Of a stretch of 64,000 bases of DNA, positions 1-64,000 are shown in pieces. Both the position numbers and the translations under genes were made by a program. Position 1 is the stretch's first letter; each line of letters begins with the position of its first letter. Source of the stretch: Streptomyces sp. NBC_01460 (GTDB taxonomy: Bacteria; Actinomycetota; Actinomycetes; Streptomycetales; Streptomycetaceae); NCBI RefSeq assembly GCF_036227405.1, contig NZ_CP109473.1, forward strand, positions 5,952,001 to 6,016,000, given 5' to 3'. The notes under the pieces are model-generated. The model was not told where the DNA came from. It saw only the letters and a list, made by a program, of their open reading frames with translations, and ran no database searches.

Positions 1-423
1 GGGCCTGAAACCCGCGGCGGTGCGTGGAATTCCAGCACAGTGGAGGATCTCCAACAAGGCCCGCGTACCGGGCTGTGACCTGGATGACACGGTGTGATGG
101 GTGGATCACAAGGCGTGGAGCGTGTTCACGGTCAAACCGGGCAATTAAGGGTGCACCCTCCCGGGGTGACAGGTGTCCCAGACGCCATGATCGGGAGCGG
201 AATGGCAGATTCAGAGCCGTATTGTCGGTTTTGCATCCCGTGATCAACTGTCTGGAATGAGCGAATTGTCGGCAACTTCGTGAGCAAACTCACATGATGA
301 TCGCCGTCTCATCCCGGCCACGTCCGGGAATCCGATGTTTAGCCTGAAGCTTTACAGGGATAGCGAATCCGACAACCGGCGCACCTCCGGGCCGCGCCCC
401 AGCGACAAGGGTCCACACGGCAG
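1..423. other. Left-edge stretch without a convincing gene
   Basis: No reading frame here shows the GC-rich third positions typical of the neighbours. A 78-codon frame at 24-260 has irregular codon use and was not accepted. The right part (about 240-420) is less GC-rich and probably holds the promoter of the small gene that starts at 424. A weak -10-like TAGCGA lies at 361-366, with TTTAGC 17 bases upstream, but this is not a good match to a vegetative promoter. Confidence 0.4.
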
Positions 424-606
424 ATGAAGACGACGATGACGTTCCGCAACATCGCCAACCCCCGGCGCACGACGCTGGCGCACCTCGAGGACGCCGCCGC
501 GCTGCAGACGCCGGAGCAGCGGGAGCACGCCGTCGACCTGCCGACCCAGACGGCCAACCCGCGCCGCACCATCCTCATGGAGGCCCCGGTCGCGGCGGCC
601 GGCTGA
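424..606 (+). CDS. Small protein with two NPRRTxL repeats, unknown function
   Basis: This 60-residue protein is not recognised. Its third codon positions are almost all G or C, as in true genes of this genome, so it is probably translated. It has no signal peptide, no membrane segment and no cysteine. Its most striking feature is an octapeptide occurring twice, ANPRRTTL at about residues 11-18 and ANPRRTIL at about 44-51, separated by a Glu/Gln/Ala-rich spacer. Two near-identical short motifs in a tiny protein are reminiscent of precursor peptides or small adaptor peptides, but no modifying enzyme lies beside it in the window. Met5 is an alternative start; neither start has a strong ribosome binding site. 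Confidence 0.55.
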   Translation: MKTTMTFRNIANPRRTTLAHLEDAAALQTPEQREHAVDLPTQTANPRRTILMEAPVAAAG

Positions 607-708
607 CGGCCCTGCGCACGGCGTCATGCGCACGGCTGTCCCCCTCTCCCGCGTTAGCCTGGAGCGTCAGTCTTCAGCCAGCCAGCAAGTGAGGGGCGAC
701 AGCATCCC

Positions 709-1485
709 GTGCGCATCGCCAGGTTCTCCATCGACGGCAATGTCGCCTTCGGCGCGGTCGAGGGCGACAGCCCCGACAGCCTCGTCCTCGACATCATCAA
801 GGGCATCCCGTACACCGACTTCGAGCTCTCGGGGACCAAGGTCCCGCTGAAGAAGGTCCGGCTGCTGCCGCCCGTGCTTCCCAACAAGGTCGTGGCCATC
901 GGCCGCAACTACGCGGAACACGCCGCCGAGATGGGCAACGAGGTCCCGGACGTGCCGGTCGCCTTCTTCAAGCCCACCACCTCGGTGATCGGTGCCGGCG
1001 ACTCCATCGAGTACCCCTCCTTCTCCGAGGAGCTGCACCACGAGGCCGAGCTGGCCGTGGTGATCGGCCGCATGTGCCGCGAGGTCCCGCGTGAGCGCGT
1101 CAAGGACGTCATCTTCGGCTACACCTGCGCCAACGACGTCACCGCACGCGACGTCCAGCGGCGCGAGAGCCAGTGGGCCCGGGCGAAGGGCTTCGACACC
1201 TCCTGCCCGCTCGGCCCATGGGTGGAGACCGACGTCGACCCCGGCAACCTGGCCATCCAGGCCACGGTCAACGGCGAACAGCGACAGCTCGGGCGCACGA
1301 GCGACATGATCCGGTCCGTCGAGGACCTGGTCGTCCACATCACGGAGGCCATGACGCTGCTCCCGGGCGACGTGATCCTCACCGGGACCCCCGCAGGGGT
1401 CGGCCCCCTGCACGTCGGCGACGAGGTCGCCGTCACCATCGAAGGCATCGGCACTCTCACCAACAAGGTGATCAAGCGTGGCTAA
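709..1485 (+). CDS. Fumarylacetoacetate hydrolase (FAH) family protein
   Basis: The protein has 258 residues and the full FAH/YcgM fold signature: [12 protein letters not shown] near residue 67, the metal ligands in HHEAELAVV (about 110-118) and CANDVTARD (about 142-150), and the C-terminal GTPAGVGPL loop. Members hydrolyse C-C bonds in acylpyruvates or decarboxylate oxaloacetate using Mg or Mn. The exact substrate cannot be told from sequence. The GTG start at 709 follows a GAGGGG ribosome binding site. The stop overlaps the GTG start of gltX by 8 bases, so the two are probably co-transcribed and translationally coupled, although they share no obvious pathway. Confidence 0.9.
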
Positions 1486-2950
1486 CGCACCTGTCCGTGT
1501 ACGTTTCTGCCCCTCCCCGACCGGCAACCCCCACGTGGGCCTGGTCCGGACGGCTCTCTTCAACTGGGCCTTCGCACGGCACCACCAGGGCACGCTGGTC
1601 TTCCGCATCGAGGACACCGACGCGGCCCGTGACTCCGAGGAGTCCTACGGCCAGCTGCTCGACTCGATGCGCTGGCTCGGCCTGGACTGGGACGAGGGCC
1701 CCGAGGTCGGCGGCCCGCACGCCCCGTACCGCCAGTCGCAGCGGATGGACCTCTACAAGGACGTCGCCGAGAAGCTCCTGGCCGCGGGCCACGCGTACCC
1801 CTGCTACTGCACCACCGAGGAGCTCGACACCCGGCGCGACGCCGCCCGCGCCGCCGGCAAGCCGTCGGGCTACGACGGCCACTGCCGCGACCTGAGCGAC
1901 GAGCGGAAGGCCGCGTACGAGGCCGAGGGCCGCACCTCGATCGTCCGCTTCCGGATGCCCGACGAGGCCATCACCTTCACCGACCTGGTCCGCGGGGACA
2001 TCACGGTCCAGCCGGAGAACGTGCCGGACTACGGCATCGTCCGCGCCAACGGTGCTCCCCTCTACACGCTCGTCAACCCGGTCGACGACGCCCTGATGGA
2101 GATCACCCACGTCCTGCGCGGCGAGGACCTGCTCTCCTCCACCCCGCGCCAGATCGCCCTCTACCGGGCGCTCATCGAGCTGGGCATCGCCAAGGACACC
2201 CCGGCCTTCGGTCACCTCCCCTACGTCATGGGGGAGGGCAACAAGAAGCTCTCCAAGCGTGACCCGCAGGCCTCGCTCAACCTGTACCGCGAGCGCGGCT
2301 TCCTGCCCGAGGGGCTGCTCAACTACCTCTCGCTGCTCGGCTGGTCGATCGCCGAGGACCGCGACATCTTCGGCCGTGACGAGCTGGTGGCGGCGTTCGA
2401 CATCGCCGACGTCAACGCCAACCCGGCGCGCTTCGACCTGAAGAAGGCCGAGCACATCAACGCCGAGCACCTGCGGATGCTCGACGTGAAGACCTTCACC
2501 GAGGCCTGCGGCCCCTGGCTGAAGGCCCCCTTCGCCCCCTGGGCGCCCGAGGCCTTCGACGCGGAGCAGTTCGCCGAGATCGCCCCGCACGCCCAGACCC
2601 GTGTGACGGTCCTCTCGGACATCACGGCCAACGTCGACTTCCTCTTCCTGGACGAGCCCGTCCAGGACGAGGCGTCCTGGGCCAAGGCCATGAAGGAGGG
2701 CTCCGACGCCCTGCTCGTCACGGCCCGCGCCGAGCTGACCGAGGCCGAGTGGAACGCCGAGGCGCTCAAGACCGCCGTCCTCACCGCCGGTGAGAAGCAC
2801 GGCCTGAAGCTCGGCAAGGCGCAGGCCCCGGTCCGCGTCGCCGTCACCGGCCGCACGGTGGGTCTGCCGCTCTTCGAGTCCCTGGAGATCCTGGGCCGCG
2901 AGAAGACCGTCGCCCGCATCGACGCCGCGCTGGCGAAGCTCGCCGCATAA
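1478..2950 (+). CDS. gltX: Glutamyl-tRNA synthetase
   Basis: A class I aminoacyl-tRNA synthetase of 490 residues that attaches glutamate to tRNA-Glu. The HIGH-type motif is at about residues 11-20 (SPTGNPHVG) and the KMSKS-type motif is KKLSKRDP near 256-263. Actinobacteria usually lack a dedicated GlnRS; their GluRS also charges tRNA-Gln, and GatCAB then amidates the product. This fits the tRNA-Gln and tRNA-Glu genes 0.9 kb downstream. The GTG start lies inside the end of the FAH gene. A hairpin terminator follows at 2966-3011. Confidence 0.97.
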
Positions 2951-2965
2951 CGGGCAGCACGCACA

Positions 2966-3011
2966 CCGGAGGCCGGGGAACCCGTCGGGGGCCCCGGCCT
3001 CCGGGCTTTTC
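2966..3011 (+). terminator. Terminator after gltX
   Basis: Perfect 13-base arms (2966-2978 and 2992-3004, CCGGAGGCCGGGG and its complement) enclose a 13-base loop, with GGGCTTTT at the 3' side. This is a normal intrinsic terminator for the FAH-gltX unit. Confidence 0.85.
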
Positions 3012-3054
3012 GGACCGGACCCGCCGGAGCGGCGCACGGGGTAAGTTCGCTCAC

Positions 3055-3774
3055 ATGCCGATCCGCGCGGTGCTCTGGGACATCGACGACACGATCTTCG
3101 ACTACTCCGGCGCCGACCGCACCGGGATGCGCAAGCATCTGGAGCGCGAGGGCTTCCCCGAGGGGTACGACTCCCTGGAGCGCGCCCTCGACGCCTGGAA
3201 GGCCGTCACGGACGTGCAATGGGCACGCTTCGCCGCCGGCGAGCTCGACTTCCAGCAGCAGCGGAGGGAGCGCGTCCGCGCCTTCCTCGGGCGGTGGCTG
3301 AGCGATGGCGAGGCCGACGAGTGGTTCGGCCGTCACGCCACCCACTACGAGGCCGCCTGGGCGCTCTTCCCTGACACCCTGCCGGTCCTGGACCGGCTGG
3401 CGGGGACCTTCCGCCATGCCGTCCTGTCGAATTCCAGCATCCACAACCAGGACCGCAAGCTGCGCGCCCTCGGGGTGCGGGACCGCTTCGAAGCGGTGGT
3501 CTGCGCCGTCGAGCTGGGCATCTCCAAGCCGGACGCGGGTGCCTTCCACGCGGCCTGCGAGGTCCTGGAGCTCGACCCGCACGAGGTGGCGTACGTCGGC
3601 AACGAACCCGACATCGACGCGGGCGGCGCCGTGGCCGCCGGGCTCACCGGGATCTGGCTGGACAGGGAGGGACGGGGCGGGCGCCCCGAACTCGTCCGGA
3701 TCACAGGGCTGGCAGAGCTCCCCGGCCTGCTGGCGGGAGATACCCGTTTTGGAGCGCCGGACACCTTCGGGTAA
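3055..3774 (+). CDS. HAD-family hydrolase
   Basis: The protein has 239 residues and all four haloacid dehalogenase motifs: the nucleophile loop DIDDTIFDY near residue 9, LSNSS at about 125, the lysine motif KPDAGAF at about 158, and the acidic motif VGNEPDID near 180. It is most likely a small-molecule phosphatase with a helical cap between motifs I and II. The substrate is unknown. It stands alone between the gltX terminator and the tRNA cluster. Its stop codon forms part of the -10 box of the tRNA promoter. Confidence 0.85.
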   Translation: MPIRAVLWDIDDTIFDYSGADRTGMRKHLEREGFPEGYDSLERALDAWKAVTDVQWARFAAGELDFQQQRRERVRAFLGRWLSDGEADEWFGRHATHYEAAWALFPDTLPVLDRLAGTFRHAVLSNSSIHNQDRKLRALGVRDRFEAVVCAVELGISKPDAGAFHAACEVLELDPHEVAYVGNEPDIDAGGAVAAGLTGIWLDREGRGGRPELVRITGLAELPGLLAGDTRFGAPDTFG

Positions 3775-3777
3775 TGT
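3749..3777 (+). promoter_or_regulatory. Promoter of the Gln/Glu tRNA cluster
   Basis: TTGGAG at 3749-3754 and TAATGT at 3772-3777 are 17 bases apart, a good vegetative (HrdB-type) promoter. Transcription would start near 3784, about 75 bases before the first tRNA. The TAA of the HAD gene (3772-3774) is the first half of the -10 box. Confidence 0.7.
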
Positions 3778-3859
3778 TCTTCCTGCGCCGCCCGAGCGGG
3801 CCGAAAGGTCCGGCAGGGAGGCGCAGACAGAAACAGAACCCCCAGGGGTTGCGTTTCAG

Positions 3860-3931
3860 TGGGCTATGGTGTAATTGGCAACACTACGGTTTCTGGTACC
3901 GTCATTCTAGGTTCGAGTCCTGGTAGCCCAG
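3860..3931 (+). tRNA. tRNA-Gln (CTG), copy 1
   Basis: A 72-nt cloverleaf. The acceptor TGGGCTA pairs with TAGCCCA, the anticodon loop is TTCTGGT with anticodon CTG, and the T arm contains GGTTCGAGTCC. The discriminator is G and CCA is not encoded. It is identical to the copy at 4168-4239. Confidence 0.95.
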
Positions 3932-3949
3932 CGCAAAACCAAGTAACAC

Positions 3950-4022
3950 GCCCCCGTTGTGTAGCGGCCTAGCACGCTGCCCTCTCACGGCAGTAGCGCC
4001 GGTTCGAATCCGGTCGGGGGTA
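3950..4022 (+). tRNA. tRNA-Glu (CTC), copy 1
   Basis: A 73-nt cloverleaf. The acceptor begins GCCCCCG and ends CGGGGGT plus discriminator A (the outermost pair is G-U), the anticodon loop is CTCTCAC with anticodon CTC, and the T arm contains GGTTCGAATCC. CCA is not encoded. All three copies in the cluster are identical. Confidence 0.95.
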
Positions 4023-4082
4023 CAGATCCTTCCCGCGAGAACATCTGGGTCGCACCCACGTTCTTGATGCAGGATCGCTAGG

Positions 4083-4155
4083 GCCCCCGTTGTGTAGCGG
4101 CCTAGCACGCTGCCCTCTCACGGCAGTAGCGCCGGTTCGAATCCGGTCGGGGGTA
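4083..4155 (+). tRNA. tRNA-Glu (CTC), copy 2
   Basis: Identical in all 73 positions to the copy at 3950-4022. It lies 60 bases downstream of that copy and 12 bases before the second tRNA-Gln. Confidence 0.95.
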
Positions 4156-4167
4156 CTTGTCACACCA

Positions 4168-4239
4168 TGGGCTATGGTGTAATTGGCAACACTACGGTTT
4201 CTGGTACCGTCATTCTAGGTTCGAGTCCTGGTAGCCCAG
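4168..4239 (+). tRNA. tRNA-Gln (CTG), copy 2
   Basis: Identical to the tRNA-Gln at 3860-3931. The spacer to the next tRNA-Glu (20 bases) resembles the spacer after copy 1 (18 bases), which points to duplication of a Gln-Glu unit. Confidence 0.95.
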
Positions 4240-4259
4240 CGCAAGTCAGCAGTAACCAC

Positions 4260-4332
4260 GCCCCCGTTGTGTAGCGGCCTAGCACGCTGCCCTCTCACGG
4301 CAGTAGCGCCGGTTCGAATCCGGTCGGGGGTA
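4260..4332 (+). tRNA. tRNA-Glu (CTC), copy 3
   Basis: The third identical tRNA-Glu and the last gene of the cluster. A hairpin terminator follows at 4350-4377. Confidence 0.95.
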
Positions 4333-4349
4333 CAACACAGCAGTACGAC

Positions 4350-4377
4350 AAGGCCCTTCACTTCGGTGGAGGGCCTT
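4350..4377 (+). terminator. Terminator of the tRNA cluster
   Basis: AAGGCCCTTCAC pairs with GTGGAGGGCCTT (one G-T pair) around a 4-base loop, 17 bases after the last tRNA. The run of T is poor, which is common in this genome. Confidence 0.7.
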
Positions 4378-4502
4378 CTGCGTGTCCGCGGCGCTGATGT
4401 CCCCGCCGGTGCGGACCGTGGGCGAGGTGTTCATCTCGGGTGTGTGGCACATGACTTGGGCCGCCACGACGCTGGGGCGGCCGGAGGGGGAGGTGAAGGG
4501 GC

Positions 4503-5219
4503 TCAGCCCGTGCGGCGCAGCGCCTCGCTCAGCCGCGCCGCCGAGTCGATGATCGCCTGGGCGTGCATCCGGCCCGGGTGGCGGGTGAGGCGCTCGATGG
4601 GGCCGGAGACCGACACCGCGGCGACGACCCGGTTCGACGGTCCGCGGACCGGCGCCGAGACGGAGGCCACGCCCGGCTCGCGCTCGCCGATCGACTGGGC
4701 CCAGCCCCGCCGCCGTACGCCGGAGAGGGCGGTCGCCGTGAAGCGGGCCCCCTGCAGGCCCCGGTGCAGACGCTCCGGCTCCTCCCAGGCCATCAGGATC
4801 TGCGCGGACGAACCCGCCTTCATGGTGAGGGTGGAGCCGACCGGCACGGTGTCCCGCAGTCCGGACAGTCGCTCCGCCGCCGCCACGCAGATCCGCATGT
4901 CGCCCTGCCGGCGGTAGAGCTGGGCGCTCTCACCGGTGATGTCCCGCAGATGTGTGAGTACCGGTCCGGCCGTCGCCAGGAGGCGGTCCTCGCCGGCCGC
5001 GGCCGCGAGCTCCGCGAGCCTCGGGCCGAGAATGAACCGGCCCTGCATGTCCCTCGCCACCATCCGGTGGTGTTCGAGTGCCACGGCGAGTCTGTGTGCC
5101 GTGGGTCGTGCGAGCCCTGTCGCCGCGACCAGCCCGGCGAGGGTGGCCGGACCGGACTCCAGGGCGCTCAATACCAGAGCTGCCTTGTCGAGAACGCCGA
5201 CGCCGCTAGAGTTGTCCAT
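4503..5219 (-). CDS. ndgR: IclR-family regulator NdgR
   Basis: The protein has 238 residues. An N-terminal winged helix (about 10-70, including [19 protein letters not shown]) is followed by the IclR effector domain. Divergent orientation from leuCD identifies it as NdgR/AreB, the global regulator of leucine and other amino-acid biosynthesis genes in Streptomyces (SCO5552 in S. coelicolor). It is known to bind the promoter between itself and leuC. The frame is open to 5405, but the family start MDNSSG at 5219 gives the usual length and leaves a 173-base divergent promoter region. Confidence 0.92.
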
Positions 5220-5392
5220 ACGACGATACTCGCGTCTCACTCTGTGAAACGCAAGTTCAATTTTCCCCGGAAGTTGCGAACCTGTACGTGCGGCCTTACA
5301 AAGGCCCGCAGCCACCGCCCCGCTCGGGGGTCCGGACGGCGGCACCCGAATCTCTAGTTGGGCCGGCGAGGATGCCGGCCGGAGGGAAAGCG
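5220..5392. promoter_or_regulatory. Divergent ndgR / leuCD control region
   Basis: This is the only non-coding space between the oppositely transcribed ndgR and leuC, and NdgR is known to act here. It contains an AT-rich core (TTCAATTTTCC, near 5254-5264) unusual for this genome and an imperfect dyad, CTCAC-TCT-GTGAA, near 5237-5248. The exact operator cannot be fixed from one sequence. Confidence 0.6.
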
Positions 5393-6817
5393 ATGGGTAG
5401 GACACTCGCGGAGAAGGTCTGGGACGACCACGTCGTCCGGCGCGCCGATGGCGAGCCCGACCTCCTCTTCATCGATCTGCACCTGCTGCACGAGGTGACC
5501 AGCCCGCAGGCGTTCGACGGCCTGCGCCAGGCCGGCCGCCCGGTGCGGCGTCTCGACCTCACCATCGCCACCGAGGACCACAACACCCCGACCCTCGACA
5601 TCGACAAGCCGATCGCCGACCCCGTCTCCCGCGCCCAGCTGGAGACCCTGCGCAAGAACTGCGCGGACTTCGGCGTCCGGCTGCACCCGCTGGGTGACGT
5701 CGAGCAGGGCGTCGTGCACGTGGTCGGCCCGCAGCTCGGCCTGACCCAGCCCGGCACCACCGTCGTCTGCGGCGACTCCCACACCTCCACCCACGGCGCG
5801 TTCGGGGCCCTGGCCTTCGGCATCGGCACCAGCCAGGTCGAGCACGTCCTGGCCACCCAGACGCTGCCGCTGGCCCGCCCCAGGACCATGGCGATCACCG
5901 TCGAGGGCGAACTCCCCGACAGCGTCACCGCCAAGGATCTCATCCTGGCCATCATCGCCCGGATCGGCACCGGCGGCGGCCAGGGCTACATCCTCGAATA
6001 CCGCGGCTCCGCCATCGAGAAGCTCTCGATGGAAGCCCGGATGACCATCTGCAACATGTCGATCGAGGCCGGCGCCCGCGCGGGCATGATCGCCCCCGAC
6101 GAGACCACCTTCGCCTACCTGCAGGGCCGCGACCACGCCCCCCGGGGCGAGGAGTGGGACGCGGCGGTGGAGTACTGGAAGACACTGCGCACCGACGACG
6201 ACGCCGTCTTCGACGCCGAGGTCGTCATCGACGGGACCGCCCTCGCGCCGTTCGTCACGTGGGGCACCAACCCGGGCCAGGGCGCACCCCTGTCGGCCGA
6301 CGTCCCCGACCCCGCTTCGTACGAGGACGCCTCGGAGCGCTACGCCGCCGAAAAGGCCCTGGAGTACATGGGGTTGACCGCCGGCCAGCCGCTGCGTGAG
6401 ATCAGCGTGGACACGGTGTTCGTGGGCTCCTGCACCAACGGACGCATCGAGGACCTGCGCAACGTGGCCTCGATCATGGACGGCCGTAAAGTCGCCGACG
6501 GCGTACGGATGCTGGTCGTCCCGGGCTCCGTCCGGGTCGCCCTGCAGGCCGTCGAGGAGGGCCTGGACAAGGTCTTCACCGCGGCCGGCGCCGAATGGCG
6601 GCACGCGGGCTGCTCGATGTGCCTCGGCATGAACCCCGACCAGCTGGCCCCCGGTGAGCGCTCCGCCTCCACCTCGAACCGGAACTTCGAGGGCAGGCAG
6701 GGCAAGGGCGGCCGCACCCACCTGGTCTCCCCGCAGGTCGCCGCCGCCACCGCCGTGCTGGGCCATCTGGCCTCGCCCGCCGACCTGTCCGACGACCGCA
6801 CGCCCGCCGGAGTCTGA
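5393..6817 (+). CDS. leuC: 3-isopropylmalate dehydratase large subunit
   Basis: The protein has 474 residues. With LeuD it isomerises 2-isopropylmalate to 3-isopropylmalate in leucine synthesis. The three [4Fe-4S] ligands are visible: Cys347 in GSCTNGR, and Cys407 and Cys410 in AGCSMCLG. Substrate motifs such as [12 protein letters not shown] are intact. The ATG at 5393 follows GGAGGGAAAG, a strong ribosome binding site; the frame extends upstream but that part is not conserved-looking. leuD follows 5 bases later. Confidence 0.97.
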
Positions 6818-6822
6818 GAGCC

Positions 6823-7416
6823 ATGGAAGCATTCACCGCACACACCGGCCGGGCCGTCCCGCTGCGCCGCAGCAACGTCGACACCGACCAGATCATCCCC
6901 GCGCACTGGCTGAAGAAGGTCACCCGCGACGGCTTCGAGGACGGCCTCTTCGAGGCCTGGCGCAAGGACGAGAACTTCGTCCTCAACCGCCCCGAGCGCC
7001 AGGGTGCGACGGTCCTGGTGGCCGGCCCCGACTTCGGCACCGGCTCCTCGCGTGAGCACGCGGTCTGGGCCCTGCAGAACTTCGGCTTCAAGGCAGTCAT
7101 CTCCTCCCGGTTCGCCGACATCTTCCGCGGCAACTCCCTGAAGAACGGTCTGTTGACCGTCGTCCTGGAGCAGAAGGTCGTCGACCGCCTCTGGGAGCTG
7201 ACCGAGGCCGACCCGACGGCCGAGGTGACCGTCGACCTGGAGAAGCGCCAGGTCCTCGCGGACGGGATCACGGCCGACTTCGAGCTCGACGAGAACGCCC
7301 GCTGGCGACTGCTGAACGGGCTGGACGACATCAGCCTCACTCTTCAGAACGAAGCGGACATTGCGACTTATGAGGCGGCCCGGCCGTCCCACAAGCCGCG
7401 CACGATTGACGCCTGA
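6823..7416 (+). CDS. leuD: 3-isopropylmalate dehydratase small subunit
   Basis: The protein has 197 residues and is the swivelling domain partner of LeuC. The family motifs [14 protein letters not shown] (about 16-29) and [15 protein letters not shown] (about 68-82) are present, and the length is normal. It is the second gene of the leuCD operon. A strong GC hairpin follows at 7434-7465. Confidence 0.97.
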
Positions 7417-7433
7417 GCAGCGCTTTTCCCGAA

Positions 7434-7465
7434 CTGCGCCCCCTGCCGCCCGGCAGGGGGCGCAG
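7434..7465 (+). terminator. Hairpin after leuCD
   Basis: Perfect 15-base arms (CTGCGCCCCCTGCCG and complement) with a 2-base loop, 17 bases after the leuD stop. There is no T-run, as is frequent for actinobacterial terminators. Confidence 0.75.
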
Positions 7466-7520
7466 TCGCTTGTTGAGACCCCCTCGGGCGACAACTCGCC
7501 CCAGATGGCACAATCGGTGC

Positions 7521-7748
7521 ATGGAACGCGACAGCCAACTCGAGCTCTATGGCCACGTCGCCGACCGATTGAAAGAAGCGCACGCAAAGGTGAGCGCACT
7601 GCAAGTCCCGGAGGGCGTACGGATGGCGCTGTCCCGGAAGCTGCTGGTCGTCACGGCCGCGGCTAAGCACGATCTCCCAGGCGCGGCAAGACGTCTGGAC
7701 CGGTTGATGAAGGACCTCGATGAGGGCCGATTCCCCGAAGGTGACTGA
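7521..7748 (+). CDS. Small conserved helical protein, unknown function
   Basis: A 75-residue protein rich in charged residues and predicted mostly helical, with no signal peptide or membrane segment. I do not recognise a family with a known function. The ATG at 7521 was chosen because it lies 55 bases after the leuCD hairpin and begins the clearly coding part (MERDSQLELYGHVADRL). The C-terminal half is Lys/Arg/Asp-rich. It lies between leuD and hupS. Confidence 0.65.
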   Translation: MERDSQLELYGHVADRLKEAHAKVSALQVPEGVRMALSRKLLVVTAAAKHDLPGAARRLDRLMKDLDEGRFPEGD

Positions 7749-7810
7749 CTCTGCGGACAGCGCAGCGGTCGACTTCGTTGCGGCACTAGGGTGATTAGCC
7801 CGTTTCGTGT

Positions 7811-7839
7811 TTGATTTGCGGTATATATCTGCCTAACGT
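7811..7839 (+). promoter_or_regulatory. Promoter of hupS
   Basis: TTGATT (7811-7816) and TAACGT (7834-7839) are 17 bases apart, in the most AT-rich spot between 7748 and 7891. Transcription would start near 7846, leaving a leader of about 45 bases. Confidence 0.7.
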
Positions 7840-7890
7840 GCGAAAAAGCCTGAACAGTTTCGTTCCGGCAATGTCTCCGAAGGGGAAGAC

Positions 7891-8550
7891 GTGAACAAGG
7901 CGCAGCTCGTAGAAGCGATTGCCGACAAGGTCGGCGGCCGCCAGCAGGCCGCAGACGCCGTCGACGTGGTACTCGACGCGATCGTCCGTGCGGTCGTCGC
8001 GGGGGACCGTGTCTCGGTCACCGGCTTCGGCTCGTTCGAGAAGGTCGACCGTCCCGCCCGGTACGCCCGCAACCCCCAGACGGGCGAGCGCGTGCGGGTC
8101 AAGAAGACCTCCGTGCCCCGCTTCCGCGCGGGCCAGGGGTTCAAGGACCTGGTAAGCGGCTCCAAGAAGCTCCCCAAGAACGACGTGGCCGTGAAGAAGG
8201 CCCCCAAGGGCAGCCTCTCGGGCGGTTCTTCCACCCGTACGACGGCGAAGGCGGCCGCGAAGAAGGCCACCGCCAAGAAGACCACCGCGGCGAAGAAGGC
8301 CACAGCGGCGGCGAAGAAGACCACGTCGGCCGCGAAGAAGGCGACGCCGGCGAAGAAGACCACGGCCGCGGCCAAGAAGACCACGTCGGCCGCGAAGAAG
8401 GCGACGCCGGCCAAGAAGGCGACGGCCACGAAGAAGACCGTCGCGGCCAAGACCGCGCCCGCCAAGAAGACCACGGCGAAGAAGGCGCCCGCGAAGAAGA
8501 CCACGGCACGCAAGACGACAGCCAAGAAGGTCACCGCACGCAAGAAGTGA
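7891..8550 (+). CDS. hupS: HU-family nucleoid protein with H1-like tail (HupS)
   Basis: The protein has 219 residues. Residues 1-95 are a normal HU domain that bends and compacts DNA (MNKAQLVEAIADKVGG at the start, GFGSFEKVDRPARYARNPQTG in the arm region). Residues from about 105 to the end are an Ala/Lys/Thr-rich tail of repeated KKAT, KKTT and PAKK units like eukaryotic H1. This two-part structure is the known Streptomyces HupS/HU2, linked to spore nucleoid compaction (SCO5556). The tail contains an exact-looking 60-base tandem duplication. The GTG start follows GAAGGGGAAGAC. A hairpin terminator follows. Confidence 0.95.
   Translation: MNKAQLVEAIADKVGGRQQAADAVDVVLDAIVRAVVAGDRVSVTGFGSFEKVDRPARYARNPQTGERVRVKKTSVPRFRAGQGFKDLVSGSKKLPKNDVAVKKAPKGSLSGGSSTRTTAKAAAKKATAKKTTAAKKATAAAKKTTSAAKKATPAKKTTAAAKKTTSAAKKATPAKKATATKKTVAAKTAPAKKTTAKKAPAKKTTARKTTAKKVTARKK
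8303..8410 (+). repeat. 60-bp tandem repeat in the HupS tail
   Basis: The stretch from about 8303 is repeated almost exactly 60 bases later, adding a 20-residue block of KKTTSAAKK and KKATPAKK units. The frame is kept, so the tail can lengthen or shorten by recombination without breaking the gene. Confidence 0.8.
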
Positions 8551-8580
8551 GACCGGGCACCGCTCGTTCCTCATACGCGC

Positions 8581-8612
8581 CGGGCCGGGCTCCCCTCGGG
8601 GAGCCCGGCCCG
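8581..8612 (+). terminator. Terminator after hupS
   Basis: Perfect 15-base GC arms (8581-8595 and 8598-8612) with a 2-base loop, 30 bases after the stop. It separates hupS from the convergent genes at 8662-9559. Confidence 0.8.
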
Positions 8613-8661
8613 CGGGCTGTTCAGGGGCCTGTCCGGGGTGCCGGCGGCCACACCGGGGCGC

Positions 8662-8865
8662 TCAGAGGGTCTGCAGCGTCACCAGGGTGATCCGCAGCGA
8701 GGCCCCCTCGCCCTCGGTCTCGATCCGCACCCGCTGCCCCGGACGCAGCAGCCGCAGGCCTCCCGCGTCGAACGCGGGTGCGTCGAAGTCCACCGGGGTG
8801 CCGTCGTCGAGCAGCACACTGCCGGTGCGGGTCTCGGAGTCGTACGTGAACGAGGTCGCCTGCAT
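8662..8865 (-). CDS. Small conserved beta-rich protein, unknown function
   Basis: A 67-residue protein with alternating hydrophobic pattern (SGSVLLDDGTPVDFDA-like turns, then LLRPGQRVRIETEG) that suggests a small beta-barrel. No enzyme motif, signal peptide or membrane segment is seen. It starts 10 bases after the cofC stop and is probably in the same operon. No function is assigned. Confidence 0.7.
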   Translation of the reverse strand: MQATSFTYDSETRTGSVLLDDGTPVDFDAPAFDAGGLRLLRPGQRVRIETEGEGASLRITLVTLQTL

Positions 8866-8875
8866 GAGCGGCAGC

Positions 8876-9559
8876 CTATCGGTCCGCGGCGGGCGCCACC
8901 GGGGCCGTCAGATCCGCGGTGAACCGCCCCACCCCCAGCGCCAGCGCCGCGGCGAGGTCGTCGCCCGTGTCCACGTCCCTGCGGACCGAATCGAGGCCCG
9001 GCAGCCCGATCTCCACCGCTCCCGACGCGAGATGCCGGGCCCGCGACGCGCCGCCGAAGCCCGGACGCAATTCCACCCCGGGCGTCGCGGAAAGAAATGT
9101 GGTGCCGATTCCCTGCGCGTCGGCGACAAATGCGCGGGGAAATGCCGAAGAGAATTCGAGCACCCGCGCCAATTCGTCCGTCCGCAGTGCGGGAAGATCC
9201 GCGTTCAGCACGGCCACCGCCGCACCCCCGCGCCGGGCGAGAGCCGAGCGCGCGCCGTGCTCCAGCGCGGCGTTGAGCCCGGCCGCCGGGGTGTCGGCCA
9301 CCGTGCGCGCGCCCAGCGCGGCCAGTGCCGCCCCGGCCACCGGGTCGTCCGTGACGACCACCACATCCCCCACGGCCCGGCAGGACAGCGCCGCCGACAC
9401 GGTGTCCCGCGCGAACGCCAGGGCCAGGCGGGGACGCAGATCCCCGCCCACCGCCCGGGCGAGCCTGCTCTTGGCCCGCGCGAGCGGCTTCAGCGGGACG
9501 ACCAGGGACCAGGGGCCGGTCGGGTCGGTGTTCGTGGCGATCTCCCCCTCCGTACGCAT
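8876..9559 (-). CDS. cofC: Phospholactate/phosphoenolpyruvate guanylyltransferase (CofC/FbiD)
   Basis: The protein has 227 residues and a nucleotidyltransferase fold. The family motif is near residue 22 (VPLKPLARAKSRLA), followed by VVVVTDDP and the metal-binding VLNADLPAL (about 116-124). CofC/FbiD activates 2-phospholactate or PEP with GTP to make the side chain precursor of coenzyme F420. In actinobacteria the substrate is usually PEP. It is separated from other F420 genes here, as is common. The ATG start at 9559 has only a weak ribosome binding site. Confidence 0.88.
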   Translation of the reverse strand: MRTEGEIATNTDPTGPWSLVVPLKPLARAKSRLARAVGGDLRPRLALAFARDTVSAALSCRAVGDVVVVTDDPVAGAALAALGARTVADTPAAGLNAALEHGARSALARRGGAAVAVLNADLPALRTDELARVLEFSSAFPRAFVADAQGIGTTFLSATPGVELRPGFGGASRARHLASGAVEIGLPGLDSVRRDVDTGDDLAAALALGVGRFTADLTAPVAPAADR

Positions 9560-9708
9560 CAGCCCTTATTCTCGCCTGCCGGTACGACAACCCGGAGGTC
9601 CGCCCCCACGGGTGAGGCGTACGGTGTTCTCCACAGCAGGGGCCCGGGGGCGAGGCAGTACGGCCGCCGGCCCCGCAGCAGCACACAGCTCTAGAGGAAG
9701 GCGTCCGA

Positions 9709-10461
9709 GTGTCCCGCCGCAGAATCGGCTTCTGGTACCGCCTGGCCGCGGTCATCGCGAAACCGCCCCTGGTGGTTCTGTTCAAGCGGGACTGGCGGGG
9801 AATGGAACACATTCCGGCCGACGGCGGATTCATCACCGCGGTCAATCACAACTCGTACCTGGACCCGCTGTCGTACGGGCACTTCCAGTACAACACCGGA
9901 CGCGTGCCCCGGCTCCTCGCGAAGGCGGGGCTGTTCAGGACACCCTTCGTCGGAATGATCCTGCGCGGCACCGGCCAGATCCCCGTGTACCGCGAGACGA
10001 CCAACGCGCTCGACGCCTTCCGCGCCGCCGTCGACGCCATCGAGCGGGGTGAGTGCGTCGCCTTCTACCCGGAGGGCACCCTCACCCGCGACCCCGACAT
10101 GTGGCCGATGGCCGGCAAGACCGGCGCCGCCCGGGTCGCGCTGATGACCAAGGCCCCGGTCATCCCCGTCGCCCAGTGGGGCGCCAACCTCGCGATGCCG
10201 CCCTACGCCAAGGAGAACAAGCTCCAGCTGTTCCCCCGCAAGACCCTGCGGGTACAGGCCGGTCCGCCGGTCGACCTCTCCCGCTACTACGGCCTCGAGC
10301 CGACGCCCGACGTCCTGCGCCAGGCCACCGAGACCATCATGGCCGCCGTCACCGCCCAGCTCGAGGAGGTGCGCGGCGAGAAGGCCCCCGCGGAGCTCTA
10401 CGATCACCGCAGGGCCCGTGCTGAACAGCGGCGCAAGGCAGAGGGAAAGGGATCGACGTGA
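9709..10461 (+). CDS. 1-acylglycerol-3-phosphate acyltransferase (PlsC family)
   Basis: The protein has 250 residues. The acyltransferase motifs NHNSYLDP (HX4D, about 46-53) and YPEGTLTRD (about 122-130) are intact. The family transfers an acyl chain to lysophosphatidate, the second step of phospholipid synthesis, at the inner membrane face. It precedes gpsA, which makes glycerol-3-phosphate, with a GTGA 4-base overlap, so the pair forms a lipid-precursor unit. The GTG start follows AGAGGAAGG. The tail is very basic. Confidence 0.9.
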   Translation: MSRRRIGFWYRLAAVIAKPPLVVLFKRDWRGMEHIPADGGFITAVNHNSYLDPLSYGHFQYNTGRVPRLLAKAGLFRTPFVGMILRGTGQIPVYRETTNALDAFRAAVDAIERGECVAFYPEGTLTRDPDMWPMAGKTGAARVALMTKAPVIPVAQWGANLAMPPYAKENKLQLFPRKTLRVQAGPPVDLSRYYGLEPTPDVLRQATETIMAAVTAQLEEVRGEKAPAELYDHRRARAEQRRKAEGKGST

Positions 10462-11468
10462 CGCACCCCGCGAAGGCGGCCGTCTTCGGAACCGGCTCAT
10501 GGGGTACGGCCTTCGCCATGGTCCTCGCCGACGCCGGCTGCGAGGTCACCCTCTGGGGCCGTCGCGCCGAGGTCGTCGAGACCGTCAACAGGACCCGCAC
10601 CAACCCGGGCTACCTGCCGGGCGTCGAGCTGCCCGCCTCCGTGCGGGCCACGACCGATCCCGCCGAGGCGCTGCGCGGCGCCGACTTCGCCGTCCTGGTC
10701 GTACCGTCCCAGACCCTGCGCGCCAACCTCGCGGACTGGGCGCCCCACCTGGAGCCCGGCACCGTGCTCGTCTCCCTCATGAAGGGGGTCGAACTCGGCA
10801 CCGCCAAGCGGATGAGCGAGGTCATCGGGGACGTCACCGATGTCACCCCGGACCGCATCGCCGTCGTCACCGGCCCCAACCTGGCCAAGGAGATCGCCGA
10901 ACGCCGCCCGGCCGCGGCCGTCGTCGCCTGCGCCGACGAGGACGTCGCCCGGCGCCTCCAGGCCGCCTGCCACACCCCGTACTTCCGGCCGTACACCAAC
11001 ACCGATGTGGTCGGCTGCGAGCTGGGCGGCGCCGTGAAGAACGTCATCGGCCTCGCCGTGGGCATCGCGGACGGCATGGGCCTCGGTGACAACGCCAAGG
11101 GCTCCCTCATCACCCGGGGCCTCGCCGAGACCACCCGCCTGGGACTGGCCATGGGCGCCGACCCGCTCACCTTCTCCGGACTGGCCGGACTGGGCGACCT
11201 GGTGGCCACCTGCTCCTCGCCGCTCTCGCGCAACCACACCTTCGGCACCAACCTGGGGCGCGGCATGACCCTCCAGGAGACCGTCGCCGTCACGAGCCAG
11301 ACCGCCGAGGGCGTCAAGTCCTGCGAGTCGGTGCTCGATCTGGCGCGCAGGCACGGCGTCGACATGCCGATCACCGAGACGGTCGTCGGCATCGTCCACG
11401 AGGGCAAGCCGCCGGTCGTCGCCCTCAAGGAGCTGATGTCGCGCAGCGCCAAGCCCGAGCGACGCTGA
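10458..11468 (+). CDS. gpsA: Glycerol-3-phosphate dehydrogenase [NAD(P)+]
   Basis: The protein has 336 residues. The Rossmann motif GTGSWGTAFAMVLADAG is at about 10-26. The substrate-domain motifs GPNLAKEIA (about 141) and the conserved GGAVKNVIGLAVG (about 191) are present. It reduces dihydroxyacetone phosphate to sn-glycerol-3-phosphate for phospholipids. It is translationally coupled to the acyltransferase gene by a GTGA overlap, and ddlA follows 34 bases downstream. Confidence 0.96.
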   Translation: MTHPAKAAVFGTGSWGTAFAMVLADAGCEVTLWGRRAEVVETVNRTRTNPGYLPGVELPASVRATTDPAEALRGADFAVLVVPSQTLRANLADWAPHLEPGTVLVSLMKGVELGTAKRMSEVIGDVTDVTPDRIAVVTGPNLAKEIAERRPAAAVVACADEDVARRLQAACHTPYFRPYTNTDVVGCELGGAVKNVIGLAVGIADGMGLGDNAKGSLITRGLAETTRLGLAMGADPLTFSGLAGLGDLVATCSSPLSRNHTFGTNLGRGMTLQETVAVTSQTAEGVKSCESVLDLARRHGVDMPITETVVGIVHEGKPPVVALKELMSRSAKPERR

Positions 11469-11502
11469 CTCGAGCCCTACCAGCAGGTACGCTCATCGCG
11501 AT

Positions 11503-12687
11503 ATGAGCAGCCAGAACCTCCCCCAGAGCCCTGAGAGCCCCCTGAGCTCCGAGCGGAGCTCCGCGCAGGGCCGCAAGCCGCGCGTGGCCGTCGTGTTCGG
11601 CGGCCGTAGCTCCGAACACGGCATCTCGGTCGTCACGGCCGGTGCCATCATGAGCGCCATCGACCGGACGAAGTACGACGTCCTGCCGATCGGTATCACC
11701 AGGGACGGGCGTTGGGCCCTCACGTCCGACGACCCCGCCCGCATGGCCATCACGGACCGGCAGGTGCCCGACGTGGACCAGCTCGCGGAGTCCGCGCGGG
11801 GCGCCGTGACGCTCTCCGTCGACCCCGGCAACCGGGACGTCGTCGTGGGTGAACCCGGTGCGGTGCCCACGGTCCTGGGCGAGGTCGACGTCGTCTTCCC
11901 CATGCTCCACGGCCCCTACGGCGAGGACGGCACCCTCCAGGGGCTCCTCGAGCTCTCCGGGGTGCCCTACGTCGGCGCGGGCGTCCTGTCCTCGGCCGTC
12001 GGCCAGGACAAGGAGTACATGAAGCGGGTGTTCACCTCCTTCGGGCTGCCGGTCGGCCCCTACGAGGTCGTCCGCCCCCGGGAATGGGAGTCGGACCAGC
12101 CCGCCGCCCGCAAGCGCATCATGGAGTTCGCGGCCGAGAACGGCTGGCCGCTCTTCGTCAAGCCCGCCCGCGGCGGGTCCTCGATGGGCATCACCAAGGT
12201 CGACGACGCCGCCGGGCTCGACGAGGCGATCGAGGAGGCCCGCCGGCACGACCCCAAGTTCCTCGTGGAATCGCTGCTGCGCGGCCGGGAGATCGAGTGC
12301 GGCGTGCTGGAGTTCGAGGACGGACCGCGCGCCAGCGTGCCCGCCGAGATCCCGCCCGTCACCGCGCACGACTTCTACGACTTCGAGGCCAAGTACATCG
12401 ACTCGGCGGCAGGCATGGTTCCCGCGCCGCTGACCGAGGAGCAGACCGCCGAGGTGCGGCGGCTCGCCGTCGAGGCCTTCGAGGCGGCCTCCTGCGAGGG
12501 CCTGGTGCGCGCCGACTTCTTCCTCACGGAGGACGGCACGTTCGTCATCAACGAGATCAACACCATGCCGGGCTTCACTCCGATCTCCATGTACCCCCGC
12601 ATGTGGCAGGCGAGCGGTGTCGAGTACCCGGAGCTGGTGGACCGGCTGATCACGGCCGCGCTGAACCGCTCCACCGGCCTGCGCTGA
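11503..12687 (+). CDS. ddlA: D-alanine--D-alanine ligase
   Basis: The protein has 394 residues, the usual size for actinobacterial DdlA. The N-terminal VVFGGRSSEHGISVVTAG is family-typical. The ATP-grasp domain carries LFVKPARGGSSMGITKV (about 217) and the C-terminal metal/ATP motif FFLTEDGTFVINEINTMPG (about 341). It makes the D-Ala-D-Ala end of peptidoglycan stem peptides in the cytoplasm. It is the third gene of the acyltransferase-gpsA-ddlA run and ends at a bidirectional hairpin. Confidence 0.96.
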   Translation: MSSQNLPQSPESPLSSERSSAQGRKPRVAVVFGGRSSEHGISVVTAGAIMSAIDRTKYDVLPIGITRDGRWALTSDDPARMAITDRQVPDVDQLAESARGAVTLSVDPGNRDVVVGEPGAVPTVLGEVDVVFPMLHGPYGEDGTLQGLLELSGVPYVGAGVLSSAVGQDKEYMKRVFTSFGLPVGPYEVVRPREWESDQPAARKRIMEFAAENGWPLFVKPARGGSSMGITKVDDAAGLDEAIEEARRHDPKFLVESLLRGREIECGVLEFEDGPRASVPAEIPPVTAHDFYDFEAKYIDSAAGMVPAPLTEEQTAEVRRLAVEAFEAASCEGLVRADFFLTEDGTFVINEINTMPGFTPISMYPRMWQASGVEYPELVDRLITAALNRSTGLR

Positions 12688-12696
12688 CCCCGGCCC

Positions 12697-12724
12697 GAGG
12701 GCTGCCCCGCGCGGGGCAGCCCTC
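12697..12724. terminator. Bidirectional terminator between ddlA and the DUF3515 gene
   Basis: A 28-base perfect palindrome (14+14, GAGGGCTGCCCCGC and complement) sits between two convergent genes, 9 bases after the ddlA stop and touching the stop of the minus-strand gene. Confidence 0.8.
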
Positions 12725-13226
12725 AGAGGCTGTCGGGGACCGTCCTCTTCACCGGCACGGCGAACGCGGACAGCGGGGTGATGTCATGGGCGTACTCCGT
12801 CCCGAGCGTCACCTCGACGTACGCCTTGCGGTACGTGGTGGTGAAGCGCGGGCCGGCGCCGGCGTCGGCGTCGTCGGGCTGCTCCAGCAGCCAGTTGACG
12901 CCGTCCGCGTCGACGGCCTTGGACTGGGAATCGTCCATCCTCGCGGGCCGGGGGACGCCGCAGCGCAGTACGATCGCCCCGTCCCCCCAGCCGGCGGTCA
13001 GGTCCGAATCCGGTGAGGGATCGTTCCGTTCCAGACCGTCGACGGTCTCCGGCAGCTCCTCGTGCAGCTTCTCGCAGTAGCCGGCGGCGGCCTCCGACGA
13101 CGGCGTGGGAACCGCCACCGAGGGCCGGGCACCGCCGTCCGAACAGCCCGCCACGGCCAGCACGAAGAGGGCGGCGGACGGGACGAGAACACGTGAGCGG
13201 CGGGACCGGCGGCGGGTGTGAGTCAC
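12723..13226 (-). CDS. DUF3515 lipoprotein
   Basis: The protein has 167 residues. A basic N terminus, a hydrophobic stretch and the lipobox LAVAGC (lipidated Cys28) mark it as a membrane-anchored lipoprotein exposed outside the cell. The remainder matches the actinobacterial DUF3515 pattern, with two further cysteines (in GYCEKLHEELP and LRCGVPRP) that may form a disulfide. Function is unknown. It follows the Lrp-type gene by 20 bases on the same strand, so the two may be co-expressed. Confidence 0.8.
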   Translation of the reverse strand: MTHTRRRSRRSRVLVPSAALFVLAVAGCSDGGARPSVAVPTPSSEAAAGYCEKLHEELPETVDGLERNDPSPDSDLTAGWGDGAIVLRCGVPRPARMDDSQSKAVDADGVNWLLEQPDDADAGAGPRFTTTYRKAYVEVTLGTEYAHDITPLSAFAVPVKRTVPDSL

Positions 13227-13246
13227 CGGACCAGCGTAGACAGGGG

Positions 13247-13480
13247 TCAGAGGTGGACGACCGGGCAGGTCAGCGTACGCGTGATGCCGTCCACCTGCTG
13301 GACCTTGGCGACCACCATGCGGCCGAGCGCGTCGACCGTGTCGGCCTGTGCGCGCACGATCACGTCGTAGGGGCCTGTGACGTCCTCTGCCTGGATCACT
13401 CCCGGGAGTTTGGCGATGGTCTCGGCGACGATCGACGCCTTGCCCACCTCGGTCTGGATAAGGATGTACGCCTGTACCAC
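13247..13480 (-). CDS. Stand-alone Lrp/AsnC ligand-binding (RAM) domain protein
   Basis: A 77-residue protein corresponding only to the C-terminal effector-binding RAM domain of Lrp/AsnC regulators: VQAYILIQTEVGKA, the GPYDVIVRAQ strand, and a last strand ending TCPVVHL. The DNA-binding helix-turn-helix is absent. The GTG start at 13480 follows GGAGGTTCC, a strong site, so this is a native short protein and not a broken gene. Such proteins oligomerise and may sense amino acids or modulate full-length Lrp proteins. Confidence 0.85.
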   Translation of the reverse strand: MVQAYILIQTEVGKASIVAETIAKLPGVIQAEDVTGPYDVIVRAQADTVDALGRMVVAKVQQVDGITRTLTCPVVHL

Positions 13481-13800
13481 GGAACCTCCAGGGCGGCCAC
13501 GAGGATCATGTGGGGGAAAGGGACGCCACGTTATCGCGTCGCCCCGGGCCGCGGGGAGACCTACGGGCCGGTTGACGCCCACAGCGTGGCGTACGCACCA
13601 CAGAAGTTGACGTATCTCTTGACGGTACCGACAGCAGTGAGGGCTCGCGACCGCAAGCCCACCGGTGCGGAAGGGTGACGGTGACGCCCGCACGTCCCGG
13701 GGCCACCGGCTTCCGCGGGCCGTCCGTCCACGGTCCGGACCTCCGGCCGCTGCAGCAGCCCGGACAGGTGTCCGGTGCGATAGATGAGAGGTGAGACTCG
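13481..13800. other. Divergent spacer before thiL
   Basis: A 320-base spacer between the minus-strand Lrp-type gene and thiL. It has two TTGACG hexamers (near 13606 and 13619), but no -10 box at a normal distance could be settled. No RNA motif such as a TPP riboswitch is apparent before thiL. Confidence 0.4.
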
Positions 13801-14772
13801 GTGAAGGGAACCGTGGGCGAGTTGGGGGAGTTCGGGCTCATCAGAGAGCTCACTTCCCGGCTCACCACCACTCCGGCGGTACGGCTGGGACCCGGCGACG
13901 ACGCCGCGGTCGTGGCCGCTCCCGACCGCAGGGTCGTGGCCAGTACGGACATCCTGCTGGAAGGGCGGCACTTCCGCCGCGACTGGTCGACGGCGTACGA
14001 CGTCGGCCGCAAGGCGGCCGCACAGAACCTCGCCGACATCGCCGCCATGGGCGCCGTGCCCACCGCGCTGCTGCTCGGCCTCGTCGTACCGGCCGACCTG
14101 CCCGTCACCTGGGCCGCCGAGCTGATGGACGGGCTGCGCGACGAATGCCAGGTCGCCGGCGCGGCCGTGGTCGGCGGTGACGTCGTCGGCGGCGACACCA
14201 TCACCGTCGCCATCACCGCCCTCGGCGACCTGCGCAACCACGAACCCGTCACCCGGTCCGGGGCCCGGCCCGGTGACGTCGTGGCCGTCACCGGATGGCT
14301 CGGCTGGTCCGCCGCCGGATTCGCCGTGCTCTCCCGGGGGTTCCGCTCGCCGCGCGCCTTCGTGGAGGCCCACCGGCGCCCCGAACCCCCGTACCACGCG
14401 GGTCCCGCGGCGGCGGGGCTGGGCGCCACGGCCATGACCGACGTCAGTGACGGACTCGTCGCCGACCTCGGTCACATCGCCGAGGCCAGCAAGGTCCGCA
14501 TCGACCTGCGGTCCGGGCTCATCGACATCCCGTCGCAGATGTCCGACATCGGACAGGCCGTCGGGGTCGACCCGCTGCAGTGGGTGCTCACCGGGGGAGA
14601 GGACCACGCGATCGTGGCGACGTTCCCGGCCGACGTGAAGCTGCCCGCGCGCTGGAAGGTCATCGGGGAGGTACTCAACCCGTCGGCGCTGCCCCAGGTC
14701 ACCGTCGACGGGGCGCCCTGGACGAGCAAGGGCGGCTGGGACCATTTCGGATCCATCGAGGACGCGCAGTAG
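13801..14772 (+). CDS. thiL: Thiamine-monophosphate kinase
   Basis: The protein has 323 residues and the PurM-like fold. The metal/ATP loop GPGDDAAVV is near residue 30, the second conserved block [10 protein letters not shown] is near 77, and the C-terminal [18 protein letters not shown] follows. It phosphorylates thiamine phosphate to thiamine diphosphate, the last step of the pathway. thiD begins 10 bases downstream, so the two form a small thiamine operon. Confidence 0.95.
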
Positions 14773-14782
14773 ATTCCGGGGC

Positions 14783-15592
14783 ATGACCGCACCTGCCCCG
14801 ATACCGCCCCGTGTCCTCACCGTCGCCGGATCAGACTCCGGCGGCGGTGCGGGCATCCAGGCCGACCTGAAGACGATGCTGGCCCTCGGCGCCCACGGCA
14901 TGAGCGTGCTGACCGCGGTCACCGCCCAGAACTCGCTGGGCGTGCAAGGAGCCTGGGAGCTTCCGGTGGACGCCGTGCGCGCCCAGTACCGCAGCGTCGT
15001 CGACGACATCGGCGTCCAGGCCGTGAAGACCGGCATGCTGTCCTCGGCCGCCCTCGTCGACACCGTCGCGGAACTCCTCGCGGGGACCGGCGCACCCGTC
15101 GTCGTCGACCCCGTCGGCGTCTCCAAGCACGGGGACGCCCTGCTCGCCGCCGAAGCCCTCGACTCCGTACGCACGAAGCTGCTGCCCGTCGCCACGGTCG
15201 CCACCCCGAACCTCGACGAGGTGGCCCAGCTCACCGGCGTCACCGTCACCGACGAGGCGGGGATGCGGCGGGCCGCCGCGGAGATCCTCGCGTACGGTCC
15301 GCGCTGGGTGGTCGTCAAGGGCGGCCATCTGCCCGGCGAGGCCGTGGACCTGCTGACGGACGGCGGCGAGGAGCACTGGCTGCGCGCGCCCCGGTACGAC
15401 AACCGGCACACCCACGGCACGGGCTGCACCCTCGCCTCCGCCATCGCGTGCGGACTCGCCCGCGGCCAGGACGTGCCGACCGCGGTGCGGGGGGCGAAGG
15501 AGTACGTCACCGGCGCGATCCGGGCCGGCTTCGCGCTGGGCGGCGGGATCGGCCCCGTCGACCACGGCTGGCTCACACGCCCCGTGGGGTGA
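14783..15592 (+). CDS. thiD: Hydroxymethylpyrimidine/phosphomethylpyrimidine kinase
   Basis: The protein has 269 residues and is a ribokinase-fold enzyme. The signature [18 protein letters not shown] opens the protein, VVDPVG marks the centre, and the anion-hole motif [12 protein letters not shown] lies near residue 213. It phosphorylates HMP and HMP-phosphate for thiamine synthesis. Second gene of the thiL-thiD unit. A shared bidirectional terminator follows at 15614-15647. Confidence 0.95.
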
Positions 15593-15613
15593 GGCGGGGC
15601 CCCCGGGCACAGC

Positions 15614-15647
15614 AAAAAGCCGGTCCACCGAGGTGGACCGGCTTTTT
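15614..15647. terminator. Bidirectional terminator between thiD and rpmB
   Basis: AAAAAGCCGGTCCACC pairs with GGTGGACCGGCTTTTT. The A-run and T-run flanks make it a good intrinsic terminator in both directions, fitting the convergent genes. Confidence 0.95.
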
Positions 15648-15679
15648 GGGCAACCGGAAGGCTGCGCTACGACGAGACG

Positions 15680-15865
15680 TCAGCGCGCGACCTTGCCGGC
15701 CTTGATGCACGAGGTGCAGACGTTGAGCCGCTTCGGCGTCCGCCCGACCACGGCACGCACGCGCTGGATGTTGGGATTCCAGCGACGGGACGTACGGCGG
15801 TGCGAGTGCGAAATGCTGTTGCCGAAGCTCGGCCCCTTGCCGCAAACGTCGCAGTTGGCAGCCAC
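15680..15865 (-). CDS. rpmB: 50S ribosomal protein L28
   Basis: The protein has 61 residues. The start [16 protein letters not shown] and the later CTSCIKAG give two CxxC pairs, so this is the zinc-binding (C+) form of L28. Sequence and length are typical. It is alone on the minus strand, with an AT-richer leader containing a perfect palindrome at 15902-15919. Confidence 0.97.
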
Positions 15866-15901
15866 GGGTCACTCCAAAGACTTCAGATGCACTTACAGTG
15901 A

Positions 15902-15919
15902 ATTCCGGCGCGCCGGAAT
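15902..15919. repeat. 18-bp perfect palindrome upstream of rpmB
   Basis: ATTCCGGCGCGCCGGAAT is perfectly self-complementary. It lies 36 bases before the rpmB start, inside looser outer arms CTTCAG (15881-15886) and CTGAAG (15927-15932). It could be an operator or an RNA hairpin in the rpmB leader. Confidence 0.6.
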
Positions 15920-16121
15920 CATTTTACTGAAGTGGCGGTACCGGAGGAATGGCCCGACTTTCGTCGGGCAACCGAAGCAGCATACAACGGCTGCGTCGGA
16001 GATACGAAACTACCACGGCTCCCCGGGCCCTCCGTCCCGCACCTGTGCCCGACGGGTCCACGGACGAGGACTACCCTGCGGTGCAGCCAGCCCCCCACGG
16101 CCGTCCCAAGGAGGACCAACG

Positions 16122-17744
16122 GTGCCGCAGTCCCCCGACGATCTTGACGCCGTCGCGGTGCGCACCTGGTGCTCACTTGCCCTGGAAGCACTGGGCCGGG
16201 AGCGGGCGGCCATCGACGCCATCAACGTCTACCCCGTCGCCGACGGGGACACCGGCACCAACCTGTACCTCACCGTCGAGTCGGCGGCCGCCGCCGTCGA
16301 AGCGGTCTTCGCCGCCCACGAGACCGGCTCCACCGTGCCCGCCCCCGCCGACGCCGTACGGGCCATGGCCCACGGCGCGCTGATCGGCGCCCGGGGGAAC
16401 TCCGGGACCATCCTGGCCCAGCTGCTCCGGGGCATGGCGAGCGTGCTCTCCGAGTCGGGTGACGCGGATCACCTGAGGGCCGCCCTCGCCGAGGCCGCCG
16501 CCGCGGCACGGCAGGCCGTCGCCCACCCCGTCGAGGGCACCGTGCTCACCGTCGCCACCGCCGCCGCCGAGGCGGCCGGGGCCACGGAGGGGGGCGCCGG
16601 CCTCAAGGAAGTGGTCGACGCGGCGTACGGCGGAGCCCGCACGGCCCTGGCCGCCACCCCCGGCCAGCTCGCCGTCCTCGGGCGCGCGGGCGTCGTGGAC
16701 GCGGGAGGGCAGGGCCTGGTGACCGTGCTCGGAGCGCTGCTGGAAGCCGTGGGCGGCCGGGCGCAGGAGCGGGGCGTCCGGCCCGCGCCCGAGGCCGCGC
16801 CCCTGACGGGCGACTGCGCCGACGCGGGCCCGGACGGCGGCCCCGCCTTCGAGGTCATCTATCTGCTGGAGGCGCCCGACGACGCCGTGGCCCGGCTGCG
16901 GAGCCGGCTGGACGCCCTGGGGGACTCCCTGGTCGTGGTCGGCGGCGACGGGCTGTGGAACGTCCACGTCCACGTCGACGACGCCGGGGCGGCCGTCGAG
17001 GCCGGGGTCGAGGCCGGCCGGCCCTACCGGATCCGGATCACCCACTTCGCCGCCGACCGGGGCGCGGCCCACCGGGAGCCCGCCCAGCGCGCCGTCGTGG
17101 TGGTCGTTCCCGGCGACGGGCTCGCCGGCCTCTGCGCCGAGGCGGGGGCGACCACCGTGCTGGCCCGGCCCGGCGAGCCGCCCGCCAGCGGCGAGCTGGT
17201 CGACGCCATCCGCCGGGCCCACGCCCGCGAGGTCGTCCTGCTGCCCAACGACGCACAGCTGCGCCACACCGCCGCCGCCGCCGCCGAACAGGCCAGGACC
17301 GAGGGCATCCGTGTCGCGCTGGTCCCCACCCGCGCCGCGGTCCAGGGCATCGCCGCGCTCGCCGTCCACGAACCCGACCGCACCTTCGACGAGGACGTCG
17401 TCGCGATGACCTCGGCGGCCGGGGCCACCCGCTACGCCGAACTCGCCGTCGCGGAACGGCAGTCGTGGACCATGGCGGGCATCTGCCAGGCCGGCGACAT
17501 CCTCGGCCTGATCGACGGGGACGTCGCCGTCATCGGTGAGGACGTCCCCGGCACGGCCCGCACGGTCCTGGACCGGATGCTGTCGGCCGGCGGCGAACTC
17601 GTCACCCTGGTCCTCGGCGAGGACGTGCCCGACGCCCTGGCCGACGACCTGGGCGCGCACATCCGCGAGGGCTACCTCGCCGTCGACACGGTCGTCTACC
17701 GGGGCGGACACCAGGCGGCGCCCCTGCTGATCGGCGTCGAGTGA
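16122..17744 (+). CDS. fakA: DAK2-domain fatty acid kinase catalytic subunit (FakA/YloV-like)
   Basis: The protein has 540 residues. The N-terminal DhaL/DAK2 domain has NVYPVADGDTGTNLYLTV (about 28-45), with the metal-binding aspartates, and GARGNSGTILAQLLRG (about 87). A central domain and a C-terminal DegV-like domain follow. FakA homologues phosphorylate fatty acids held by FakB lipid carriers. No fakB is nearby, so the substrate is inferred from the family. The GTG at 16122 follows AAGGAGGACC; the open frame extends further upstream without coding character. recG lies downstream. Confidence 0.85.
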   Translation: MPQSPDDLDAVAVRTWCSLALEALGRERAAIDAINVYPVADGDTGTNLYLTVESAAAAVEAVFAAHETGSTVPAPADAVRAMAHGALIGARGNSGTILAQLLRGMASVLSESGDADHLRAALAEAAAAARQAVAHPVEGTVLTVATAAAEAAGATEGGAGLKEVVDAAYGGARTALAATPGQLAVLGRAGVVDAGGQGLVTVLGALLEAVGGRAQERGVRPAPEAAPLTGDCADAGPDGGPAFEVIYLLEAPDDAVARLRSRLDALGDSLVVVGGDGLWNVHVHVDDAGAAVEAGVEAGRPYRIRITHFAADRGAAHREPAQRAVVVVVPGDGLAGLCAEAGATTVLARPGEPPASGELVDAIRRAHAREVVLLPNDAQLRHTAAAAAEQARTEGIRVALVPTRAAVQGIAALAVHEPDRTFDEDVVAMTSAAGATRYAELAVAERQSWTMAGICQAGDILGLIDGDVAVIGEDVPGTARTVLDRMLSAGGELVTLVLGEDVPDALADDLGAHIREGYLAVDTVVYRGGHQAAPLLIGVE

Positions 17745-17795
17745 CACGTCACGGGGCGCGGCGCCCGGCGACATCTGTCAGTGGCGTGGTGTGCA

Positions 17796-20015
17796 ATGGA
17801 CCGCGTGTCCGCTTTCGATGAACCCCTCAAGAAGCTGCTCGGCGGAGCCACCGCGAAGGTGATGGCCGAACACCTCTACCTGCACACGGTCGGTGATCTG
17901 CTGCACCACTACCCGCGGCGCTACGAGGAGCGGGGCCGCCTCACGACGCTCACCGAGCTCCCGCTGGACGAGCACGTGACGGTCGTCGCCCAGGTCGCCG
18001 ACGCGCGCGTCATGATGTTCAACAACGGCCGGGGCAAGCGGCTCGAGGTCACCCTCACCGACGGCAGCGGCAGACTCCAGCTGGTCTTCTTCGGACACGG
18101 CGTCCACAAGCCGCACAAGGAGCTCCTCCCCGGCCGGCGGGCGATGTTCGCGGGCAAGGCATCCCTGTTCAACCACAAGATGCAGCTGGCCCACCCCACG
18201 TACCAGCTCCTCGACGCGAATGACGAGGACGAGGCGACCGAGGCCGTCGACGCCTTCGCGGGGCAGCTGCTGCCGATCTACCCGGCCTGCAAGCAACTGG
18301 ACTCCTGGCGGATCGCCAAGGCCGTCGACACGGTCCTCCCGAGCGCGCAGGAGGCGGTGGACCCGCTGCCCCCGGCACTGCGCGACGGCAGGGGACTCGT
18401 CCCGCTCCCCGAGGCGCTGCTCAGGATCCACCGCCCGCACACCAAGGCGGACATCGCCGCCGCGCGGGACCGGCTGCGCTGGGACGAGGCCTTCGTCCTC
18501 CAGGTCGCCCTGGCCCGCCGCCGCTACGCGGACACCCAGCTCCCGGCGGTGGCCCGCCGGCCCGTCGCCGGCGGACTGCTCGACGCCTTCGACGCCACGC
18601 TCCCCTTCACCCTCACCGAGGGCCAGCAGAAGGTCACCGGGGAGATCTTCGACGCCCTGGCGACCGAACACCCCATGCACCGGCTGCTCCAGGGCGAGGT
18701 CGGGTCCGGCAAGACGCTCGTCGCGCTGCGGGCCATGCTCCGCACCGTCGACGCGGGCGGCCAGGCGGCGATGCTCGCACCCACCGAGGTGCTGGCCCAG
18801 CAGCACCACCGGTCGATCACCGAGATGATGGGGGAGCTCGCCGAGGGCGGCCTGCTCGGCGGCTCCGACCTGGGCACGAAGGTCGTCCTGCTCACCGGCT
18901 CCATGGGTACGGCGGCCCGCCGGCAGGCCCTGCTCGACCTGGTGACGGGCGAGGCCGGGATCGTCATCGGCACCCATGCGCTGATCGAGGACAAGGTCCG
19001 GTTCCACGACCTCGGCCTGGTCGTCGTCGACGAACAGCACCGCTTCGGGGTGGAACAGCGCGACGCGCTGCGCTCCAAGGGGAAGCAGCCGCCCCACCTG
19101 CTCGTCATGACGGCCACCCCCATTCCCCGTACGGTCGCGATGACCGTCTTCGGCGATCTGGAGACGTCCGTCCTCGACCAGCTCCCGGCCGGCCGGTCGC
19201 CCATCGCGAGCCATGTCGTCCCGGCCAAGGACAAGCCCCACTTCCTCAGCCGCGCCTGGGAGCGGGTCCGCGAGGAGGTGGAGAACGGCCACCAGGCCTA
19301 CGTCGTGTGCCCCCGCATCGGTGACGACGCCGACGAGGCCGCGGAGAAGAAGGGGAAGGCCGGGAAGAAGAAGGCCGCCCCGGAGGAGGACGCCGAGAAG
19401 AGGCCGCCGCTCGCGGTGCTGGACATCGCGGACCAGCTCGCGAAGGGACCGCTCGCCGGCCTGCGCGTCGAGGTCCTCCACGGCAGGATGCCGCCCGACG
19501 ACAAGGACGACGTCATGCGCCGGTTCGCCGACGGCCGGGCCGACGTCCTGGTCGCCACCACCGTCATCGAGGTCGGGGTGAACGTTCCCAACGCCACCGC
19601 GATGGTGATCATGGACGCGGACCGCTTCGGGGTGTCCCAGCTGCACCAGCTCAGGGGCCGTGTCGGTCGTGGCAGCGCCCCCGGTCTCTGTCTGCTGGTG
19701 AGCGAGGCGCACGAGGCGAGCCCCGCCCGGGCCCGGCTCTCCGCGGTCGCCGCCACCCTCGACGGCTTCGAGCTCTCCCGGATCGACCTCGAACAGCGGC
19801 GCGAGGGCGACGTCCTCGGCCAGGCCCAGTCCGGCGTCCGCTCCTCCCTGCGGGTGCTCAGCGTCATCGACGACGAGGAGGTCATCGCGGCGGCCCGCGA
19901 GGAGGCCGTCCGCGTCGTCGCGGACGACCCCGGCCTCGAACGGCTGCCGGAGCTGCGCACCGCGCTGGACGCCCTGCTCGACAAGGAGCGGGAGGAGTAC
20001 CTCGACAAGGGGTGA
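17796..20015 (+). CDS. recG: ATP-dependent DNA helicase RecG
   Basis: The protein has about 739 residues. An OB-fold wedge domain in the first 170 residues is followed by two helicase domains: Walker A GEVGSGKTL near 302, the DEQHRFG box near 414, the TATPIPRT motif near 435, and motif VI QLRGRVGRG. RecG reverses stalled forks and migrates branches. A Lys/Ala/Glu-rich insert (about 510-535) lies between helicase motifs, as often seen in actinobacterial RecG. The start is uncertain: ATG 17796, GTG 17781 and GTG 17805 are all possible and none has a good ribosome binding site. Confidence 0.95.
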   Translation: MDRVSAFDEPLKKLLGGATAKVMAEHLYLHTVGDLLHHYPRRYEERGRLTTLTELPLDEHVTVVAQVADARVMMFNNGRGKRLEVTLTDGSGRLQLVFFGHGVHKPHKELLPGRRAMFAGKASLFNHKMQLAHPTYQLLDANDEDEATEAVDAFAGQLLPIYPACKQLDSWRIAKAVDTVLPSAQEAVDPLPPALRDGRGLVPLPEALLRIHRPHTKADIAAARDRLRWDEAFVLQVALARRRYADTQLPAVARRPVAGGLLDAFDATLPFTLTEGQQKVTGEIFDALATEHPMHRLLQGEVGSGKTLVALRAMLRTVDAGGQAAMLAPTEVLAQQHHRSITEMMGELAEGGLLGGSDLGTKVVLLTGSMGTAARRQALLDLVTGEAGIVIGTHALIEDKVRFHDLGLVVVDEQHRFGVEQRDALRSKGKQPPHLLVMTATPIPRTVAMTVFGDLETSVLDQLPAGRSPIASHVVPAKDKPHFLSRAWERVREEVENGHQAYVVCPRIGDDADEAAEKKGKAGKKKAAPEEDAEKRPPLAVLDIADQLAKGPLAGLRVEVLHGRMPPDDKDDVMRRFADGRADVLVATTVIEVGVNVPNATAMVIMDADRFGVSQLHQLRGRVGRGSAPGLCLLVSEAHEASPARARLSAVAATLDGFELSRIDLEQRREGDVLGQAQSGVRSSLRVLSVIDDEEVIAAAREEAVRVVADDPGLERLPELRTALDALLDKEREEYLDKG

Positions 20016-20104
20016 CCGGGCGGATCCCCGGTGACGCCATATCGTGGGGAGCACGGCACACGTCCCGTCCGGTGTGCCGCCCGCGACCCGAGGAACAGAC
20101 ACCC

Positions 20105-20689
20105 ATGACCCGCGTGATTGCCGGTTCGGCCGGCGGACGCCGCCTCGCCGTCCCCCCCGGCACCGGCACCCGCCCCACCTCCGACCGTGCGCGCGAGGGC
20201 CTGTTCTCCACCTGGCAGGCGCTCCTGGGCACGCTCGACGGCATCCGTGTCGCCGACCTGTACGCGGGCTCGGGGGCCGTGGGACTGGAGGCCCTCTCGC
20301 GCGGAGCCGCCCACGCGCTGCTCGTGGAGGCCGACGCCAAGGCCGCGCGCACCGTCCGCGACAACATCCGCACCCTGGGTCTGCCCGGCGCGGAACTCCG
20401 TGCGGGCAGAGCGGAACAGATCGTGACCGGACCGGCGCCCTCGGACCCGTACGACGTGGTCTTCCTCGACCCGCCCTACGCCGTCACCGACGACGATCTC
20501 CGGGAGATCCTGCTCACACTCCGTGCTCAGGGGTGGCTCACGGGCGATGCTCTCGTCACGGTGGAACGGAGCACCAGAGGCGGGGAATTCACCTGGCCCG
20601 ACGGATTCGAGCCCCAGCGGGCGCGTCGCTACGGCGAAGCCACGTTTTGGTACGGTCGCGCCGCCTCTACGTGCGAAGACGCACGATGA
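20105..20689 (+). CDS. rsmD: 16S rRNA (guanine966-N2)-methyltransferase
   Basis: The protein has 194 residues. It starts [14 protein letters not shown], has the SAM-binding [17 protein letters not shown] (about 53-69) and the catalytic FLDPPYAV (about 120). It methylates m2G966 of 16S rRNA. The ATG at 20105 follows GAGGAACAGACACCC. The pairing rsmD-coaD is widely conserved; here the next gene starts at or just after the rsmD stop. Confidence 0.95.
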
Positions 20690-20715
20690 CCGCACCGGAG
20701 AGCGAGGGAACCACG

Positions 20716-21195
20716 TTGCGCCGCGCCGTCTGTCCGGGGTCGTTCGACCCCATCACCAACGGACATCTCGACATCATCGGACGAGCCTCGAAGCTGTACG
20801 ACGTCGTGCACGTCGCCGTGATGATCAACCAGTCCAAGAAAGGGCTGTTCACCGTCGACGAGCGGATCGCGATGATCCGCGAGGTGACGGCGGACTTCGG
20901 CAACGTCGAGGTCGAGTCCTTCCACGGCCTGCTGGTCGACTTCTGCAAGCAGCGTGACATCCCGGCGATCGTGAAGGGCCTGCGGGCCGTCAGCGACTTC
21001 GACTACGAACTCCAGATGGCCCAGATGAACAACGGCCTCTCGGGCGTCGAGACGCTCTTCGTGCCGACGAACCCGACCTACAGCTTCCTGTCGTCCTCCC
21101 TGGTCAAGGAGGTCGCCGCCTGGGGCGGCGACGTGGCGCACCTGCTGCCGCCGGCGGTCCACGAGGCGCTCGTGGACCGTCTCGGTAAGAAGTGA
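20716..21195 (+). CDS. coaD: Phosphopantetheine adenylyltransferase
   Basis: The protein has 159 residues. The nucleotidyltransferase motif [16 protein letters not shown] (TNGH type) is near the start, and [12 protein letters not shown] is the second signature. It makes dephospho-CoA in CoA synthesis. The TTG start at 20716 is preferred: it follows GCGAGGGAACC and gives the family length. An in-frame ATG at 20686 overlaps the rsmD stop as ATGA and would add 10 residues. Confidence 0.95.
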
Positions 21196-21292
21196 CGAGC
21201 TGACCGTCCGTCACCAGGTGTCGGAGTGGCGGCGACTGGCCTTACAGTCGTCCCGTCCGTCTCCAACAGCAGCAGAGAGTGGCGAGCACACG

Positions 21293-22405
21293 GTGGACGT
21301 GCAGAAGAAGCTCGACGAGATCGTCGAAACGGTCGGGAACGCCCGCTCCATGCCCATGTCGGCGTCCTGTGTGGTGAACCGGGCCGAACTGCTCGCGATG
21401 CTCGAGGAGGTGCGCGAGGCCCTGCCCGGGTCCCTCGCCCACGCCCAGGAGCTCATCGGCGGCCATGAGCAGCTCGTCGAGCAGGCCCGGCAGGAGGCCG
21501 AGCGGATCATCGCGTCCGCCCGTGCGGAGCGCGGCTCGCTGGTCTCCGGCACCGAGATCGCGCAGCGGTCCCAGGCGGAGGCGGACCGGATCCTGTCCGA
21601 GGCCCGCAGGGAGGCCGACGAGGTCCGCGCCGAGGCCGACGAGTACGTCGACAGCAAGCTCGCCAACTTCGAGGTCGTCCTCACCAAGACCATCGGCTCC
21701 GTCGACCGGGGCCGGGAGAAGCTCCTGGGCCGCGGCGAGGGCCTCGACGAGCAGGGCTACCAGGACCCGGACTTCGCCGAGGCCCCGGAGCGCAGCGCCG
21801 ACCCCGAGACGCTCCGCCGCCGCGCCGACGACTACGTGGACACCAAGCTCGGCGCCTTCGAGGCCGTGCTGGCCAAGACCCTGGAGGCCGTCGGCCGGGG
21901 CCGTCAGAAGCTGCACGGCCGGGTCGCCACCGACGACCTCGGCGCGCACATGGCGGCCCAGGACGCCGCGGGCGGCCACCAGCACACCAGCGACGAGGAC
22001 CACTGGGCGGGCCTGGCCGAGCTGGCCGGCCCCGAGCCGCTCCGGAGCCCTCAGCAGCCCTCCTACGCGGAGCCGGCGCAGCCGGAGTACGCGCCGGTGG
22101 CCGACTATCAGGACCCGTCCCCGAGCGACTTCCCGGTCCAGGCCCAGCCGGAGGCGCCGTACGCGCAGACGTACGGCTACCAGGACCAGCAGCAGGTCCA
22201 GGACGGCTACGGCTACCCGCAGCAGCCCGACCCGTACGCGGCCTACCAGCAGCAGGCGTACGACCCGAACCAGCAGCAGGAGTACTGGCCGCAGCAGGCC
22301 CAGGTGCCCGCGCAGCAGGGCGAGAGCGCGCTCGACGAGACCAGCCTGTTCGACACCGGCATGATCGACCTGGAACAGCTGCGCCGGTACGAACAGGGCC
22401 GCTGA
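21293..22405 (+). CDS. Coiled-coil DivIVA/ATP-synthase-B-like protein
   Basis: A protein of about 370 residues of the kind annotated as 'cell division initiation protein' in Streptomyces. Residues 60-140 are a long charged coiled coil (RQEAERIIASARAERGS and similar heptads). An internal duplication follows: RADEYVDSKLANFEVVLTK at about 113 and RADDYVDTKLGAFEAVLAK at about 182, each ending near GRxKLxGR. The last 120 residues are Gln/Tyr/Pro-rich and probably disordered. No membrane segment is present. A role in polar growth or division is only inferred. GTG 21293 is a guess; GTG 21299 is possible. Confidence 0.7.
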   Translation: MDVQKKLDEIVETVGNARSMPMSASCVVNRAELLAMLEEVREALPGSLAHAQELIGGHEQLVEQARQEAERIIASARAERGSLVSGTEIAQRSQAEADRILSEARREADEVRAEADEYVDSKLANFEVVLTKTIGSVDRGREKLLGRGEGLDEQGYQDPDFAEAPERSADPETLRRRADDYVDTKLGAFEAVLAKTLEAVGRGRQKLHGRVATDDLGAHMAAQDAAGGHQHTSDEDHWAGLAELAGPEPLRSPQQPSYAEPAQPEYAPVADYQDPSPSDFPVQAQPEAPYAQTYGYQDQQQVQDGYGYPQQPDPYAAYQQQAYDPNQQQEYWPQQAQVPAQQGESALDETSLFDTGMIDLEQLRRYEQGR

Positions 22406-22425
22406 CCGGAGCGGCTCGTACCGGA

Positions 22426-22455
22426 TTGGGAGCTGGGCGGTACGTCCAGTATCCT
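22426..22455 (+). promoter_or_regulatory. Promoter of yceD-rpmF-rnc
   Basis: TTGGGA (22426-22431) and TATCCT (22450-22455) are 18 bases apart in the 136-base gap before the DUF177 gene. Confidence 0.6.
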
Positions 22456-22541
22456 GGCTCTTCGGTCGCGCGTATGCAGCGATCCCAGCTGCCCTCTTTC
22501 CCTGAGGACAGGGGCAGCTTCCCCGAAGCAGCACCACGCAC

Positions 22542-23207
22542 ATGATCTCGAAAGCAGGAAAAGCCCTGAACGGCCACCTCGACCACCGCAGCCCTCTCGT
22601 GTTCGATACGCGTGAGCTGGGCCGGCGTCCGGGTACCCAGAAGCGGCTGACCCGCACGGCGGAAGCACCGAAGGACCTCGGCATCGACGGGGTCGTCGGA
22701 GTTCCGGAGAACGCGCCCCTGGCGCTGGACCTCCGCCTCGAATCGGTCATGGAAGGGGTGCTTGTCACAGGCACCGCCCGTGCGACCGCCGAGGGGGAGT
22801 GCGTAAGGTGTCTGGAGCCGCTGACCCTCGAGGTCGAAGCGGACTTCCAGGAGATGTTCTCGTACCCTGACGCCGACGACCGGAACCGCAGCAGGACCGC
22901 GGACCCGGTCGACGACGCCGAGGACGACGAGGACAGGTTCTTTCTCGAGGACGACTCGTTCGATCTCGAGCCTGTGCTGCGTGACGCGGTGGTGCTCGCA
23001 CTGCCGCTGCAGCCGGTGTGCAAGGAGACCTGTGCCGGTCTGTGTTCCGAATGCGGAATCAGGCTGGACGAGAATCCGGACCACCACCACGACGTCGCCG
23101 ACATCCGTTGGGCGGCACTGCAAGGACTCGCCGAGACCGTTCAGGACGGCGAGAAGGACAACATGGGCGGCGCCGAACCTGGCGTCGACGAGAAGCAGGA
23201 GAAGTAG
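22542..23207 (+). CDS. DUF177/YceD-family protein
   Basis: The protein has 221 residues. YceD proteins are found beside rpmF in most bacteria and are implicated in 23S rRNA or 50S maturation. The conserved cysteine pattern is visible: ECVRCLEPL near residue 87, and [13 protein letters not shown] near 161, likely a zinc site. The centre is very acidic ([21 protein letters not shown]). rpmF starts 3 bases after its stop, and rnc follows, so this is the first gene of an RNA-metabolism operon. Confidence 0.88.
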
Positions 23208-23209
23208 CC

Positions 23210-23383
23210 GTGGCTGTTCCGAAGCGGAAGATGTCGCGCAGCAACACGCGCCACCGCCGGTCGCAGTGGAAGGCTGCGGTCCCCACCCTGGTTTCGTGTG
23301 AGCGTTGCCAGGAGCCGAAGCTCCAGCACATCGCGTGCCCGAGCTGCGGCACCTACAACAAGCGCCAGGTCCTCGAGGTCTGA
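23210..23383 (+). CDS. rpmF: 50S ribosomal protein L32
   Basis: The protein has 57 residues: [20 protein letters not shown] at the start, then CERCQEPK and [11 protein letters not shown], a four-cysteine zinc ribbon (C+ form). The GTG start follows GCAGGAGAAGTA. It is co-transcribed with yceD and rnc. Confidence 0.97.
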
Positions 23384-23402
23384 GCGGCTGGTGAGAGGCC
23401 CG

Positions 23403-24227
23403 ATGTCTGAGTTGTCCAGCGCCAAGAAGCAGGCAGACAACATCAACACAGCCTCGTCCCACACGCTTCTGGAAGGGCGGCTCGGGTATCACCTCGAGTC
23501 CGCCCTTCTGGTGCGTGCGCTGACCCACCGTTCGTACGCATACGAGAACGGCGGTCTGCCCACCAACGAGCGGCTCGAATTCCTCGGGGATTCGGTGCTC
23601 GGCCTGGTGGTCACGGACACGCTGTACCGCACCCACCCCGACCTGCCCGAAGGCCAGCTGGCCAAGTTGCGGGCCGCGGTGGTCAACTCGCGTGCACTTG
23701 CGGAAGTGGGCCGCGGCCTCGAACTCGGCTCCTTCATCCGGCTCGGCCGCGGTGAAGAGGGCACGGGTGGCCGGGACAAGGCTTCCATCCTCGCCGACAC
23801 CCTTGAAGCGGTGATCGGCGCCGTCTATCTCGACCAGGGCCTAGGCGCGGCCTCGGAGCTGGTCCACCGGCTCTTCGACCCGCTGATCGACAGGTCCTCC
23901 AACCTCGGAGCCGGCCTGGACTGGAAGACCAGTCTCCAGGAGCTCACCGCGAGCGAGAGCCTCGGAGTCCCCGAGTACCTCGTCACGGAGACCGGCCCCG
24001 ATCACGAGAAGACCTTTACTGCTGCTGCTCGCGTCGGTGGTGTCTCGTACGGCACCGGCACCGGCCGTAGCAAGAAGGAAGCGGAGCAGCAGGCGGCCGA
24101 GTCCGCCTGGCGCGAGATCAGCGCCGCCGCGGAAGCACGGGAGGCTGCGGCCAAGGCCGCGGCCGACGGAGGGGTCGCCGACACCCCTGCCGACCCGTCG
24201 CCGAAGTCGGACGCGGCTCCTGCCTGA
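23403..24227 (+). CDS. rnc: Ribonuclease III
   Basis: The protein has 274 residues. The catalytic signature [13 protein letters not shown] (about 56-68) and the second acidic patch [15 protein letters not shown] are present, followed by a C-terminal double-stranded RNA-binding domain ([18 protein letters not shown] near 220). It processes rRNA precursors and structured mRNAs. In Streptomyces the same gene is absB, a global regulator of antibiotic production. The Ala-rich tail is typical. A strong hairpin follows the stop. Confidence 0.97.
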
Positions 24228-24234
24228 TTGATCC

Positions 24235-24272
24235 GGAAACCCCTCGGTGCGCCCGCGCACCGGGGGGTTTCC
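24235..24272 (+). terminator. Terminator after rnc
   Basis: GGAAACCCCTCGGTGCG pairs with the complement ending GGGGGTTTCC around a short loop; the GGTTT side serves as a weak T-run. Confidence 0.85.
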
Positions 24273-24348
24273 GCTGTCCCGTCACGTCCTCGCTGTCCTG
24301 TCACGTCCTTCCTGTCCGTCCCGTCGCTTCTCCGAAGGAGTGCCCGCC

Positions 24349-25206
24349 GTGCCCGAACTGCCCGAGGTCGAAGTCGTGCGGCGGGGGCTGGAGCGCTGGA
24401 CCGCCGGGCGCACCGTCGAGGCGGTCGAGGTGCTGCACCCGCGTGCGGTCCGGCGGCACCTCGCGGGGGGCGCGGACTTCGCGGCCCGGCTCCAGGGTCT
24501 GCGCTTCGGCACGGCGATGCGCCGCGGCAAGTACCTCTGGGTCCCCCTCGACGAGGTGGAGTCCTCGCTCCTGGGACACCTCGGCATGAGCGGTCAGCTG
24601 CTCGTCCAGCCCGAGGACGCCCCCGACGAGAAGCACCTGCGGATCAGGATCCGCTTCGACGACCCGCTCGGCACCGAGCTGCGCTTCGTCGACCAGCGGA
24701 CGTTCGGCGGGCTGTCGCTGCACGAGAACACGCCTGACGGTCTGCCCGACGTCATCGCGCACATCGCCCGCGACCCCCTCGACCCGGCCTTCGACGACGC
24801 CGCCTTCCACCTGGCGCTGCGACTGCGCCGTACGACGGTCAAGCGTGCCCTGCTCGACCAGTCCCTGATCAGCGGTGTCGGCAACATCTACGCGGACGAG
24901 GCGCTGTGGCGCAGCCGGCTCCACTACGAGCGGCCGACCGCGACCCTGACCCGCCCGAGGACGGCGGAGCTGCTGGGCCATGTCCGGGAGGTCATGCGGG
25001 CGGCCCTCGACCAGGGCGGCACCAGCTTCGACAGCCTGTACGTCAACGTGAACGGCGAATCCGGGTACTTCGACCGGTCGCTGGACGCCTACGGCCGCGA
25101 GGACGAGCCCTGCCGCCGGTGCGGTACGCCGATGCGCCGCCGGCCCTGGATGAACCGCTCCAGCTACTTCTGCCCGCGCTGCCAGCGTCCGCCGCGGCCT
25201 TCCTGA
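24349..25206 (+). CDS. mutM: Formamidopyrimidine-DNA glycosylase
   Basis: The protein has 285 residues. After the start, [13 protein letters not shown] provides the catalytic Pro and Glu. The H2TH region [14 protein letters not shown] is near 163, and the C-terminal zinc finger has CRRC and CPRC pairs. It removes 8-oxoguanine and nicks abasic sites. The GTG follows GAAGGAGTGCCC. It converges with the HxlR gene, only 9 bases apart. Confidence 0.96.
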
Positions 25207-25215
25207 CCGTCCTGT

Positions 25216-25623
25216 TCAGGCCTCGTGCGCCGCGTCGTAACGGCTCCGGGCCTCCATGACCTCGGGCATCCGCCCCTCGACGAGCTGGATGAGGTCCATC
25301 AGCCGGGCCGTGACCTCGTGGCCGAGCGGCGTCAGCGCGTAGTCGACACGCGGCGGGTTGGTGAGCCTGGCGTCCCGGTGGACCAGGCCGTCGCGCTCCA
25401 GCGCGTGGAGCGTCCGGGAGAGCATCTTCTCGCTGACCCCGTCGATCCGGCGCCGCAGTTCGTTGAAGCGGGCGCCGTTCTCGTGGAGCGCGCCGAGGGT
25501 CAGGCTGCCCCAGCGGCCCGTGGCGTGTTCCAGGGTTCCGCGTGAGGGGCACTGCCGCGAGAAGACGTCGAAGGGGGACTCGCCCTCGTCGTCACGCACG
25601 GAGTCCGTCTGTGTCTCACCCAT
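25216..25623 (-). CDS. HxlR-family transcriptional regulator
   Basis: The protein has 135 residues and a winged-helix HxlR domain: one N-terminal cysteine (FSRQCPSRGTLEH), then RFNELRRRIDGVSEKMLSRTLHALERDGLV as the recognition region, and VDYALTPLGHEV as the wing. The single cysteine could sense oxidants or aldehydes, as in other HxlR members. The gene it regulates is not evident because its upstream neighbour was displaced by the inserted element. Confidence 0.88.
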   Translation of the reverse strand: MGETQTDSVRDDEGESPFDVFSRQCPSRGTLEHATGRWGSLTLGALHENGARFNELRRRIDGVSEKMLSRTLHALERDGLVHRDARLTNPPRVDYALTPLGHEVTARLMDLIQLVEGRMPEVMEARSRYDAAHEA

Positions 25624-25781
25624 ACCGCCAGCTTACGCCCGTGCAGCGCTCACTTCCGGTGAGCGCTGCACGGACGGGTGCCGTCCGCGTAGTCGACCGG
25701 GACGCGTAGGAGGCCGTGGTCGCGGGCGCGGAGGGAACGGGCGCCGGTCGTCCCGCAGCCGGCGGGGGCGTCCGGACAGGA

Positions 25782-25817
25782 GAAGCCCCCTGCCGTCCTG
25801 GGACGGCAGGGGGCTTC
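25782..25817. terminator. Terminator left of the element (originally after the CAP-domain gene)
   Basis: Perfect 17-base arms (25782-25798 and 25801-25817) with a 2-base loop. With the element removed in thought, this hairpin would lie about 30 bases after the stop of the minus-strand CAP-domain gene, so it is probably that gene's terminator, now 6.5 kb away. Confidence 0.75.
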
Positions 25818-25846
25818 GTGGTTCGTGAAGCGGCTGTCCTCTGCTC

Positions 25847-25857
25847 AGAAGCCGAAG
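25847..25857 (+). repeat. attL core
   Basis: AGAAGCCGAAG, the same 11 bases as at 32367-32377. With one mismatch the identity extends to 14 bases (CTYAGAAGCCGAAG). Confidence 0.75.
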
Positions 25858-25875
25858 AAGTGACGGGTCGTTCTC

Positions 25876-25885
25876 CTGACCTGCG
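25876..25885 (+). repeat. Arm-type repeat, left end
   Basis: CTGACCTGCG occurs here, 19 bases inside the attL core, and again at 32349-32358, 8 bases inside the attR core. A shorter copy, TGACCTGC, is at 25908-25915. These are candidate arm sites for the integrase N-terminal domain or sites for Xis. Confidence 0.6.
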
Positions 25886-26097
25886 ATCTTGATGGTGGCC
25901 AGTGCTGTGACCTGCAATTAAGCTGTTGACGGTTGTCAGCGTTGGTCACCCTTGAGCGCCCCCGGACGGCCCGGCGGCGGCCCGGGAAGGTGCTCCTACC
26001 GGAGCTTGAACCAGGGGCTTGCGCTCATGCCCCCGGGGTGGCCGAAGTCTGGATATGCGTTCATCGTGACGCCCTGCGCTCGGAAGTCATGTGGACG

Positions 26098-26133
26098 CCT
26101 GAGGGGCAGGTTCCGGAGAACCTGCCCCTCAGG
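26098..26133 (-). terminator. Terminator of the small basic protein gene
   Basis: Perfect 16-base arms (26098-26113 and 26118-26133) with a 4-base loop, directly abutting the stop codon of the minus-strand gene at 26134. Confidence 0.8.
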
Positions 26134-26307
26134 TCACTTGCCCTTCGGCTTGTGCTTGGTCGGGTCAACGATCTTGTAACCCTGGCCAGCCTTGGGCGTC
26201 GGCGGAAGGGGCTTGCCCTTCACGGCCGTGACCTCGGTCTTCGATCCGGGGACCTTGTACTGCCCCGACTTCGGCGCGGGCGTACCCGGCGTCAGCTTCT
26301 TAGCCAT
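26134..26307 (-). CDS. Small basic YjzC-like protein
   Basis: A 57-residue, lysine- and proline-rich protein: MAKKLTPGTPAPKSGQYKVPG, then KGKPLPPTPKAGQGYKIVDPTKH. The pattern PxSGxY ... G.xxPPTPKxGqgy.ivDPT resembles the YjzC family of small soluble proteins of unknown function; this is a by-eye match. The ATG at 26307 follows AGGTAGGTGATC; an in-frame GTG 9 bases upstream is an alternative. It has its own terminator and no neighbour on its strand, so it looks like cargo of the element. Confidence 0.6.
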   Translation of the reverse strand: MAKKLTPGTPAPKSGQYKVPGSKTEVTAVKGKPLPPTPKAGQGYKIVDPTKHKPKGK

Positions 26308-26412
26308 CCTGATCACCTACCTTTCGAGCTGGATACCGCTCGACGTCGGCCCCACCCTTCAGAGGGAAGGGGGAAGCCGTGTAGGGTCGTTGGGCGCCTA
26401 GGAACGCATCAC

Positions 26413-26465
26413 GACCCCAGTTCGAACAGGTACCGACCCCGCGTCAGTCCTTCCGAACTGGGGTC
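26413..26465 (+). repeat. Hairpin, terminator-like
   Basis: Perfect 12-base arms GACCCCAGTTCG (26413-26424) and CGAACTGGGGTC (26454-26465) with a 29-base loop, followed by TTTCG. Confidence 0.55.
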
Positions 26466-26699
26466 TTTCGCGCTGTTGAGAAGGATAGCGCCTCCTGTGG
26501 CTCAAATGGGGTACACGAACCACAAGTTGTGGGCGTGTCGGGCCATCCAGCCACTAGATGTAGGGCTAGCTGCCAACCTTTCAGACTATCGGCAGCCACT
26601 GACAGTCAGGGGTGCAGCGGCGTCTTTCCTTCCCCCACCACTCGCCCCAGCTCCCATCCCGTCCGCCTTCGACCCACACTCTGTGGAGCGGTCGTGGTT

Positions 26700-26749
26700 C
26701 AGGGCGTCAAGGTGGAGCGCGCCACTGTACGAACGACCTTGACGCCCTG
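26700..26749. repeat. 14-bp inverted repeat
   Basis: CAGGGCGTCAAGGT (26700-26713) and its exact complement (26736-26749) are separated by 22 bases. No T-run follows. Confidence 0.7.
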
Positions 26750-26964
26750 GGCCGCGACTGCTCGGCTTTGCCTGGGTCGAAGGTGGTCGGGATGGGGGCC
26801 ACCACGACGCTCACCACGTTCCGGCCGGCACTCGCGAACGGCGCCCCATCCATCCCGGTGCCGTAGCGCCCCCGCCGGAGGCATGTCTTGAAGCCGCGGG
26901 CTTTGGTCTCGACTCATGCCTTTCGGCCTATCCACTGCGGGCGCGCGTCGGCGGCGGCAGCGAC

Positions 26965-27030
26965 GAGCGGGCCGGAGGCAGGAGCGCGGGAGCGGCCAGA
27001 GCCGGGAAGCGCGCCCGGCGGAGCGGAGCG
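26965..27030. repeat. Cluster of five GAGCG motifs
   Basis: GAGCG occurs at 26965, 26982, 26990, 27021 and 27026 in a G/A-rich tract. The spacing is irregular. Confidence 0.45.
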
Positions 27031-27083
27031 CAGCCGGGTGCCTTGATGAGGTAGAGAAACCTGTAACCCGGCCTGCGTGCTGG

Positions 27084-27782
27084 CTAGGAGATCTGCTCGG
27101 CGGAGAGGGCGTCCGCGATGGCCTGCATCTCATGGGTGATGGCGTTGGCACCCAGAGAAGCGAACGTCTCGGCCTTGGTGGGCTTGTTGGCGTAGCCGAT
27201 CACGCTGGCTCCAGCAGCCCGCGCAGCTTGTATGTCAGTCACTGAGTCACCGATCAGAGCGCATACAGAGACGTCCACGTGCATCAGTTCAGCGGCGTGG
27301 ATCAGCGGATACGGGTTCGGCTTCATGAGATGCGGCTGCTCGGATGGGCGGCCCACGATCTCGGTGACGTATCCCCCCAACCCATGACGGTCCAAGAAGG
27401 CTCTTACACATTGGGCAGAGTTGTTGCTCACCACCGCAATCCCTCGGTTGGACTCCTTAGCCGCCAGCAGCGCAGCCACAGAACCCGGCGTCGGAGCTCC
27501 AGCAACCTCAACCGCCCGAACCTCTGCTGCCGTTAGGGCCTGCTCGATCCTCTGGCCCAAGGCTGCGTCCGCCTCGTGGGCAATGCTGAGTACCTCGATG
27601 GGGTCGGTCGTTCCCATCGCCTTCGCCCCCGCAGCTCCATCTTCAGCCGAAAGCAGCCGCGCCAGCTCGTTGGCAACTTGCGGTGCCGGCAGTCCGGCGA
27701 ACACATCGCAGAGAGGCCCGTCGAAGTCGAACAACAGGACACGGGCTCCGATGAGCGCCTGGCTGAGCGGGTCAGTGGGCAT
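27084..27782 (-). CDS. HAD-family phosphatase of the element
   Basis: The protein has 232 residues. All HAD motifs are present: LLFDFDGPLCDVF near residue 15, VVSNNSAQCVRAF near 129, MKPNPYP near 161, and IGDSVTDIQAARAAG near 187, so it should be an active small-molecule phosphatase. The start MPTDPL overlaps the end of the upstream GntR gene by 11 bases, which couples their translation. In pSAM2 the gene beside the GntR repressor korSA encodes a Nudix hydrolase (Pif) that blocks transfer between like strains; this HAD protein occupies the equivalent place. A shared role is inference. Confidence 0.85.
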   Translation of the reverse strand: MPTDPLSQALIGARVLLFDFDGPLCDVFAGLPAPQVANELARLLSAEDGAAGAKAMGTTDPIEVLSIAHEADAALGQRIEQALTAAEVRAVEVAGAPTPGSVAALLAAKESNRGIAVVSNNSAQCVRAFLDRHGLGGYVTEIVGRPSEQPHLMKPNPYPLIHAAELMHVDVSVCALIGDSVTDIQAARAAGASVIGYANKPTKAETFASLGANAITHEMQAIADALSAEQIS

Positions 27783-28638
27783 CGAGATCGAAGTCCCTTC
27801 CGATGGTTCCCCACACGCTGTCGAACCACATGCCAGCCTGCTGCACCTGTTGGGCACCGCTGGAGGATTCGCCATCGTTGAGGGAGTGGTGGAACAGCAC
27901 AGTGTCCTTGCCCACCAAGTCGTAGATCTCGATGGTTTCGCCCTGGGCGACGACCTTGTTGGGCCGGATCGGGTAGTACCCGAAGAAGGCGTCCTCACCG
28001 TTGATGACGTACAGCTTGAAGAAGGGCGTCCCGCTGTGGACGCGCACCTGGATGCGGGTTTCTGAGACGAGGCCCAGGTGCTTCAGCTCAGCGAAGGAGT
28101 CACGGATGCTGCGGGTGTAGCTGATCATGATCTCCCGCATGCGGTCGCGGAGACGCTGATCATCCTGGCCGTCCGTCATCCGGACCGGCGCGGCCTGGGG
28201 CACCGACATGTCCGGGACGAGTATCCGCATGGTGATGCTCTGCGGCGTCAGCCTGCCTACTCGGATCTTGTCCAGTGGCTCTTGGAGTGCACCATGCAGG
28301 GTTTCGCTGGAGAACCCAGCGAAGTCGATGGTGACCTCATCCCGACTGAACGCCTGCTCTACATACGGGCGAAGACCAGAGGGACGCTCGGTGCGGTTAC
28401 GGACGTAGACCCCGCTGCCCTTTCGGGAGATGACAAGGCCCTCGTCCTCCAAGTCCCGCAAGGCCCGTTGGATCGTGGCCCGCGCGAAGCCGTACAGCTC
28501 GGTTAGCTCCTTGTGGGAGGGGAGCTTCTCTCCGGGGGCGATTCGGCGGGTGCGGATGGCGGCGCTCAGGCTGCTTGCCACCTGTTCGTACGGCGGTCGG
28601 TCGTCGTCTGGATCCAACGGGTCGGGAACGTAGGTCAT
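27772..28638 (-). CDS. GntR-family repressor of the element
   Basis: The protein has 288 residues. Residues about 15-80 form a GntR winged helix (AIRTRRIAPGEKLPSHKELTELYG, RATIQRALRDLEDEGLV, SGVYV). The 200-residue C-terminal part is not a clear UTRA or FCD domain. It is divergent from the rep-xis-int operon, with 182 bases between, and the control region contains several dyads, one inside the operon promoter. By analogy with KorSA of pSAM2 it probably keeps the element integrated and silent. Downstream it is coupled to the HAD gene. Confidence 0.88.
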   Translation of the reverse strand: MTYVPDPLDPDDDRPPYEQVASSLSAAIRTRRIAPGEKLPSHKELTELYGFARATIQRALRDLEDEGLVISRKGSGVYVRNRTERPSGLRPYVEQAFSRDEVTIDFAGFSSETLHGALQEPLDKIRVGRLTPQSITMRILVPDMSVPQAAPVRMTDGQDDQRLRDRMREIMISYTRSIRDSFAELKHLGLVSETRIQVRVHSGTPFFKLYVINGEDAFFGYYPIRPNKVVAQGETIEIYDLVGKDTVLFHHSLNDGESSSGAQQVQQAGMWFDSVWGTIGRDFDLDAH

Positions 28639-28692
28639 TTCTCGATGGTAGGTGACCGGAGGCGGACTAGGACAGTCATGTCAGCCAAGTTG

Positions 28693-28721
28693 TTGACATG
28701 GCTAGCCATGCTCTCTAACTT
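28693..28721 (+). promoter_or_regulatory. Operon promoter of the element
   Basis: TTGACA (28693-28698) and TAACTT (28716-28721) are exactly 17 bases apart, close to consensus and the best promoter match in the window. It points right, to the gene starting at 28821. Confidence 0.8.
28697..28710. promoter_or_regulatory. Palindromic operator inside the promoter
   Basis: CATGGCTAGCCATG is a perfect 14-bp palindrome overlapping the end of the -35 box and the spacer. Nearby dyads are AGCCA/TGGCT (28683-28687 and 28699-28703) and CCAACC/GGTTGG (28731-28736 and 28747-28752). The position fits direct repression by the GntR protein. Confidence 0.65.
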
Positions 28722-28820
28722 GGGACATGGCCAACCAAGCTAGTCAGGTTGGTCACGTCGGGGCGGCACCCTACGGCCAAGCAGATGTGCCGCCCCTCGT
28801 CCCCTGAGGGAGCTTCCATC

Positions 28821-29276
28821 ATGCCTGCAACACTCTTAGCTGCGCGTACCAGTCCGGACACCTCCGCTGAGCGTGACTTGCTCGCAACCTTGCGGATGAC
28901 GGGTGCTGAACGGACGGTCGCGCTGTACGCCTCGGACATGCCCACGGGCTTCTCCTGGTCGAGGGGCATCACACCGCAGGTGATCGCCTGGGTAGTGCAG
29001 GGCGTTGACCGACTCGGCTTCGAAGACGTGTACCGCTCCGGTGTGGAGGCGCAGCACTACAGGGTTCTGCGTCTGGCCGGTCAGGTCTCGACAGCGGCGC
29101 GGCGCTGGTTTCGTGGTCGTTTCCCCGACCGTGCGCGGCTGGACTGTGTGGAGCAGGCCAACGCCATGCTGACCTTCCGCCTGGGCGACTACGAGCCGGT
29201 CTCCGGCTACGTCGGGGACGACACTTTCCGGGTGTATCGCGCCTACGGCGATGACGTGGACGAGGTGGGCGTGTGA
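28821..29276 (+). CDS. Element protein of unknown function
   Basis: A 151-residue protein that I do not recognise. The N-terminal 25 residues look flexible. The remainder has helical, basic stretches (QHYRVLRLAGQVSTAARRWFRGRFPDRA is the most basic part) and an acidic C terminus. No signal, membrane segment or cysteine cluster is seen. The ATG at 28821 follows TGAGGGAGC. As the first gene after the regulated promoter, overlapping the next by GTGA, it may control or assist replication or excision. Confidence 0.75.
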   Translation: MPATLLAARTSPDTSAERDLLATLRMTGAERTVALYASDMPTGFSWSRGITPQVIAWVVQGVDRLGFEDVYRSGVEAQHYRVLRLAGQVSTAARRWFRGRFPDRARLDCVEQANAMLTFRLGDYEPVSGYVGDDTFRVYRAYGDDVDEVGV

Positions 29277-29485
29277 CCGCCTTCCCCGATGACGCCCTGC
29301 ACGCGGCTGAGTGGGCGGACGAGAGGCGTACCGAGCAGATCGGCATGTACCTCGACGCTCACGACGTCCACCCCTACACCCGGTTCTTCACCGTGATCGA
29401 TGACGCCCACTACGCCGAGGAAGACGCCAAGGTGCGCGGGCTCTACCCGCCGATCGGGCACGGCTACCCGAGGGAGGACCAGTGA
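29273..29485 (+). CDS. Small acidic element protein, unknown function
   Basis: A 70-residue acidic protein with His and Tyr in its C-terminal half (HYAEEDAKVRGLYPPIGHGY). No domain is recognised. It overlaps the preceding and following genes by 4 bases each (GTGA), so its expression is tied to rep. Such tight packing argues that it is real despite its size. Confidence 0.7.
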   Translation: MTAFPDDALHAAEWADERRTEQIGMYLDAHDVHPYTRFFTVIDDAHYAEEDAKVRGLYPPIGHGYPREDQ

Positions 29486-30915
29486 CGGTCTTCCCCGTCG
29501 AGCCTTCGGCCGTGGCCGGTACTGCTGCGGTCGTGGGCACCGACCCCCTGACCCTGGCCGACCTCCTACGCGTCGCCAACGCTCCCGGTTTCGACCGGTG
29601 GCAGGAACAGGTACGCCGTACTGGTGGCTGCTCGGACCCGATCCACCTGGAGGGCATGACCACCACCCGCGACGCGAAGTCGGGACGGGTGCTCTACTCC
29701 TACAGCACCCAGGGCGAACCCGGCGGACGACTGCGGGTGGCCTGCGGGAACCGCCGTGCCTCCCGGTGCCCCTCCTGCGCCTGGACCTACGCCGGGGACA
29801 CCTTCCACCTGATCCGCGCCGGACTGACCGGCGACGTGAACAAGGGCACCCCCACCACGGTGCGCACGCACCCCAAGGTCTTCGCGACCCTCACCGCCCC
29901 CTCGTTCGGCCCGGTCCACAACCGCCCCACCCGTGGCGTCTGCCGGTGCGGCACCGAGCACCCCGAAGGCTCCCCGGATCTCGGCACGGCCCTCAACCCG
30001 AGCACGTACGACTACGCCGGTGCGGTGCTGTGGAACAACCACGCCGGGGACCTGTGGCGCCGCTTCACGATCTACCTCCGACGGGAGGTCGCCGCTCGCG
30101 CCGGCCTCTCCCAGAAAGCCTCGGCCGAGGAGTGCCGGATCTCGTTCGGGAAGGTCGCCGAGTTCCAGAAGCGCGGCGCGGTCCACTTCCACGCGATCGT
30201 CCGACTCGACGGCCCGGACGGCCCCGACACCACCCCTCCGCCCTGGGCCAGCGTCGCTCTGCTGTCGGACGCGATTCAGGCGGCTGCTGCCCGTGTGAGC
30301 GTGCCCGTTCCGCCTTCGGGCGCCCAACCGGCTCGGACGCTTCGGTGGGGTGCTCAGGTGGACGTGCGGCCGATCGGCGCGGACAACGCAAACGACGACC
30401 TGACCGAACAGGCGGTGGCCGCGTACGTCGCGAAGTACGCCACCAAGGCGGCCGAGACGACCGGCACCGTGGACCGGCGCATCGGAGAGCTGGCCGAACT
30501 CGACAAGCTCACCGACCTCCCCGACCACGCCCGGCGCCTCATCGGAGCGTGCTTCGACCTGGACGACGCCTACCCCGAACGCAAGCTCTGGCAGTGGGCC
30601 CACATGCTCGGCTTCCGGGGCCACTTCTCCACGAAGTCCCGCCGCTACTCGACCACCCTCGGCGCACTGCGACAGGTCCGGGCCGACTTCCGCGCCCGCC
30701 AGGAGCGCCGGGAACGGGGCCTGCCCGATCCGGACGACTCCCCGGAGGGCTCCACGCTGACCCTTGCCCACTGGACCTACGCCGGACACGGCCACACCCC
30801 CGGCGAATCCTGGCTCGCCGCCAACATCCACCGCGACATCCACACCAACCGCGAAACCGCCCGCGACGCACGCGCCGAACTCGAAGCGCTCGACGGATCG
30901 GAGGTGTGGGCATGA
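29482..30915 (+). CDS. repSA: RepSA-like rolling-circle replication initiator
   Basis: The protein has 477 residues and resembles RepSA of pSAM2. It has a zinc-ribbon-like part (ACGNRRASRCPSC, about 92-104), the HUH motif VHFHAIVRLDG near 234 and the tyrosine motif YVAKYATK near 314. These are the parts of a nicking enzyme that starts rolling-circle replication of the excised circle. The order zinc part, HUH, tyrosine is complete, so the protein should be active. It overlaps its neighbours by 4 bases on each side. Confidence 0.88.
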   Translation: MTVFPVEPSAVAGTAAVVGTDPLTLADLLRVANAPGFDRWQEQVRRTGGCSDPIHLEGMTTTRDAKSGRVLYSYSTQGEPGGRLRVACGNRRASRCPSCAWTYAGDTFHLIRAGLTGDVNKGTPTTVRTHPKVFATLTAPSFGPVHNRPTRGVCRCGTEHPEGSPDLGTALNPSTYDYAGAVLWNNHAGDLWRRFTIYLRREVAARAGLSQKASAEECRISFGKVAEFQKRGAVHFHAIVRLDGPDGPDTTPPPWASVALLSDAIQAAAARVSVPVPPSGAQPARTLRWGAQVDVRPIGADNANDDLTEQAVAAYVAKYATKAAETTGTVDRRIGELAELDKLTDLPDHARRLIGACFDLDDAYPERKLWQWAHMLGFRGHFSTKSRRYSTTLGALRQVRADFRARQERRERGLPDPDDSPEGSTLTLAHWTYAGHGHTPGESWLAANIHRDIHTNRETARDARAELEALDGSEVWA

Positions 30916-31109
30916 GGCGTCCGCTCCCCGATCGCTATCTGACGCCAGTTGATCTGGCTGACCTCCTTGGCGTCCCGGTCGAGACGGTCTATCAGTGGCG
31001 CCGCAAGGACACCGGGCCCCGCGGCTTCCGCGTCGGCCGGCACCTCCGCTACGACCCCGAAGACGTGCGCGTCTGGGTCGCCGCGCTGATGGACAAGGAA
31101 GCTGCCTGA
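30912..31109 (+). CDS. xis: Excisionase (MerR-like HTH)
   Basis: The protein has 65 residues and a helix-turn-helix of the excisionase type: YLTPVDLADLLGVPVETVYQWRRK, then FRVGRHLRYDPEDVRVWV. It would bend attachment-site DNA and direct the integrase to excise the element. ATGA overlap with rep; the stop and the integrase start share one base (TGATG). Its place between rep and int is standard for AICEs. Confidence 0.9.
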   Translation: MRRPLPDRYLTPVDLADLLGVPVETVYQWRRKDTGPRGFRVGRHLRYDPEDVRVWVAALMDKEAA

Positions 31110-32344
31110 TGGCCGGACACATCCAAGACCGCTGGTACAAGACCGAGCCGGGCCCGAACGGCAAGACGGTCAAGGTCGCGACCGAACGTCACGGCATCGG
31201 TATGCGCTACCGCGCGCGATACGTCGGTCCCGATGGCAGCGAGAAGTCCAAGAGCTTCCCGGACAAGCAGAAGCGCAAGGCCGAGACCTGGTTGGCGAAC
31301 ATCGAGGCCGACATGTCCCGTGGCGACTACATCGCTCCGGAGGCTGGTAAGGCCACTTTCGAGCAGTACGCCACGCAGTGGATGAAGACGCAGATGACTG
31401 ACCCCTCCACTCGGGAGTCCGTCGAGATGCGATTGCGTCTTCACGCGCTCCCGCACATCGGCAAGCGCCCCATCGGTTCGTTCAACCCGACACACATTCG
31501 ACTTTGGATGCGGATCCTTGAGGACGCGGGACTCTCGCCTGCATATCGGCGCGGCATCTTCGCTCACGTCTCGACCGTCTTCACGGCCGCTGTCGAAGAC
31601 CGGGTGATCCGGGCCAATCCATGCAGCGCAAGGTCTGTGAAGGCTCCCCGCCTCGACCCGCGCAAGGTCAAGCCTTGGTCTGGTGATCAGGTCAAGGCTG
31701 TGCGGGCTGCCCTGCCTGAGCGGTATCGGGCGCTTGTCGACCCCGCCGCCGGGTGCGGTCTTCGGCAGGGGGAGGTGTTCGGCCTGGCTGTCGAGGACAT
31801 CGACTTCCTCGGCGGTGTCGTGCACGTGGTCCGACAGGTGAAGCTCCTGCGCAACCGGCCCGTGTTCGCACCGCCCAAGGGTGGCAAGGAGCGGGAGGTT
31901 CCCCTGCCGGAGTCCATCGCCTTCGCGTTGGCCGGCCACCTCACGCAGTACCCGGCGGCGGAGGTCACCTTGCCCTGGAAGTCTTTGGACGGCCCGCCGA
32001 TTACCGCTTCTCTGATTTTCCGGAGCCCTGAGGGCTTTTCCCTGAACCGGAATCGCTTCAACGACCGGCAGTGGCGCCCTGGTCTCCGTGCTGCCGGTAT
32101 CGCCAACGGGAGGGATAACGGGATGCACGCGCTACGGCACTTCTATGCATCCGTGCTGTTGGACGCCGGGGAAAGCATCAAGGCCCTGAGCGAGTACCTC
32201 GGCCATCACGATCCGGGCTTCACGCTGCGGACCTACACGCACCTCATGCCGGCCAGTCAGACGCGTACGCGAGCCGCCGTGGACGCAGTGTGGGCCGCCC
32301 CGGTCGCCAATGACGGCCCCGAGACGGCCCACGAGAGTTCGTAG
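31109..32344 (+). CDS. int: Tyrosine site-specific integrase
   Basis: The protein has 411 residues. An N-terminal arm-binding part and a SAM-like core-binding domain (about 85-180) are followed by the catalytic domain: Arg in CGLRQGEVFGL (near 215), HALRHFY (His-x-x-Arg, near 340) and the tyrosine in TLRTYTHLM (near 373). It catalyses integration and excision. The end of the gene is 22 bases from the attR core, normal for this family. It is the last gene of the overlapping operon. Confidence 0.95.
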   Translation: MAGHIQDRWYKTEPGPNGKTVKVATERHGIGMRYRARYVGPDGSEKSKSFPDKQKRKAETWLANIEADMSRGDYIAPEAGKATFEQYATQWMKTQMTDPSTRESVEMRLRLHALPHIGKRPIGSFNPTHIRLWMRILEDAGLSPAYRRGIFAHVSTVFTAAVEDRVIRANPCSARSVKAPRLDPRKVKPWSGDQVKAVRAALPERYRALVDPAAGCGLRQGEVFGLAVEDIDFLGGVVHVVRQVKLLRNRPVFAPPKGGKEREVPLPESIAFALAGHLTQYPAAEVTLPWKSLDGPPITASLIFRSPEGFSLNRNRFNDRQWRPGLRAAGIANGRDNGMHALRHFYASVLLDAGESIKALSEYLGHHDPGFTLRTYTHLMPASQTRTRAAVDAVWAAPVANDGPETAHESS

Positions 32345-32348
32345 GTCG

Positions 32349-32358
32349 CTGACCTGCG
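32349..32358 (+). repeat. Arm-type repeat, right end
   Basis: CTGACCTGCG, identical to 25876-25885. In the reconstructed circular attP it would lie left of the core, in the same orientation as the right-hand copy. Confidence 0.6.
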
Positions 32359-32364
32359 GAATTC

Positions 32365-33309
32365 TTAGAAGCCGAAGTCCTGCGTCCACCAGGGGCCGCC
32401 GGAGCCCAGGTGGACTCCCACTCCGAGCGTCTTGTAGTCGCAGTTGAGAATGTTCGCGCGGTGGCCTTCGCTGCTCATCCAGGCGTCCATCACGGCCTGC
32501 GCGTCGGCCTGACCGCGGGCGATGTTCTCGCCGCCGAGGCCCTCCACACCGGCCGCGTCGGCACGGTCCCAGGGGGTGGCGCCGTCGGGGTCGGTGTGAC
32601 CGAAGAAGTCGCGGGCGGCCATGTCGTCGCTGAAGTCCTGGGCGAGCGCGGTCAGCGCGGCGCTCGCGGTGACCGGACTGCAGCCGACCTTGGCGCGCTC
32701 CTGGTTGACGAGGCTGAGCACGGCGGCCTGGGCGGAGGTGGCGGACGGGCTCGCCGGCGCCTCGGCCTCACGGCTCGGGGTGGCCGACGAGGTCTTCGGA
32801 GCCGCCGGGGCCTTGGTCGCCGGGCCGGACGACGTGCTCTTCCTCGGCTCGGCCGCGGGGGCCTTCGTCCGCTCCGGCGTCTTCGTCGCCCGCTTCGAGG
32901 CGGTGGCGGAAGGCTTCTTGCTCGCCTTCTCGCTCGGGGTGGCCGAGGGGGACGTGGAGGGCGCGGCGGAACGGCCGGCACCGCGGTTGGCCTCGGCCGA
33001 CGCGGACGCCGAGGTGCGGCTGGTCGGTTCGGCGGACGCGTCGCCCTGGGTCAGCAGGTCGGGAGCACCGCCCGCGTGGACCTGGTCGGATGCCCCGCCC
33101 CCGCTGACGCTGTAGCTGCCGCCCCCGGGCAGCAGGCCGGAGGCGACAGCGACGGCTCCGACGGCCACGGCGGCCGAGACGCCGAGAAGTCCGGCGCGCA
33201 CGGGTATGCCGGTCCGCTTCTTCCGGCGAGCACTCCTGTGCCCCTCCGGGGCGTCCGCCGTGTACTGCTCAGCGGCGGGGGCCGCGCCTGCGCGTCGATG
33301 CCGTCCCAT
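32365..33309 (-). CDS. Secreted or anchored CAP-domain protein (host gene of the element)
   Basis: The protein has 314 residues. A basic cytoplasmic N terminus and one membrane segment (about 35-60) are followed by a Ser/Thr/Ala/Pro/Lys-rich linker (about 70-190) and a C-terminal CAP/SCP (YkwD-like) domain with FFGHTDPDGATPWDRADA, GENIARGQ and SSEGHRANILNCDY. Such proteins are extracellular; their biochemical role is unclear. The last codons and the T of the stop codon are the attachment core, and the element supplies TAA in place of the original TGA, so the protein is unchanged. Its terminator now lies beyond the element. Confidence 0.88.
   Translation of the reverse strand: MGRHRRAGAAPAAEQYTADAPEGHRSARRKKRTGIPVRAGLLGVSAAVAVGAVAVASGLLPGGGSYSVSGGGASDQVHAGGAPDLLTQGDASAEPTSRTSASASAEANRGAGRSAAPSTSPSATPSEKASKKPSATASKRATKTPERTKAPAAEPRKSTSSGPATKAPAAPKTSSATPSREAEAPASPSATSAQAAVLSLVNQERAKVGCSPVTASAALTALAQDFSDDMAARDFFGHTDPDGATPWDRADAAGVEGLGGENIARGQADAQAVMDAWMSSEGHRANILNCDYKTLGVGVHLGSGGPWWTQDFGF
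32367..32377 (+). repeat. attR core in the CAP-domain gene
   Basis: AGAAGCCGAAG, read on the minus strand as the codons for the terminal Phe-Gly-Phe and the first base of the stop. Confidence 0.75.
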
Positions 33310-33368
33310 GCGCTGTGCCTTCCTCGTGCTCCGGGCGTCGTGGCGACGTCACCGTATTCAAGATCAAA

Positions 33369-33386
33369 CTCACCCGTTCGGGTGAG
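33369..33386. repeat. Short hairpin between the CAP and acylphosphatase genes
   Basis: CTCACCCGTTCGGGTGAG folds with 7-8 paired bases. It lies in the 155-base divergent region and may be an operator or leader hairpin for either gene. Confidence 0.45.
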
Positions 33387-33464
33387 GCTATTGCGAGGGG
33401 ACCTTACGCCATGACGGATTGGGGCGAGGTGCTCGTGAAGCAATTGGCCGGTTAGCGTTCGGGC

Positions 33465-33746
33465 ATGAACGAAGACGCACGACTCGTCGTATGGGTACGC
33501 GGCCGAGTACAGCAAGTGGGGTTCCGCTGGTTCACCAGGGCAAATGCTTTGGGGATCGGGAAACTCACCGGCTTCGCCCTCAATCTCGACGACGGCCGGG
33601 TACAGGTGGTGGCCGAAGGGCCGCGTGAGAATTGCCACCGTCTGCTCGACTGGCTCGGCTCCGACGACACACCCGGCCGCGTCGACGGCGTCACTGAGAT
33701 CTGGGACACGCCGCGCGGCGGATACGAGGGATTCGCTATCCGTTGA
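33465..33746 (+). CDS. acyP: Acylphosphatase
   Basis: The protein has 93 residues. The phosphate-binding loop [11 protein letters not shown] (catalytic Arg) and the catalytic Asn in [15 protein letters not shown] are both present. It hydrolyses acyl phosphates such as acetyl phosphate or 1,3-bisphosphoglycerate. It is divergent from the CAP-domain gene. Confidence 0.93.
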
Positions 33747-34190
33747 TCACGGCGGTGAAACGGGACCCGACGCGCTGTGCGCACGAGGGGTGCCGAGCGG
33801 TGGCCGGGAGGGGTAACGGGCGCCGCGCACCCGAAATGACCTGCGAAAGAAGCCGGCGTCCGGACATGGTTGCCAAGAAGCGCGCCTCATGCCAGGCTGC
33901 GGCATTGACGAAGATCTCCACGCCCTTCGGGACCCGCAGGAGAGCCGCGCCGCATGATCGCCGAGCCGCGCGCCCCCGGGACACCCGGCCCCCTGGCGTG
34001 TGATCGTGTTGACCGTCAAACTTTTTGGTGAGACGCTGAAAACCCCGCGCACCTCAGCTGTTCGGCAGAGCTGGTGACAGCAGAACAGCAGTGAACAGTG
34101 AAGACAGAAGACTGCCGAGCACCGCGGGTGCGATTCCCTCACGACCCACACCGCATCCGGTCGGTCACTCAGTGTGGAGGACCATCAATC
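33747..34190. other. Spacer between acylphosphatase and the small coiled-coil gene
   Basis: 444 bases with no coding-like frame. A TTGACC hexamer at 34009-34014 begins an AT-richer part (GTCAAACTTTTTGG), which is likely promoter DNA for the gene at 34191, but no convincing -10 was found. The 180 bases before 34191 would be a long leader. Confidence 0.4.
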
Positions 34191-34403
34191 ATGGCAAAGG
34201 CGCTTCTCGGTTACGTCGGCGGTTCCGACCCGCGACTCCTCGCCGAGATGCGACGGCTTCAGAAGCGCGTCCAGGACCTGGAATCCGAGCTCGTACGGAT
34301 CCAGGACGAGAACGACGCGCTCAACGCCGCCGCCCAGCACCAAGAGTCGCTGCTCGACAGCATCGACATCGACGTACCCCAGGCGGAGCCCGCGCTGACC
34401 TGA
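34191..34403 (+). CDS. Small conserved coiled-coil protein
   Basis: The protein has 70 residues: MAKALLGYVGGSDPRLLAEMRRLQ, then a heptad coiled coil (VQDLESELVRIQDENDAL). Proteins with this start are highly conserved among actinobacteria; the function is unknown. The ATG at 34191 follows TGGAGGACC, a strong site, which excludes the longer frame from 34098. Confidence 0.8.
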   Translation: MAKALLGYVGGSDPRLLAEMRRLQKRVQDLESELVRIQDENDALNAAAQHQESLLDSIDIDVPQAEPALT

Positions 34404-34718
34404 CCCCCAGGCCCTGCCGGGGCCGGTAGGGCCGCACGCCAGTCCGCTCGGGATCAACCCACCGATATGACGTCGTCACGGATCGTCGTCCCGGAACTCC
34501 GAGAACTCCTCATGATCCGGCCCGCCCGCGATCCGTCACGCACGACTGTGCTCGGACGGCTGCACGCGCAGCACCGCGCACGATTCACAAGGGACGCTCC
34601 GGCGTCCCTTCTTTCTTTCCCCCCGGGGCCGTCACCGGCCTGTCGCTCTTCGCTTACCGTCTGATGTGCCCTGCACCTTCATCAGTGAAACCGGGAGTGA
34701 AAGGTAGAGTCCGGCGGC
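34404..34718. other. Spacer between the coiled-coil gene and smc
   Basis: 315 bases without a gene. It contains the terminator at 34589-34620. The remaining 100 bases before smc should hold its promoter, which I could not define. Confidence 0.5.
34589..34620 (+). terminator. Intrinsic terminator before smc
   Basis: AAGGGACGC pairs with GCGTCCCTT around a 4-base loop, followed by CTTTCTTTCC, a clear T-rich tail. Confidence 0.85.
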
Positions 34719-37700
34719 GTGCACCTCAAGGCTCTGACCCTCCGTGGTTTCAAATCGTTCGCCTCCGCCACGACCCTGCGGTTCGAACCGGGGATCACGT
34801 GTGTCGTCGGACCCAACGGGTCGGGCAAATCCAATGTGGTGGACGCGCTCTCCTGGGTGATGGGAGAGCAGGGGGCGAAATCCCTGCGCGGCGGCAAGAT
34901 GGAAGACGTGATCTTCGCCGGCACCACGGGAAGGCCGCCCCTGGGCCGTGCGGAAGTGTCGCTGACCATCGACAATTCCGATGGCGCGCTGCCCATCGAG
35001 TACGCCGAAGTGACGATCACCCGGATCATGTTCCGCAACGGCGGCAGCGAATACCAGATCAATGGCGACACCTGCCGCTTGCTCGACATCCAGGATCTCC
35101 TCTCGGATTCCGGTATCGGCCGCGAAATGCATGTCATCGTCGGCCAGGGCCGGCTGGACTCGGTCCTGCACGCGGACCCGACGGGACGCCGCGCCTTCAT
35201 CGAGGAGGCGGCGGGCGTGCTCAAGCACCGCAAGCGCAAGGAGAAGGCGCTGCGGAAGCTGGAGGCGATGGGCGCCAACCTCGCCCGTGTCCAGGACCTC
35301 ACCGACGAGCTGCGGCGCCAGCTCAAACCGCTGGGCAGACAGGCGGCCGTCGCCCGCCGGGCCGCCGTCATCCAGGCCGACCTCCGGGACGCCCGGCTGC
35401 GGCTCCTCGCCGACGACCTGGTGCGGCTGAGGGAAGCACTGCGCGGGGAGATCGCCGACGAGGCAGCTCTCAAGCAGCGCAGGGAGAAGGCCGAGGCCGA
35501 GCTCAAGGCGGCGCTCGCCCGCGAGGCGGACCTGGAGGACGAGGTACGCCGGCTCGCGCCACGGCTGCAGCGGGCCCAGCAGACCTGGTACGAGCTCTCG
35601 CAGCTCGCCGAGCGCGTCCGGGGCACCATCTCGCTGGCCGACGCGCGGGTGAAGAGCGCCACCTCGGCACCGGACGAGGAGCGACGGGGGCGCGACCCCG
35701 AGGACATGGAGCGCGAGGCCGCCCGGATCCGCGAGCAGGAGGCGGAGCTGGAGGCGGCCCTCGAAGCGGCGGAGCACGCCCTGGAGGACACCACCGCGCA
35801 CCGGTCCGAACTGGAGAGGGAGTTGGCGGCGGAGGAGCGCAGGCTCCGGGACGCGGCCCGCGCCATCGCCGACCGGCGTGAGGGCCTCGCACGGCTCCAC
35901 GGGCAGGTCAACGCCGCCCGGAGCCGGGCGGGTTCGGCCCAGGCCGAGATCGACCGGCTGGCCGCGTCGCGGGACGAGGCGCGGGAGCGGGCGGTCGCGG
36001 CCCAGGAGGAGTACGAGCAGCTCAAGGCGGAGGTCGACGGCCTGGACGCCGGCGACGCCGAACTGGCGGAGCGGCACGAGGCCGCCAAGCGGGAACTCGC
36101 CGCGGCGGAGTCGGACCTGAGCACGGCGCGCGAGGCGGTCACCTCGGCGGAACGCAGCCGCGCCGCGGTCTCGGCCCGGCACGAGGCACTGTCCCTGGGG
36201 CTGCGGCGCAAGGACGGCACCGGCGTGCTGCTCGGTGCGGGGGACCGGCTCGCGGGACTGCTCGGACCGGTCGCGGAGCTGCTCACCGTCGCTCCGGGGC
36301 ACGAGATCGCCGTCGCGGCGGCGCTGGGCGCCGCCGCCGACGCGATCGCGGTGACGGACCCGGCCACGGCGGCCGACGCGATCCGCCTGCTGCGCAAGCA
36401 GGACGCGGGACGCGCGGCGCTGGTGACCGGCGGAGCGGGGGCGGGGCAGGTACCCGCGCAGGGTACGGAGCCTTCCGCCGGGCCGGCCGGCCACGTACCC
36501 GGGCAGGCGTCCGGGCCTGCGTCCTCCGCGGTCTCCGGGCAGGCGTCCGGGCCTTTGTCCCCCGCCGTCTCCGGGCAGGCGGTGGCCGGTGCGGAGCAGC
36601 CCCAGGCCGCCTCCGAGCCGGCGCGCCGCGCCGTCGCCACCGGGGAGTGCGCCGCGCCCGCCGTCGCCGGACTGCTCCGGGGGCCCGCCGAGCTGATGGC
36701 CGCCGTGGGGCGGCTGGTGCGCGACATGGTGGTCGTCGGCACCCTGGAGGACGCCGAGGAGCTCGTCGCGGCCCACCCCGGGCTGACCGCCGTCACCGCC
36801 GAGGGAGATGTGCTGGGCACCCACTTCGCGCACGGCGGATCCGCCGGTGCCCCCAGCCTGCTGGAGGTGCAGGCCTCCGTCGACGAGGCCGCCGCCGAGC
36901 TGGCCGAGCTCGCCGTGCGCTGCGAGGAGCTCGCCTCCGCCCAGCGCGCCGCGGCTGCCCGGCGCGGGGCGGCCTCGTCGCTGACGGAGGAGCTCGGGGA
37001 GCGGCGCCGGGCCGCCGAGCGGGAGAAGTCGGGGGTGGCGCAGCAGCTCGGGCGGCTGGCCGGGCAGGCCCGTGGCGCCGCGGGGGAGGCCGAGCGGACG
37101 ACCGCCTCCGCCGTCCGGGCGCAGGAGGCGCTGGAGCGTGCCACCGCGGAGGCGGAGGAGCTGGCGGAACGGCTGCTGGTGGCCGAGGAGACCCCGGTCG
37201 AGGAGGAGCCCGACACCTCCGTACGCGACCGGCTCGCCGCCGACGGCGCGAACGCGCGGCAGACCGAGATGGAGGCCCGCCTCCAGGCCCGCACCCATGA
37301 GGAGCGGGTGAAGGCGCTCGCCGGGCGGGCCGACGCCCTCGACCGCGGGGCCCGTGCCGAGCGCGAGGCCCGTGCCCGAGCCGAGCAGCGCCGGGCCCGG
37401 CTGCGCCATGAGGCCGCCGTCGCCACCGCCGTCGCGTCGGGCGCCAGGCAGCTGCTCGGCCACGTGGAGGTCTCGGTCGTCCGCGCGGAGGAGGAGCGGA
37501 GGAGGGCCGAGGCGGCGAAGGCCGAGCGCGAGCGGGGCCTGGCCACCGAGCGGGGCCGCGGCCGGGACCTCAAGAGCGAGCTCGACCGGCTCACCGACTC
37601 GGTGCACCGGGGTGAGGTGCTCGGGGCCGAGAAGCGGCTGCGCATGGAGCAGGTGGAGGCCAAGGCGCTGGAGGAGTTCGGCGTCGAGCCGGCCGGTCTG

Positions 37701-38453
37701 GCCGCCGAGTACGGGCCGGACCAGCCGGTGCCGCCGTCCCCCGCCGCGGAGGGCGAGGAGCTTCCCTCCGATCCGGAGGATCCACGCAACCGGCCGATGC
37801 CGTTCGTCAGGGCCGAGCAGGAGAAGCGGCTGAAGGCGGCCGAACGGGCGTATCAGCAACTCGGGAAGGTGAATCCTCTCGCCCTCGAGGAGTTCTCGGC
37901 GCTCGAGGAACGGCACAAGTTCCTCTCCGAGCAGCTGGAGGACCTGAAGAAGACGCGGGCCGATCTGATGCAGGTGATCAAGGAGGTCGACGAGCGGGTC
38001 GAGCAGGTGTTCACGGAGGCCTTCCGGGACACGGCACGGGAGTTCGAGGGTGTCTTCTCCCGGCTCTTCCCGGGCGGCGAGGGCCGCCTCGTCCTCACCG
38101 ACCCGGACAACATGCTGACGACCGGTCTCGACGTCGAGGCGAGGCCGCCGGGCAAGAAGGTCAAGCGGCTCTCGCTGCTGTCCGGGGGCGAGCGATCCCT
38201 TACGGCCGTTGCCCTCCTGGTCTCCATCTTCAAGGCCAGGCCGAGCCCGTTCTACGTCATGGACGAGGTCGAGGCGGCGCTCGACGACACGAATCTGCAG
38301 CGTCTGATCCGGATCATGGAGGAGCTCCAGGAGAGCTCCCAGCTCATCGTGATCACGCACCAGAAGCGGACGATGGAGGTCGCCGACGCGCTGTACGGCG
38401 TCTCGATGCAGGGCGACGGAGTGTCCAAGGTGATCAGTCAGCGTCTTCGCTGA
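34719..38453 (+). CDS. smc: Chromosome segregation ATPase SMC
   Basis: The protein has 1244 residues. Walker A GPNGSGKSNVVDAL lies near residue 32; long coiled coils flank a hinge (about 500-690); the ABC signature LSLLSGGERSLTAVALL and Walker B FYVMDEVEAALDD are near 1150-1190. SMC with ScpAB condenses and segregates chromosomes, in Streptomyces especially during sporulation. The hinge contains an insertion of about 65 residues (575-640), Gly/Ala/Pro/Ser/Gln-rich and encoded by a 36-bp tandem repeat. The GTG start at 34719 gives the expected N terminus. Confidence 0.97.
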   Translation: MHLKALTLRGFKSFASATTLRFEPGITCVVGPNGSGKSNVVDALSWVMGEQGAKSLRGGKMEDVIFAGTTGRPPLGRAEVSLTIDNSDGALPIEYAEVTITRIMFRNGGSEYQINGDTCRLLDIQDLLSDSGIGREMHVIVGQGRLDSVLHADPTGRRAFIEEAAGVLKHRKRKEKALRKLEAMGANLARVQDLTDELRRQLKPLGRQAAVARRAAVIQADLRDARLRLLADDLVRLREALRGEIADEAALKQRREKAEAELKAALAREADLEDEVRRLAPRLQRAQQTWYELSQLAERVRGTISLADARVKSATSAPDEERRGRDPEDMEREAARIREQEAELEAALEAAEHALEDTTAHRSELERELAAEERRLRDAARAIADRREGLARLHGQVNAARSRAGSAQAEIDRLAASRDEARERAVAAQEEYEQLKAEVDGLDAGDAELAERHEAAKRELAAAESDLSTAREAVTSAERSRAAVSARHEALSLGLRRKDGTGVLLGAGDRLAGLLGPVAELLTVAPGHEIAVAAALGAAADAIAVTDPATAADAIRLLRKQDAGRAALVTGGAGAGQVPAQGTEPSAGPAGHVPGQASGPASSAVSGQASGPLSPAVSGQAVAGAEQPQAASEPARRAVATGECAAPAVAGLLRGPAELMAAVGRLVRDMVVVGTLEDAEELVAAHPGLTAVTAEGDVLGTHFAHGGSAGAPSLLEVQASVDEAAAELAELAVRCEELASAQRAAAARRGAASSLTEELGERRRAAEREKSGVAQQLGRLAGQARGAAGEAERTTASAVRAQEALERATAEAEELAERLLVAEETPVEEEPDTSVRDRLAADGANARQTEMEARLQARTHEERVKALAGRADALDRGARAEREARARAEQRRARLRHEAAVATAVASGARQLLGHVEVSVVRAEEERRRAEAAKAERERGLATERGRGRDLKSELDRLTDSVHRGEVLGAEKRLRMEQVEAKALEEFGVEPAGLAAEYGPDQPVPPSPAAEGEELPSDPEDPRNRPMPFVRAEQEKRLKAAERAYQQLGKVNPLALEEFSALEERHKFLSEQLEDLKKTRADLMQVIKEVDERVEQVFTEAFRDTAREFEGVFSRLFPGGEGRLVLTDPDNMLTTGLDVEARPPGKKVKRLSLLSGGERSLTAVALLVSIFKARPSPFYVMDEVEAALDDTNLQRLIRIMEELQESSQLIVITHQKRTMEVADALYGVSMQGDGVSKVISQRLR
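36501..36582 (+). repeat. 36-bp tandem repeat in the smc hinge region
   Basis: Two full units (36501-36536 and 36537-36572) and the start of a third encode GQASGPASSAVS, GQASGPLSPAVS and GQAV. The units differ at few positions. Confidence 0.85.
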
Positions 38454-38572
38454 CAACCGGGGCATACGGACTGACGGGCCATCACTCCGTCTTTACTCAA
38501 TCTTCAATACTTCAACGCACCTTTTGGGTGCTCCTGGGTACTTGTGAAGAACGCCAGGAGTGTGACGGAGTC

Positions 38573-38600
38573 TTGACTTCGAAACTTGAACGCATAACCT
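38573..38600 (+). promoter_or_regulatory. Promoter of glcP
   Basis: TTGACT (38573-38578) and TAACCT (38595-38600) are 16 bases apart, giving a leader of about 100 bases. CTTCAA-type motifs surround it (38502, 38510, 38619 and the complement TTGAA near 38586), possible operator half sites. Confidence 0.6.
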
Positions 38601-38706
38601 CAGCAATGTTGTTTTTACCTTCAAGTGGTGGTCGACCGAAAGGTGTGCGCCACTAGGAGGGCTCACCCCCCACACCTGACGTTGCGGCCAGGTACCAGGA
38701 GTTCAT

Positions 38707-40125
38707 GTGACCAGCAGAGCGCGCGGACCGGAGTCCGGAGCCCGGGAGGCCCACCCGGACCATCTCGGCCATGTCATCTTCATCACGGCAGCCGCTGCGA
38801 TGGGCGGTTTCCTCTTCGGCTACGACAGTTCCGTCATCAACGGAGCCGTCGAAGCCATCCGTGACCGCTACGACATCGGGTCCGGGACACTCGCCCAGGT
38901 GATCGCCATCGCGCTGATCGGCTGTGCGATCGGCGCGGCGACGGCGGGACGCATCGCCGACCGGATCGGCCGTATCCGCTGCATGCAGATCGCGTCGGTG
39001 CTGTTCACCATCAGCGCCGTCGGGTCCGCGCTGCCGTTCGCCCTCTGGGACCTCGCCATGTGGCGGATCATCGGCGGTTTCGCGATCGGTATGGCGTCGG
39101 TGATCGGCCCCGCCTACATCGCCGAGGTCTCGCCGCCCGCCTACCGCGGGCGTCTCGGCTCCTTCCAGCAGGCCGCCATCGTCATCGGTATCGCCATCTC
39201 GCAGCTGGTCAACTACGGCATCCTGCAGATCGCGGACGGCGACCAGCGCGGTGAGATCGGCGGCCTCGAGGCCTGGCAGTGGATGCTCGGCGTGATGGTC
39301 GTGCCGGCCATCCTCTACGGGCTGCTGTCCTTCGCGATCCCCGAGTCGCCGCGCTTCCTGATCTCCGTCGGCAAGAGGGACCGGGCACGGAAGATCCTCG
39401 AGGAGGTCGAGGGCAAGAACGTCGACCTCGACGCACGTGTGGACGAGATCGAGACGGCCATGCGCCGGGAGCACAAGTCGAAGTTCAGCGACCTGCTCGG
39501 CAGCCGCTTCGGCTTCCTGCCGATCGTCTGGGTCGGTATCGGGCTGTCGGTCTTCCAGCAGCTCGTCGGCATCAACGTCGCGTTCTACTACTCGGCGACG
39601 CTGTGGCAGTCCGTCGGTATCGACCCGACCGACTCGTTCTTCTACTCGTTCACCACGTCGATCATCAACATCATCGGCACCGTGATCGCCATGATCCTGG
39701 TCGACCGGGTGGGCCGCAGGCCGCTCGCGCTCGTCGGATCCATCGGCATGGCCGTCGCCCTGGCGTTCGAGGCCTGGGCCTTCTCCGCGGACCTCGTGGA
39801 CGGCAAGCTCCCGACGACACAGGGAACGGTCGCTCTGATCGCCGCCCACGTCTTCGTGCTCTTCTTTGCGCTGTCGTGGGGTGTCGTCGTCTGGGTCTTC
39901 CTCGGCGAGATGTTCCCGAACCGCATCCGCGCCGCCGCCCTCGGTGTCGCCGCGTCGGCGCAGTGGATCGCCAACTGGGCGATCACCGCGAGCTTCCCGA
40001 GTCTGGCCGACTGGAACCTGTCGGCCACCTACATCATCTACACCTGCTTCGCCGTGCTCTCCATCCCCTTCGTGATCAAGTTCGTGAAGGAGACCAAGGG
40101 CAAGGCGCTGGAGGAGATGGGCTGA
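38707..40125 (+). CDS. glcP: Glucose permease (MFS sugar porter)
   Basis: The protein has 472 residues and 12 membrane segments. Sugar-porter motifs are clear: GGFLFGYDSSVINGA in TM1, GRIADRIGRIR in loop 2-3, PESPRFLISVGK after TM6, QQLVGINVAFYYS in TM7, and VDRVGRRPLALVG in loop 8-9. Position next to smc matches glcP1 of S. coelicolor (SCO5578), the main glucose/H+ symporter that also underlies glucose repression. The GTG start at 38707 lacks a strong ribosome binding site. A long GC hairpin follows. Confidence 0.92.
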   Translation: MTSRARGPESGAREAHPDHLGHVIFITAAAAMGGFLFGYDSSVINGAVEAIRDRYDIGSGTLAQVIAIALIGCAIGAATAGRIADRIGRIRCMQIASVLFTISAVGSALPFALWDLAMWRIIGGFAIGMASVIGPAYIAEVSPPAYRGRLGSFQQAAIVIGIAISQLVNYGILQIADGDQRGEIGGLEAWQWMLGVMVVPAILYGLLSFAIPESPRFLISVGKRDRARKILEEVEGKNVDLDARVDEIETAMRREHKSKFSDLLGSRFGFLPIVWVGIGLSVFQQLVGINVAFYYSATLWQSVGIDPTDSFFYSFTTSIINIIGTVIAMILVDRVGRRPLALVGSIGMAVALAFEAWAFSADLVDGKLPTTQGTVALIAAHVFVLFFALSWGVVVWVFLGEMFPNRIRAAALGVAASAQWIANWAITASFPSLADWNLSATYIIYTCFAVLSIPFVIKFVKETKGKALEEMG

Positions 40126-40150
40126 TCCCCGCTGCCCCTCTCTTCGACCC

Positions 40151-40186
40151 GCTGCCCCGGTCCGGCCCACGCCGGCCCGGGGCAGC
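40151..40186. terminator. Terminator between glcP and the NCS1 permease
   Basis: 16-base arms with one mismatch (GCTGCCCCGG... and complement) and a 4-base loop, between convergent genes. Confidence 0.75.
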
Positions 40187-40229
40187 GTTCTGCCGTGAGG
40201 AGGTCCGTCGGCACCGGCCGGAACCGGTG

Positions 40230-41621
40230 TCAGAACCGGACCGGTGCACCGCCCGTCCCGTCCGCCGGACGGGGCAGCAGGGCGGACACACCCGCCGCGA
40301 CGAGGATCGTCGCCGCCCATCCCAGGCCGTCGCGCCCGATCCAGGTGGCGGCGAGCGGGCCGGTGAACCACTCCACGTCGGTGAACAGCAGCCCCACCAC
40401 CAGCCCCGCGCCCCAGGCGCCCATGGCCTGCGGACTGAATCCCGCGGTGTACCAGTAGCCGCTGCGGGGGGTGGTGTCCATGAGTGCCGCCGGGTCGTAC
40501 GTGCGGCCGCGCAGCAGATCCACGCCGAAGACCCCGATCCAGGCGGAGAACGTCACGCCGAGCAGGGTCAGGAACGAGAAGAAGGTGTGGATGAGGCTCG
40601 TCGCCACCATCATCAGCGTTCCGCCGAGCAGCAGGCTGATCGCCGCGTTCACGCCCACGGCCCAGGGGCGCGGGAGATCGAATCCGAGCGTCTGCGCGGT
40701 GAAGCCGGCGGAGTACATCGACAGCGCGTTGATCAGCACCATGCCGACGACTGCGGTCAGCAGGTAGGGAACCGAGATCCACTTCGGCAGCAGGTCGCCG
40801 ATGAACGCCACGGGGTCCTTCGTGACGGCCAGATCCGGCGAGCCCACCGCCATCACCGCCCCGATCATCACCATCGGCAGAACGGTGACCAGCGCCCCTC
40901 CCACGGTCACGCCCACCATCGCCCGGGCGGACGCGGAGCGTGGCAGGTAGCGGGTGAAGTCCGGAGCGGAGGGCACCCAGCTGATGCCCCCGGCAGCCAG
41001 CGTGCCGATCCCCGCGATCACCATCCCCGCCGGTCCCGGAGGGCGGTCGAGGACGGTCCGCCACGGCGTCGCACCGATCAGATGGACCAGGACGAGCAGG
41101 CTCGCGCCCCCGAAGAGCCAGGCGGAGGTCCGGGAGGACACCCGCAGCGCCGTGATGCCGAGCCCGGACACCAGGAAGCTCGCTGCGACGAAGGCCGTCA
41201 GGGTCACCAGGACCAGGGTGTGGGTGCGCCGGACGTCGAACAGCAGGTCGAGCACGGCCAGCAGGGCCAAGGAGCCGGTGACCGCGTTGGCGGTCTCCCA
41301 GCCCCAGCGGGCCACCCAGAGCAGCGCTCCGGGGAAGAGGTTCCCGCGCTGTCCGAAAACGGCTCGGGACAGCGCCATGCCGGGAGCCCCGCCCCGCTTG
41401 CCCGCGATCGACACGAGGCCGACCAGCCCGAAGGAGAGGACCGGGGCCGTGGCCGCCACGACGAGGACCTGCCAGAGGTTGAGCCCGTCGAAGACGGTGA
41501 GACCGGCTCCCACGGTGAGCAGCAGCACCGTCATGTTGGCCGTCACCCAGGTGGGGAAGAGGGCACGGACCCGGCCGGTGCGCTCGTCGTCGGGGACGGG
41601 ATCCAGGCCACGGTTCTCCAC
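40230..41621 (-). CDS. NCS1-family cytosine/purine permease
   Basis: The protein has about 463 residues and around 12 membrane segments. The NCS1 family features appear in order: a polar N terminus with GRVRALFPTWVTAN before TM1, the substrate-site GALLWVARWGWETAN, and the FTRYLPR loop. It likely imports cytosine, purines, or related bases such as allantoin or hydantoin, with H+ or Na+. The GTG at 41621 begins VENRGLDPVPDDE; the frame continues upstream into the divergent ftsY control region without coding signs. Confidence 0.88.
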   Translation of the reverse strand: MENRGLDPVPDDERTGRVRALFPTWVTANMTVLLLTVGAGLTVFDGLNLWQVLVVAATAPVLSFGLVGLVSIAGKRGGAPGMALSRAVFGQRGNLFPGALLWVARWGWETANAVTGSLALLAVLDLLFDVRRTHTLVLVTLTAFVAASFLVSGLGITALRVSSRTSAWLFGGASLLVLVHLIGATPWRTVLDRPPGPAGMVIAGIGTLAAGGISWVPSAPDFTRYLPRSASARAMVGVTVGGALVTVLPMVMIGAVMAVGSPDLAVTKDPVAFIGDLLPKWISVPYLLTAVVGMVLINALSMYSAGFTAQTLGFDLPRPWAVGVNAAISLLLGGTLMMVATSLIHTFFSFLTLLGVTFSAWIGVFGVDLLRGRTYDPAALMDTTPRSGYWYTAGFSPQAMGAWGAGLVVGLLFTDVEWFTGPLAATWIGRDGLGWAATILVAAGVSALLPRPADGTGGAPVRF

Positions 41622-41732
41622 GGACAGGAGCGTACCTTTACGCCCAAACGTGGCATACGGGCCATGCGGTCCGTCACCGCGGTCGTCCGGAACCGTGCCC
41701 GGGCCACGGCCGTGGCCGATACTGGACGGGTT

Positions 41733-42947
41733 ATGGAAATCGCCGAAATCGTCATCCTTGCTGTAGTCATCGCCCTGGTCGCGGTCGGCCTGATCAGCGG
41801 GCTCGTGGTCAGCAGCCGCAAGAAGAAGCAGCTGCCGCCCTCGGCGCCGTCGAGCACGCCGACCCTCACTCCTCCCGCCGAGCCCCATGTCGGCGAGGAG
41901 GCCGAGACGCCGCGCGACGAAGCGCGGCGCACCGTCGAGGAGGTCGGTCTCCCCGGCGACGGGACTCCCGTCGGGGAGGCCCCGGTCGTCATCGAGCCGG
42001 AGACCCCCGAGCTCGAAGTCCCCGAGCCCACCGCGGGCCGCCTCGTGCGGCTCCGCGCCCGGCTCGCCCGTTCGCAGAACTCCCTGGGCAAGGGGCTGCT
42101 CACGCTCCTGTCCCGCGACAACCTCGACGAGGACACCTGGGAGGAGATCGAGGACACCCTCCTCACCGCCGATGTCGGCGTCGCCCCCACCCAGGAGCTG
42201 GTGGAGCGGCTCCGCGAGCGCGTCCGTGTCCTCGGCACCCGTACGCCCGACGAGCTGCGCACCCTGTTGCGCGAAGAGCTCGTCACCCTGCTCGGCCCCG
42301 ACTTCGACCGTGCGGTGAAGACTGAGGGCGGCGACGGGACGCCCGGCGTCGTCATGGTCGTCGGGGTCAACGGCACCGGCAAGACCACCACGACGGGGAA
42401 GCTCGCGCGGGTGCTCGTCGCCGACGGCCGCAGCGTCGTGCTCGGCGCGGCGGACACCTTCCGCGCCGCCGCAGCCGATCAGCTCCAGACCTGGGGCGAG
42501 CGCGTCGGCGCCCGTACCGTGCGCGGCCCCGAGGGCGGCGACCCCGCGTCGATCGCCTTCGACGCGGTGAAGGAGGGCATCGCCGAGGGCGCGGACGTGG
42601 TGCTCATCGACACCGCGGGCCGGCTGCACACCAAGACCGGTCTGATGGACGAGCTCGGCAAGGTCAAGCGGGTCGTCGAGAAGCACGGTCCGCTCGACGA
42701 GATCCTGCTCGTCCTCGACGCCACGACCGGGCAGAACGGCCTCGTCCAGGCGCGGGTCTTCGCCGAGGTGGTCGACATCACCGGCATCGTCCTCACCAAG
42801 CTGGACGGCACCGCCAAGGGCGGCATCGTCATCGCCGTCCAGCGCGAGCTGGGCGTGCCCGTGAAGCTCATCGGCCTCGGTGAGGGACCGGACGACCTGG
42901 CCCCGTTCGAGCCCGGCGCCTTCGTCGACGCCCTGATCGGCGACTGA
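41733..42947 (+). CDS. ftsY: Signal recognition particle receptor FtsY
   Basis: The protein has 404 residues. Unusually for many bacteria but usual for actinobacteria, it begins with a membrane segment (about 3-25, ILAVVIALVAVGLISGLVV) followed by an acidic/Pro-rich A domain. The N domain starts near 105, and the G domain carries GVNGTGKTTTTGKLA (near 210), DTAGR and TKLDGTAKGG. It receives Ffh-bound ribosomes at the membrane. A long perfect hairpin follows. Confidence 0.96.
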   Translation: MEIAEIVILAVVIALVAVGLISGLVVSSRKKKQLPPSAPSSTPTLTPPAEPHVGEEAETPRDEARRTVEEVGLPGDGTPVGEAPVVIEPETPELEVPEPTAGRLVRLRARLARSQNSLGKGLLTLLSRDNLDEDTWEEIEDTLLTADVGVAPTQELVERLRERVRVLGTRTPDELRTLLREELVTLLGPDFDRAVKTEGGDGTPGVVMVVGVNGTGKTTTTGKLARVLVADGRSVVLGAADTFRAAAADQLQTWGERVGARTVRGPEGGDPASIAFDAVKEGIAEGADVVLIDTAGRLHTKTGLMDELGKVKRVVEKHGPLDEILLVLDATTGQNGLVQARVFAEVVDITGIVLTKLDGTAKGGIVIAVQRELGVPVKLIGLGEGPDDLAPFEPGAFVDALIGD

Positions 42948-42964
42948 CCGGAGCAGCCCCACGC

Positions 42965-43013
42965 ACGCGCCGAGGGCGGTGGACCCGGGAGGGGTCCACC
43001 GCCCTCGGCGCGT
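42965..43013. terminator. Bidirectional terminator after ftsY
   Basis: Perfect 21-base arms (42965-42985 and 42993-43013) with a 7-base loop; it reaches the stop region of the convergent prim-pol gene. Confidence 0.85.
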
Positions 43014-43661
43014 TCACGCGCGATGGCATATGTAGGCGAGCGTGCCCAGTAACAACCGTGCCTGCGGAGGAGCCGCGGCCGTGTCCGGCTCCGGGGCGCG
43101 CAGCCAGCGGACCGGGCCGAGGCCCCCGAGGTCCGAGGGGGGAGCGGTGACGTACGCACCGGGGCCCAGCGCCCGCAGATCCAGATCCGCGTCGTCCCAG
43201 CCCATCCGGTAGAGCAGCCCGGGCAGTCCGGCGGCGGCCCCGGGGGCGACGAAGAACTGGGCGCGGCCGGCCGGGGTCACCGCCACCGGCCCCAGCGGCA
43301 GCCCCATCCGCTCCATCCGCACCAGGGCGTGCCGGCCGGCTGCCTCGGGGACGTCGAGCACGTCGAAGGTCCGGCCCACGGGGAGCAGTACCGAGGCGCC
43401 CGGCACCTCGGCCCAGGCATCCGCGGCGGCGCCCAGGGTGGCGCCCGGCGGCACCTCACCGGCGAAGTCCAGCGGGTGCGCGCCGGGGGACGCGCACGCG
43501 GTGTCGCCGCACGAGCAGGCGCCCGCCGAGGCACGCGCGCCGGGAGCCACCGCCCAGCCCCAGAGTCCTGTGTACTCGGCCACCGCGGTCGCGCCGGTCC
43601 CGCGGCCGCGACGCCGCGTGCCGGACCGCATCTCCCGGATGCCGCCGATCGTGAAGCCCAT
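43014..43661 (-). CDS. Stand-alone prim-pol-like protein, probably inactive
   Basis: A 215-residue protein resembling the N-terminal bifunctional primase/polymerase domain, including the AVAPGAR and CSCGDTACASPGAHPL zinc-like start. Active members have an Asp-x-Asp pair for metal at the strand that here reads TFDVLDVPEAAG: the second Asp is replaced by Pro. No helicase domain follows. The protein is therefore probably not a polymerase and may bind nucleic acid or another ligand. It is divergent from nsdA in a conserved Streptomyces arrangement. Confidence 0.75.
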   Translation of the reverse strand: MGFTIGGIREMRSGTRRRGRGTGATAVAEYTGLWGWAVAPGARASAGACSCGDTACASPGAHPLDFAGEVPPGATLGAAADAWAEVPGASVLLPVGRTFDVLDVPEAAGRHALVRMERMGLPLGPVAVTPAGRAQFFVAPGAAAGLPGLLYRMGWDDADLDLRALGPGAYVTAPPSDLGGLGPVRWLRAPEPDTAAAPPQARLLLGTLAYICHRA

Positions 43662-44082
43662 GCCCCCTCCAACGGGTCCGACTCACCGGTGGTTACGACC
43701 CGGAGGCCTCGACGTCCTCCGTCACCGCCGATCCGTCGGCGCGCGGGGTGGCGTTCCAGGGGTGCGTGTCATGGCTCCCGCGCCCCTGAATGCTTCACTC
43801 CGCCAGCTACTGAACGCGGCCCGTCAAGTGAATCGCGGACCACGCCGGACGGGTTCACCCGAAGGGGTGGCGAATGGTGGCGTTTCAGCAACGACCCTCG
43901 CGGCGGCAGTGATCGTAGGATTACCGTCGGTACTCGAACCTGCAATTGCACGCGCTGGTGGGTATGCCCCGGGCAACCCGGTTTTCTGTTCGATGGTGCG
44001 CAACGCCGGTACGGGCGGCACCAGGGCACGGCATTCTGATAGAGGTTCGCGCGACAGGTTTCAGCGGGATGGGGGCGTTCCA
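43662..44082. other. Divergent region between the prim-pol gene and nsdA
   Basis: 421 bases with promoters for both genes expected. A short AT-richer tract, GTAGGATTACC (43915-43925), stands out. The long plus-strand frame that runs through it is not coding-like before 44083. No clear promoter was fixed. Confidence 0.45.
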
Positions 44083-45558
44083 GTGAGTGGCAGCGGCGCA
44101 GGCGAGACGAATGCCGGGAAGCGCCCCAACGGGCAATTGGGATCGTGGTTCGTGCGGAGCGGCTGGTCGAAGGGTGAGCTCGCCCGCCAGGTGAACCGGC
44201 GGGCCCGGCAGCTGGGCGCCCACCACATCAGCACCGACACCTCCCGGGTGCGCCGCTGGCTCGACGGCGAGCAGCCCCGCGAACCGATCCCGCGGATCCT
44301 CTCCGAGCTCTTCTCCGAGCGCTTCGGCGCGGTCGTCCCGGTCGAGGACCTCGGACTGCGCGCCGCCCACCAGGCGCCCTCGGTCGCGGGGGTCGACCTT
44401 CCCTGGGCGGGTCCGCAGACCGTCGCCCTGCTCAGCGAGTTCTCCCGCAGCGACCTCATGCTCGCCCGGCGCGGCTTCCTCGGCAGTTCCCTCGCCCTGG
44501 CCGCCGGCCCCACCCTCATCGAGCCCATGCAGCGCTGGCTCGTGCCCGTCGCCCGTACGGGGCAGGCGGAACCCGAGCTGCCGAGCGCGGAGAGCCGCCC
44601 GTCGCGGCTCTCCGGTCCCGAGCTGGACCTGCTGGAATCCACCACGGCGATGTTCCGTCAGTGGGACGCCCAGTGCGGCGGCGGACTGCGCCGCAAGGCC
44701 GTCGTCGGCCAGCTCCACGAGGTCACCGACCTGCTGCAGGAGCCGCAGCCCCACGCGACCGCCAGGAGGCTGTTCCGCTGCGCGGCCGAACTGGCCGAGC
44801 TCGCGGGCTGGATGAGCTACGACGTGGGTCTCCAGCCCACCGCCCAGAAGTACTTCGTACTCGCCCTGCACGCCTCCAAGGAGGCCGGCGACAAGCCGCT
44901 CGGCTCGTACATCCTCTCCAGCATGAGCCGCCAGATGATCCACCTCGGCCGGCCCGACGACGCACTCGAACTCATCCACCTCGCCCAGTACGGAAGCCGG
45001 GACTGCGCCACCGCGCGGACCCAGGCCATGCTGTATGCGATGGAGGCGCGCGCGTACGCCAACATGGGCCAGCCGAGCAAGTGCAAGCGAGCGGTCCGGA
45101 TGGCCGAGGACACCTTCGCCGACGCCGTCCTCGACGACGAGCCCGAGCCCGACTGGATCCGCTTCTTCTCCGACGCCGAGCTGCACGGCGAGAACGCCCA
45201 TTCCTACCGTGACCTCGCCTATGTCGCCGGCCGCAGCCCCACGTACGCCTCACTCGCCGAGCCCGTCATGGCCCGCGCCGTCGAGCTCTTCGGCGAGGAC
45301 GACGAGCACCAGAGGTCCTACGCGCTCAATCTGATCGGCATGGCCACGGTGCACCTCCTCAAGCGCGAGCCCGAGGAGTCGACCGTCCTGGCCACCCACG
45401 CCCTGAAGATCGCCAAGAAGGTCAGGTCGGAGCGCGTCAACACCAGGCTCCGCAAGACCGTCGACACCGCTGCCAGGGATTTCGGTGACATCCCCGAGGT
45501 CGCGCAACTCACCGACCTGCTCTCCGAGCAGCTCCCGGAGACCGCGGAAGCGGTCTGA
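44083..45558 (+). CDS. nsdA: Developmental regulator NsdA
   Basis: The protein has 491 residues. It has a basic N-terminal part (QLGSWFVRSGWSKGELARQVNRRA, HTH-like), a central hydrophobic stretch LGSSLALAAGPTLI (about 132-145), and helical TPR-like repeats from about 230 (ALELIHLAQYG, EARAYANMGQPSKC and similar). It matches NsdA, a negative regulator of sporulation and antibiotic synthesis in S. coelicolor (SCO5582), next to amtB. The GTG at 44083 follows GGGGGCGTTCC; the frame is open far upstream without coding bias. Confidence 0.9.
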   Translation: MSGSGAGETNAGKRPNGQLGSWFVRSGWSKGELARQVNRRARQLGAHHISTDTSRVRRWLDGEQPREPIPRILSELFSERFGAVVPVEDLGLRAAHQAPSVAGVDLPWAGPQTVALLSEFSRSDLMLARRGFLGSSLALAAGPTLIEPMQRWLVPVARTGQAEPELPSAESRPSRLSGPELDLLESTTAMFRQWDAQCGGGLRRKAVVGQLHEVTDLLQEPQPHATARRLFRCAAELAELAGWMSYDVGLQPTAQKYFVLALHASKEAGDKPLGSYILSSMSRQMIHLGRPDDALELIHLAQYGSRDCATARTQAMLYAMEARAYANMGQPSKCKRAVRMAEDTFADAVLDDEPEPDWIRFFSDAELHGENAHSYRDLAYVAGRSPTYASLAEPVMARAVELFGEDDEHQRSYALNLIGMATVHLLKREPEESTVLATHALKIAKKVRSERVNTRLRKTVDTAARDFGDIPEVAQLTDLLSEQLPETAEAV

Positions 45559-47583
<2,025 letters not shown>

Positions 47584-47615
47584 CCGACGGTCCCTGTGAA
47601 CGGAAAGGCAACTGG

Positions 47616-50069
47616 GTGACGAGCACCGAAGTGACCACCGAATCCGAGGACTCGGGACCCAGCGGCTATGCGGCGGCCCGGCTGCGCCTCCTCCAGGAGG
47701 AGGCGCAGTCCGGGCCGCCGCGCCGTGCTGCCCTGGCCCGGCTCACCGACGACTGGCTCACCGGCCTGTTCACCACCGCCGCCGAGCGGGCGGGTGTCCG
47801 GGGCGCCGCCCTCGTCGCCGTCGGCGGATACGGCCGCGGCGAGCTCTCCCCGCGCAGCGACCTCGACCTGCTGCTCCTCCACGACGGCACCGCGGACGCC
47901 GGAGCCGTCGCCGCTCTCGCCGACGGGATCTGGTACCCCGTCTGGGACCTCGGCCTCGCCCTCGACCACTCCGTGCGCACCCCCGGCGAAGCGCGCAGGA
48001 CCGCGGGGGAGGACCTCAAGGTCCAGCTCGGACTGCTCGACGCGCGCCCCGTCGCCGGGGACCTCGGCCTCGTCTCCGGCCTGCGGACCGCGATCCTCGC
48101 CGACTGGCGCAACCAGGCGCCGAAGCGCCTCCCCGCACTGGACGAGCTCTGCCGCGAGCGGGCCGAACGCATGGGCGAGCTCCAGTTCCTCCTGGAACCC
48201 GACCTGAAGGAGGCACGCGGCGGCCTCCGCGACGCCACCGCGCTGCGTGCCGTCGCCGCCTCCTGGGTCGCGGACGCGCCCCGCGAAGGGCTCGCCGAGG
48301 CACGCCGCACCCTCCTCGACGCCCGGGACGCCCTCCACCTCACCACCGGCCGGGCCACCGACCGCCTCGCCCTGCAGGAGCAGGACCAGGTCGCCGGGGC
48401 CCTCGGCCTCCTCGACGCCGACGCCCTGCTGCGCCACGTGTACGAGGCCGCCCGGACCGTCTCCTACGCCACCGATGTGACCTGGCGCGAGGTCAATCGC
48501 GTCCTGCGCGCCCGCTCCGCACGGCCCCGGCTGCGGACGATCCTCGGCGGCGGTGCCAAGGCCGCACCCGAACGCACCCCGCTCGCCGAGGGCGTCGTCG
48601 AGGCGGACGGCGAAGTCGTCCTCGCGCGCACCGCGCGCCCCGAACGCGACCCCGTGCTCACCCTCCGGGCCGCCGCCGCCGCGGCGGAGGCCGGGCTGCC
48701 GCTCTCCCGCCATCTCGTACGCCACCTGTCCACGGCGGCCCAGCCGCTGCCCGTGCCGTGGCCTCCCCAGGCACGCGAGGAGCTCGTCACCCTGCTCGGC
48801 GCGGGCGAGTCCACCGTCGGCGTCTGGGAAGCCCTCGAGGCGGAGGGCATCATCACCCGCCTGCTGCCCGACTGGGAACGGGTCCACTGCCGGCCGCAGC
48901 GCAACCCCGTCCACACCTGGACCGTCGACCGGCACCTCGTCGAGACAGCCGTCCGCGCCTCCCACCTCACGCGCCGCGTCGGCCGCCCCGACCTCCTCCT
49001 GATCGCCGCCCTGCTCCACGACATCGGCAAGGGCTGGCCGGGGGACCACTCCGTCGCGGGCGAGGTCATCGCCCGCGACATGGCCGCCCGCATCGGCTTC
49101 GACAAGCAGGACGTCGGCGTCGTCGCCACGCTCGTACGCCACCACCTCCTGCTCGTCGAGACCGCCACCCGGCGCGACCTCGACGACCCCGCGACCGTCC
49201 GTTCCGTCGCCACCGCCGTGGGCAGCGCCTCCACCCTGGAACTCCTGCACGCGCTCACCGAGGCCGACGCACTGGCGACCGGCCCCGCCGCCTGGAGCTC
49301 CTGGCGGGCCTCCCTCGTCACCGACCTCGTCAAACGCGTTGCCGCGCTCCTGGCCGGCGAGGAACCCCCCGCACCGGAGCCCCTCGCGCCCAGCGCCGAG
49401 CAGGAGCGCCTCGCCGTCGAGGCCCTGCGCACCGGCGAGCCCGTCCTGTCCCTGCACACCCGGCCCGAGCCCGCCCGCGAGGACGGCGAACCGGAGCCCG
49501 TCGGTGTCGAGCTCCTCATCGCCCTGCCCGACCGGCCGGGCGTGCTGCCCGCGGCGGCCGGAGTGCTCGCGCTGCACCGCCTCACCGTGCGCGCCGCCGA
49601 CCTGCGCGCCGTCGAGCTCCCCACCGAACTGGGCGAGACGGCCGGGCTGCTGGTGCTCAGCTGGCGGGTCGCGGCCGAGTACGGCTCGCTTCCCCAGGCC
49701 ACCCGGCTGCGGGCCGACCTCGTACGCGCCCTGGACGGCTCCCTGGACATCCGGGCCAGGCTCGCCGAACGCGAGGCCGCCTATCCGCGGCGGCGCGGGG
49801 TGAAGGCCCCGCCCCCCACGGTGACCGTGGCCGCCGCCGGCTCACGTCTGGCCACGGTGATCGAGGTCCGTGCCCAGGACGCCCCGGGGCTGCTGCACCG
49901 GATCGGACGGGCGCTGGAACACCGCGCGGTGCGCGTCCGCAGCGCCCATGTCTCCACGCTCGGGGCGAACGCCGTCGACGCGTTCTACGTCACGGACGCC
50001 GACGGCGCACCGCTGTCCCCGGAACGCGCCGCGGAGGTGGCCGGAGAGGTCGAGAAGGAGCTGGGCTGA
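47616..50069 (+). CDS. glnD: PII adenylyltransferase/deadenylylase GlnD
   Basis: The protein has 817 residues. Domains in order: nucleotidyltransferase with GGYGRGELSPRSDLDLLLL (69-87), a helical region, an HD domain with HDIGKGWPGDHS near 468, and two ACT domains in the last 180 residues that sense glutamine. It adds and removes AMP on Tyr51 of GlnK. Third gene of the amtB-glnK-glnD operon. It is shorter than proteobacterial GlnD, as usual in actinobacteria. Confidence 0.95.
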   Translation: MTSTEVTTESEDSGPSGYAAARLRLLQEEAQSGPPRRAALARLTDDWLTGLFTTAAERAGVRGAALVAVGGYGRGELSPRSDLDLLLLHDGTADAGAVAALADGIWYPVWDLGLALDHSVRTPGEARRTAGEDLKVQLGLLDARPVAGDLGLVSGLRTAILADWRNQAPKRLPALDELCRERAERMGELQFLLEPDLKEARGGLRDATALRAVAASWVADAPREGLAEARRTLLDARDALHLTTGRATDRLALQEQDQVAGALGLLDADALLRHVYEAARTVSYATDVTWREVNRVLRARSARPRLRTILGGGAKAAPERTPLAEGVVEADGEVVLARTARPERDPVLTLRAAAAAAEAGLPLSRHLVRHLSTAAQPLPVPWPPQAREELVTLLGAGESTVGVWEALEAEGIITRLLPDWERVHCRPQRNPVHTWTVDRHLVETAVRASHLTRRVGRPDLLLIAALLHDIGKGWPGDHSVAGEVIARDMAARIGFDKQDVGVVATLVRHHLLLVETATRRDLDDPATVRSVATAVGSASTLELLHALTEADALATGPAAWSSWRASLVTDLVKRVAALLAGEEPPAPEPLAPSAEQERLAVEALRTGEPVLSLHTRPEPAREDGEPEPVGVELLIALPDRPGVLPAAAGVLALHRLTVRAADLRAVELPTELGETAGLLVLSWRVAAEYGSLPQATRLRADLVRALDGSLDIRARLAEREAAYPRRRGVKAPPPTVTVAAAGSRLATVIEVRAQDAPGLLHRIGRALEHRAVRVRSAHVSTLGANAVDAFYVTDADGAPLSPERAAEVAGEVEKELG

Positions 50070-50190
50070 CCCCCCGTCCCGGGCCCGTTCGTCACGAGAA
50101 TCGGGCGAGGGCTTTGTGTTCTCCGGGGTCCGGATACCCTGGAGGGCGACTGACCTGCCACGCCCCCGACCCTGAGGACCGACGAGCGCC

Positions 50191-51738
50191 GTGTTCGATA
50201 CTCTCTCCGACCGCCTTAGCGCGACTTTCAAAAACCTCAGGGGCAAGGGCCGCTTGTCCGAGGCGGACATCGACGCCACGGCTCGCGAGATCCGTATCGC
50301 CCTGCTCGAGGCCGATGTCGCCCTCCCCGTCGTCCGCGCGTTCATCGCCAACATCAAGGAGCGCGCGCGGGGGAGCGAGGTCTCCCAGGCGCTGAACCCC
50401 GCCCAGCAGGTCGTCAAGATCGTCAACGAGGAGCTCGTCGGCATCCTCGGCGGCGAGACCCGGCGGCTCAGGTTCGCCAAGAACCCGCCCACCGTGATCA
50501 TGCTGGCGGGTCTGCAGGGTGCCGGTAAGACCACCCTCGCCGGAAAGCTCGGCCTCTGGCTCAAGAGCCAGGGCCACTCCCCGCTGCTCGTCGCCTGTGA
50601 CCTCCAGCGCCCCAACGCCGTCAACCAGCTGAGCGTCGTCGCCGACCGCGCGGGTGTCGCGGTCTACGCGCCGGAGCCCGGCAACGGCGTGGGCGACCCG
50701 GTCAAGGTCGCCAAGGACTCCATCGAGTTCGCCAAGTCCAAGGTCCACGACATCGTCATCGTCGACACCGCCGGACGCCTCGGCATCGACGAGGAGCTGA
50801 TGCGGCAGGCCGCGGACATCCGCGACGCCGTCAGCCCCGACGAGATCCTCTTCGTCGTCGACGCGATGATCGGCCAGGACGCGGTCAACACCGCCGAGGC
50901 CTTCCGCGACGGCGTCGGCTTCGACGGCGTGGTGCTCTCCAAGCTCGACGGTGACGCCCGTGGTGGCGCCGCCCTGTCGATCGCCCACGTCACGGGCAAG
51001 CAGATCATGTTCGCGTCGAACGGTGAGAAGCTCGAGGACTTCGACGCCTTCCACCCCGACCGCATGGCGTCCCGCATCCTCGACATGGGTGACCTGCTCA
51101 CCCTGATCGAGCAGGCGGAGAAGACCTTCAGCCAGGAAGAGGCCGCCAAAATGGCCTCCAAGCTGGCGTCGAGCAAGGGCAAGGACTTCACGCTCGACGA
51201 CTTCCTGGCACAGATGGAGCAGGTCAGGAAGATGGGCTCCATCTCCAAGCTGCTCGGGATGCTGCCCGGCATGGGGCAGATCAAGGACCAGATCGCCAAC
51301 ATCGACGAGCGCGACGTCGACCGCACGGCCGCGATCATCAAGTCGATGACCCCCAAGGAACGCGCCGACGCGACGATCATCAACGGCTCGCGCCGGGCCC
51401 GTATCGCCAAGGGTTCCGGTGTCGAGGTCTCCGCCGTGAAGAACCTCGTGGAGCGGTTCTTCGAGGCCCGCAAGATGATGTCGAAGATGGCCCAGGGGGG
51501 CGGCATGCCGGGGATGCCGGGCATGCCGGGCATGGGTGGCGGCCCCGGCCGTCAGAAGAAGCAGGTCAAGCAGGCCAAGGGCAAGCGCAAGAGCGGCAAC
51601 CCGATGAAGCGCAAGGCGGAGGAGCAGGCCGAGGCCGCCCGTCGTGAGCAGGCGGCGCAGGGCGGCGCCTTCAACCTGCCCGCCCAGGAGGACAAGAACT
51701 TCGAACTGCCGGACGAGTTCAAGAAGTTCATGGGCTGA
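50191..51738 (+). CDS. ffh: Signal recognition particle protein Ffh
   Basis: The protein has 515 residues. The N domain is followed by the G domain (GLQGAGKTTLAGKLG near 109, DTAGRLG, SKLDGDARGGAA) and the methionine-rich M domain (about 300-450). The C-terminal tail has MPGMPGMPGMGGGPG and a Lys-rich segment, and ends FELPDEFKKFMG. It binds signal sequences and 4.5S RNA. The GTG start at 50191 follows GAGGACCGACGAGC. A perfect hairpin follows. Confidence 0.97.
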   Translation: MFDTLSDRLSATFKNLRGKGRLSEADIDATAREIRIALLEADVALPVVRAFIANIKERARGSEVSQALNPAQQVVKIVNEELVGILGGETRRLRFAKNPPTVIMLAGLQGAGKTTLAGKLGLWLKSQGHSPLLVACDLQRPNAVNQLSVVADRAGVAVYAPEPGNGVGDPVKVAKDSIEFAKSKVHDIVIVDTAGRLGIDEELMRQAADIRDAVSPDEILFVVDAMIGQDAVNTAEAFRDGVGFDGVVLSKLDGDARGGAALSIAHVTGKQIMFASNGEKLEDFDAFHPDRMASRILDMGDLLTLIEQAEKTFSQEEAAKMASKLASSKGKDFTLDDFLAQMEQVRKMGSISKLLGMLPGMGQIKDQIANIDERDVDRTAAIIKSMTPKERADATIINGSRRARIAKGSGVEVSAVKNLVERFFEARKMMSKMAQGGGMPGMPGMPGMGGGPGRQKKQVKQAKGKRKSGNPMKRKAEEQAEAARREQAAQGGAFNLPAQEDKNFELPDEFKKFMG

Positions 51739-51754
51739 CCGGCCCGGACACCGA

Positions 51755-51789
51755 CGAAGGGGCGCCCCGCCCGGCGGGGCGCCCCTTCG
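51755..51789. terminator. Bidirectional terminator after ffh
   Basis: Perfect 16-base arms (CGAAGGGGCGCCCCGC and complement) with a 3-base loop, between convergent ffh and the methyltransferase gene. Confidence 0.85.
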
Positions 51790-51797
51790 CGTTCCCG

Positions 51798-52664
51798 TCA
51801 GGTCACGCACACCAGGTAGCGGAAGACGTTCGGCATCCACACCGTGCCGTCGGGCCGCAGATGCGGATGCAGGGCCTCGGCGACCTCCTTCTCCACCTGC
51901 GTGCGGTCCGTGGCCCGGATCGCCGTGTCGAACAGCCCGGTCGACAGCAGGCCGCGGACCGCGCTGTCCACGTCCGCGTAGCCGAACGGGCAGGACACAC
52001 GGCCGGATCCGTCCGGCTTGAGCCCGGCCCGCGCCGCGATCTCCTCCAGGTCGTCCCGGAGCGCCGGCCGCCAGTTGTTCCCGGAGCGCGGCGCACGCGC
52101 CGACTCCGTGAGCCGGGCCGCCACCCTCAGCACCGGAGCCGTGGCGCACCGCTCGGGCGGCCCCCAGCCGGCCAGCACCACCGTGGCTCCCCGCGCGGCC
52201 AGCGGCACGGCGGACACCAGCGCGGGCGCGAGCCCCTCCGAGTCGCCGGCCGCGCAGCCGATCGGCTGGAAGGCGGTCAGCAGGTTGTAGGGCGCCCCGC
52301 CGTCCGGGGCGGCCTCCCCGATGCTGTCGGCGAGCCTCGCCCGCCGCTCCGTACGGCCCGGGCCGGCGTCAGGTCCGGGACCGGACGCGAGGCGCTCGCG
52401 GGCCAGAGCGAGCCGTTCACGGTCGGCGTCGACGCCGGTGACGCGCGCCCCGCGCGAGGCCGCGATCAGCAGCGCCAGCCCGGAACCGCAGCCGAGGGAG
52501 AGCATCCGCTTACCGGCTCCCACTTCGAGGCGCTCGTACACCGCCTCGTAGAGCGGTGCCAGCATGCGCTCCTGGATCTCGGCCCAGTCGCGGGCACGGG
52601 TACCGGCGTCCACCTGGGCGGACGAATCCGCGTACCTGTGGTGCCGGACGAGCGTAGGTGTCAT
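51798..52664 (-). CDS. SAM-dependent methyltransferase
   Basis: The protein has 288 residues and a class I methyltransferase fold. The SAM motif I is MLSLGCGSGLALLIAASRG (near 55), followed by the acidic GVDADRERL. The cyclising helix-rich C terminus is typical of methyltransferase domain 11. The substrate is not evident. The start at 52664 (MTPTLVRHH) is the likely one; the frame can be read upstream to 52745. Confidence 0.8.
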   Translation of the reverse strand: MTPTLVRHHRYADSSAQVDAGTRARDWAEIQERMLAPLYEAVYERLEVGAGKRMLSLGCGSGLALLIAASRGARVTGVDADRERLALARERLASGPGPDAGPGRTERRARLADSIGEAAPDGGAPYNLLTAFQPIGCAAGDSEGLAPALVSAVPLAARGATVVLAGWGPPERCATAPVLRVAARLTESARAPRSGNNWRPALRDDLEEIAARAGLKPDGSGRVSCPFGYADVDSAVRGLLSTGLFDTAIRATDRTQVEKEVAEALHPHLRPDGTVWMPNVFRYLVCVT

Positions 52665-53183
52665 GGAATGCGCCCCAATCCGCCGTGAGGTCGGTCGTGC
52701 CCGAGTGAGGTCCCCCATGTCTATGTGCTGTGTGAGTACGCCCACAGCCCCCGTATGTCAGAGAACTCCGCATCGGCGGTCCCGTCCAGGGGTCGGACGG
52801 GGTGGGATGGCAATGCTTGCGTGCTCCGGTCGTGCGCCCCCGGCGCCGCGTGACGCGTGCGGGCGCCGGGAACAGCACGCCTGCTGCTCGCTTCCTCACA
52901 GTCTTACCCGACACGCGGGGCGCAGCACGTCGAGCGCCCCGGGCCCGGCCGCGCCCGGTGTGCGGCCGCCGCTCCGTGCCGGGTAGGGTCGCCCGTCGGG
53001 CGCCCGTCCACGCCGGTGCGTACGCGTTGCTACGTACCACCTTGGTGCGAGCTGTGAGACTTCTCCGCTGATCTGCGCACCCGCCCTCGTCCGGACGCAT
53101 CAAGGGCAACTGACTGGTACGTGCAAATTATTTGGGATGCCCCGGAATAGGAACACCGGAGCACTCAGGCTCGTTGTCACGAC
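52665..53183. other. Divergent spacer before the SprT-like gene
   Basis: 519 bases between divergent genes. No coding-like frame, RNA gene or strong hairpin was found. The AT-richer piece TGCAAATTATTTGGGATG (53121-53138) is likely promoter DNA for the gene at 53184. Confidence 0.45.
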
Positions 53184-53777
53184 GTGAGCACGACACCACC
53201 TGTACTTGCCGCAGAGCTGGCGCAGGCGTGGGCCGACATTCAGCGGTACCACCCCGAGCTGCCCGATCTTGCCGCGCCCGAGTCCCTGATCGGAGAGTCC
53301 TCGTCCGCCTGTGGCGCCGAGCTCTCCTTCGAACGGCTGCTTCATGAGGCAGTCCACGGCATCGCCGCCGCGAGAGGTGTCCGGGACACCTCACGCGCCG
53401 GCCGTTACCACAACCGACGTTTCCTCGCGATCGCCGAGGAATTGGGCCTCGATCACGCCGAGGAGCCCCACCCCAGCAGCGGATTCTCGCTGGTGACGCT
53501 GAATCCCGAGGCCAAACGCAGATACCGTCCCACGGCGGAACGGCTCCAGCGTGCGCTCAAGGCGCACACCGTGGCCACCGCGGCGGACACCAAGCGCTCG
53601 TTCCGCGGCCCCGCGGCGCGGCACGGCTCGTCCGGGGGAGGGGTGCGGGTCAAGGCCGTCTGCGACTGCGGACGCAACGTCCGTGTCGTCCCCTCGGTCC
53701 TCGCCCAGGCCCCGATCGTCTGCGGCGGGTGCGGCAAGCCCTTCCGCATCCCGGAAGGGGCGGTCGCGGTGGGGTGA
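53184..53777 (+). CDS. SprT-like zinc-binding protein
   Basis: The protein has 197 residues. The HExxH-type motif [15 protein letters not shown] lies near residue 52, followed by the conserved [13 protein letters not shown]. The C-terminal end has a zinc ribbon: CDCGRNVRV and CGGCGKPF. This layout is like SprT/Spartan-type metalloproteases, which bind DNA-linked or damaged proteins. Whether it is proteolytic is not shown. It precedes the rpsP operon. The GTG start lacks a strong ribosome binding site. Confidence 0.75.
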
Positions 53778-53932
53778 CCCGATGTGGTGTGGCACAATGG
53801 CTAGCTGTACTCGACAGTCGCATAGGACCCCTCTCTCCTCCGGCTGACGCGTCCATCGGGCACCCGAGTACCGCAACCCCACGTGGCATCTTTTGTGCCC
53901 AACCACGTCAGAGACCAGGAGACACCACTTCC

Positions 53933-54373
53933 GTGGCAGTCAAGATCAAGCTGAAGCGTCTGGGCAAGATCCGTTCGCCTCACTACCGCATCGTCGTCGC
54001 CGACTCCCGTACCCGCCGTGACGGCCGGGCCATCGAGGAGATCGGCCTGTACCACCCGGTGCAGAACCCCTCGCGCATCGAGGTCAACGCAGAGCGCGCG
54101 CAGTACTGGCTGTCCGTCGGCGCCCAGCCGACCGAGCCCGTCCTCGCGATCCTGAAGCTCACCGGTGACTGGCAGGCCCACAAGGGCCTCCCGGCCCCGG
54201 CGCCGCTGCTGCAGCCGGAGCCCAAGGCTGACAAGCGCGCCCTGTTCGAGGCCCTGGCCACGGACGGCGACGAGGCCAAGGGTGAGGCCATCACCCAGAA
54301 GGCCAAGAAGTCGGACAAGAAGGCGGACGAGGCGGCCGACGCTGCCGCGTCCACCGAGTCGACCGAGGCCTGA
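53933..54373 (+). CDS. rpsP: 30S ribosomal protein S16
   Basis: The protein has 146 residues. Family start [21 protein letters not shown] and [15 protein letters not shown] are intact. The C-terminal 50 residues form the Ala/Lys/Glu-rich extension typical of actinobacteria. The GTG start follows CCAGGAGACACC. First gene of the rpsP-khpA-rimM-trmD-rplS group. Confidence 0.97.
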
Positions 54374-54375
54374 GC

Positions 54376-54615
54376 ATGCTCGAGGAGGCTCTTGAGCACC
54401 TCGTGAAGGGCATCGTCGACAACCCCGACGATGTGCAGGTCGCCTCGCGCGACCTGCGCCGGGGACGCGTGCTCGAGGTCCGGGTCCACCCCGAAGACCT
54501 CGGCAAGGTGATCGGCCGTAACGGCCGCACCGCACGTGCCCTGCGTACCGTCGTGGGTGCCATCGGCGGGCGTGGAATCCGTGTCGACCTCGTCGATGTG
54601 GACCAGGTTCGCTGA
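54376..54615 (+). CDS. khpA: KH-domain RNA-binding protein (KhpA)
   Basis: The protein has 79 residues and is a single KH domain with the GxxG-type loop in VIGRNGRTARALRTVV. KhpA with KhpB binds RNAs broadly in many bacteria. It starts 2 bases after rpsP and ends just before a terminator-like hairpin. Confidence 0.92.
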   Translation: MLEEALEHLVKGIVDNPDDVQVASRDLRRGRVLEVRVHPEDLGKVIGRNGRTARALRTVVGAIGGRGIRVDLVDVDQVR

Positions 54616-54635
54616 AAGAGTTGAACACCGGCAGG

Positions 54636-54670
54636 GGCCGGGGAGGGCTTTCGAGCCGTCCCCGGCCTTT
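54636..54670 (+). terminator. Terminator or attenuator after khpA
   Basis: GGCCGGGGA pairs with TCCCCGGCC, with an inner GGCT/AGCC stem, followed by TTTG. It may partly separate rpsP-khpA from rimM-trmD. Confidence 0.75.
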
Positions 54671-54721
54671 GTCGTCCGTACATGACCGCCTCCTCAGCAA
54701 GAGATCACCAGGAGAAGTAGC

Positions 54722-55300
54722 GTGCAGTTGGTAGTTGCGCGGATCGGTCGCGCCCATGGCATCAAGGGCGAGGTCACCGTCGAGGTGCGCACCGACGAGC
54801 CGGAGCTCCGGCTCGGTCCCGGGGCCGTGCTGGCCACGGAGCCCGCCGGTACCGGACCGCTGACCATCGAGACCGGCCGGGTGCACAGCGGCCGGCTGCT
54901 GTTGCGGTTCGAGGGCGTACGCGACCGTACGGGCGCCGAGGCGCTGCGCAACACGCTGCTGATCGCCGAGGTGGACCCGGAGGAACTCCCCGAGGACCCG
55001 GAGGAGTTCTACGACCACCAGCTGATCGACCTGGACGTCGTCCTCGCCGACGGCACGGAGATCGGCCGGATCACCGAGATCTCGCACCTGCCGTCGCAGG
55101 ACCTGTTCATCGTGGAACGGCCGGACGGCACCGAGGTGATGATCCCCTTCGTCGAGGAGATCGTCACCGAGATCGACCTGGAGGAGCAGCGGGCCGTCAT
55201 CAGCCCCCCGCCCGGTCTGATCGACGAGAGCGAAGCCGTGATCGCCTCCACGCGTGACGAGGACGGCACCGGGGACGGCATGGGGAAGGGGGCGGAGTGA
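54722..55300 (+). CDS. rimM: Ribosome maturation factor RimM
   Basis: The protein has 192 residues: the N-terminal RimM domain starts [21 protein letters not shown], and a PRC-barrel domain follows from about 95 ([19 protein letters not shown]). It binds S19 and aids maturation of the 30S head. The start is GTG after CAGGAGAAGTA. It overlaps the trmD start as TGATG. Confidence 0.96.
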
Positions 55301-56121
55301 TGCGGCTCGACGTCGTCACGATCTTCCCCGAGTACCTCGAGCCCCTGAACGTCTCGCTCGTCGGCAAGGCGCGCGCACGCGGCCGTCTCGACGTGCACGT
55401 CCACGACCTCCGCGACTGGACCCACGACCGGCACAACACGGTGGACGACACCCCCTACGGCGGCGGCCCCGGCATGGTCATGAAGACCGGGCCGTGGGGC
55501 GAGGCGCTGGACGAGGCGCTCGCCGACGGGTACGAGGCCGGGGCGCACTCCCCGGTGCTCGTCGTACCGACGCCCAGCGGCAGGCCCTTCACGCAGGAAC
55601 TGGCCGTCGAGCTCTCCGAACGGCCGTGGCTGATCTTCACCCCGGCCCGCTACGAGGGCATCGACCGCCGGGTGATGGACGAGTACGCGACCCGCATACC
55701 GGTCGTCGAGGTGTCCATCGGGGACTACGTCCTGGCGGGCGGCGAAGCCGCCGTCCTGGTGATCACGGAGGCCGTGGCCCGGCTGCTGCCGGGGGTGCTC
55801 GGCAACGCCGAGTCGCACCGCGACGACTCCTTCGCACCCGGCGCCATGGCCGACCTGCTCGAAGGCCCGGTCTACACGAAGCCTCCCGAGTGGCGCGGAC
55901 GGGGCATCCCCGACGTGCTGCTCAGCGGCCATCACGGCCGGATCGCACGCTGGCGACGGGACGAGGCGTTCCGGCGTACGGCGCTCAACAGGCCCGATCT
56001 CATCGAGCGTTGCGAGGCGTCCGGCTTCGACAAGAAGGACCGCGAGATCCTCTCCATCCTCGGCTGGTCCCCGGAGCCCGGGGGCCGATTTTGGCGCAGG
56101 CCCGACGCCGTGGAAGAATAG
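55300..56121 (+). CDS. trmD: tRNA (guanine37-N1)-methyltransferase
   Basis: The protein has 273 residues. [15 protein letters not shown] is the start, YGGGPGMVMKTGP the catalytic loop and SIGDYVLAGGEAAVLV the SAM-binding knot. The ATG at 55300 is chosen; GTG 55297 is also possible. It makes m1G37, preventing frameshifts. The C-terminal extension GRFWRRPDAVEE is actinobacterial. Confidence 0.97.
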   Translation: MRLDVVTIFPEYLEPLNVSLVGKARARGRLDVHVHDLRDWTHDRHNTVDDTPYGGGPGMVMKTGPWGEALDEALADGYEAGAHSPVLVVPTPSGRPFTQELAVELSERPWLIFTPARYEGIDRRVMDEYATRIPVVEVSIGDYVLAGGEAAVLVITEAVARLLPGVLGNAESHRDDSFAPGAMADLLEGPVYTKPPEWRGRGIPDVLLSGHHGRIARWRRDEAFRRTALNRPDLIERCEASGFDKKDREILSILGWSPEPGGRFWRRPDAVEE

Positions 56122-56245
56122 GGCCGCTGTACGTCCGGCGTGCGCCCCTGCCACAGGGGGAAAGACGCCCGCCCGATGTGATCAGCATCCGAACTTCACT
56201 CTCTCCCGTCGATGACCTGTGGCATCGGCGAAGAAAGCAGACAAC

Positions 56246-56596
56246 ATGGCTTCCCTGCTCGATGGCGTCAACGCCGCCTCGCTCCGTACCGACCTCCCGG
56301 CGTTCCGCCCCGGTGACACCGTCAACGTCCACGTGCGCGTGATCGAGGGCAACCGCTCCCGTATCCAGCAGTTCAAGGGCATCGTCATCCGCCGCCAGGG
56401 CTCGGGCGTCAGCGAGACCTTCACGGTCCGCAAGGTCTCCTTCAGCGTCGGCGTCGAGCGCACCTTCCCGGTGCACAGCCCGATCTTCGAGAAGATCGAG
56501 CTCGTCACCCGCGGTGACGTCCGCCGCGCCAAGCTGTACTTCCTCCGTGAGCTCCGCGGCAAGGCCGCGAAGATCAAGGAGAAGCGCGACCGCTGA
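56246..56596 (+). CDS. rplS: 50S ribosomal protein L19
   Basis: The protein has 116 residues: [20 protein letters not shown] and [15 protein letters not shown] are typical, ending in a basic KRDR. Start MASLLDG at ATG 56246. Last ribosomal gene of the group, 45 bases before sipW. Confidence 0.97.
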
Positions 56597-56641
56597 TTCA
56601 CCTCCGGCGTCCACAGCGTGGCCCGATAGGATTCGGCCCCG

Positions 56642-57406
56642 ATGGACACGGAAGCACAGCACATGGAGCGCGATCGTTCCTCCGGCCCCGCAGACGGGCC
56701 GGAGGAGGGGTCGCGCTCCACGCATGTCCCGGACCGTTCGGCCGCCTCGATGTCCTGGGGGCGCACGGTCTTCCTGGGCATGCTCTGCACGACCGCCCTG
56801 CTGCTCTTCAGCACCTTTGTGCTGCAGCCCTTCCTCATTCCCAGTGGCTCGATGCAGCCCACGCTGCGGGTCGGCGACCGGGTTCTCGTCAACAAACTGG
56901 CGTACCGTTTCGGCTCGGAGCCCCGGCGCGGTGAGGTGGTGGTCTTCGACGGCACCGGATCCTTCGTGCAGGAGACCGAGCCGGAGAACGCCGTCGGCGC
57001 GCTGCTGCGCGGGGCCGCCGCATCCCTCGGGCTGGCCGAACCGGCCGGGTCCGACTTCGTGAAGCGGGTGGTGGGCGTGGGGGGCGACCGTGTGGTCTGC
57101 TGCGACAAGCGGGGGAGGCTCGAGGTGAACGGCGCTCCGGTGACCGAGGAGTATCTGCACCCGGGCGACCGCCCCTCCGAGGTCGCCTTCGACATCGTGG
57201 TGCCCGACGGCAGGCTGTGGGTGATGGGCGATCACCGCAGCAACTCCCGGGACTCGCGCGACCACCTGGGGGAGCCGGGGGGCGGCATGGTGCCGGTGGA
57301 GCGGGTGATCGGACGGGTCGACTGGCTCGGCTGGCCGCTCGGCAGGCTCGGCTCCCTGGAGGGCACGGACGCCTTCACCGGCATACGGCCGGCGGACCAT
57401 GGGTAA
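56642..57406 (+). CDS. sipW: Type I signal peptidase SipW
   Basis: The protein has 254 residues. One N-terminal membrane segment (about 43-62), the catalytic serine Ser70 in PSGSMQPTL, the general-base lysine Lys141 in FVKRVVGVGGD and the GDHRSNSRDSR box. Unlike its three neighbours it has no C-terminal membrane anchor, as known for SipW of S. lividans. It cleaves signal peptides at the outer face of the membrane. It overlaps sipX by 8 bases. Confidence 0.92.
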   Translation: MDTEAQHMERDRSSGPADGPEEGSRSTHVPDRSAASMSWGRTVFLGMLCTTALLLFSTFVLQPFLIPSGSMQPTLRVGDRVLVNKLAYRFGSEPRRGEVVVFDGTGSFVQETEPENAVGALLRGAAASLGLAEPAGSDFVKRVVGVGGDRVVCCDKRGRLEVNGAPVTEEYLHPGDRPSEVAFDIVVPDGRLWVMGDHRSNSRDSRDHLGEPGGGMVPVERVIGRVDWLGWPLGRLGSLEGTDAFTGIRPADHG

Positions 57407-58457
57407 CCGGGGGCGCAGGCCGGGAGAGGCGGACACCGACCCGCCGCTGCCCACCGGGTCGAGGCCGACCACGGGCCGCTCCCTGCCCACGCGGGCGGAA
57501 CGCCGCAAGCTCGCCCGGAAGGTGAAGCGCCGCAGGCGCCGTTCGGCGATCAAGGAGATACCTCTCCTCGTCCTGGTGGCGCTGCTGATCGCGCTGGTGC
57601 TCAAGACCTTCCTCGTCCAGGCCTTCGTGATCCCCTCCGGGTCGATGGAGCAGACCATCCGGATCGGCGACCGGGTGCTGGTGGACAAGCTGACCCCCTG
57701 GTTCGGCTCCGAGCCCCGGCGTGGCGACGTCGTCGTGTTCAAGGACCCGGGCGGCTGGCTGCAACAGGAGACCGCCGGCACCGAGGACCCGCCCGCCGGG
57801 GTCAAACAGGTCAAGGAGCTGCTGACCTTCATCGGACTGCTGCCCTCCGAGGACGAGCAGGATCTGATCAAGCGCGTGGTGGCCGTCGGGGGCGACACCG
57901 TGAAGTGCTGCGGGACCGACGGCAGGATCACGGTCAACGGCGTGGCGCTCGACGAGCCCTATCTGAATCCCGGCGATGTGCCATCCACTCTCAAATTCGA
58001 GGTAAAGGTTCCCCAGGGCCGCATCTTCGTGATGGGGGACCACCGGTCGAATTCCGCGGACTCGCGCTTCCACCTCGACAAACCGGGCAACGGCACGGTG
58101 TCGGAGGACGAGGTCGTCGGCCGGGCCGTGGTGATCGCCTGGCCGTTCGGGCATTGGCGCAGGCTGGAGGAGCCCGGAACGTACGCCTCCGTCCCCGACG
58201 GGAGCGCCGGAGCGACGGCTGCGGCGGGCCCGTCGAATAGTGTGTCCTCCCAGGATCACAACGGAATGGTCCTGCTCCCGACCCCTGCGGAACTCCCGCT
58301 CGTTATGGGAGTGGTGGGCCTGCGCCGATTCGGGCGCGGGCGGTGGCACGGAGTGAGGAGTGGATGTGGGGGATTTGGCGGTCGGCGCACGATCCGGACA
58401 CGACGAACCCGAGGACCGGCCTTCGAGCGACGGGATCCCGGTGGGGGCGGAGAGTGA
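57399..58457 (+). CDS. sipX: Type I signal peptidase SipX
   Basis: The protein has 352 residues. A long basic N terminus (LARKVKRRRRRSAIKE) precedes the membrane segment; the catalytic serine is in PSGSMEQTI and the lysine in DLIKRVVAVGGD. A short C-terminal hydrophobic segment (LPLVMGVVGL) is followed by a Gly/Arg-rich tail of about 45 residues. The last 92 bases also encode the start of sipY in another frame, so the tail may be a read-on artefact or real. Length exceeds the usual 320. Confidence 0.88.
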   Translation: MGNRGRRPGEADTDPPLPTGSRPTTGRSLPTRAERRKLARKVKRRRRRSAIKEIPLLVLVALLIALVLKTFLVQAFVIPSGSMEQTIRIGDRVLVDKLTPWFGSEPRRGDVVVFKDPGGWLQQETAGTEDPPAGVKQVKELLTFIGLLPSEDEQDLIKRVVAVGGDTVKCCGTDGRITVNGVALDEPYLNPGDVPSTLKFEVKVPQGRIFVMGDHRSNSADSRFHLDKPGNGTVSEDEVVGRAVVIAWPFGHWRRLEEPGTYASVPDGSAGATAAAGPSNSVSSQDHNGMVLLPTPAELPLVMGVVGLRRFGRGRWHGVRSGCGGFGGRRTIRTRRTRGPAFERRDPGGGGE

Positions 58458-59256
58458 CGGCGAGTCCCCGGAGGGTGGCAGTACGGCGGTGAAGAAGCCG
58501 CGCTCGTTCTGGAAGGAGCTCCCGCTCCTCATCGGTATCGCGCTCATTCTCGCGCTGCTGATCAAGACGTTCCTGGTGCAGGCGTTCTCGATCCCCTCGG
58601 ACTCCATGCAGAACACGCTGCAGCGGGGCGACCGGGTGCTGGTGGACAAGCTGACGCCGTGGTTCGGCTCGGAGCCGGAGCGCGGCGAGGTCGTGGTCTT
58701 CCACGACCCGGGCGGCTGGCTGGAGGACACCGCGACGCCCGAGCCGAACGCGGTGCAGAAGTTCCTGAGCTTCATCGGACTGATGCCGTCCGCCGAGGAG
58801 AAGGACCTGATCAAGCGGGTCATCGCGGTCGGCGGCGACACGGTCGAGTGCAAGAAGAACGGGCCGGTCACGGTCAACGGCAAGGCGCTGGACGACAAGT
58901 CGTTCATCTTCGCCGGCAACAGCGCGTGCGACGACGAGCCGTTCGGACCGATCCATGTGCCCGAGGGCCGGATCTGGGTGATGGGCGACCACCGGCAGAA
59001 TTCGCTGGACTCCCGCTACCACCAGGAGCTGCCCGGTCAGGGCACGGTCTCCACCGACGAGGTCGTCGGGCGGGCCGTCGTCATCGCCTGGCCCGTCAAC
59101 CGCTGGGCGACCCTCCCGGTGCCGAGCACCTTCGACCAGCCCGGACTGAACGCGGCCGCCTCCGCCGCGGTGCCGGGAGCACTGGGTGTAGCCGGAGCGC
59201 TGCCCCTCGTGTTCTGGCGTCGCCGCAGGCTGACCCGGGAGCGTACCGCCGGGTAA
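58366..59256 (+). CDS. sipY: Type I signal peptidase SipY
   Basis: The protein has about 296 residues. An acidic N terminus, a membrane segment (about 50-70), the catalytic serine in PSDSMQNTL and the lysine in DLIKRVIAVGGD, and the GDHRQNSLDSR box. A second hydrophobic segment near 272-288 is a C-terminal anchor with a basic end. GTG 58366 is preferred because GAGGAG lies 5 bases before it; GTG 58360 would sit on the ribosome binding site. In S. lividans SipY is the major signal peptidase. Confidence 0.92.
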   Translation: MGDLAVGARSGHDEPEDRPSSDGIPVGAESDGESPEGGSTAVKKPRSFWKELPLLIGIALILALLIKTFLVQAFSIPSDSMQNTLQRGDRVLVDKLTPWFGSEPERGEVVVFHDPGGWLEDTATPEPNAVQKFLSFIGLMPSAEEKDLIKRVIAVGGDTVECKKNGPVTVNGKALDDKSFIFAGNSACDDEPFGPIHVPEGRIWVMGDHRQNSLDSRYHQELPGQGTVSTDEVVGRAVVIAWPVNRWATLPVPSTFDQPGLNAAASAAVPGALGVAGALPLVFWRRRRLTRERTAG

Positions 59257-59305
59257 GGTGCCGACTCGGATCAGCGATTGTCGATCTCCGATGGGGGACG
59301 CTGGG

Positions 59306-60076
59306 ATGAGTGGATCAGGACGTCATGACGGCCGCGGCCGGCTCGGCAACGTGTTGTCGAACCTGGCCGTGGCCGTCGGCTGTGTGCTCTTCCTCGGCGG
59401 ATTCGCCTGGGGCGCGGTGGTGTACAAGCCGTACACCGTGCCGACGGATTCGATGACGCCGACGGTGAACGCCGGGGACCGGATCCTCGCGGAGCGGGTG
59501 GACGGCGGTGACGTCCGGCGCGGCGACGTGGTGGTGTTCACCGATGCGACGTGGGGCGACGTGCCCATGGTGAAGCGGGTCGTCGGTGTGGGCGGTGACA
59601 CGATCGCCTGTTGCGACAAGGACGGACGGCTCACCGTCAACGGCAAGGCCGTCGACGAACCGTATCTGCGCGCGGACGGCGCCTCGTCGCTCGGCGGCGC
59701 GGCCGGTGGTCCGGCCTCCCCCCAGAACTTCACGGCCGAGGTGCCCGAGGGGCAGCTCTTCCTCCTCGGTGACGAGCGCAGCACCTCCATGGACTCCCGC
59801 GTCCACCTGGAGGACGCGGGGCACGGTTCCGTGCCGCGCAGTGCCGTCGAGGCGCGGGTGGACGCCGTCGTCTGGCCCTACAAGGGCATGATCGGCCGGC
59901 CCGGGGCCTTCGCGGCCCTGCCCGGCGGCGTGTCCTCCGAGGGACCGCTGCCCCTGCAGGCCGGTGCCCTCGTGCTCGGCGTGGTGCTCATCCTGGGCGG
60001 GGCGGCCTACGGCCCGCTGGTGGCGCGGTCCGGGCGCGGTGCCGAGCGGCCGAAGGCGTCCGCCGGTGCCCGCTGA
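59306..60076 (+). CDS. sipZ: Type I signal peptidase SipZ
   Basis: The protein has 256 residues. One N-terminal membrane segment, the serine in PTDSMTPTV, the lysine in PMVKRVVGVGGD and GDERSTSMDSR, a variant of the usual GDHR box with Glu in place of His. A C-terminal hydrophobic anchor lies near 225-245. ATG 59306 follows GGGGGACGC. It overlaps the Nudix gene by 11 bases, agreeing with the known sipZ-mutT type operon. Confidence 0.92.
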   Translation: MSGSGRHDGRGRLGNVLSNLAVAVGCVLFLGGFAWGAVVYKPYTVPTDSMTPTVNAGDRILAERVDGGDVRRGDVVVFTDATWGDVPMVKRVVGVGGDTIACCDKDGRLTVNGKAVDEPYLRADGASSLGGAAGGPASPQNFTAEVPEGQLFLLGDERSTSMDSRVHLEDAGHGSVPRSAVEARVDAVVWPYKGMIGRPGAFAALPGGVSSEGPLPLQAGALVLGVVLILGGAAYGPLVARSGRGAERPKASAGAR

Positions 60077-60554
60077 GGCACGCAGGGTCGCTCGGGTGGT
60101 GCTCCTGGATCCGGACGACCGGATCCTGCTGTTGCACGGTTTCGAGCCCGAGGACCCGGCCGAGAGCTGGTGGTTCACCCCGGGCGGAGGCCTGGAGGGC
60201 GACGAGACGCGGGAGCAGGCCGCCCTGCGTGAGCTCGCCGAGGAGACCGGGATCACCGATGTCGTTCTCGGCCCCCTGCTGTGGACGAGGATCTGCTCCT
60301 TCACGTTCGACGGGCGCCGCTGGGACCAGGACGAGTGGTACTTCCTCGCCCGCACCTCGCAGACGGCCACCGACCCGAAGGGCCTCACCGAGCTGGAACT
60401 GCGCAGCGTCGCCGGTCTGAGGTGGTGGACTTCCGCCGAACTTCTGGCCACGCGTGAGACGGTGTATCCGACCAGGCTCGCCGGGCTGCTGCGCACGCTG
60501 CTCGACGAGGGTCCCCCGAGTGTTCCGCTGGTTCTCGCCCCCGAAATCGTCTAA
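60066..60554 (+). CDS. Nudix hydrolase
   Basis: The protein has 162 residues. The Nudix box GGLEGDETREQAALRELAEETG fits G-x5-E-x7-REUxEExGU exactly (about 42-64). It hydrolyses a nucleoside diphosphate linked to another group; the substrate is unknown. Coupled to sipZ by overlap; part of the known operon after sipZ. Confidence 0.9.
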   Translation: MPAEARRVARVVLLDPDDRILLLHGFEPEDPAESWWFTPGGGLEGDETREQAALRELAEETGITDVVLGPLLWTRICSFTFDGRRWDQDEWYFLARTSQTATDPKGLTELELRSVAGLRWWTSAELLATRETVYPTRLAGLLRTLLDEGPPSVPLVLAPEIV

Positions 60555-60617
60555 TCGGCCAGGGGTGCGCGGGGCTGACGCACAATAGGGGGACGCACGG
60601 CTGAAGGGGAACATGCC

Positions 60618-60926
60618 ATGAGTGCCGAGGACCTCGAGAAGTACGAGACCGAGATGGAGCTGAAGCTCTACCGGGAGTACCGCGATGTCGTCGGTCTGTT
60701 CAAATATGTGATCGAGACCGAACGGCGCTTCTACCTCACCAACGACTACGAGATGCAGGTGCACTCGGTTCAGGGTGAGGTCTTTTTCGAGGTTTCCATG
60801 GCGGACGCGTGGGTCTGGGACATGTACAGGCCTGCTCGGTTCGTCAAGCAGGTCCGTGTCCTAACGTTCAAGGACGTGAATATCGAGGAGCTCAACAAGA
60901 GCGACCTCGAACTGCCGGGCGGCTGA
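60618..60926 (+). CDS. DUF2469 conserved protein
   Basis: The protein has 102 residues and is one of the most conserved actinobacterial proteins of unknown function (MSAEDLEKYETEMELKLYREYRD, then FEVSMADAWVWDMYRPARF). Acidic, aromatic-rich, with no signal or membrane segment. It lies between the Nudix gene and yraN. Its stop falls within the first unit of a 25-bp tandem duplication. Confidence 0.9.
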   Translation: MSAEDLEKYETEMELKLYREYRDVVGLFKYVIETERRFYLTNDYEMQVHSVQGEVFFEVSMADAWVWDMYRPARFVKQVRVLTFKDVNIEELNKSDLELPGG

Positions 60927-60972
60927 TCCCGGCAGCTGGTCCCGGGGCTGATCCCGGCAGCTGATCCCGGGG
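60923..60972 (+). repeat. 25-bp tandem duplication after the DUF2469 gene
   Basis: Units 60923-60947 and 60948-60972 differ at one position; each contains GATCCCGGCAGCTG. The first holds the stop codon of the DUF2469 gene. The region can fold into alternative hairpins and may act as terminator. Confidence 0.8.
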
Positions 60973-61118
60973 GGTGTCCCCCAGCCCTCCTGGCGTGCCC
61001 TGCGGTGTCCCGGTTCACTCGTCCGAGTGGCCGGGATATGCACAACGGCCTGGTTGTCCACCAAGATCCAATGGATCGGGCGGGGAGCGTCACAGTCGGT
61101 GCCGGAGGTGTTGCCGAT

Positions 61119-61478
61119 ATGAACGCACGGGGGGCACTCGGGCGGTACGGCGAGGATCTGGCGGCACGGCTGCTGGCCGACGCCGGCATGACCGTCCTGG
61201 AGCGCAACTGGCGGTGTCGCGCAGGAGAGATCGACATCGTCGCCAGGGACGGCGACGCGGTGGTCGTCTGCGAGGTGAAGGCCCGCAGGGCGGGCTCCTT
61301 CGAGCATCCGATGGAGGCTGTGACACCGGCCAAGGCGGACCGGCTGCGCAGGCTCGCGGAGATCTGGCTCGACCGGCACGGCGGACCGCCGCCGGGCGGG
61401 GTCCGTATCGATCTGGTCGGTGTGGTCCTGCCGAGGCGCGGTGCCCCGGTCGCCGAACATGTGCGGGGCGTGGCCTGA
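61119..61478 (+). CDS. YraN family (UPF0102) endonuclease-like protein
   Basis: The protein has 119 residues. The nuclease-fold signature is present: [25 protein letters not shown] (acidic residues and Glu-x-Lys). Frequently next to yifB and dprA; it may act in DNA repair or uptake. ATG 61119 follows GGAGGTGTTGCC. It shares one base with the next gene (TGATG). Confidence 0.9.
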
Positions 61479-63100
61479 TGGGGTTCGCACGGGCCTGTTC
61501 GGTGGCGCTGGTCGGCGTCGAGGGTGTGGTGGTGGAGGTCCAGGCGGACCTGGAGCCGGGCGTGGCGGCGTTCACGCTGGTGGGTCTGCCTGACAAGAGC
61601 CTGGTGGAGAGCCGGGACAGGGTCAGGGCCGCGGTCGTCAACTCCGGGGCGGAGTGGCCGCAGAAGAAGCTCACGGTGGGACTCTCTCCCGCCTCCGTAC
61701 CCAAGAGCGGATCCGGATTCGACCTCGCTGTCGCGTGCGCGGTGCTCGGGGCGGCGGAGCGGATCGATCCGGCGGCCATCGCCGATGTGGTGATGATCGG
61801 GGAGCTCGGCCTCGACGGCCGGGTGCGCCCGGTGCGCGGGGTGCTGCCCGCCGTGCTCGCGGCGGCGGAGGCGGGGTACCGGCAGGTCGTCGTCCCGGAG
61901 CAGACCGCCGGGGAGGCCGCCCTCGTGCCGGGCGTCTCCGTCCTCGGCGTCCGGAGCCTGCGCCAGCTGATCGCCGTGCTCGGCGACGAGCCGGTGCCCG
62001 ACGAGCCGGCCGCCGACCAGGGCCGCCCCGACACGATGCTGGCCGGGCTGATGGTGCCCGGCGCGGGTCTCGGCACGGGGCTCGCACCACTGTCGGCCGA
62101 CGGCACGGCGCACCGGCCCGATCTGGCCGACGTCGCCGGCCAGGGCCGGGCGCGCACGGCCCTTGAGGTAGCGGCGGCAGGGGGGCACCATCTCCTGCTC
62201 TCCGGGCCGCCGGGGGCGGGGAAGACGATGCTGGCGGAGCGGCTCACGGCGATCCTGCCGCCGCTGTCCCGGCGGGAATCCCTCGAAGTGACGGCGGTGC
62301 ACTCGGTCGCGGGCATCCTCCCGCCGGGTGAACCTCTGATCAGCAGGGCGCCGTACTGCGCGCCGCACCACTCGGCGACGATGCAGTCGCTCGTCGGCGG
62401 GGGCAACGGCCTGCCGAGGCCGGGAGCGGTGTCCCTGGCGCACCGGGGAGTGCTCTTTCTCGACGAGGCGCCGGAGTTCTCCGGGCGGGCCCTCGACGCG
62501 CTGCGCCAGCCCCTGGAATCCGGGCACGTGGTGGTCGCGCGAGCGGCCGGGGTGGTCCGGCTGCCCGCGCGTTTCCTGATGGTCCTGGCCGCGAACCCCT
62601 GCCCCTGCGGCAGGCACACCCTGGCCGGTGCGGGCTGCGAATGCCCGCCCTCCACGGTCCGCCGCTATCAGGCGAGACTGTCGGGCCCCTTGCTTGACCG
62701 GGTGGACCTCCGGGTCGAGGTGGAGCCGGTCGGAAGGGCGGATCTGATGGGACAGGGGGGCCGGGGGGAATCCTCCGCCGAGGTGGCCGTCCGGGTGCGG
62801 GAGGCCAGGGAGCGCGCGGTCGAGCGGCTCGCGGGCACGCCCTGGACCACCAACAGCGAAGTGCCCGGGCACGAGCTGAGGACGAGGCTGGTCGCGGCGC
62901 CCGGCGCCCTCATGGCGGCCGAGCGCGACCTGGAGCGAGGCGTCCTCACGGCCCGCGGCCTCGACCGGGTCCTGCGCGTGGCGTGGACCGTGGCGGACCT
63001 GCGGGGCGCCGACCGCCCGGACGCCTCGGACGTCGCGGTGGCGCTGGAGCTGCGGACGGGCGTCCAGCGTGGAGTCCCGATGCAGGCGGGTGCCCGGTGA
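61478..63100 (+). CDS. YifB/ComM-family AAA ATPase
   Basis: The protein has 540 residues and Mg-chelatase-like subunit features: an N-terminal ChlI/LonC-like domain, Walker A GPPGAGKTMLAERL (near 245), Walker B GVLFLDEAPEF (near 325), and a cysteine cluster CPCGRHTLAGAGCECP (near 370), followed by the ChlI C-terminal domain. ComM extends branch migration during DNA uptake and recombination in other bacteria. It overlaps dprA by GTGA. Confidence 0.92.
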   Translation: MGFARACSVALVGVEGVVVEVQADLEPGVAAFTLVGLPDKSLVESRDRVRAAVVNSGAEWPQKKLTVGLSPASVPKSGSGFDLAVACAVLGAAERIDPAAIADVVMIGELGLDGRVRPVRGVLPAVLAAAEAGYRQVVVPEQTAGEAALVPGVSVLGVRSLRQLIAVLGDEPVPDEPAADQGRPDTMLAGLMVPGAGLGTGLAPLSADGTAHRPDLADVAGQGRARTALEVAAAGGHHLLLSGPPGAGKTMLAERLTAILPPLSRRESLEVTAVHSVAGILPPGEPLISRAPYCAPHHSATMQSLVGGGNGLPRPGAVSLAHRGVLFLDEAPEFSGRALDALRQPLESGHVVVARAAGVVRLPARFLMVLAANPCPCGRHTLAGAGCECPPSTVRRYQARLSGPLLDRVDLRVEVEPVGRADLMGQGGRGESSAEVAVRVREARERAVERLAGTPWTTNSEVPGHELRTRLVAAPGALMAAERDLERGVLTARGLDRVLRVAWTVADLRGADRPDASDVAVALELRTGVQRGVPMQAGAR

Positions 63101-64000
63101 CCGCCCCGCCGGCCCCGGCCGACGACGGGCGGGAGCGGCTGGCGCGTGCGGCCCTGACCCGGGTGTTCGAGCCGGGGGACGAGCGCGGTGGCCGCTGGCT
63201 CCGCGAGGCCGGTCCCGTCGAGCTGATGCGGCGTCTCACCGGCGCGGAGGGAGCCGCGCGGACGCTCAAAGGGATGACGGCGGCCCGCCTCGCCGGCTAC
63301 CGCCTCCGGGCATCGGGCGCCGACCCCGTGCGGGACCTGGCGGACGTGGCCGCGGCCGGCGGGCGGTTCGTCTGCCCCGGTGACCGGGAGTGGCCGAGCC
63401 AGCTCGACGACCTGGGCGACGCGCGGCCGATCGGACTCTGGGTGCGTGGCAGGTCCGACCTGCGTCTCTGGGCGCTGCGCTCGGTCGCCCTGGTCGGCGC
63501 CCGGGCCTGTACGCCCTACGGGGCGCACATGGCGGCGACGCTGGCCGCGGGGCTCGCCGAGCGGGGCTGGGTGGTCGTCTCCGGGGCGGCGTTCGGGGTG
63601 GACGGCGCCGCCCACCGAGGTGCACTGGCCGCGGGTGGGGCGACTATGGCGGTGCTGGCCTGCGGGGTGGACGTGGCCTATCCCCGGGGCCATGCCGAAC
63701 TGATCGGGCGCATCGTGGAACAGGGCCTGGTCATGGGTGAGCTGCCGCCCTCGGAGCATCCGACGCGCAGCAGATTCATCCTCCGCAACAGGGTGATCGC
63801 GGCACTCACGAGAGGCACCGTGGTGGTGGAGGCCGAATACCGCAGCGGCTCACTCGTCACGGCGAGGAACGCCCAACGGCTGGGCCGCTTCGCCATGGGG
63901 GTGCCCGGCCCCGCCACCAGCGGTCTCTCGGCCGGGGTCCATGAACTCCTGCGTGGCGAGGGCGTCCTGGTCACCGATGCCGCCGAAATCTGCGAGCTGG
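63097..64000 (+). CDS. dprA: DNA processing protein DprA (partial, runs off window)
   Basis: 301 codons are visible and the frame is open at the window end. The Rossmann-fold signature is clear: VALVGARACTPYG, VVSGAAFGVDGAAHRGAL, and FILRNRVIAALT. DprA loads RecA on single-stranded DNA taken up by the cell. The yraN-yifB-dprA cluster is conserved in actinobacteria. GTG start at 63097, overlapping the previous stop by 4 bases. Confidence 0.93.
   Translation, partial: MTAPPAPADDGRERLARAALTRVFEPGDERGGRWLREAGPVELMRRLTGAEGAARTLKGMTAARLAGYRLRASGADPVRDLADVAAAGGRFVCPGDREWPSQLDDLGDARPIGLWVRGRSDLRLWALRSVALVGARACTPYGAHMAATLAAGLAERGWVVVSGAAFGVDGAAHRGALAAGGATMAVLACGVDVAYPRGHAELIGRIVEQGLVMGELPPSEHPTRSRFILRNRVIAALTRGTVVVEAEYRSGSLVTARNAQRLGRFAMGVPGPATSGLSAGVHELLRGEGVLVTDAAEICEL

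Follow-up and report, generated by a model that had tools for sequence, protein, structure and literature searches.

An AICE-like element in the tail of a CAP-domain gene

The window, meaning the whole 64-kb stretch of DNA analysed, very probably contains a TraB-less AICE-like element that was inserted by its own tyrosine integrase at the conserved tail of a CAP-domain gene. The element is 6.5 kb in size and carries a GntR-family regulator, RepSA, Xis and the tyrosine integrase between its attL and attR cores (Table 1). The core, AGAAGCCGAAG, has exactly two copies in the window, both plus-strand, starting at 25847 and 32367. The initial annotation had described 11-bp direct repeats around int, xis and rep, the right copy forming the last codons of the minus-strand CAP gene. 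Both statements are borne out: on the minus strand, the right core supplies the final base of an Asp codon, then Phe-Gly-Phe, then the T that opens the CAP stop codon. To the left, the two copies adjoin different bases: attL has TC (a TGA stop) and attR has TT (a TAA stop). The C-terminus WTQDFGF is thus retained, and the CAP protein is, as had been claimed, unaltered by the insertion.

At least 60 direct-repeat families were counted within 8.5 kb of this sequence, and a lone 11-bp pair would not be striking here, 11-bp repeats being common. The repeats could thus be coincidental, with the true ends lying elsewhere at longer repeats or a tRNA gene, but we regard this as extremely improbable. 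What lifts the pair above chance is its recurrence: both ends were located in 15 elements, some of them close relatives of each other, and every one has the CAP-tail core at both ends, matching the ends proposed here at 25847 and 32377. Ten of these have an exact repeat of at least 13 bp that includes the whole stop codon; in the window element one base of this longer form has diverged. Core positions 2 and 4 differ from element to element, and the letters vary by host, yet attL and attR match within each of the 15 elements at positions 0 and 2-10. A tRNA attachment site was ruled out: no tRNA was found in the 600 nt downstream of any of 110 integrase loci of the family (for L061, 52 nt were covered; a positive control was run), and the tRNAs of the window are at 3860-4333.

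From these comparisons, we propose that the tyrosine integrase recombines the attP core of the element with an attB site that the final codons of the conserved Streptomyces CAP gene provide. Strand exchange would take place within the nine core positions at which attL and attR agree in all bounded elements; the element would thereby bring a new stop codon, and sometimes the wobble base of the last codon, leaving the CAP protein unchanged. Excision is likely driven by Xis; the excised circle may then be replicated by RepSA, and for passage from one species to another the element probably uses a co-resident AICE's TraB.

Gene content and attachment-site arms

The GACCTGC motifs flanking the cores are presumed to be integrase arm sites. 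Within the window element the motif occurs only at 25878, 25909 and 32351. Among the 15 bounded elements, it is exact at the first left-arm place in eight and at the second in 13. The window element keeps int, xis and repSA as open frames and has both of its att sites. A GntR-family regulator is also a feature of pSAM2-type AICEs, and the one found here presumably resembles KorSA of pSAM2. The 434-nt structured block is a candidate single-strand origin or transfer locus; between 25600 and 32600 there were no Rfam matches at gathering scores.

Table 1. Features of the element and its flanks (window coordinates).
Feature	Position	Strand	Remarks
Fpg/MutM-type glycosylase, left flank	24247..25206	+	
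HxlR-type regulator, left flank	25216..25623	-	near CAP in element-free genomes
attL core, AGAAGCCGAAG	25847..25857	+	preceded by TC, the former CAP stop context (TGA when read on minus)
attP left arm: AAGTGACGG followed by GACCTGC at 25878 and 25909	25858..25935	+	putative integrase arm sites
Small ORF, 57 aa, cargo	26134..26307	-	no Pfam/NCBIfam match; weak phrog_3202
Non-coding structured block, 434 nt	26634..27067	+	~150-nt hairpin, arms 26650-26713 / 26736-26799
HAD-family hydrolase, cargo	27084..27785	-	PF00702/PF13419
GntR-family regulator	27772..28638	-	PF00392
ORF without family match	28821..29276	+	family profile searches
70-aa ORF upstream of rep	29273..29485	+	same cluster in 3/15 bounded elements (crude ORF caller)
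RepSA replication initiator, pSAM2 type	29482..30915	+	NF041486 836 bits (cut-off 700), PF20199
Xis-like helix-turn-helix protein	30912..31109	+	PF12728, phrog_66; TIGR01764 (excise) under its cut-off
Tyrosine integrase, CAP-site clade	31109..32344	+	PF00589
Right-arm GACCTGC motif, start 16 nt left of attR core	32351..32357	+	exact in 12/15 elements
CAP-domain (YkwD-like) target gene, C-terminus WTQDFGF	32365..33309	-	PF00188; TIGR02909 under its cut-off
attR core	32367..32377	+	last codons of the CAP gene

Target choice across the integrase clade

Survey of integrase homologues for the same CAP junction, proposed as a check, gave a sharp division. Integrases at least 73% identical to that of the window have the CAP gene directly downstream in all 17 named loci, whereas those at most 70% identical are at CAP in none of 63; a survey of the genus, which overlaps the named loci, gave 13/13 and 0/17 fetched, respectively. 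All 30 fetched loci of the clade, representing 26 distinct proteins including the window's, lie at the CAP junction. This comparison supports the earlier suggestion that the integrase recognises a protein-coding 3' end, and clade integrases appear to use the end of the CAP gene as their main site, perhaps their only one. The CAP-tail pattern is present in 301 of 392 Streptomyces genomes, in single copy in all but two of those.

It is improbable, in our estimation, that the integrase's motif is present at several places and that the CAP gene is merely the commonest landing place. At least three of the genomes (G404, G249 and G317; profile E 7e-11 to 2.7e-23) do have a left end with the element's arm that is not at the listed CAP match but on another contig or 3 Mb off, and G310 and G251 have left ends with a flank in common. 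Against several sites stand the 30 clade loci at CAP, together with the integrase survey, in which no clade-level integrase was found in the genomes with the three stray left ends. The stray ends could represent secondary sites, copies that were displaced or breaks in the assemblies, and because a few left ends stand away from CAP, specificity for it may not be absolute. No clade-level integrase was recorded by the survey in 13 of the 24 genomes with the attL pattern, and the exact pattern is missing from two of 13 clade genomes (G019 and G072).

Monophyly of the CAP-site integrases received an SH-aLRT of 92 in a quick tree and appeared in 52% of bootstrap trees in a more careful one, the best topology of which requires two changes in CAP targeting; a single origin of CAP targeting is thus not firm. 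Related non-CAP integrases adjoin other protein genes. Among the 51 of 63 non-CAP loci with enough sequence for ends to be placed by direct repeats, one of the top two repeats fell at the neighbour's stop codon in all three nusG-labelled loci (L078, L083, L089), one of three hisN loci (L076), the single gpm locus (L106) and L115, and in none of the eight glnA-labelled, one murA and two peptidase loci. Some of the other loci (L080, L098, L104, L116 and L118) have long repeats, here left unassigned.

Empty sites, remnants and a copy in another species

The initial annotation predicted that the flanks would join directly in relatives lacking the element, which holds in part. An HxlR or mutM gene stands 58-168 nt from the CAP end, hence within 170 nt, in nine of 24 relatives' loci, as at an empty site. 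The gap is 302-1073 nt in ten of the 24, so a clean join is not seen in every element-free genome; these empty sites come from other species with differing gaps, none having been found in a near-identical strain.

The attR profile also matches four loci (L018, L009, L007 and L005; E 5.6e-21 to 6e-4) with no intact clade integrase beside CAP, which are footprints or remnants of decayed elements. In G373, a genome of another species, the element is 95.5% identical in one alignment spanning 26634-32728, with flanks at 72-87%. Near-identity is lost at the right core, and the G373 copy differs over the left ~750 bp, so the comparison bears on the right end rather than the left. On this sequence evidence, the element appears to have been transferred between species.

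Absence of TraB and possible mobilisation

No TraB (FtsK/SpoIIIE, PF01580) was found between the ends by ORF scan, by tblastn or by an HMM of four TraBs run on six frames. As defined in Ghinet 2011 (PMC3218068), an AICE needs Int, Tra and Rep. The window element has a recombinase next to the att site and a replication gene (NF041486, 836 bits) and lacks Tra/TraB, so it is not a complete AICE by published criteria. With int, rep and att sites present and tra absent, it has the features of a mobilizable or defective AICE-like element. The label "AICE-type" given earlier is therefore right as to int, rep and att sites and too strong without TraB; the element is AICE-like, perhaps mobilizable.

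It is possible, though on balance unlikely, that the CAP integration is real and the element is the dead remnant of a once complete AICE, immobilised by loss of TraB. Three TraB-bearing relatives occupy the same site (L051, L053 and G391, the last judged by position), and decayed copies exist in several genomes, in keeping with the AICE decay described by Choufa 2022 (PMC9513070). Weighing against a dead remnant are the open int, xis and repSA frames with both att sites, and the TraB-less, 95% identical copy in another species. Moreover, 12 further TraB-less bounded elements retain both ends, though some have had genes lost or replaced (L042 is down to 2.7 kb).

The host genome has two TraB+RepSA+integrase loci beside tRNA-Arg, which are possible helpers. 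An enrichment of helper TraB among hosts is unsupported (12/13 clade-host genomes versus 123/150 genus genomes). The 434-nt block shares 93% identity with its counterpart in a TraB-bearing AICE that the host genome also carries. We tentatively raise the idea, which we consider rather doubtful, that a small TraB-less satellite lineage, docking mainly at the CAP tail, moves from one Streptomyces species to another by pirating resident AICEs' TraB via this block. Short tandem repeats found no support as a TraB-recognition (clt) motif: just one 8-mer in the element reaches three copies in 250 nt, and it lies in the ORF/rep region. Choufa 2022 (PMC9513070) states that no clt motif has been described for pSAM2.

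Relation to known elements

That most AICEs target tRNA genes, as the initial annotation stated, is true, though protein-coding sites have been reported: Choufa 2022 (PMC9513070) has 14 among its 51 insertion sites. Because such sites are already in print, the CAP tail is a new target for an element type already known, not a new principle. No mention of a CAP-gene site was found among the open-licence PMC listings covered; supplementary tables (Choufa Table S5) may hold one. As described in Ghinet 2011 (PMC3218068), pSAM2-type AICEs share RepSA, an Xis-like helix-turn-helix protein and a tyrosine integrase near one end; unlike them, the window element has no TraB/Spd genes and its att site is protein-coding rather than a tRNA. 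The pSLS subfamily of tyrosine integrases in the same account likewise does not integrate at tRNA genes. AICE03 of Streptomyces strain RLB3-6 also has 11-nt direct repeats in a protein-coding gene, and in it and other protein-gene AICEs, too, a different integrase accompanies a different site; its target, however, is rlmN and its family is defined by TraB (Choufa 2022, PMC9513070). The DAICEs of that study lack one of the int/tra/rep signature genes, as does the window element with int and rep but no tra; unlike DAICEs, the TraB-less forms here recur at one site in many species, and interspecies transfer is likely. PAISt, a Streptomyces island from S. turgidiscabies, likewise uses the 3' end of a protein gene, in its case bacA, but it is large, with an 8-bp palindromic site in a different gene (PMC4057263).

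The element offers a clean natural case of an integrase that uses the tail of a protein gene yet spares the protein, because the element brings its own copy of the final codons; related elements in other Streptomyces species likewise sit in the CAP tail and supply a replacement ending. Since the CAP-tail pattern is widespread in the genus and nearly always occurs once, the integrase/attP pair could be put to practical use as an integration tool. With the TraB-less forms, helper-dependent transfer of AICE-like elements becomes testable, and were TraB piracy via the 434-nt block to prove true, that block would be a transfer locus of pSAM2-type AICEs.

An integrative element at the 3' end of a CAP-domain gene

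The sequence AGAAGCCGAAG occurs as two exact copies in the 64-kb window, which spans positions 5952001-6016000 of G000:C1 in the 8.8-Mb genome of Streptomyces sp. NBC_01460. As the initial annotation proposed, the copies bracket an integrase, excisionase and replication gene set: a tyrosine integrase, an Xis-like protein and RepSA, together with a HAD hydrolase, a GntR regulator, a small ORF and two unknown ORFs. The right copy forms the tail of the CAP-domain gene, whose C-terminus, WTQDFGF, is unaltered; attL retains the old TGA and attR reads TAA, which bears out the earlier reading that integration leaves the protein unchanged. The CAP gene and int are convergent, their stops 20 bp apart. 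A 17-bp perfect inverted repeat, recognised by eye 29 bp to the left of the attL core, may be the CAP terminator, which would now lie 6.5 kb away from its gene. Five clustered Gln/Glu tRNA genes in the window are not used by the element. An 11-bp repeat pair is weak evidence by itself in such a window, and the case therefore rests on comparison. On that comparison the element is real, well bounded and at a new address, though of a kind already known.

Coordinates of the element, its attachment sites and related features
Feature	Location	Strand
AICE-like element (about 6.5 kb)	window 25847-32377	
attL core	window 25847-25857	
attR core	window 32367-32377	
Tyrosine integrase	window 31109-32344	+
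CAP-domain gene	window 32365-33309	-
Inverted repeat	window 25782-25817	
Gln/Glu tRNA cluster	window 3860-4333	
Structured block	window 26634-27067	
Block copy	L160:12254-12689	
Block copy	L159:12113-12556	
TraB locus L159	G000:C1 near 4.35 Mb	
TraB locus L160	G000:C1 near 3.64 Mb	
HNH-endonuclease ORF, G019 element	L031:13630-14280	
600-aa protein, G019 element	L031:14357-16159	
HNH-endonuclease ORF, L055 element	element positions 5422-5766	

Fifteen elements, 2.7 kb (L042) to 9.6 kb long, have both ends located: the window's, L031 and 13 of 17 named CAP-site loci; no left end was found in L039, L041, L047 or L052. attL and attR agree in all 15 at core positions 0 and 2-10, and in 13, 12 and 14 of them at positions 1, -1 and -2. 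They differ right of the core at 11-13 (position 13 matches in one element) and are identical again in 15/15 at positions 14-15, a TG that attP and attB both seem to keep. Core positions 2 and 4 vary from host to host (Phe or Tyr codon; G or C), yet attL and attR of any one element carry the same letters there; attP and attB must therefore be identical at these positions. Such a match is in keeping with the need of tyrosine recombinases for identity in the overlap, and would place strand exchange within positions 2-10. Three places carry exact GACCTGC motifs, which we take to be putative integrase arm sites: about +31 (eight elements), about +62 (13) and 16 nt left of the right core (12); in the window element the motif is confined to these three places.

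Integrase specificity

Named genomes were scanned with the integrase alignment and 80 loci (348 relatives) retained. The CAP gene, called by tblastn at E<=1e-8, lies immediately downstream of the integrase at all 17 loci with at least 73% identity to the window's integrase and at none of 63 with 70% or less; the match in L041 ends at residue 295 of 314, and L061, with just 52 nt of downstream sequence, was too short for this test. Family integrases at E<=1e-100 occur in 179/392 Streptomyces genomes, a survey overlapping the named loci; among the 30 best of these, one locus fetched per genome, the top 13 sit at CAP and the next 17 elsewhere. The suggestion that integrase homologues would share the CAP junction thus holds for the fetched integrases of this clade. 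Distinct integrases numbered 26 from CAP-site rows (the window's included) and 71 from other rows. In a quick tree of 107 integrases a single branch (SH-aLRT 92) separates the 29 CAP rows from all others; a careful tree of 62 rows needs two changes in its best topology, and one change in 52% of bootstrap trees. CAP targeting likely, though not firmly, arose once.

Most AICEs do target tRNA genes, as had been stated: passages of Choufa 2022 (PMC9513070) count 36 tRNA, 14 protein-coding and one intergenic site, the protein-coding ones including rlmN with 11-nt repeats, and passages of Ghinet 2011 (PMC3218068) place the vast majority of tyrosine-integrase AICEs at tRNA genes, with the pSLS subfamily as exception. 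We found no mention of a CAP-gene site in the open-licence PMC literature searched. A tRNA attachment site was rejected for the element: a search of 600 nt downstream of 110 integrase-family loci (52 nt for L061; positive control run) detected no tRNA.

Other integrase branches (L056-L118, L132-L148) lie near the tails of glnA, hisN, nusG, murA-like, gpm, dapA and peptidase genes. Convergent neighbours were identified by family models on single examples: glutamine synthetase (L096, L115), HisN (L076), NusG (L078), a MurA-like protein (L079; a 300-aa piece under the MurA cut-off), phosphoglyceromutase (L111), DapA (L057), a TAP-like peptidase (L065), a DNA-alkylation-repair protein (L060) and a phospholipase-C-like protein (L112). 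C-terminal tags by row gave GlnA 13, HisN 8, NusG 4, peptidase 4, MurA 2 and Gpm 2, with 45 unassigned. Stop-codon repeats support only NusG, HisN, Gpm and L115; for the others, adjacency does not prove the site.

Empty, eroded and stray sites

The expectation that relatives lacking the element would have directly joined flanks stood in part. The CAP gene was examined at 24 loci from relatives (L002-L025), of which two carry an integrase of the element's kind (L002, L004) and one has fragments (L018). In nine, a match to one of the left-flank neighbours, HxlR or mutM, lies 58-168 nt away from the CAP end; the gap to the upstream neighbour is 302-1073 nt in ten; in L009 and L023 neither neighbour was found within the fetched stretch. 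A right-end profile, built from the 15 elements on the 112 nt that flank the attR core on its left, also matches L018 (E 5.6e-21), L009 (1.9e-19), L007 (1.1e-8) and L005 (6e-4); L018 is matched by the left-arm profile too, and the right-arm motif is present by eye in L006. These remnants indicate that the site has been occupied and then eroded on more than one occasion.

The attL pattern occurs in 24/392 Streptomyces genomes, 11 of them clade genomes; its exact form is absent from two of 13 clade genomes (G019, G072). The left-arm profile matches 11 of 13 left ends from non-clade genomes (exceptions L181, L184). Decayed copies lie beside CAP or its neighbours in G244, G159 and G132. G255 has the pattern 2.5 kb away from the CAP match; a right-arm-like stretch immediately left of the pattern gives it the look of a tandem junction. 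In G404 (L166), G249 (L167) and G317 (L172) it lies on a different contig from the CAP match or 3 Mb away from it; CAP is therefore the main integration site but perhaps not the sole one. Left ends bearing the element's arm in L169 (G310) and L185 (G251) share a common left flank.

Accessory genes and a structured block

An HNH-endonuclease ORF lies near rep/int in two CAP-site elements, by a Pfam match in L031 and by shared cluster in L055. The G019 element (L031) also encodes a 600-aa protein lacking a Pfam match, and no RepSA match was found in it. TraB with a DUF2637 protein occurs in CAP-site elements L051 and L053, and G391 has a TraB match between integrase and attL. An HMM of four TraBs matched two of the 15 bounded elements (G391 lies outside these).

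The window's genome has two further loci, adjoining tRNA-Arg genes, that combine TraB, an SpdB-like protein and a distant integrase with RepSA (66% and 71% identical); we regard these AICE-like loci (L159, L160) as probable AICEs. Candidate helper TraB is common, in 12/13 hosts vs 123/150 genus genomes. A 434-nt non-coding block of the element is 93% identical in L160 and 80% in L159; the G369 element has it at 92% identity, vs 74% across 28754-33746. Folded as DNA, 26630-27075 gives z -6.0. Its hairpin of about 150 nt (63 pairs) has 99.6% of cells paired across nine aligned copies, a figure biased upward by deriving the structure from the window's own fold; nine pairs changed on both sides, vs 2.7 +/- 1.2 in shuffles and at most two in slid versions. 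The block with this covarying hairpin is found in elements that lack TraB and in AICEs of the same genome that have it. Block-like DNA appears in 21/72,556 plasmid records (19 Streptomyces), with 80% of the block covered in just two. The plainest reading is a candidate single-strand origin of rolling-circle replication; a candidate transfer locus is possible.

Transfer between species

The G373 element aligns with the window's at 95.5% over 26634-32728 in a single alignment, while aligned flanks are 72-87% identical. Identity in 50-nt bins stays at 0.96-1.00 between 31900 and the right core and drops to 0.38-0.92 past it, in CAP. The left 750 bp or so is mostly dissimilar, reflecting an exchange of part of the element. 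The sole TraB match in G373 (E<=1e-20) is 3.6 Mb from the element. Near-identical copies between divergent flanks thus indicate, on sequence comparison, that a TraB-less copy has crossed species, unless the two derive from nearly identical elements that each lost TraB independently.
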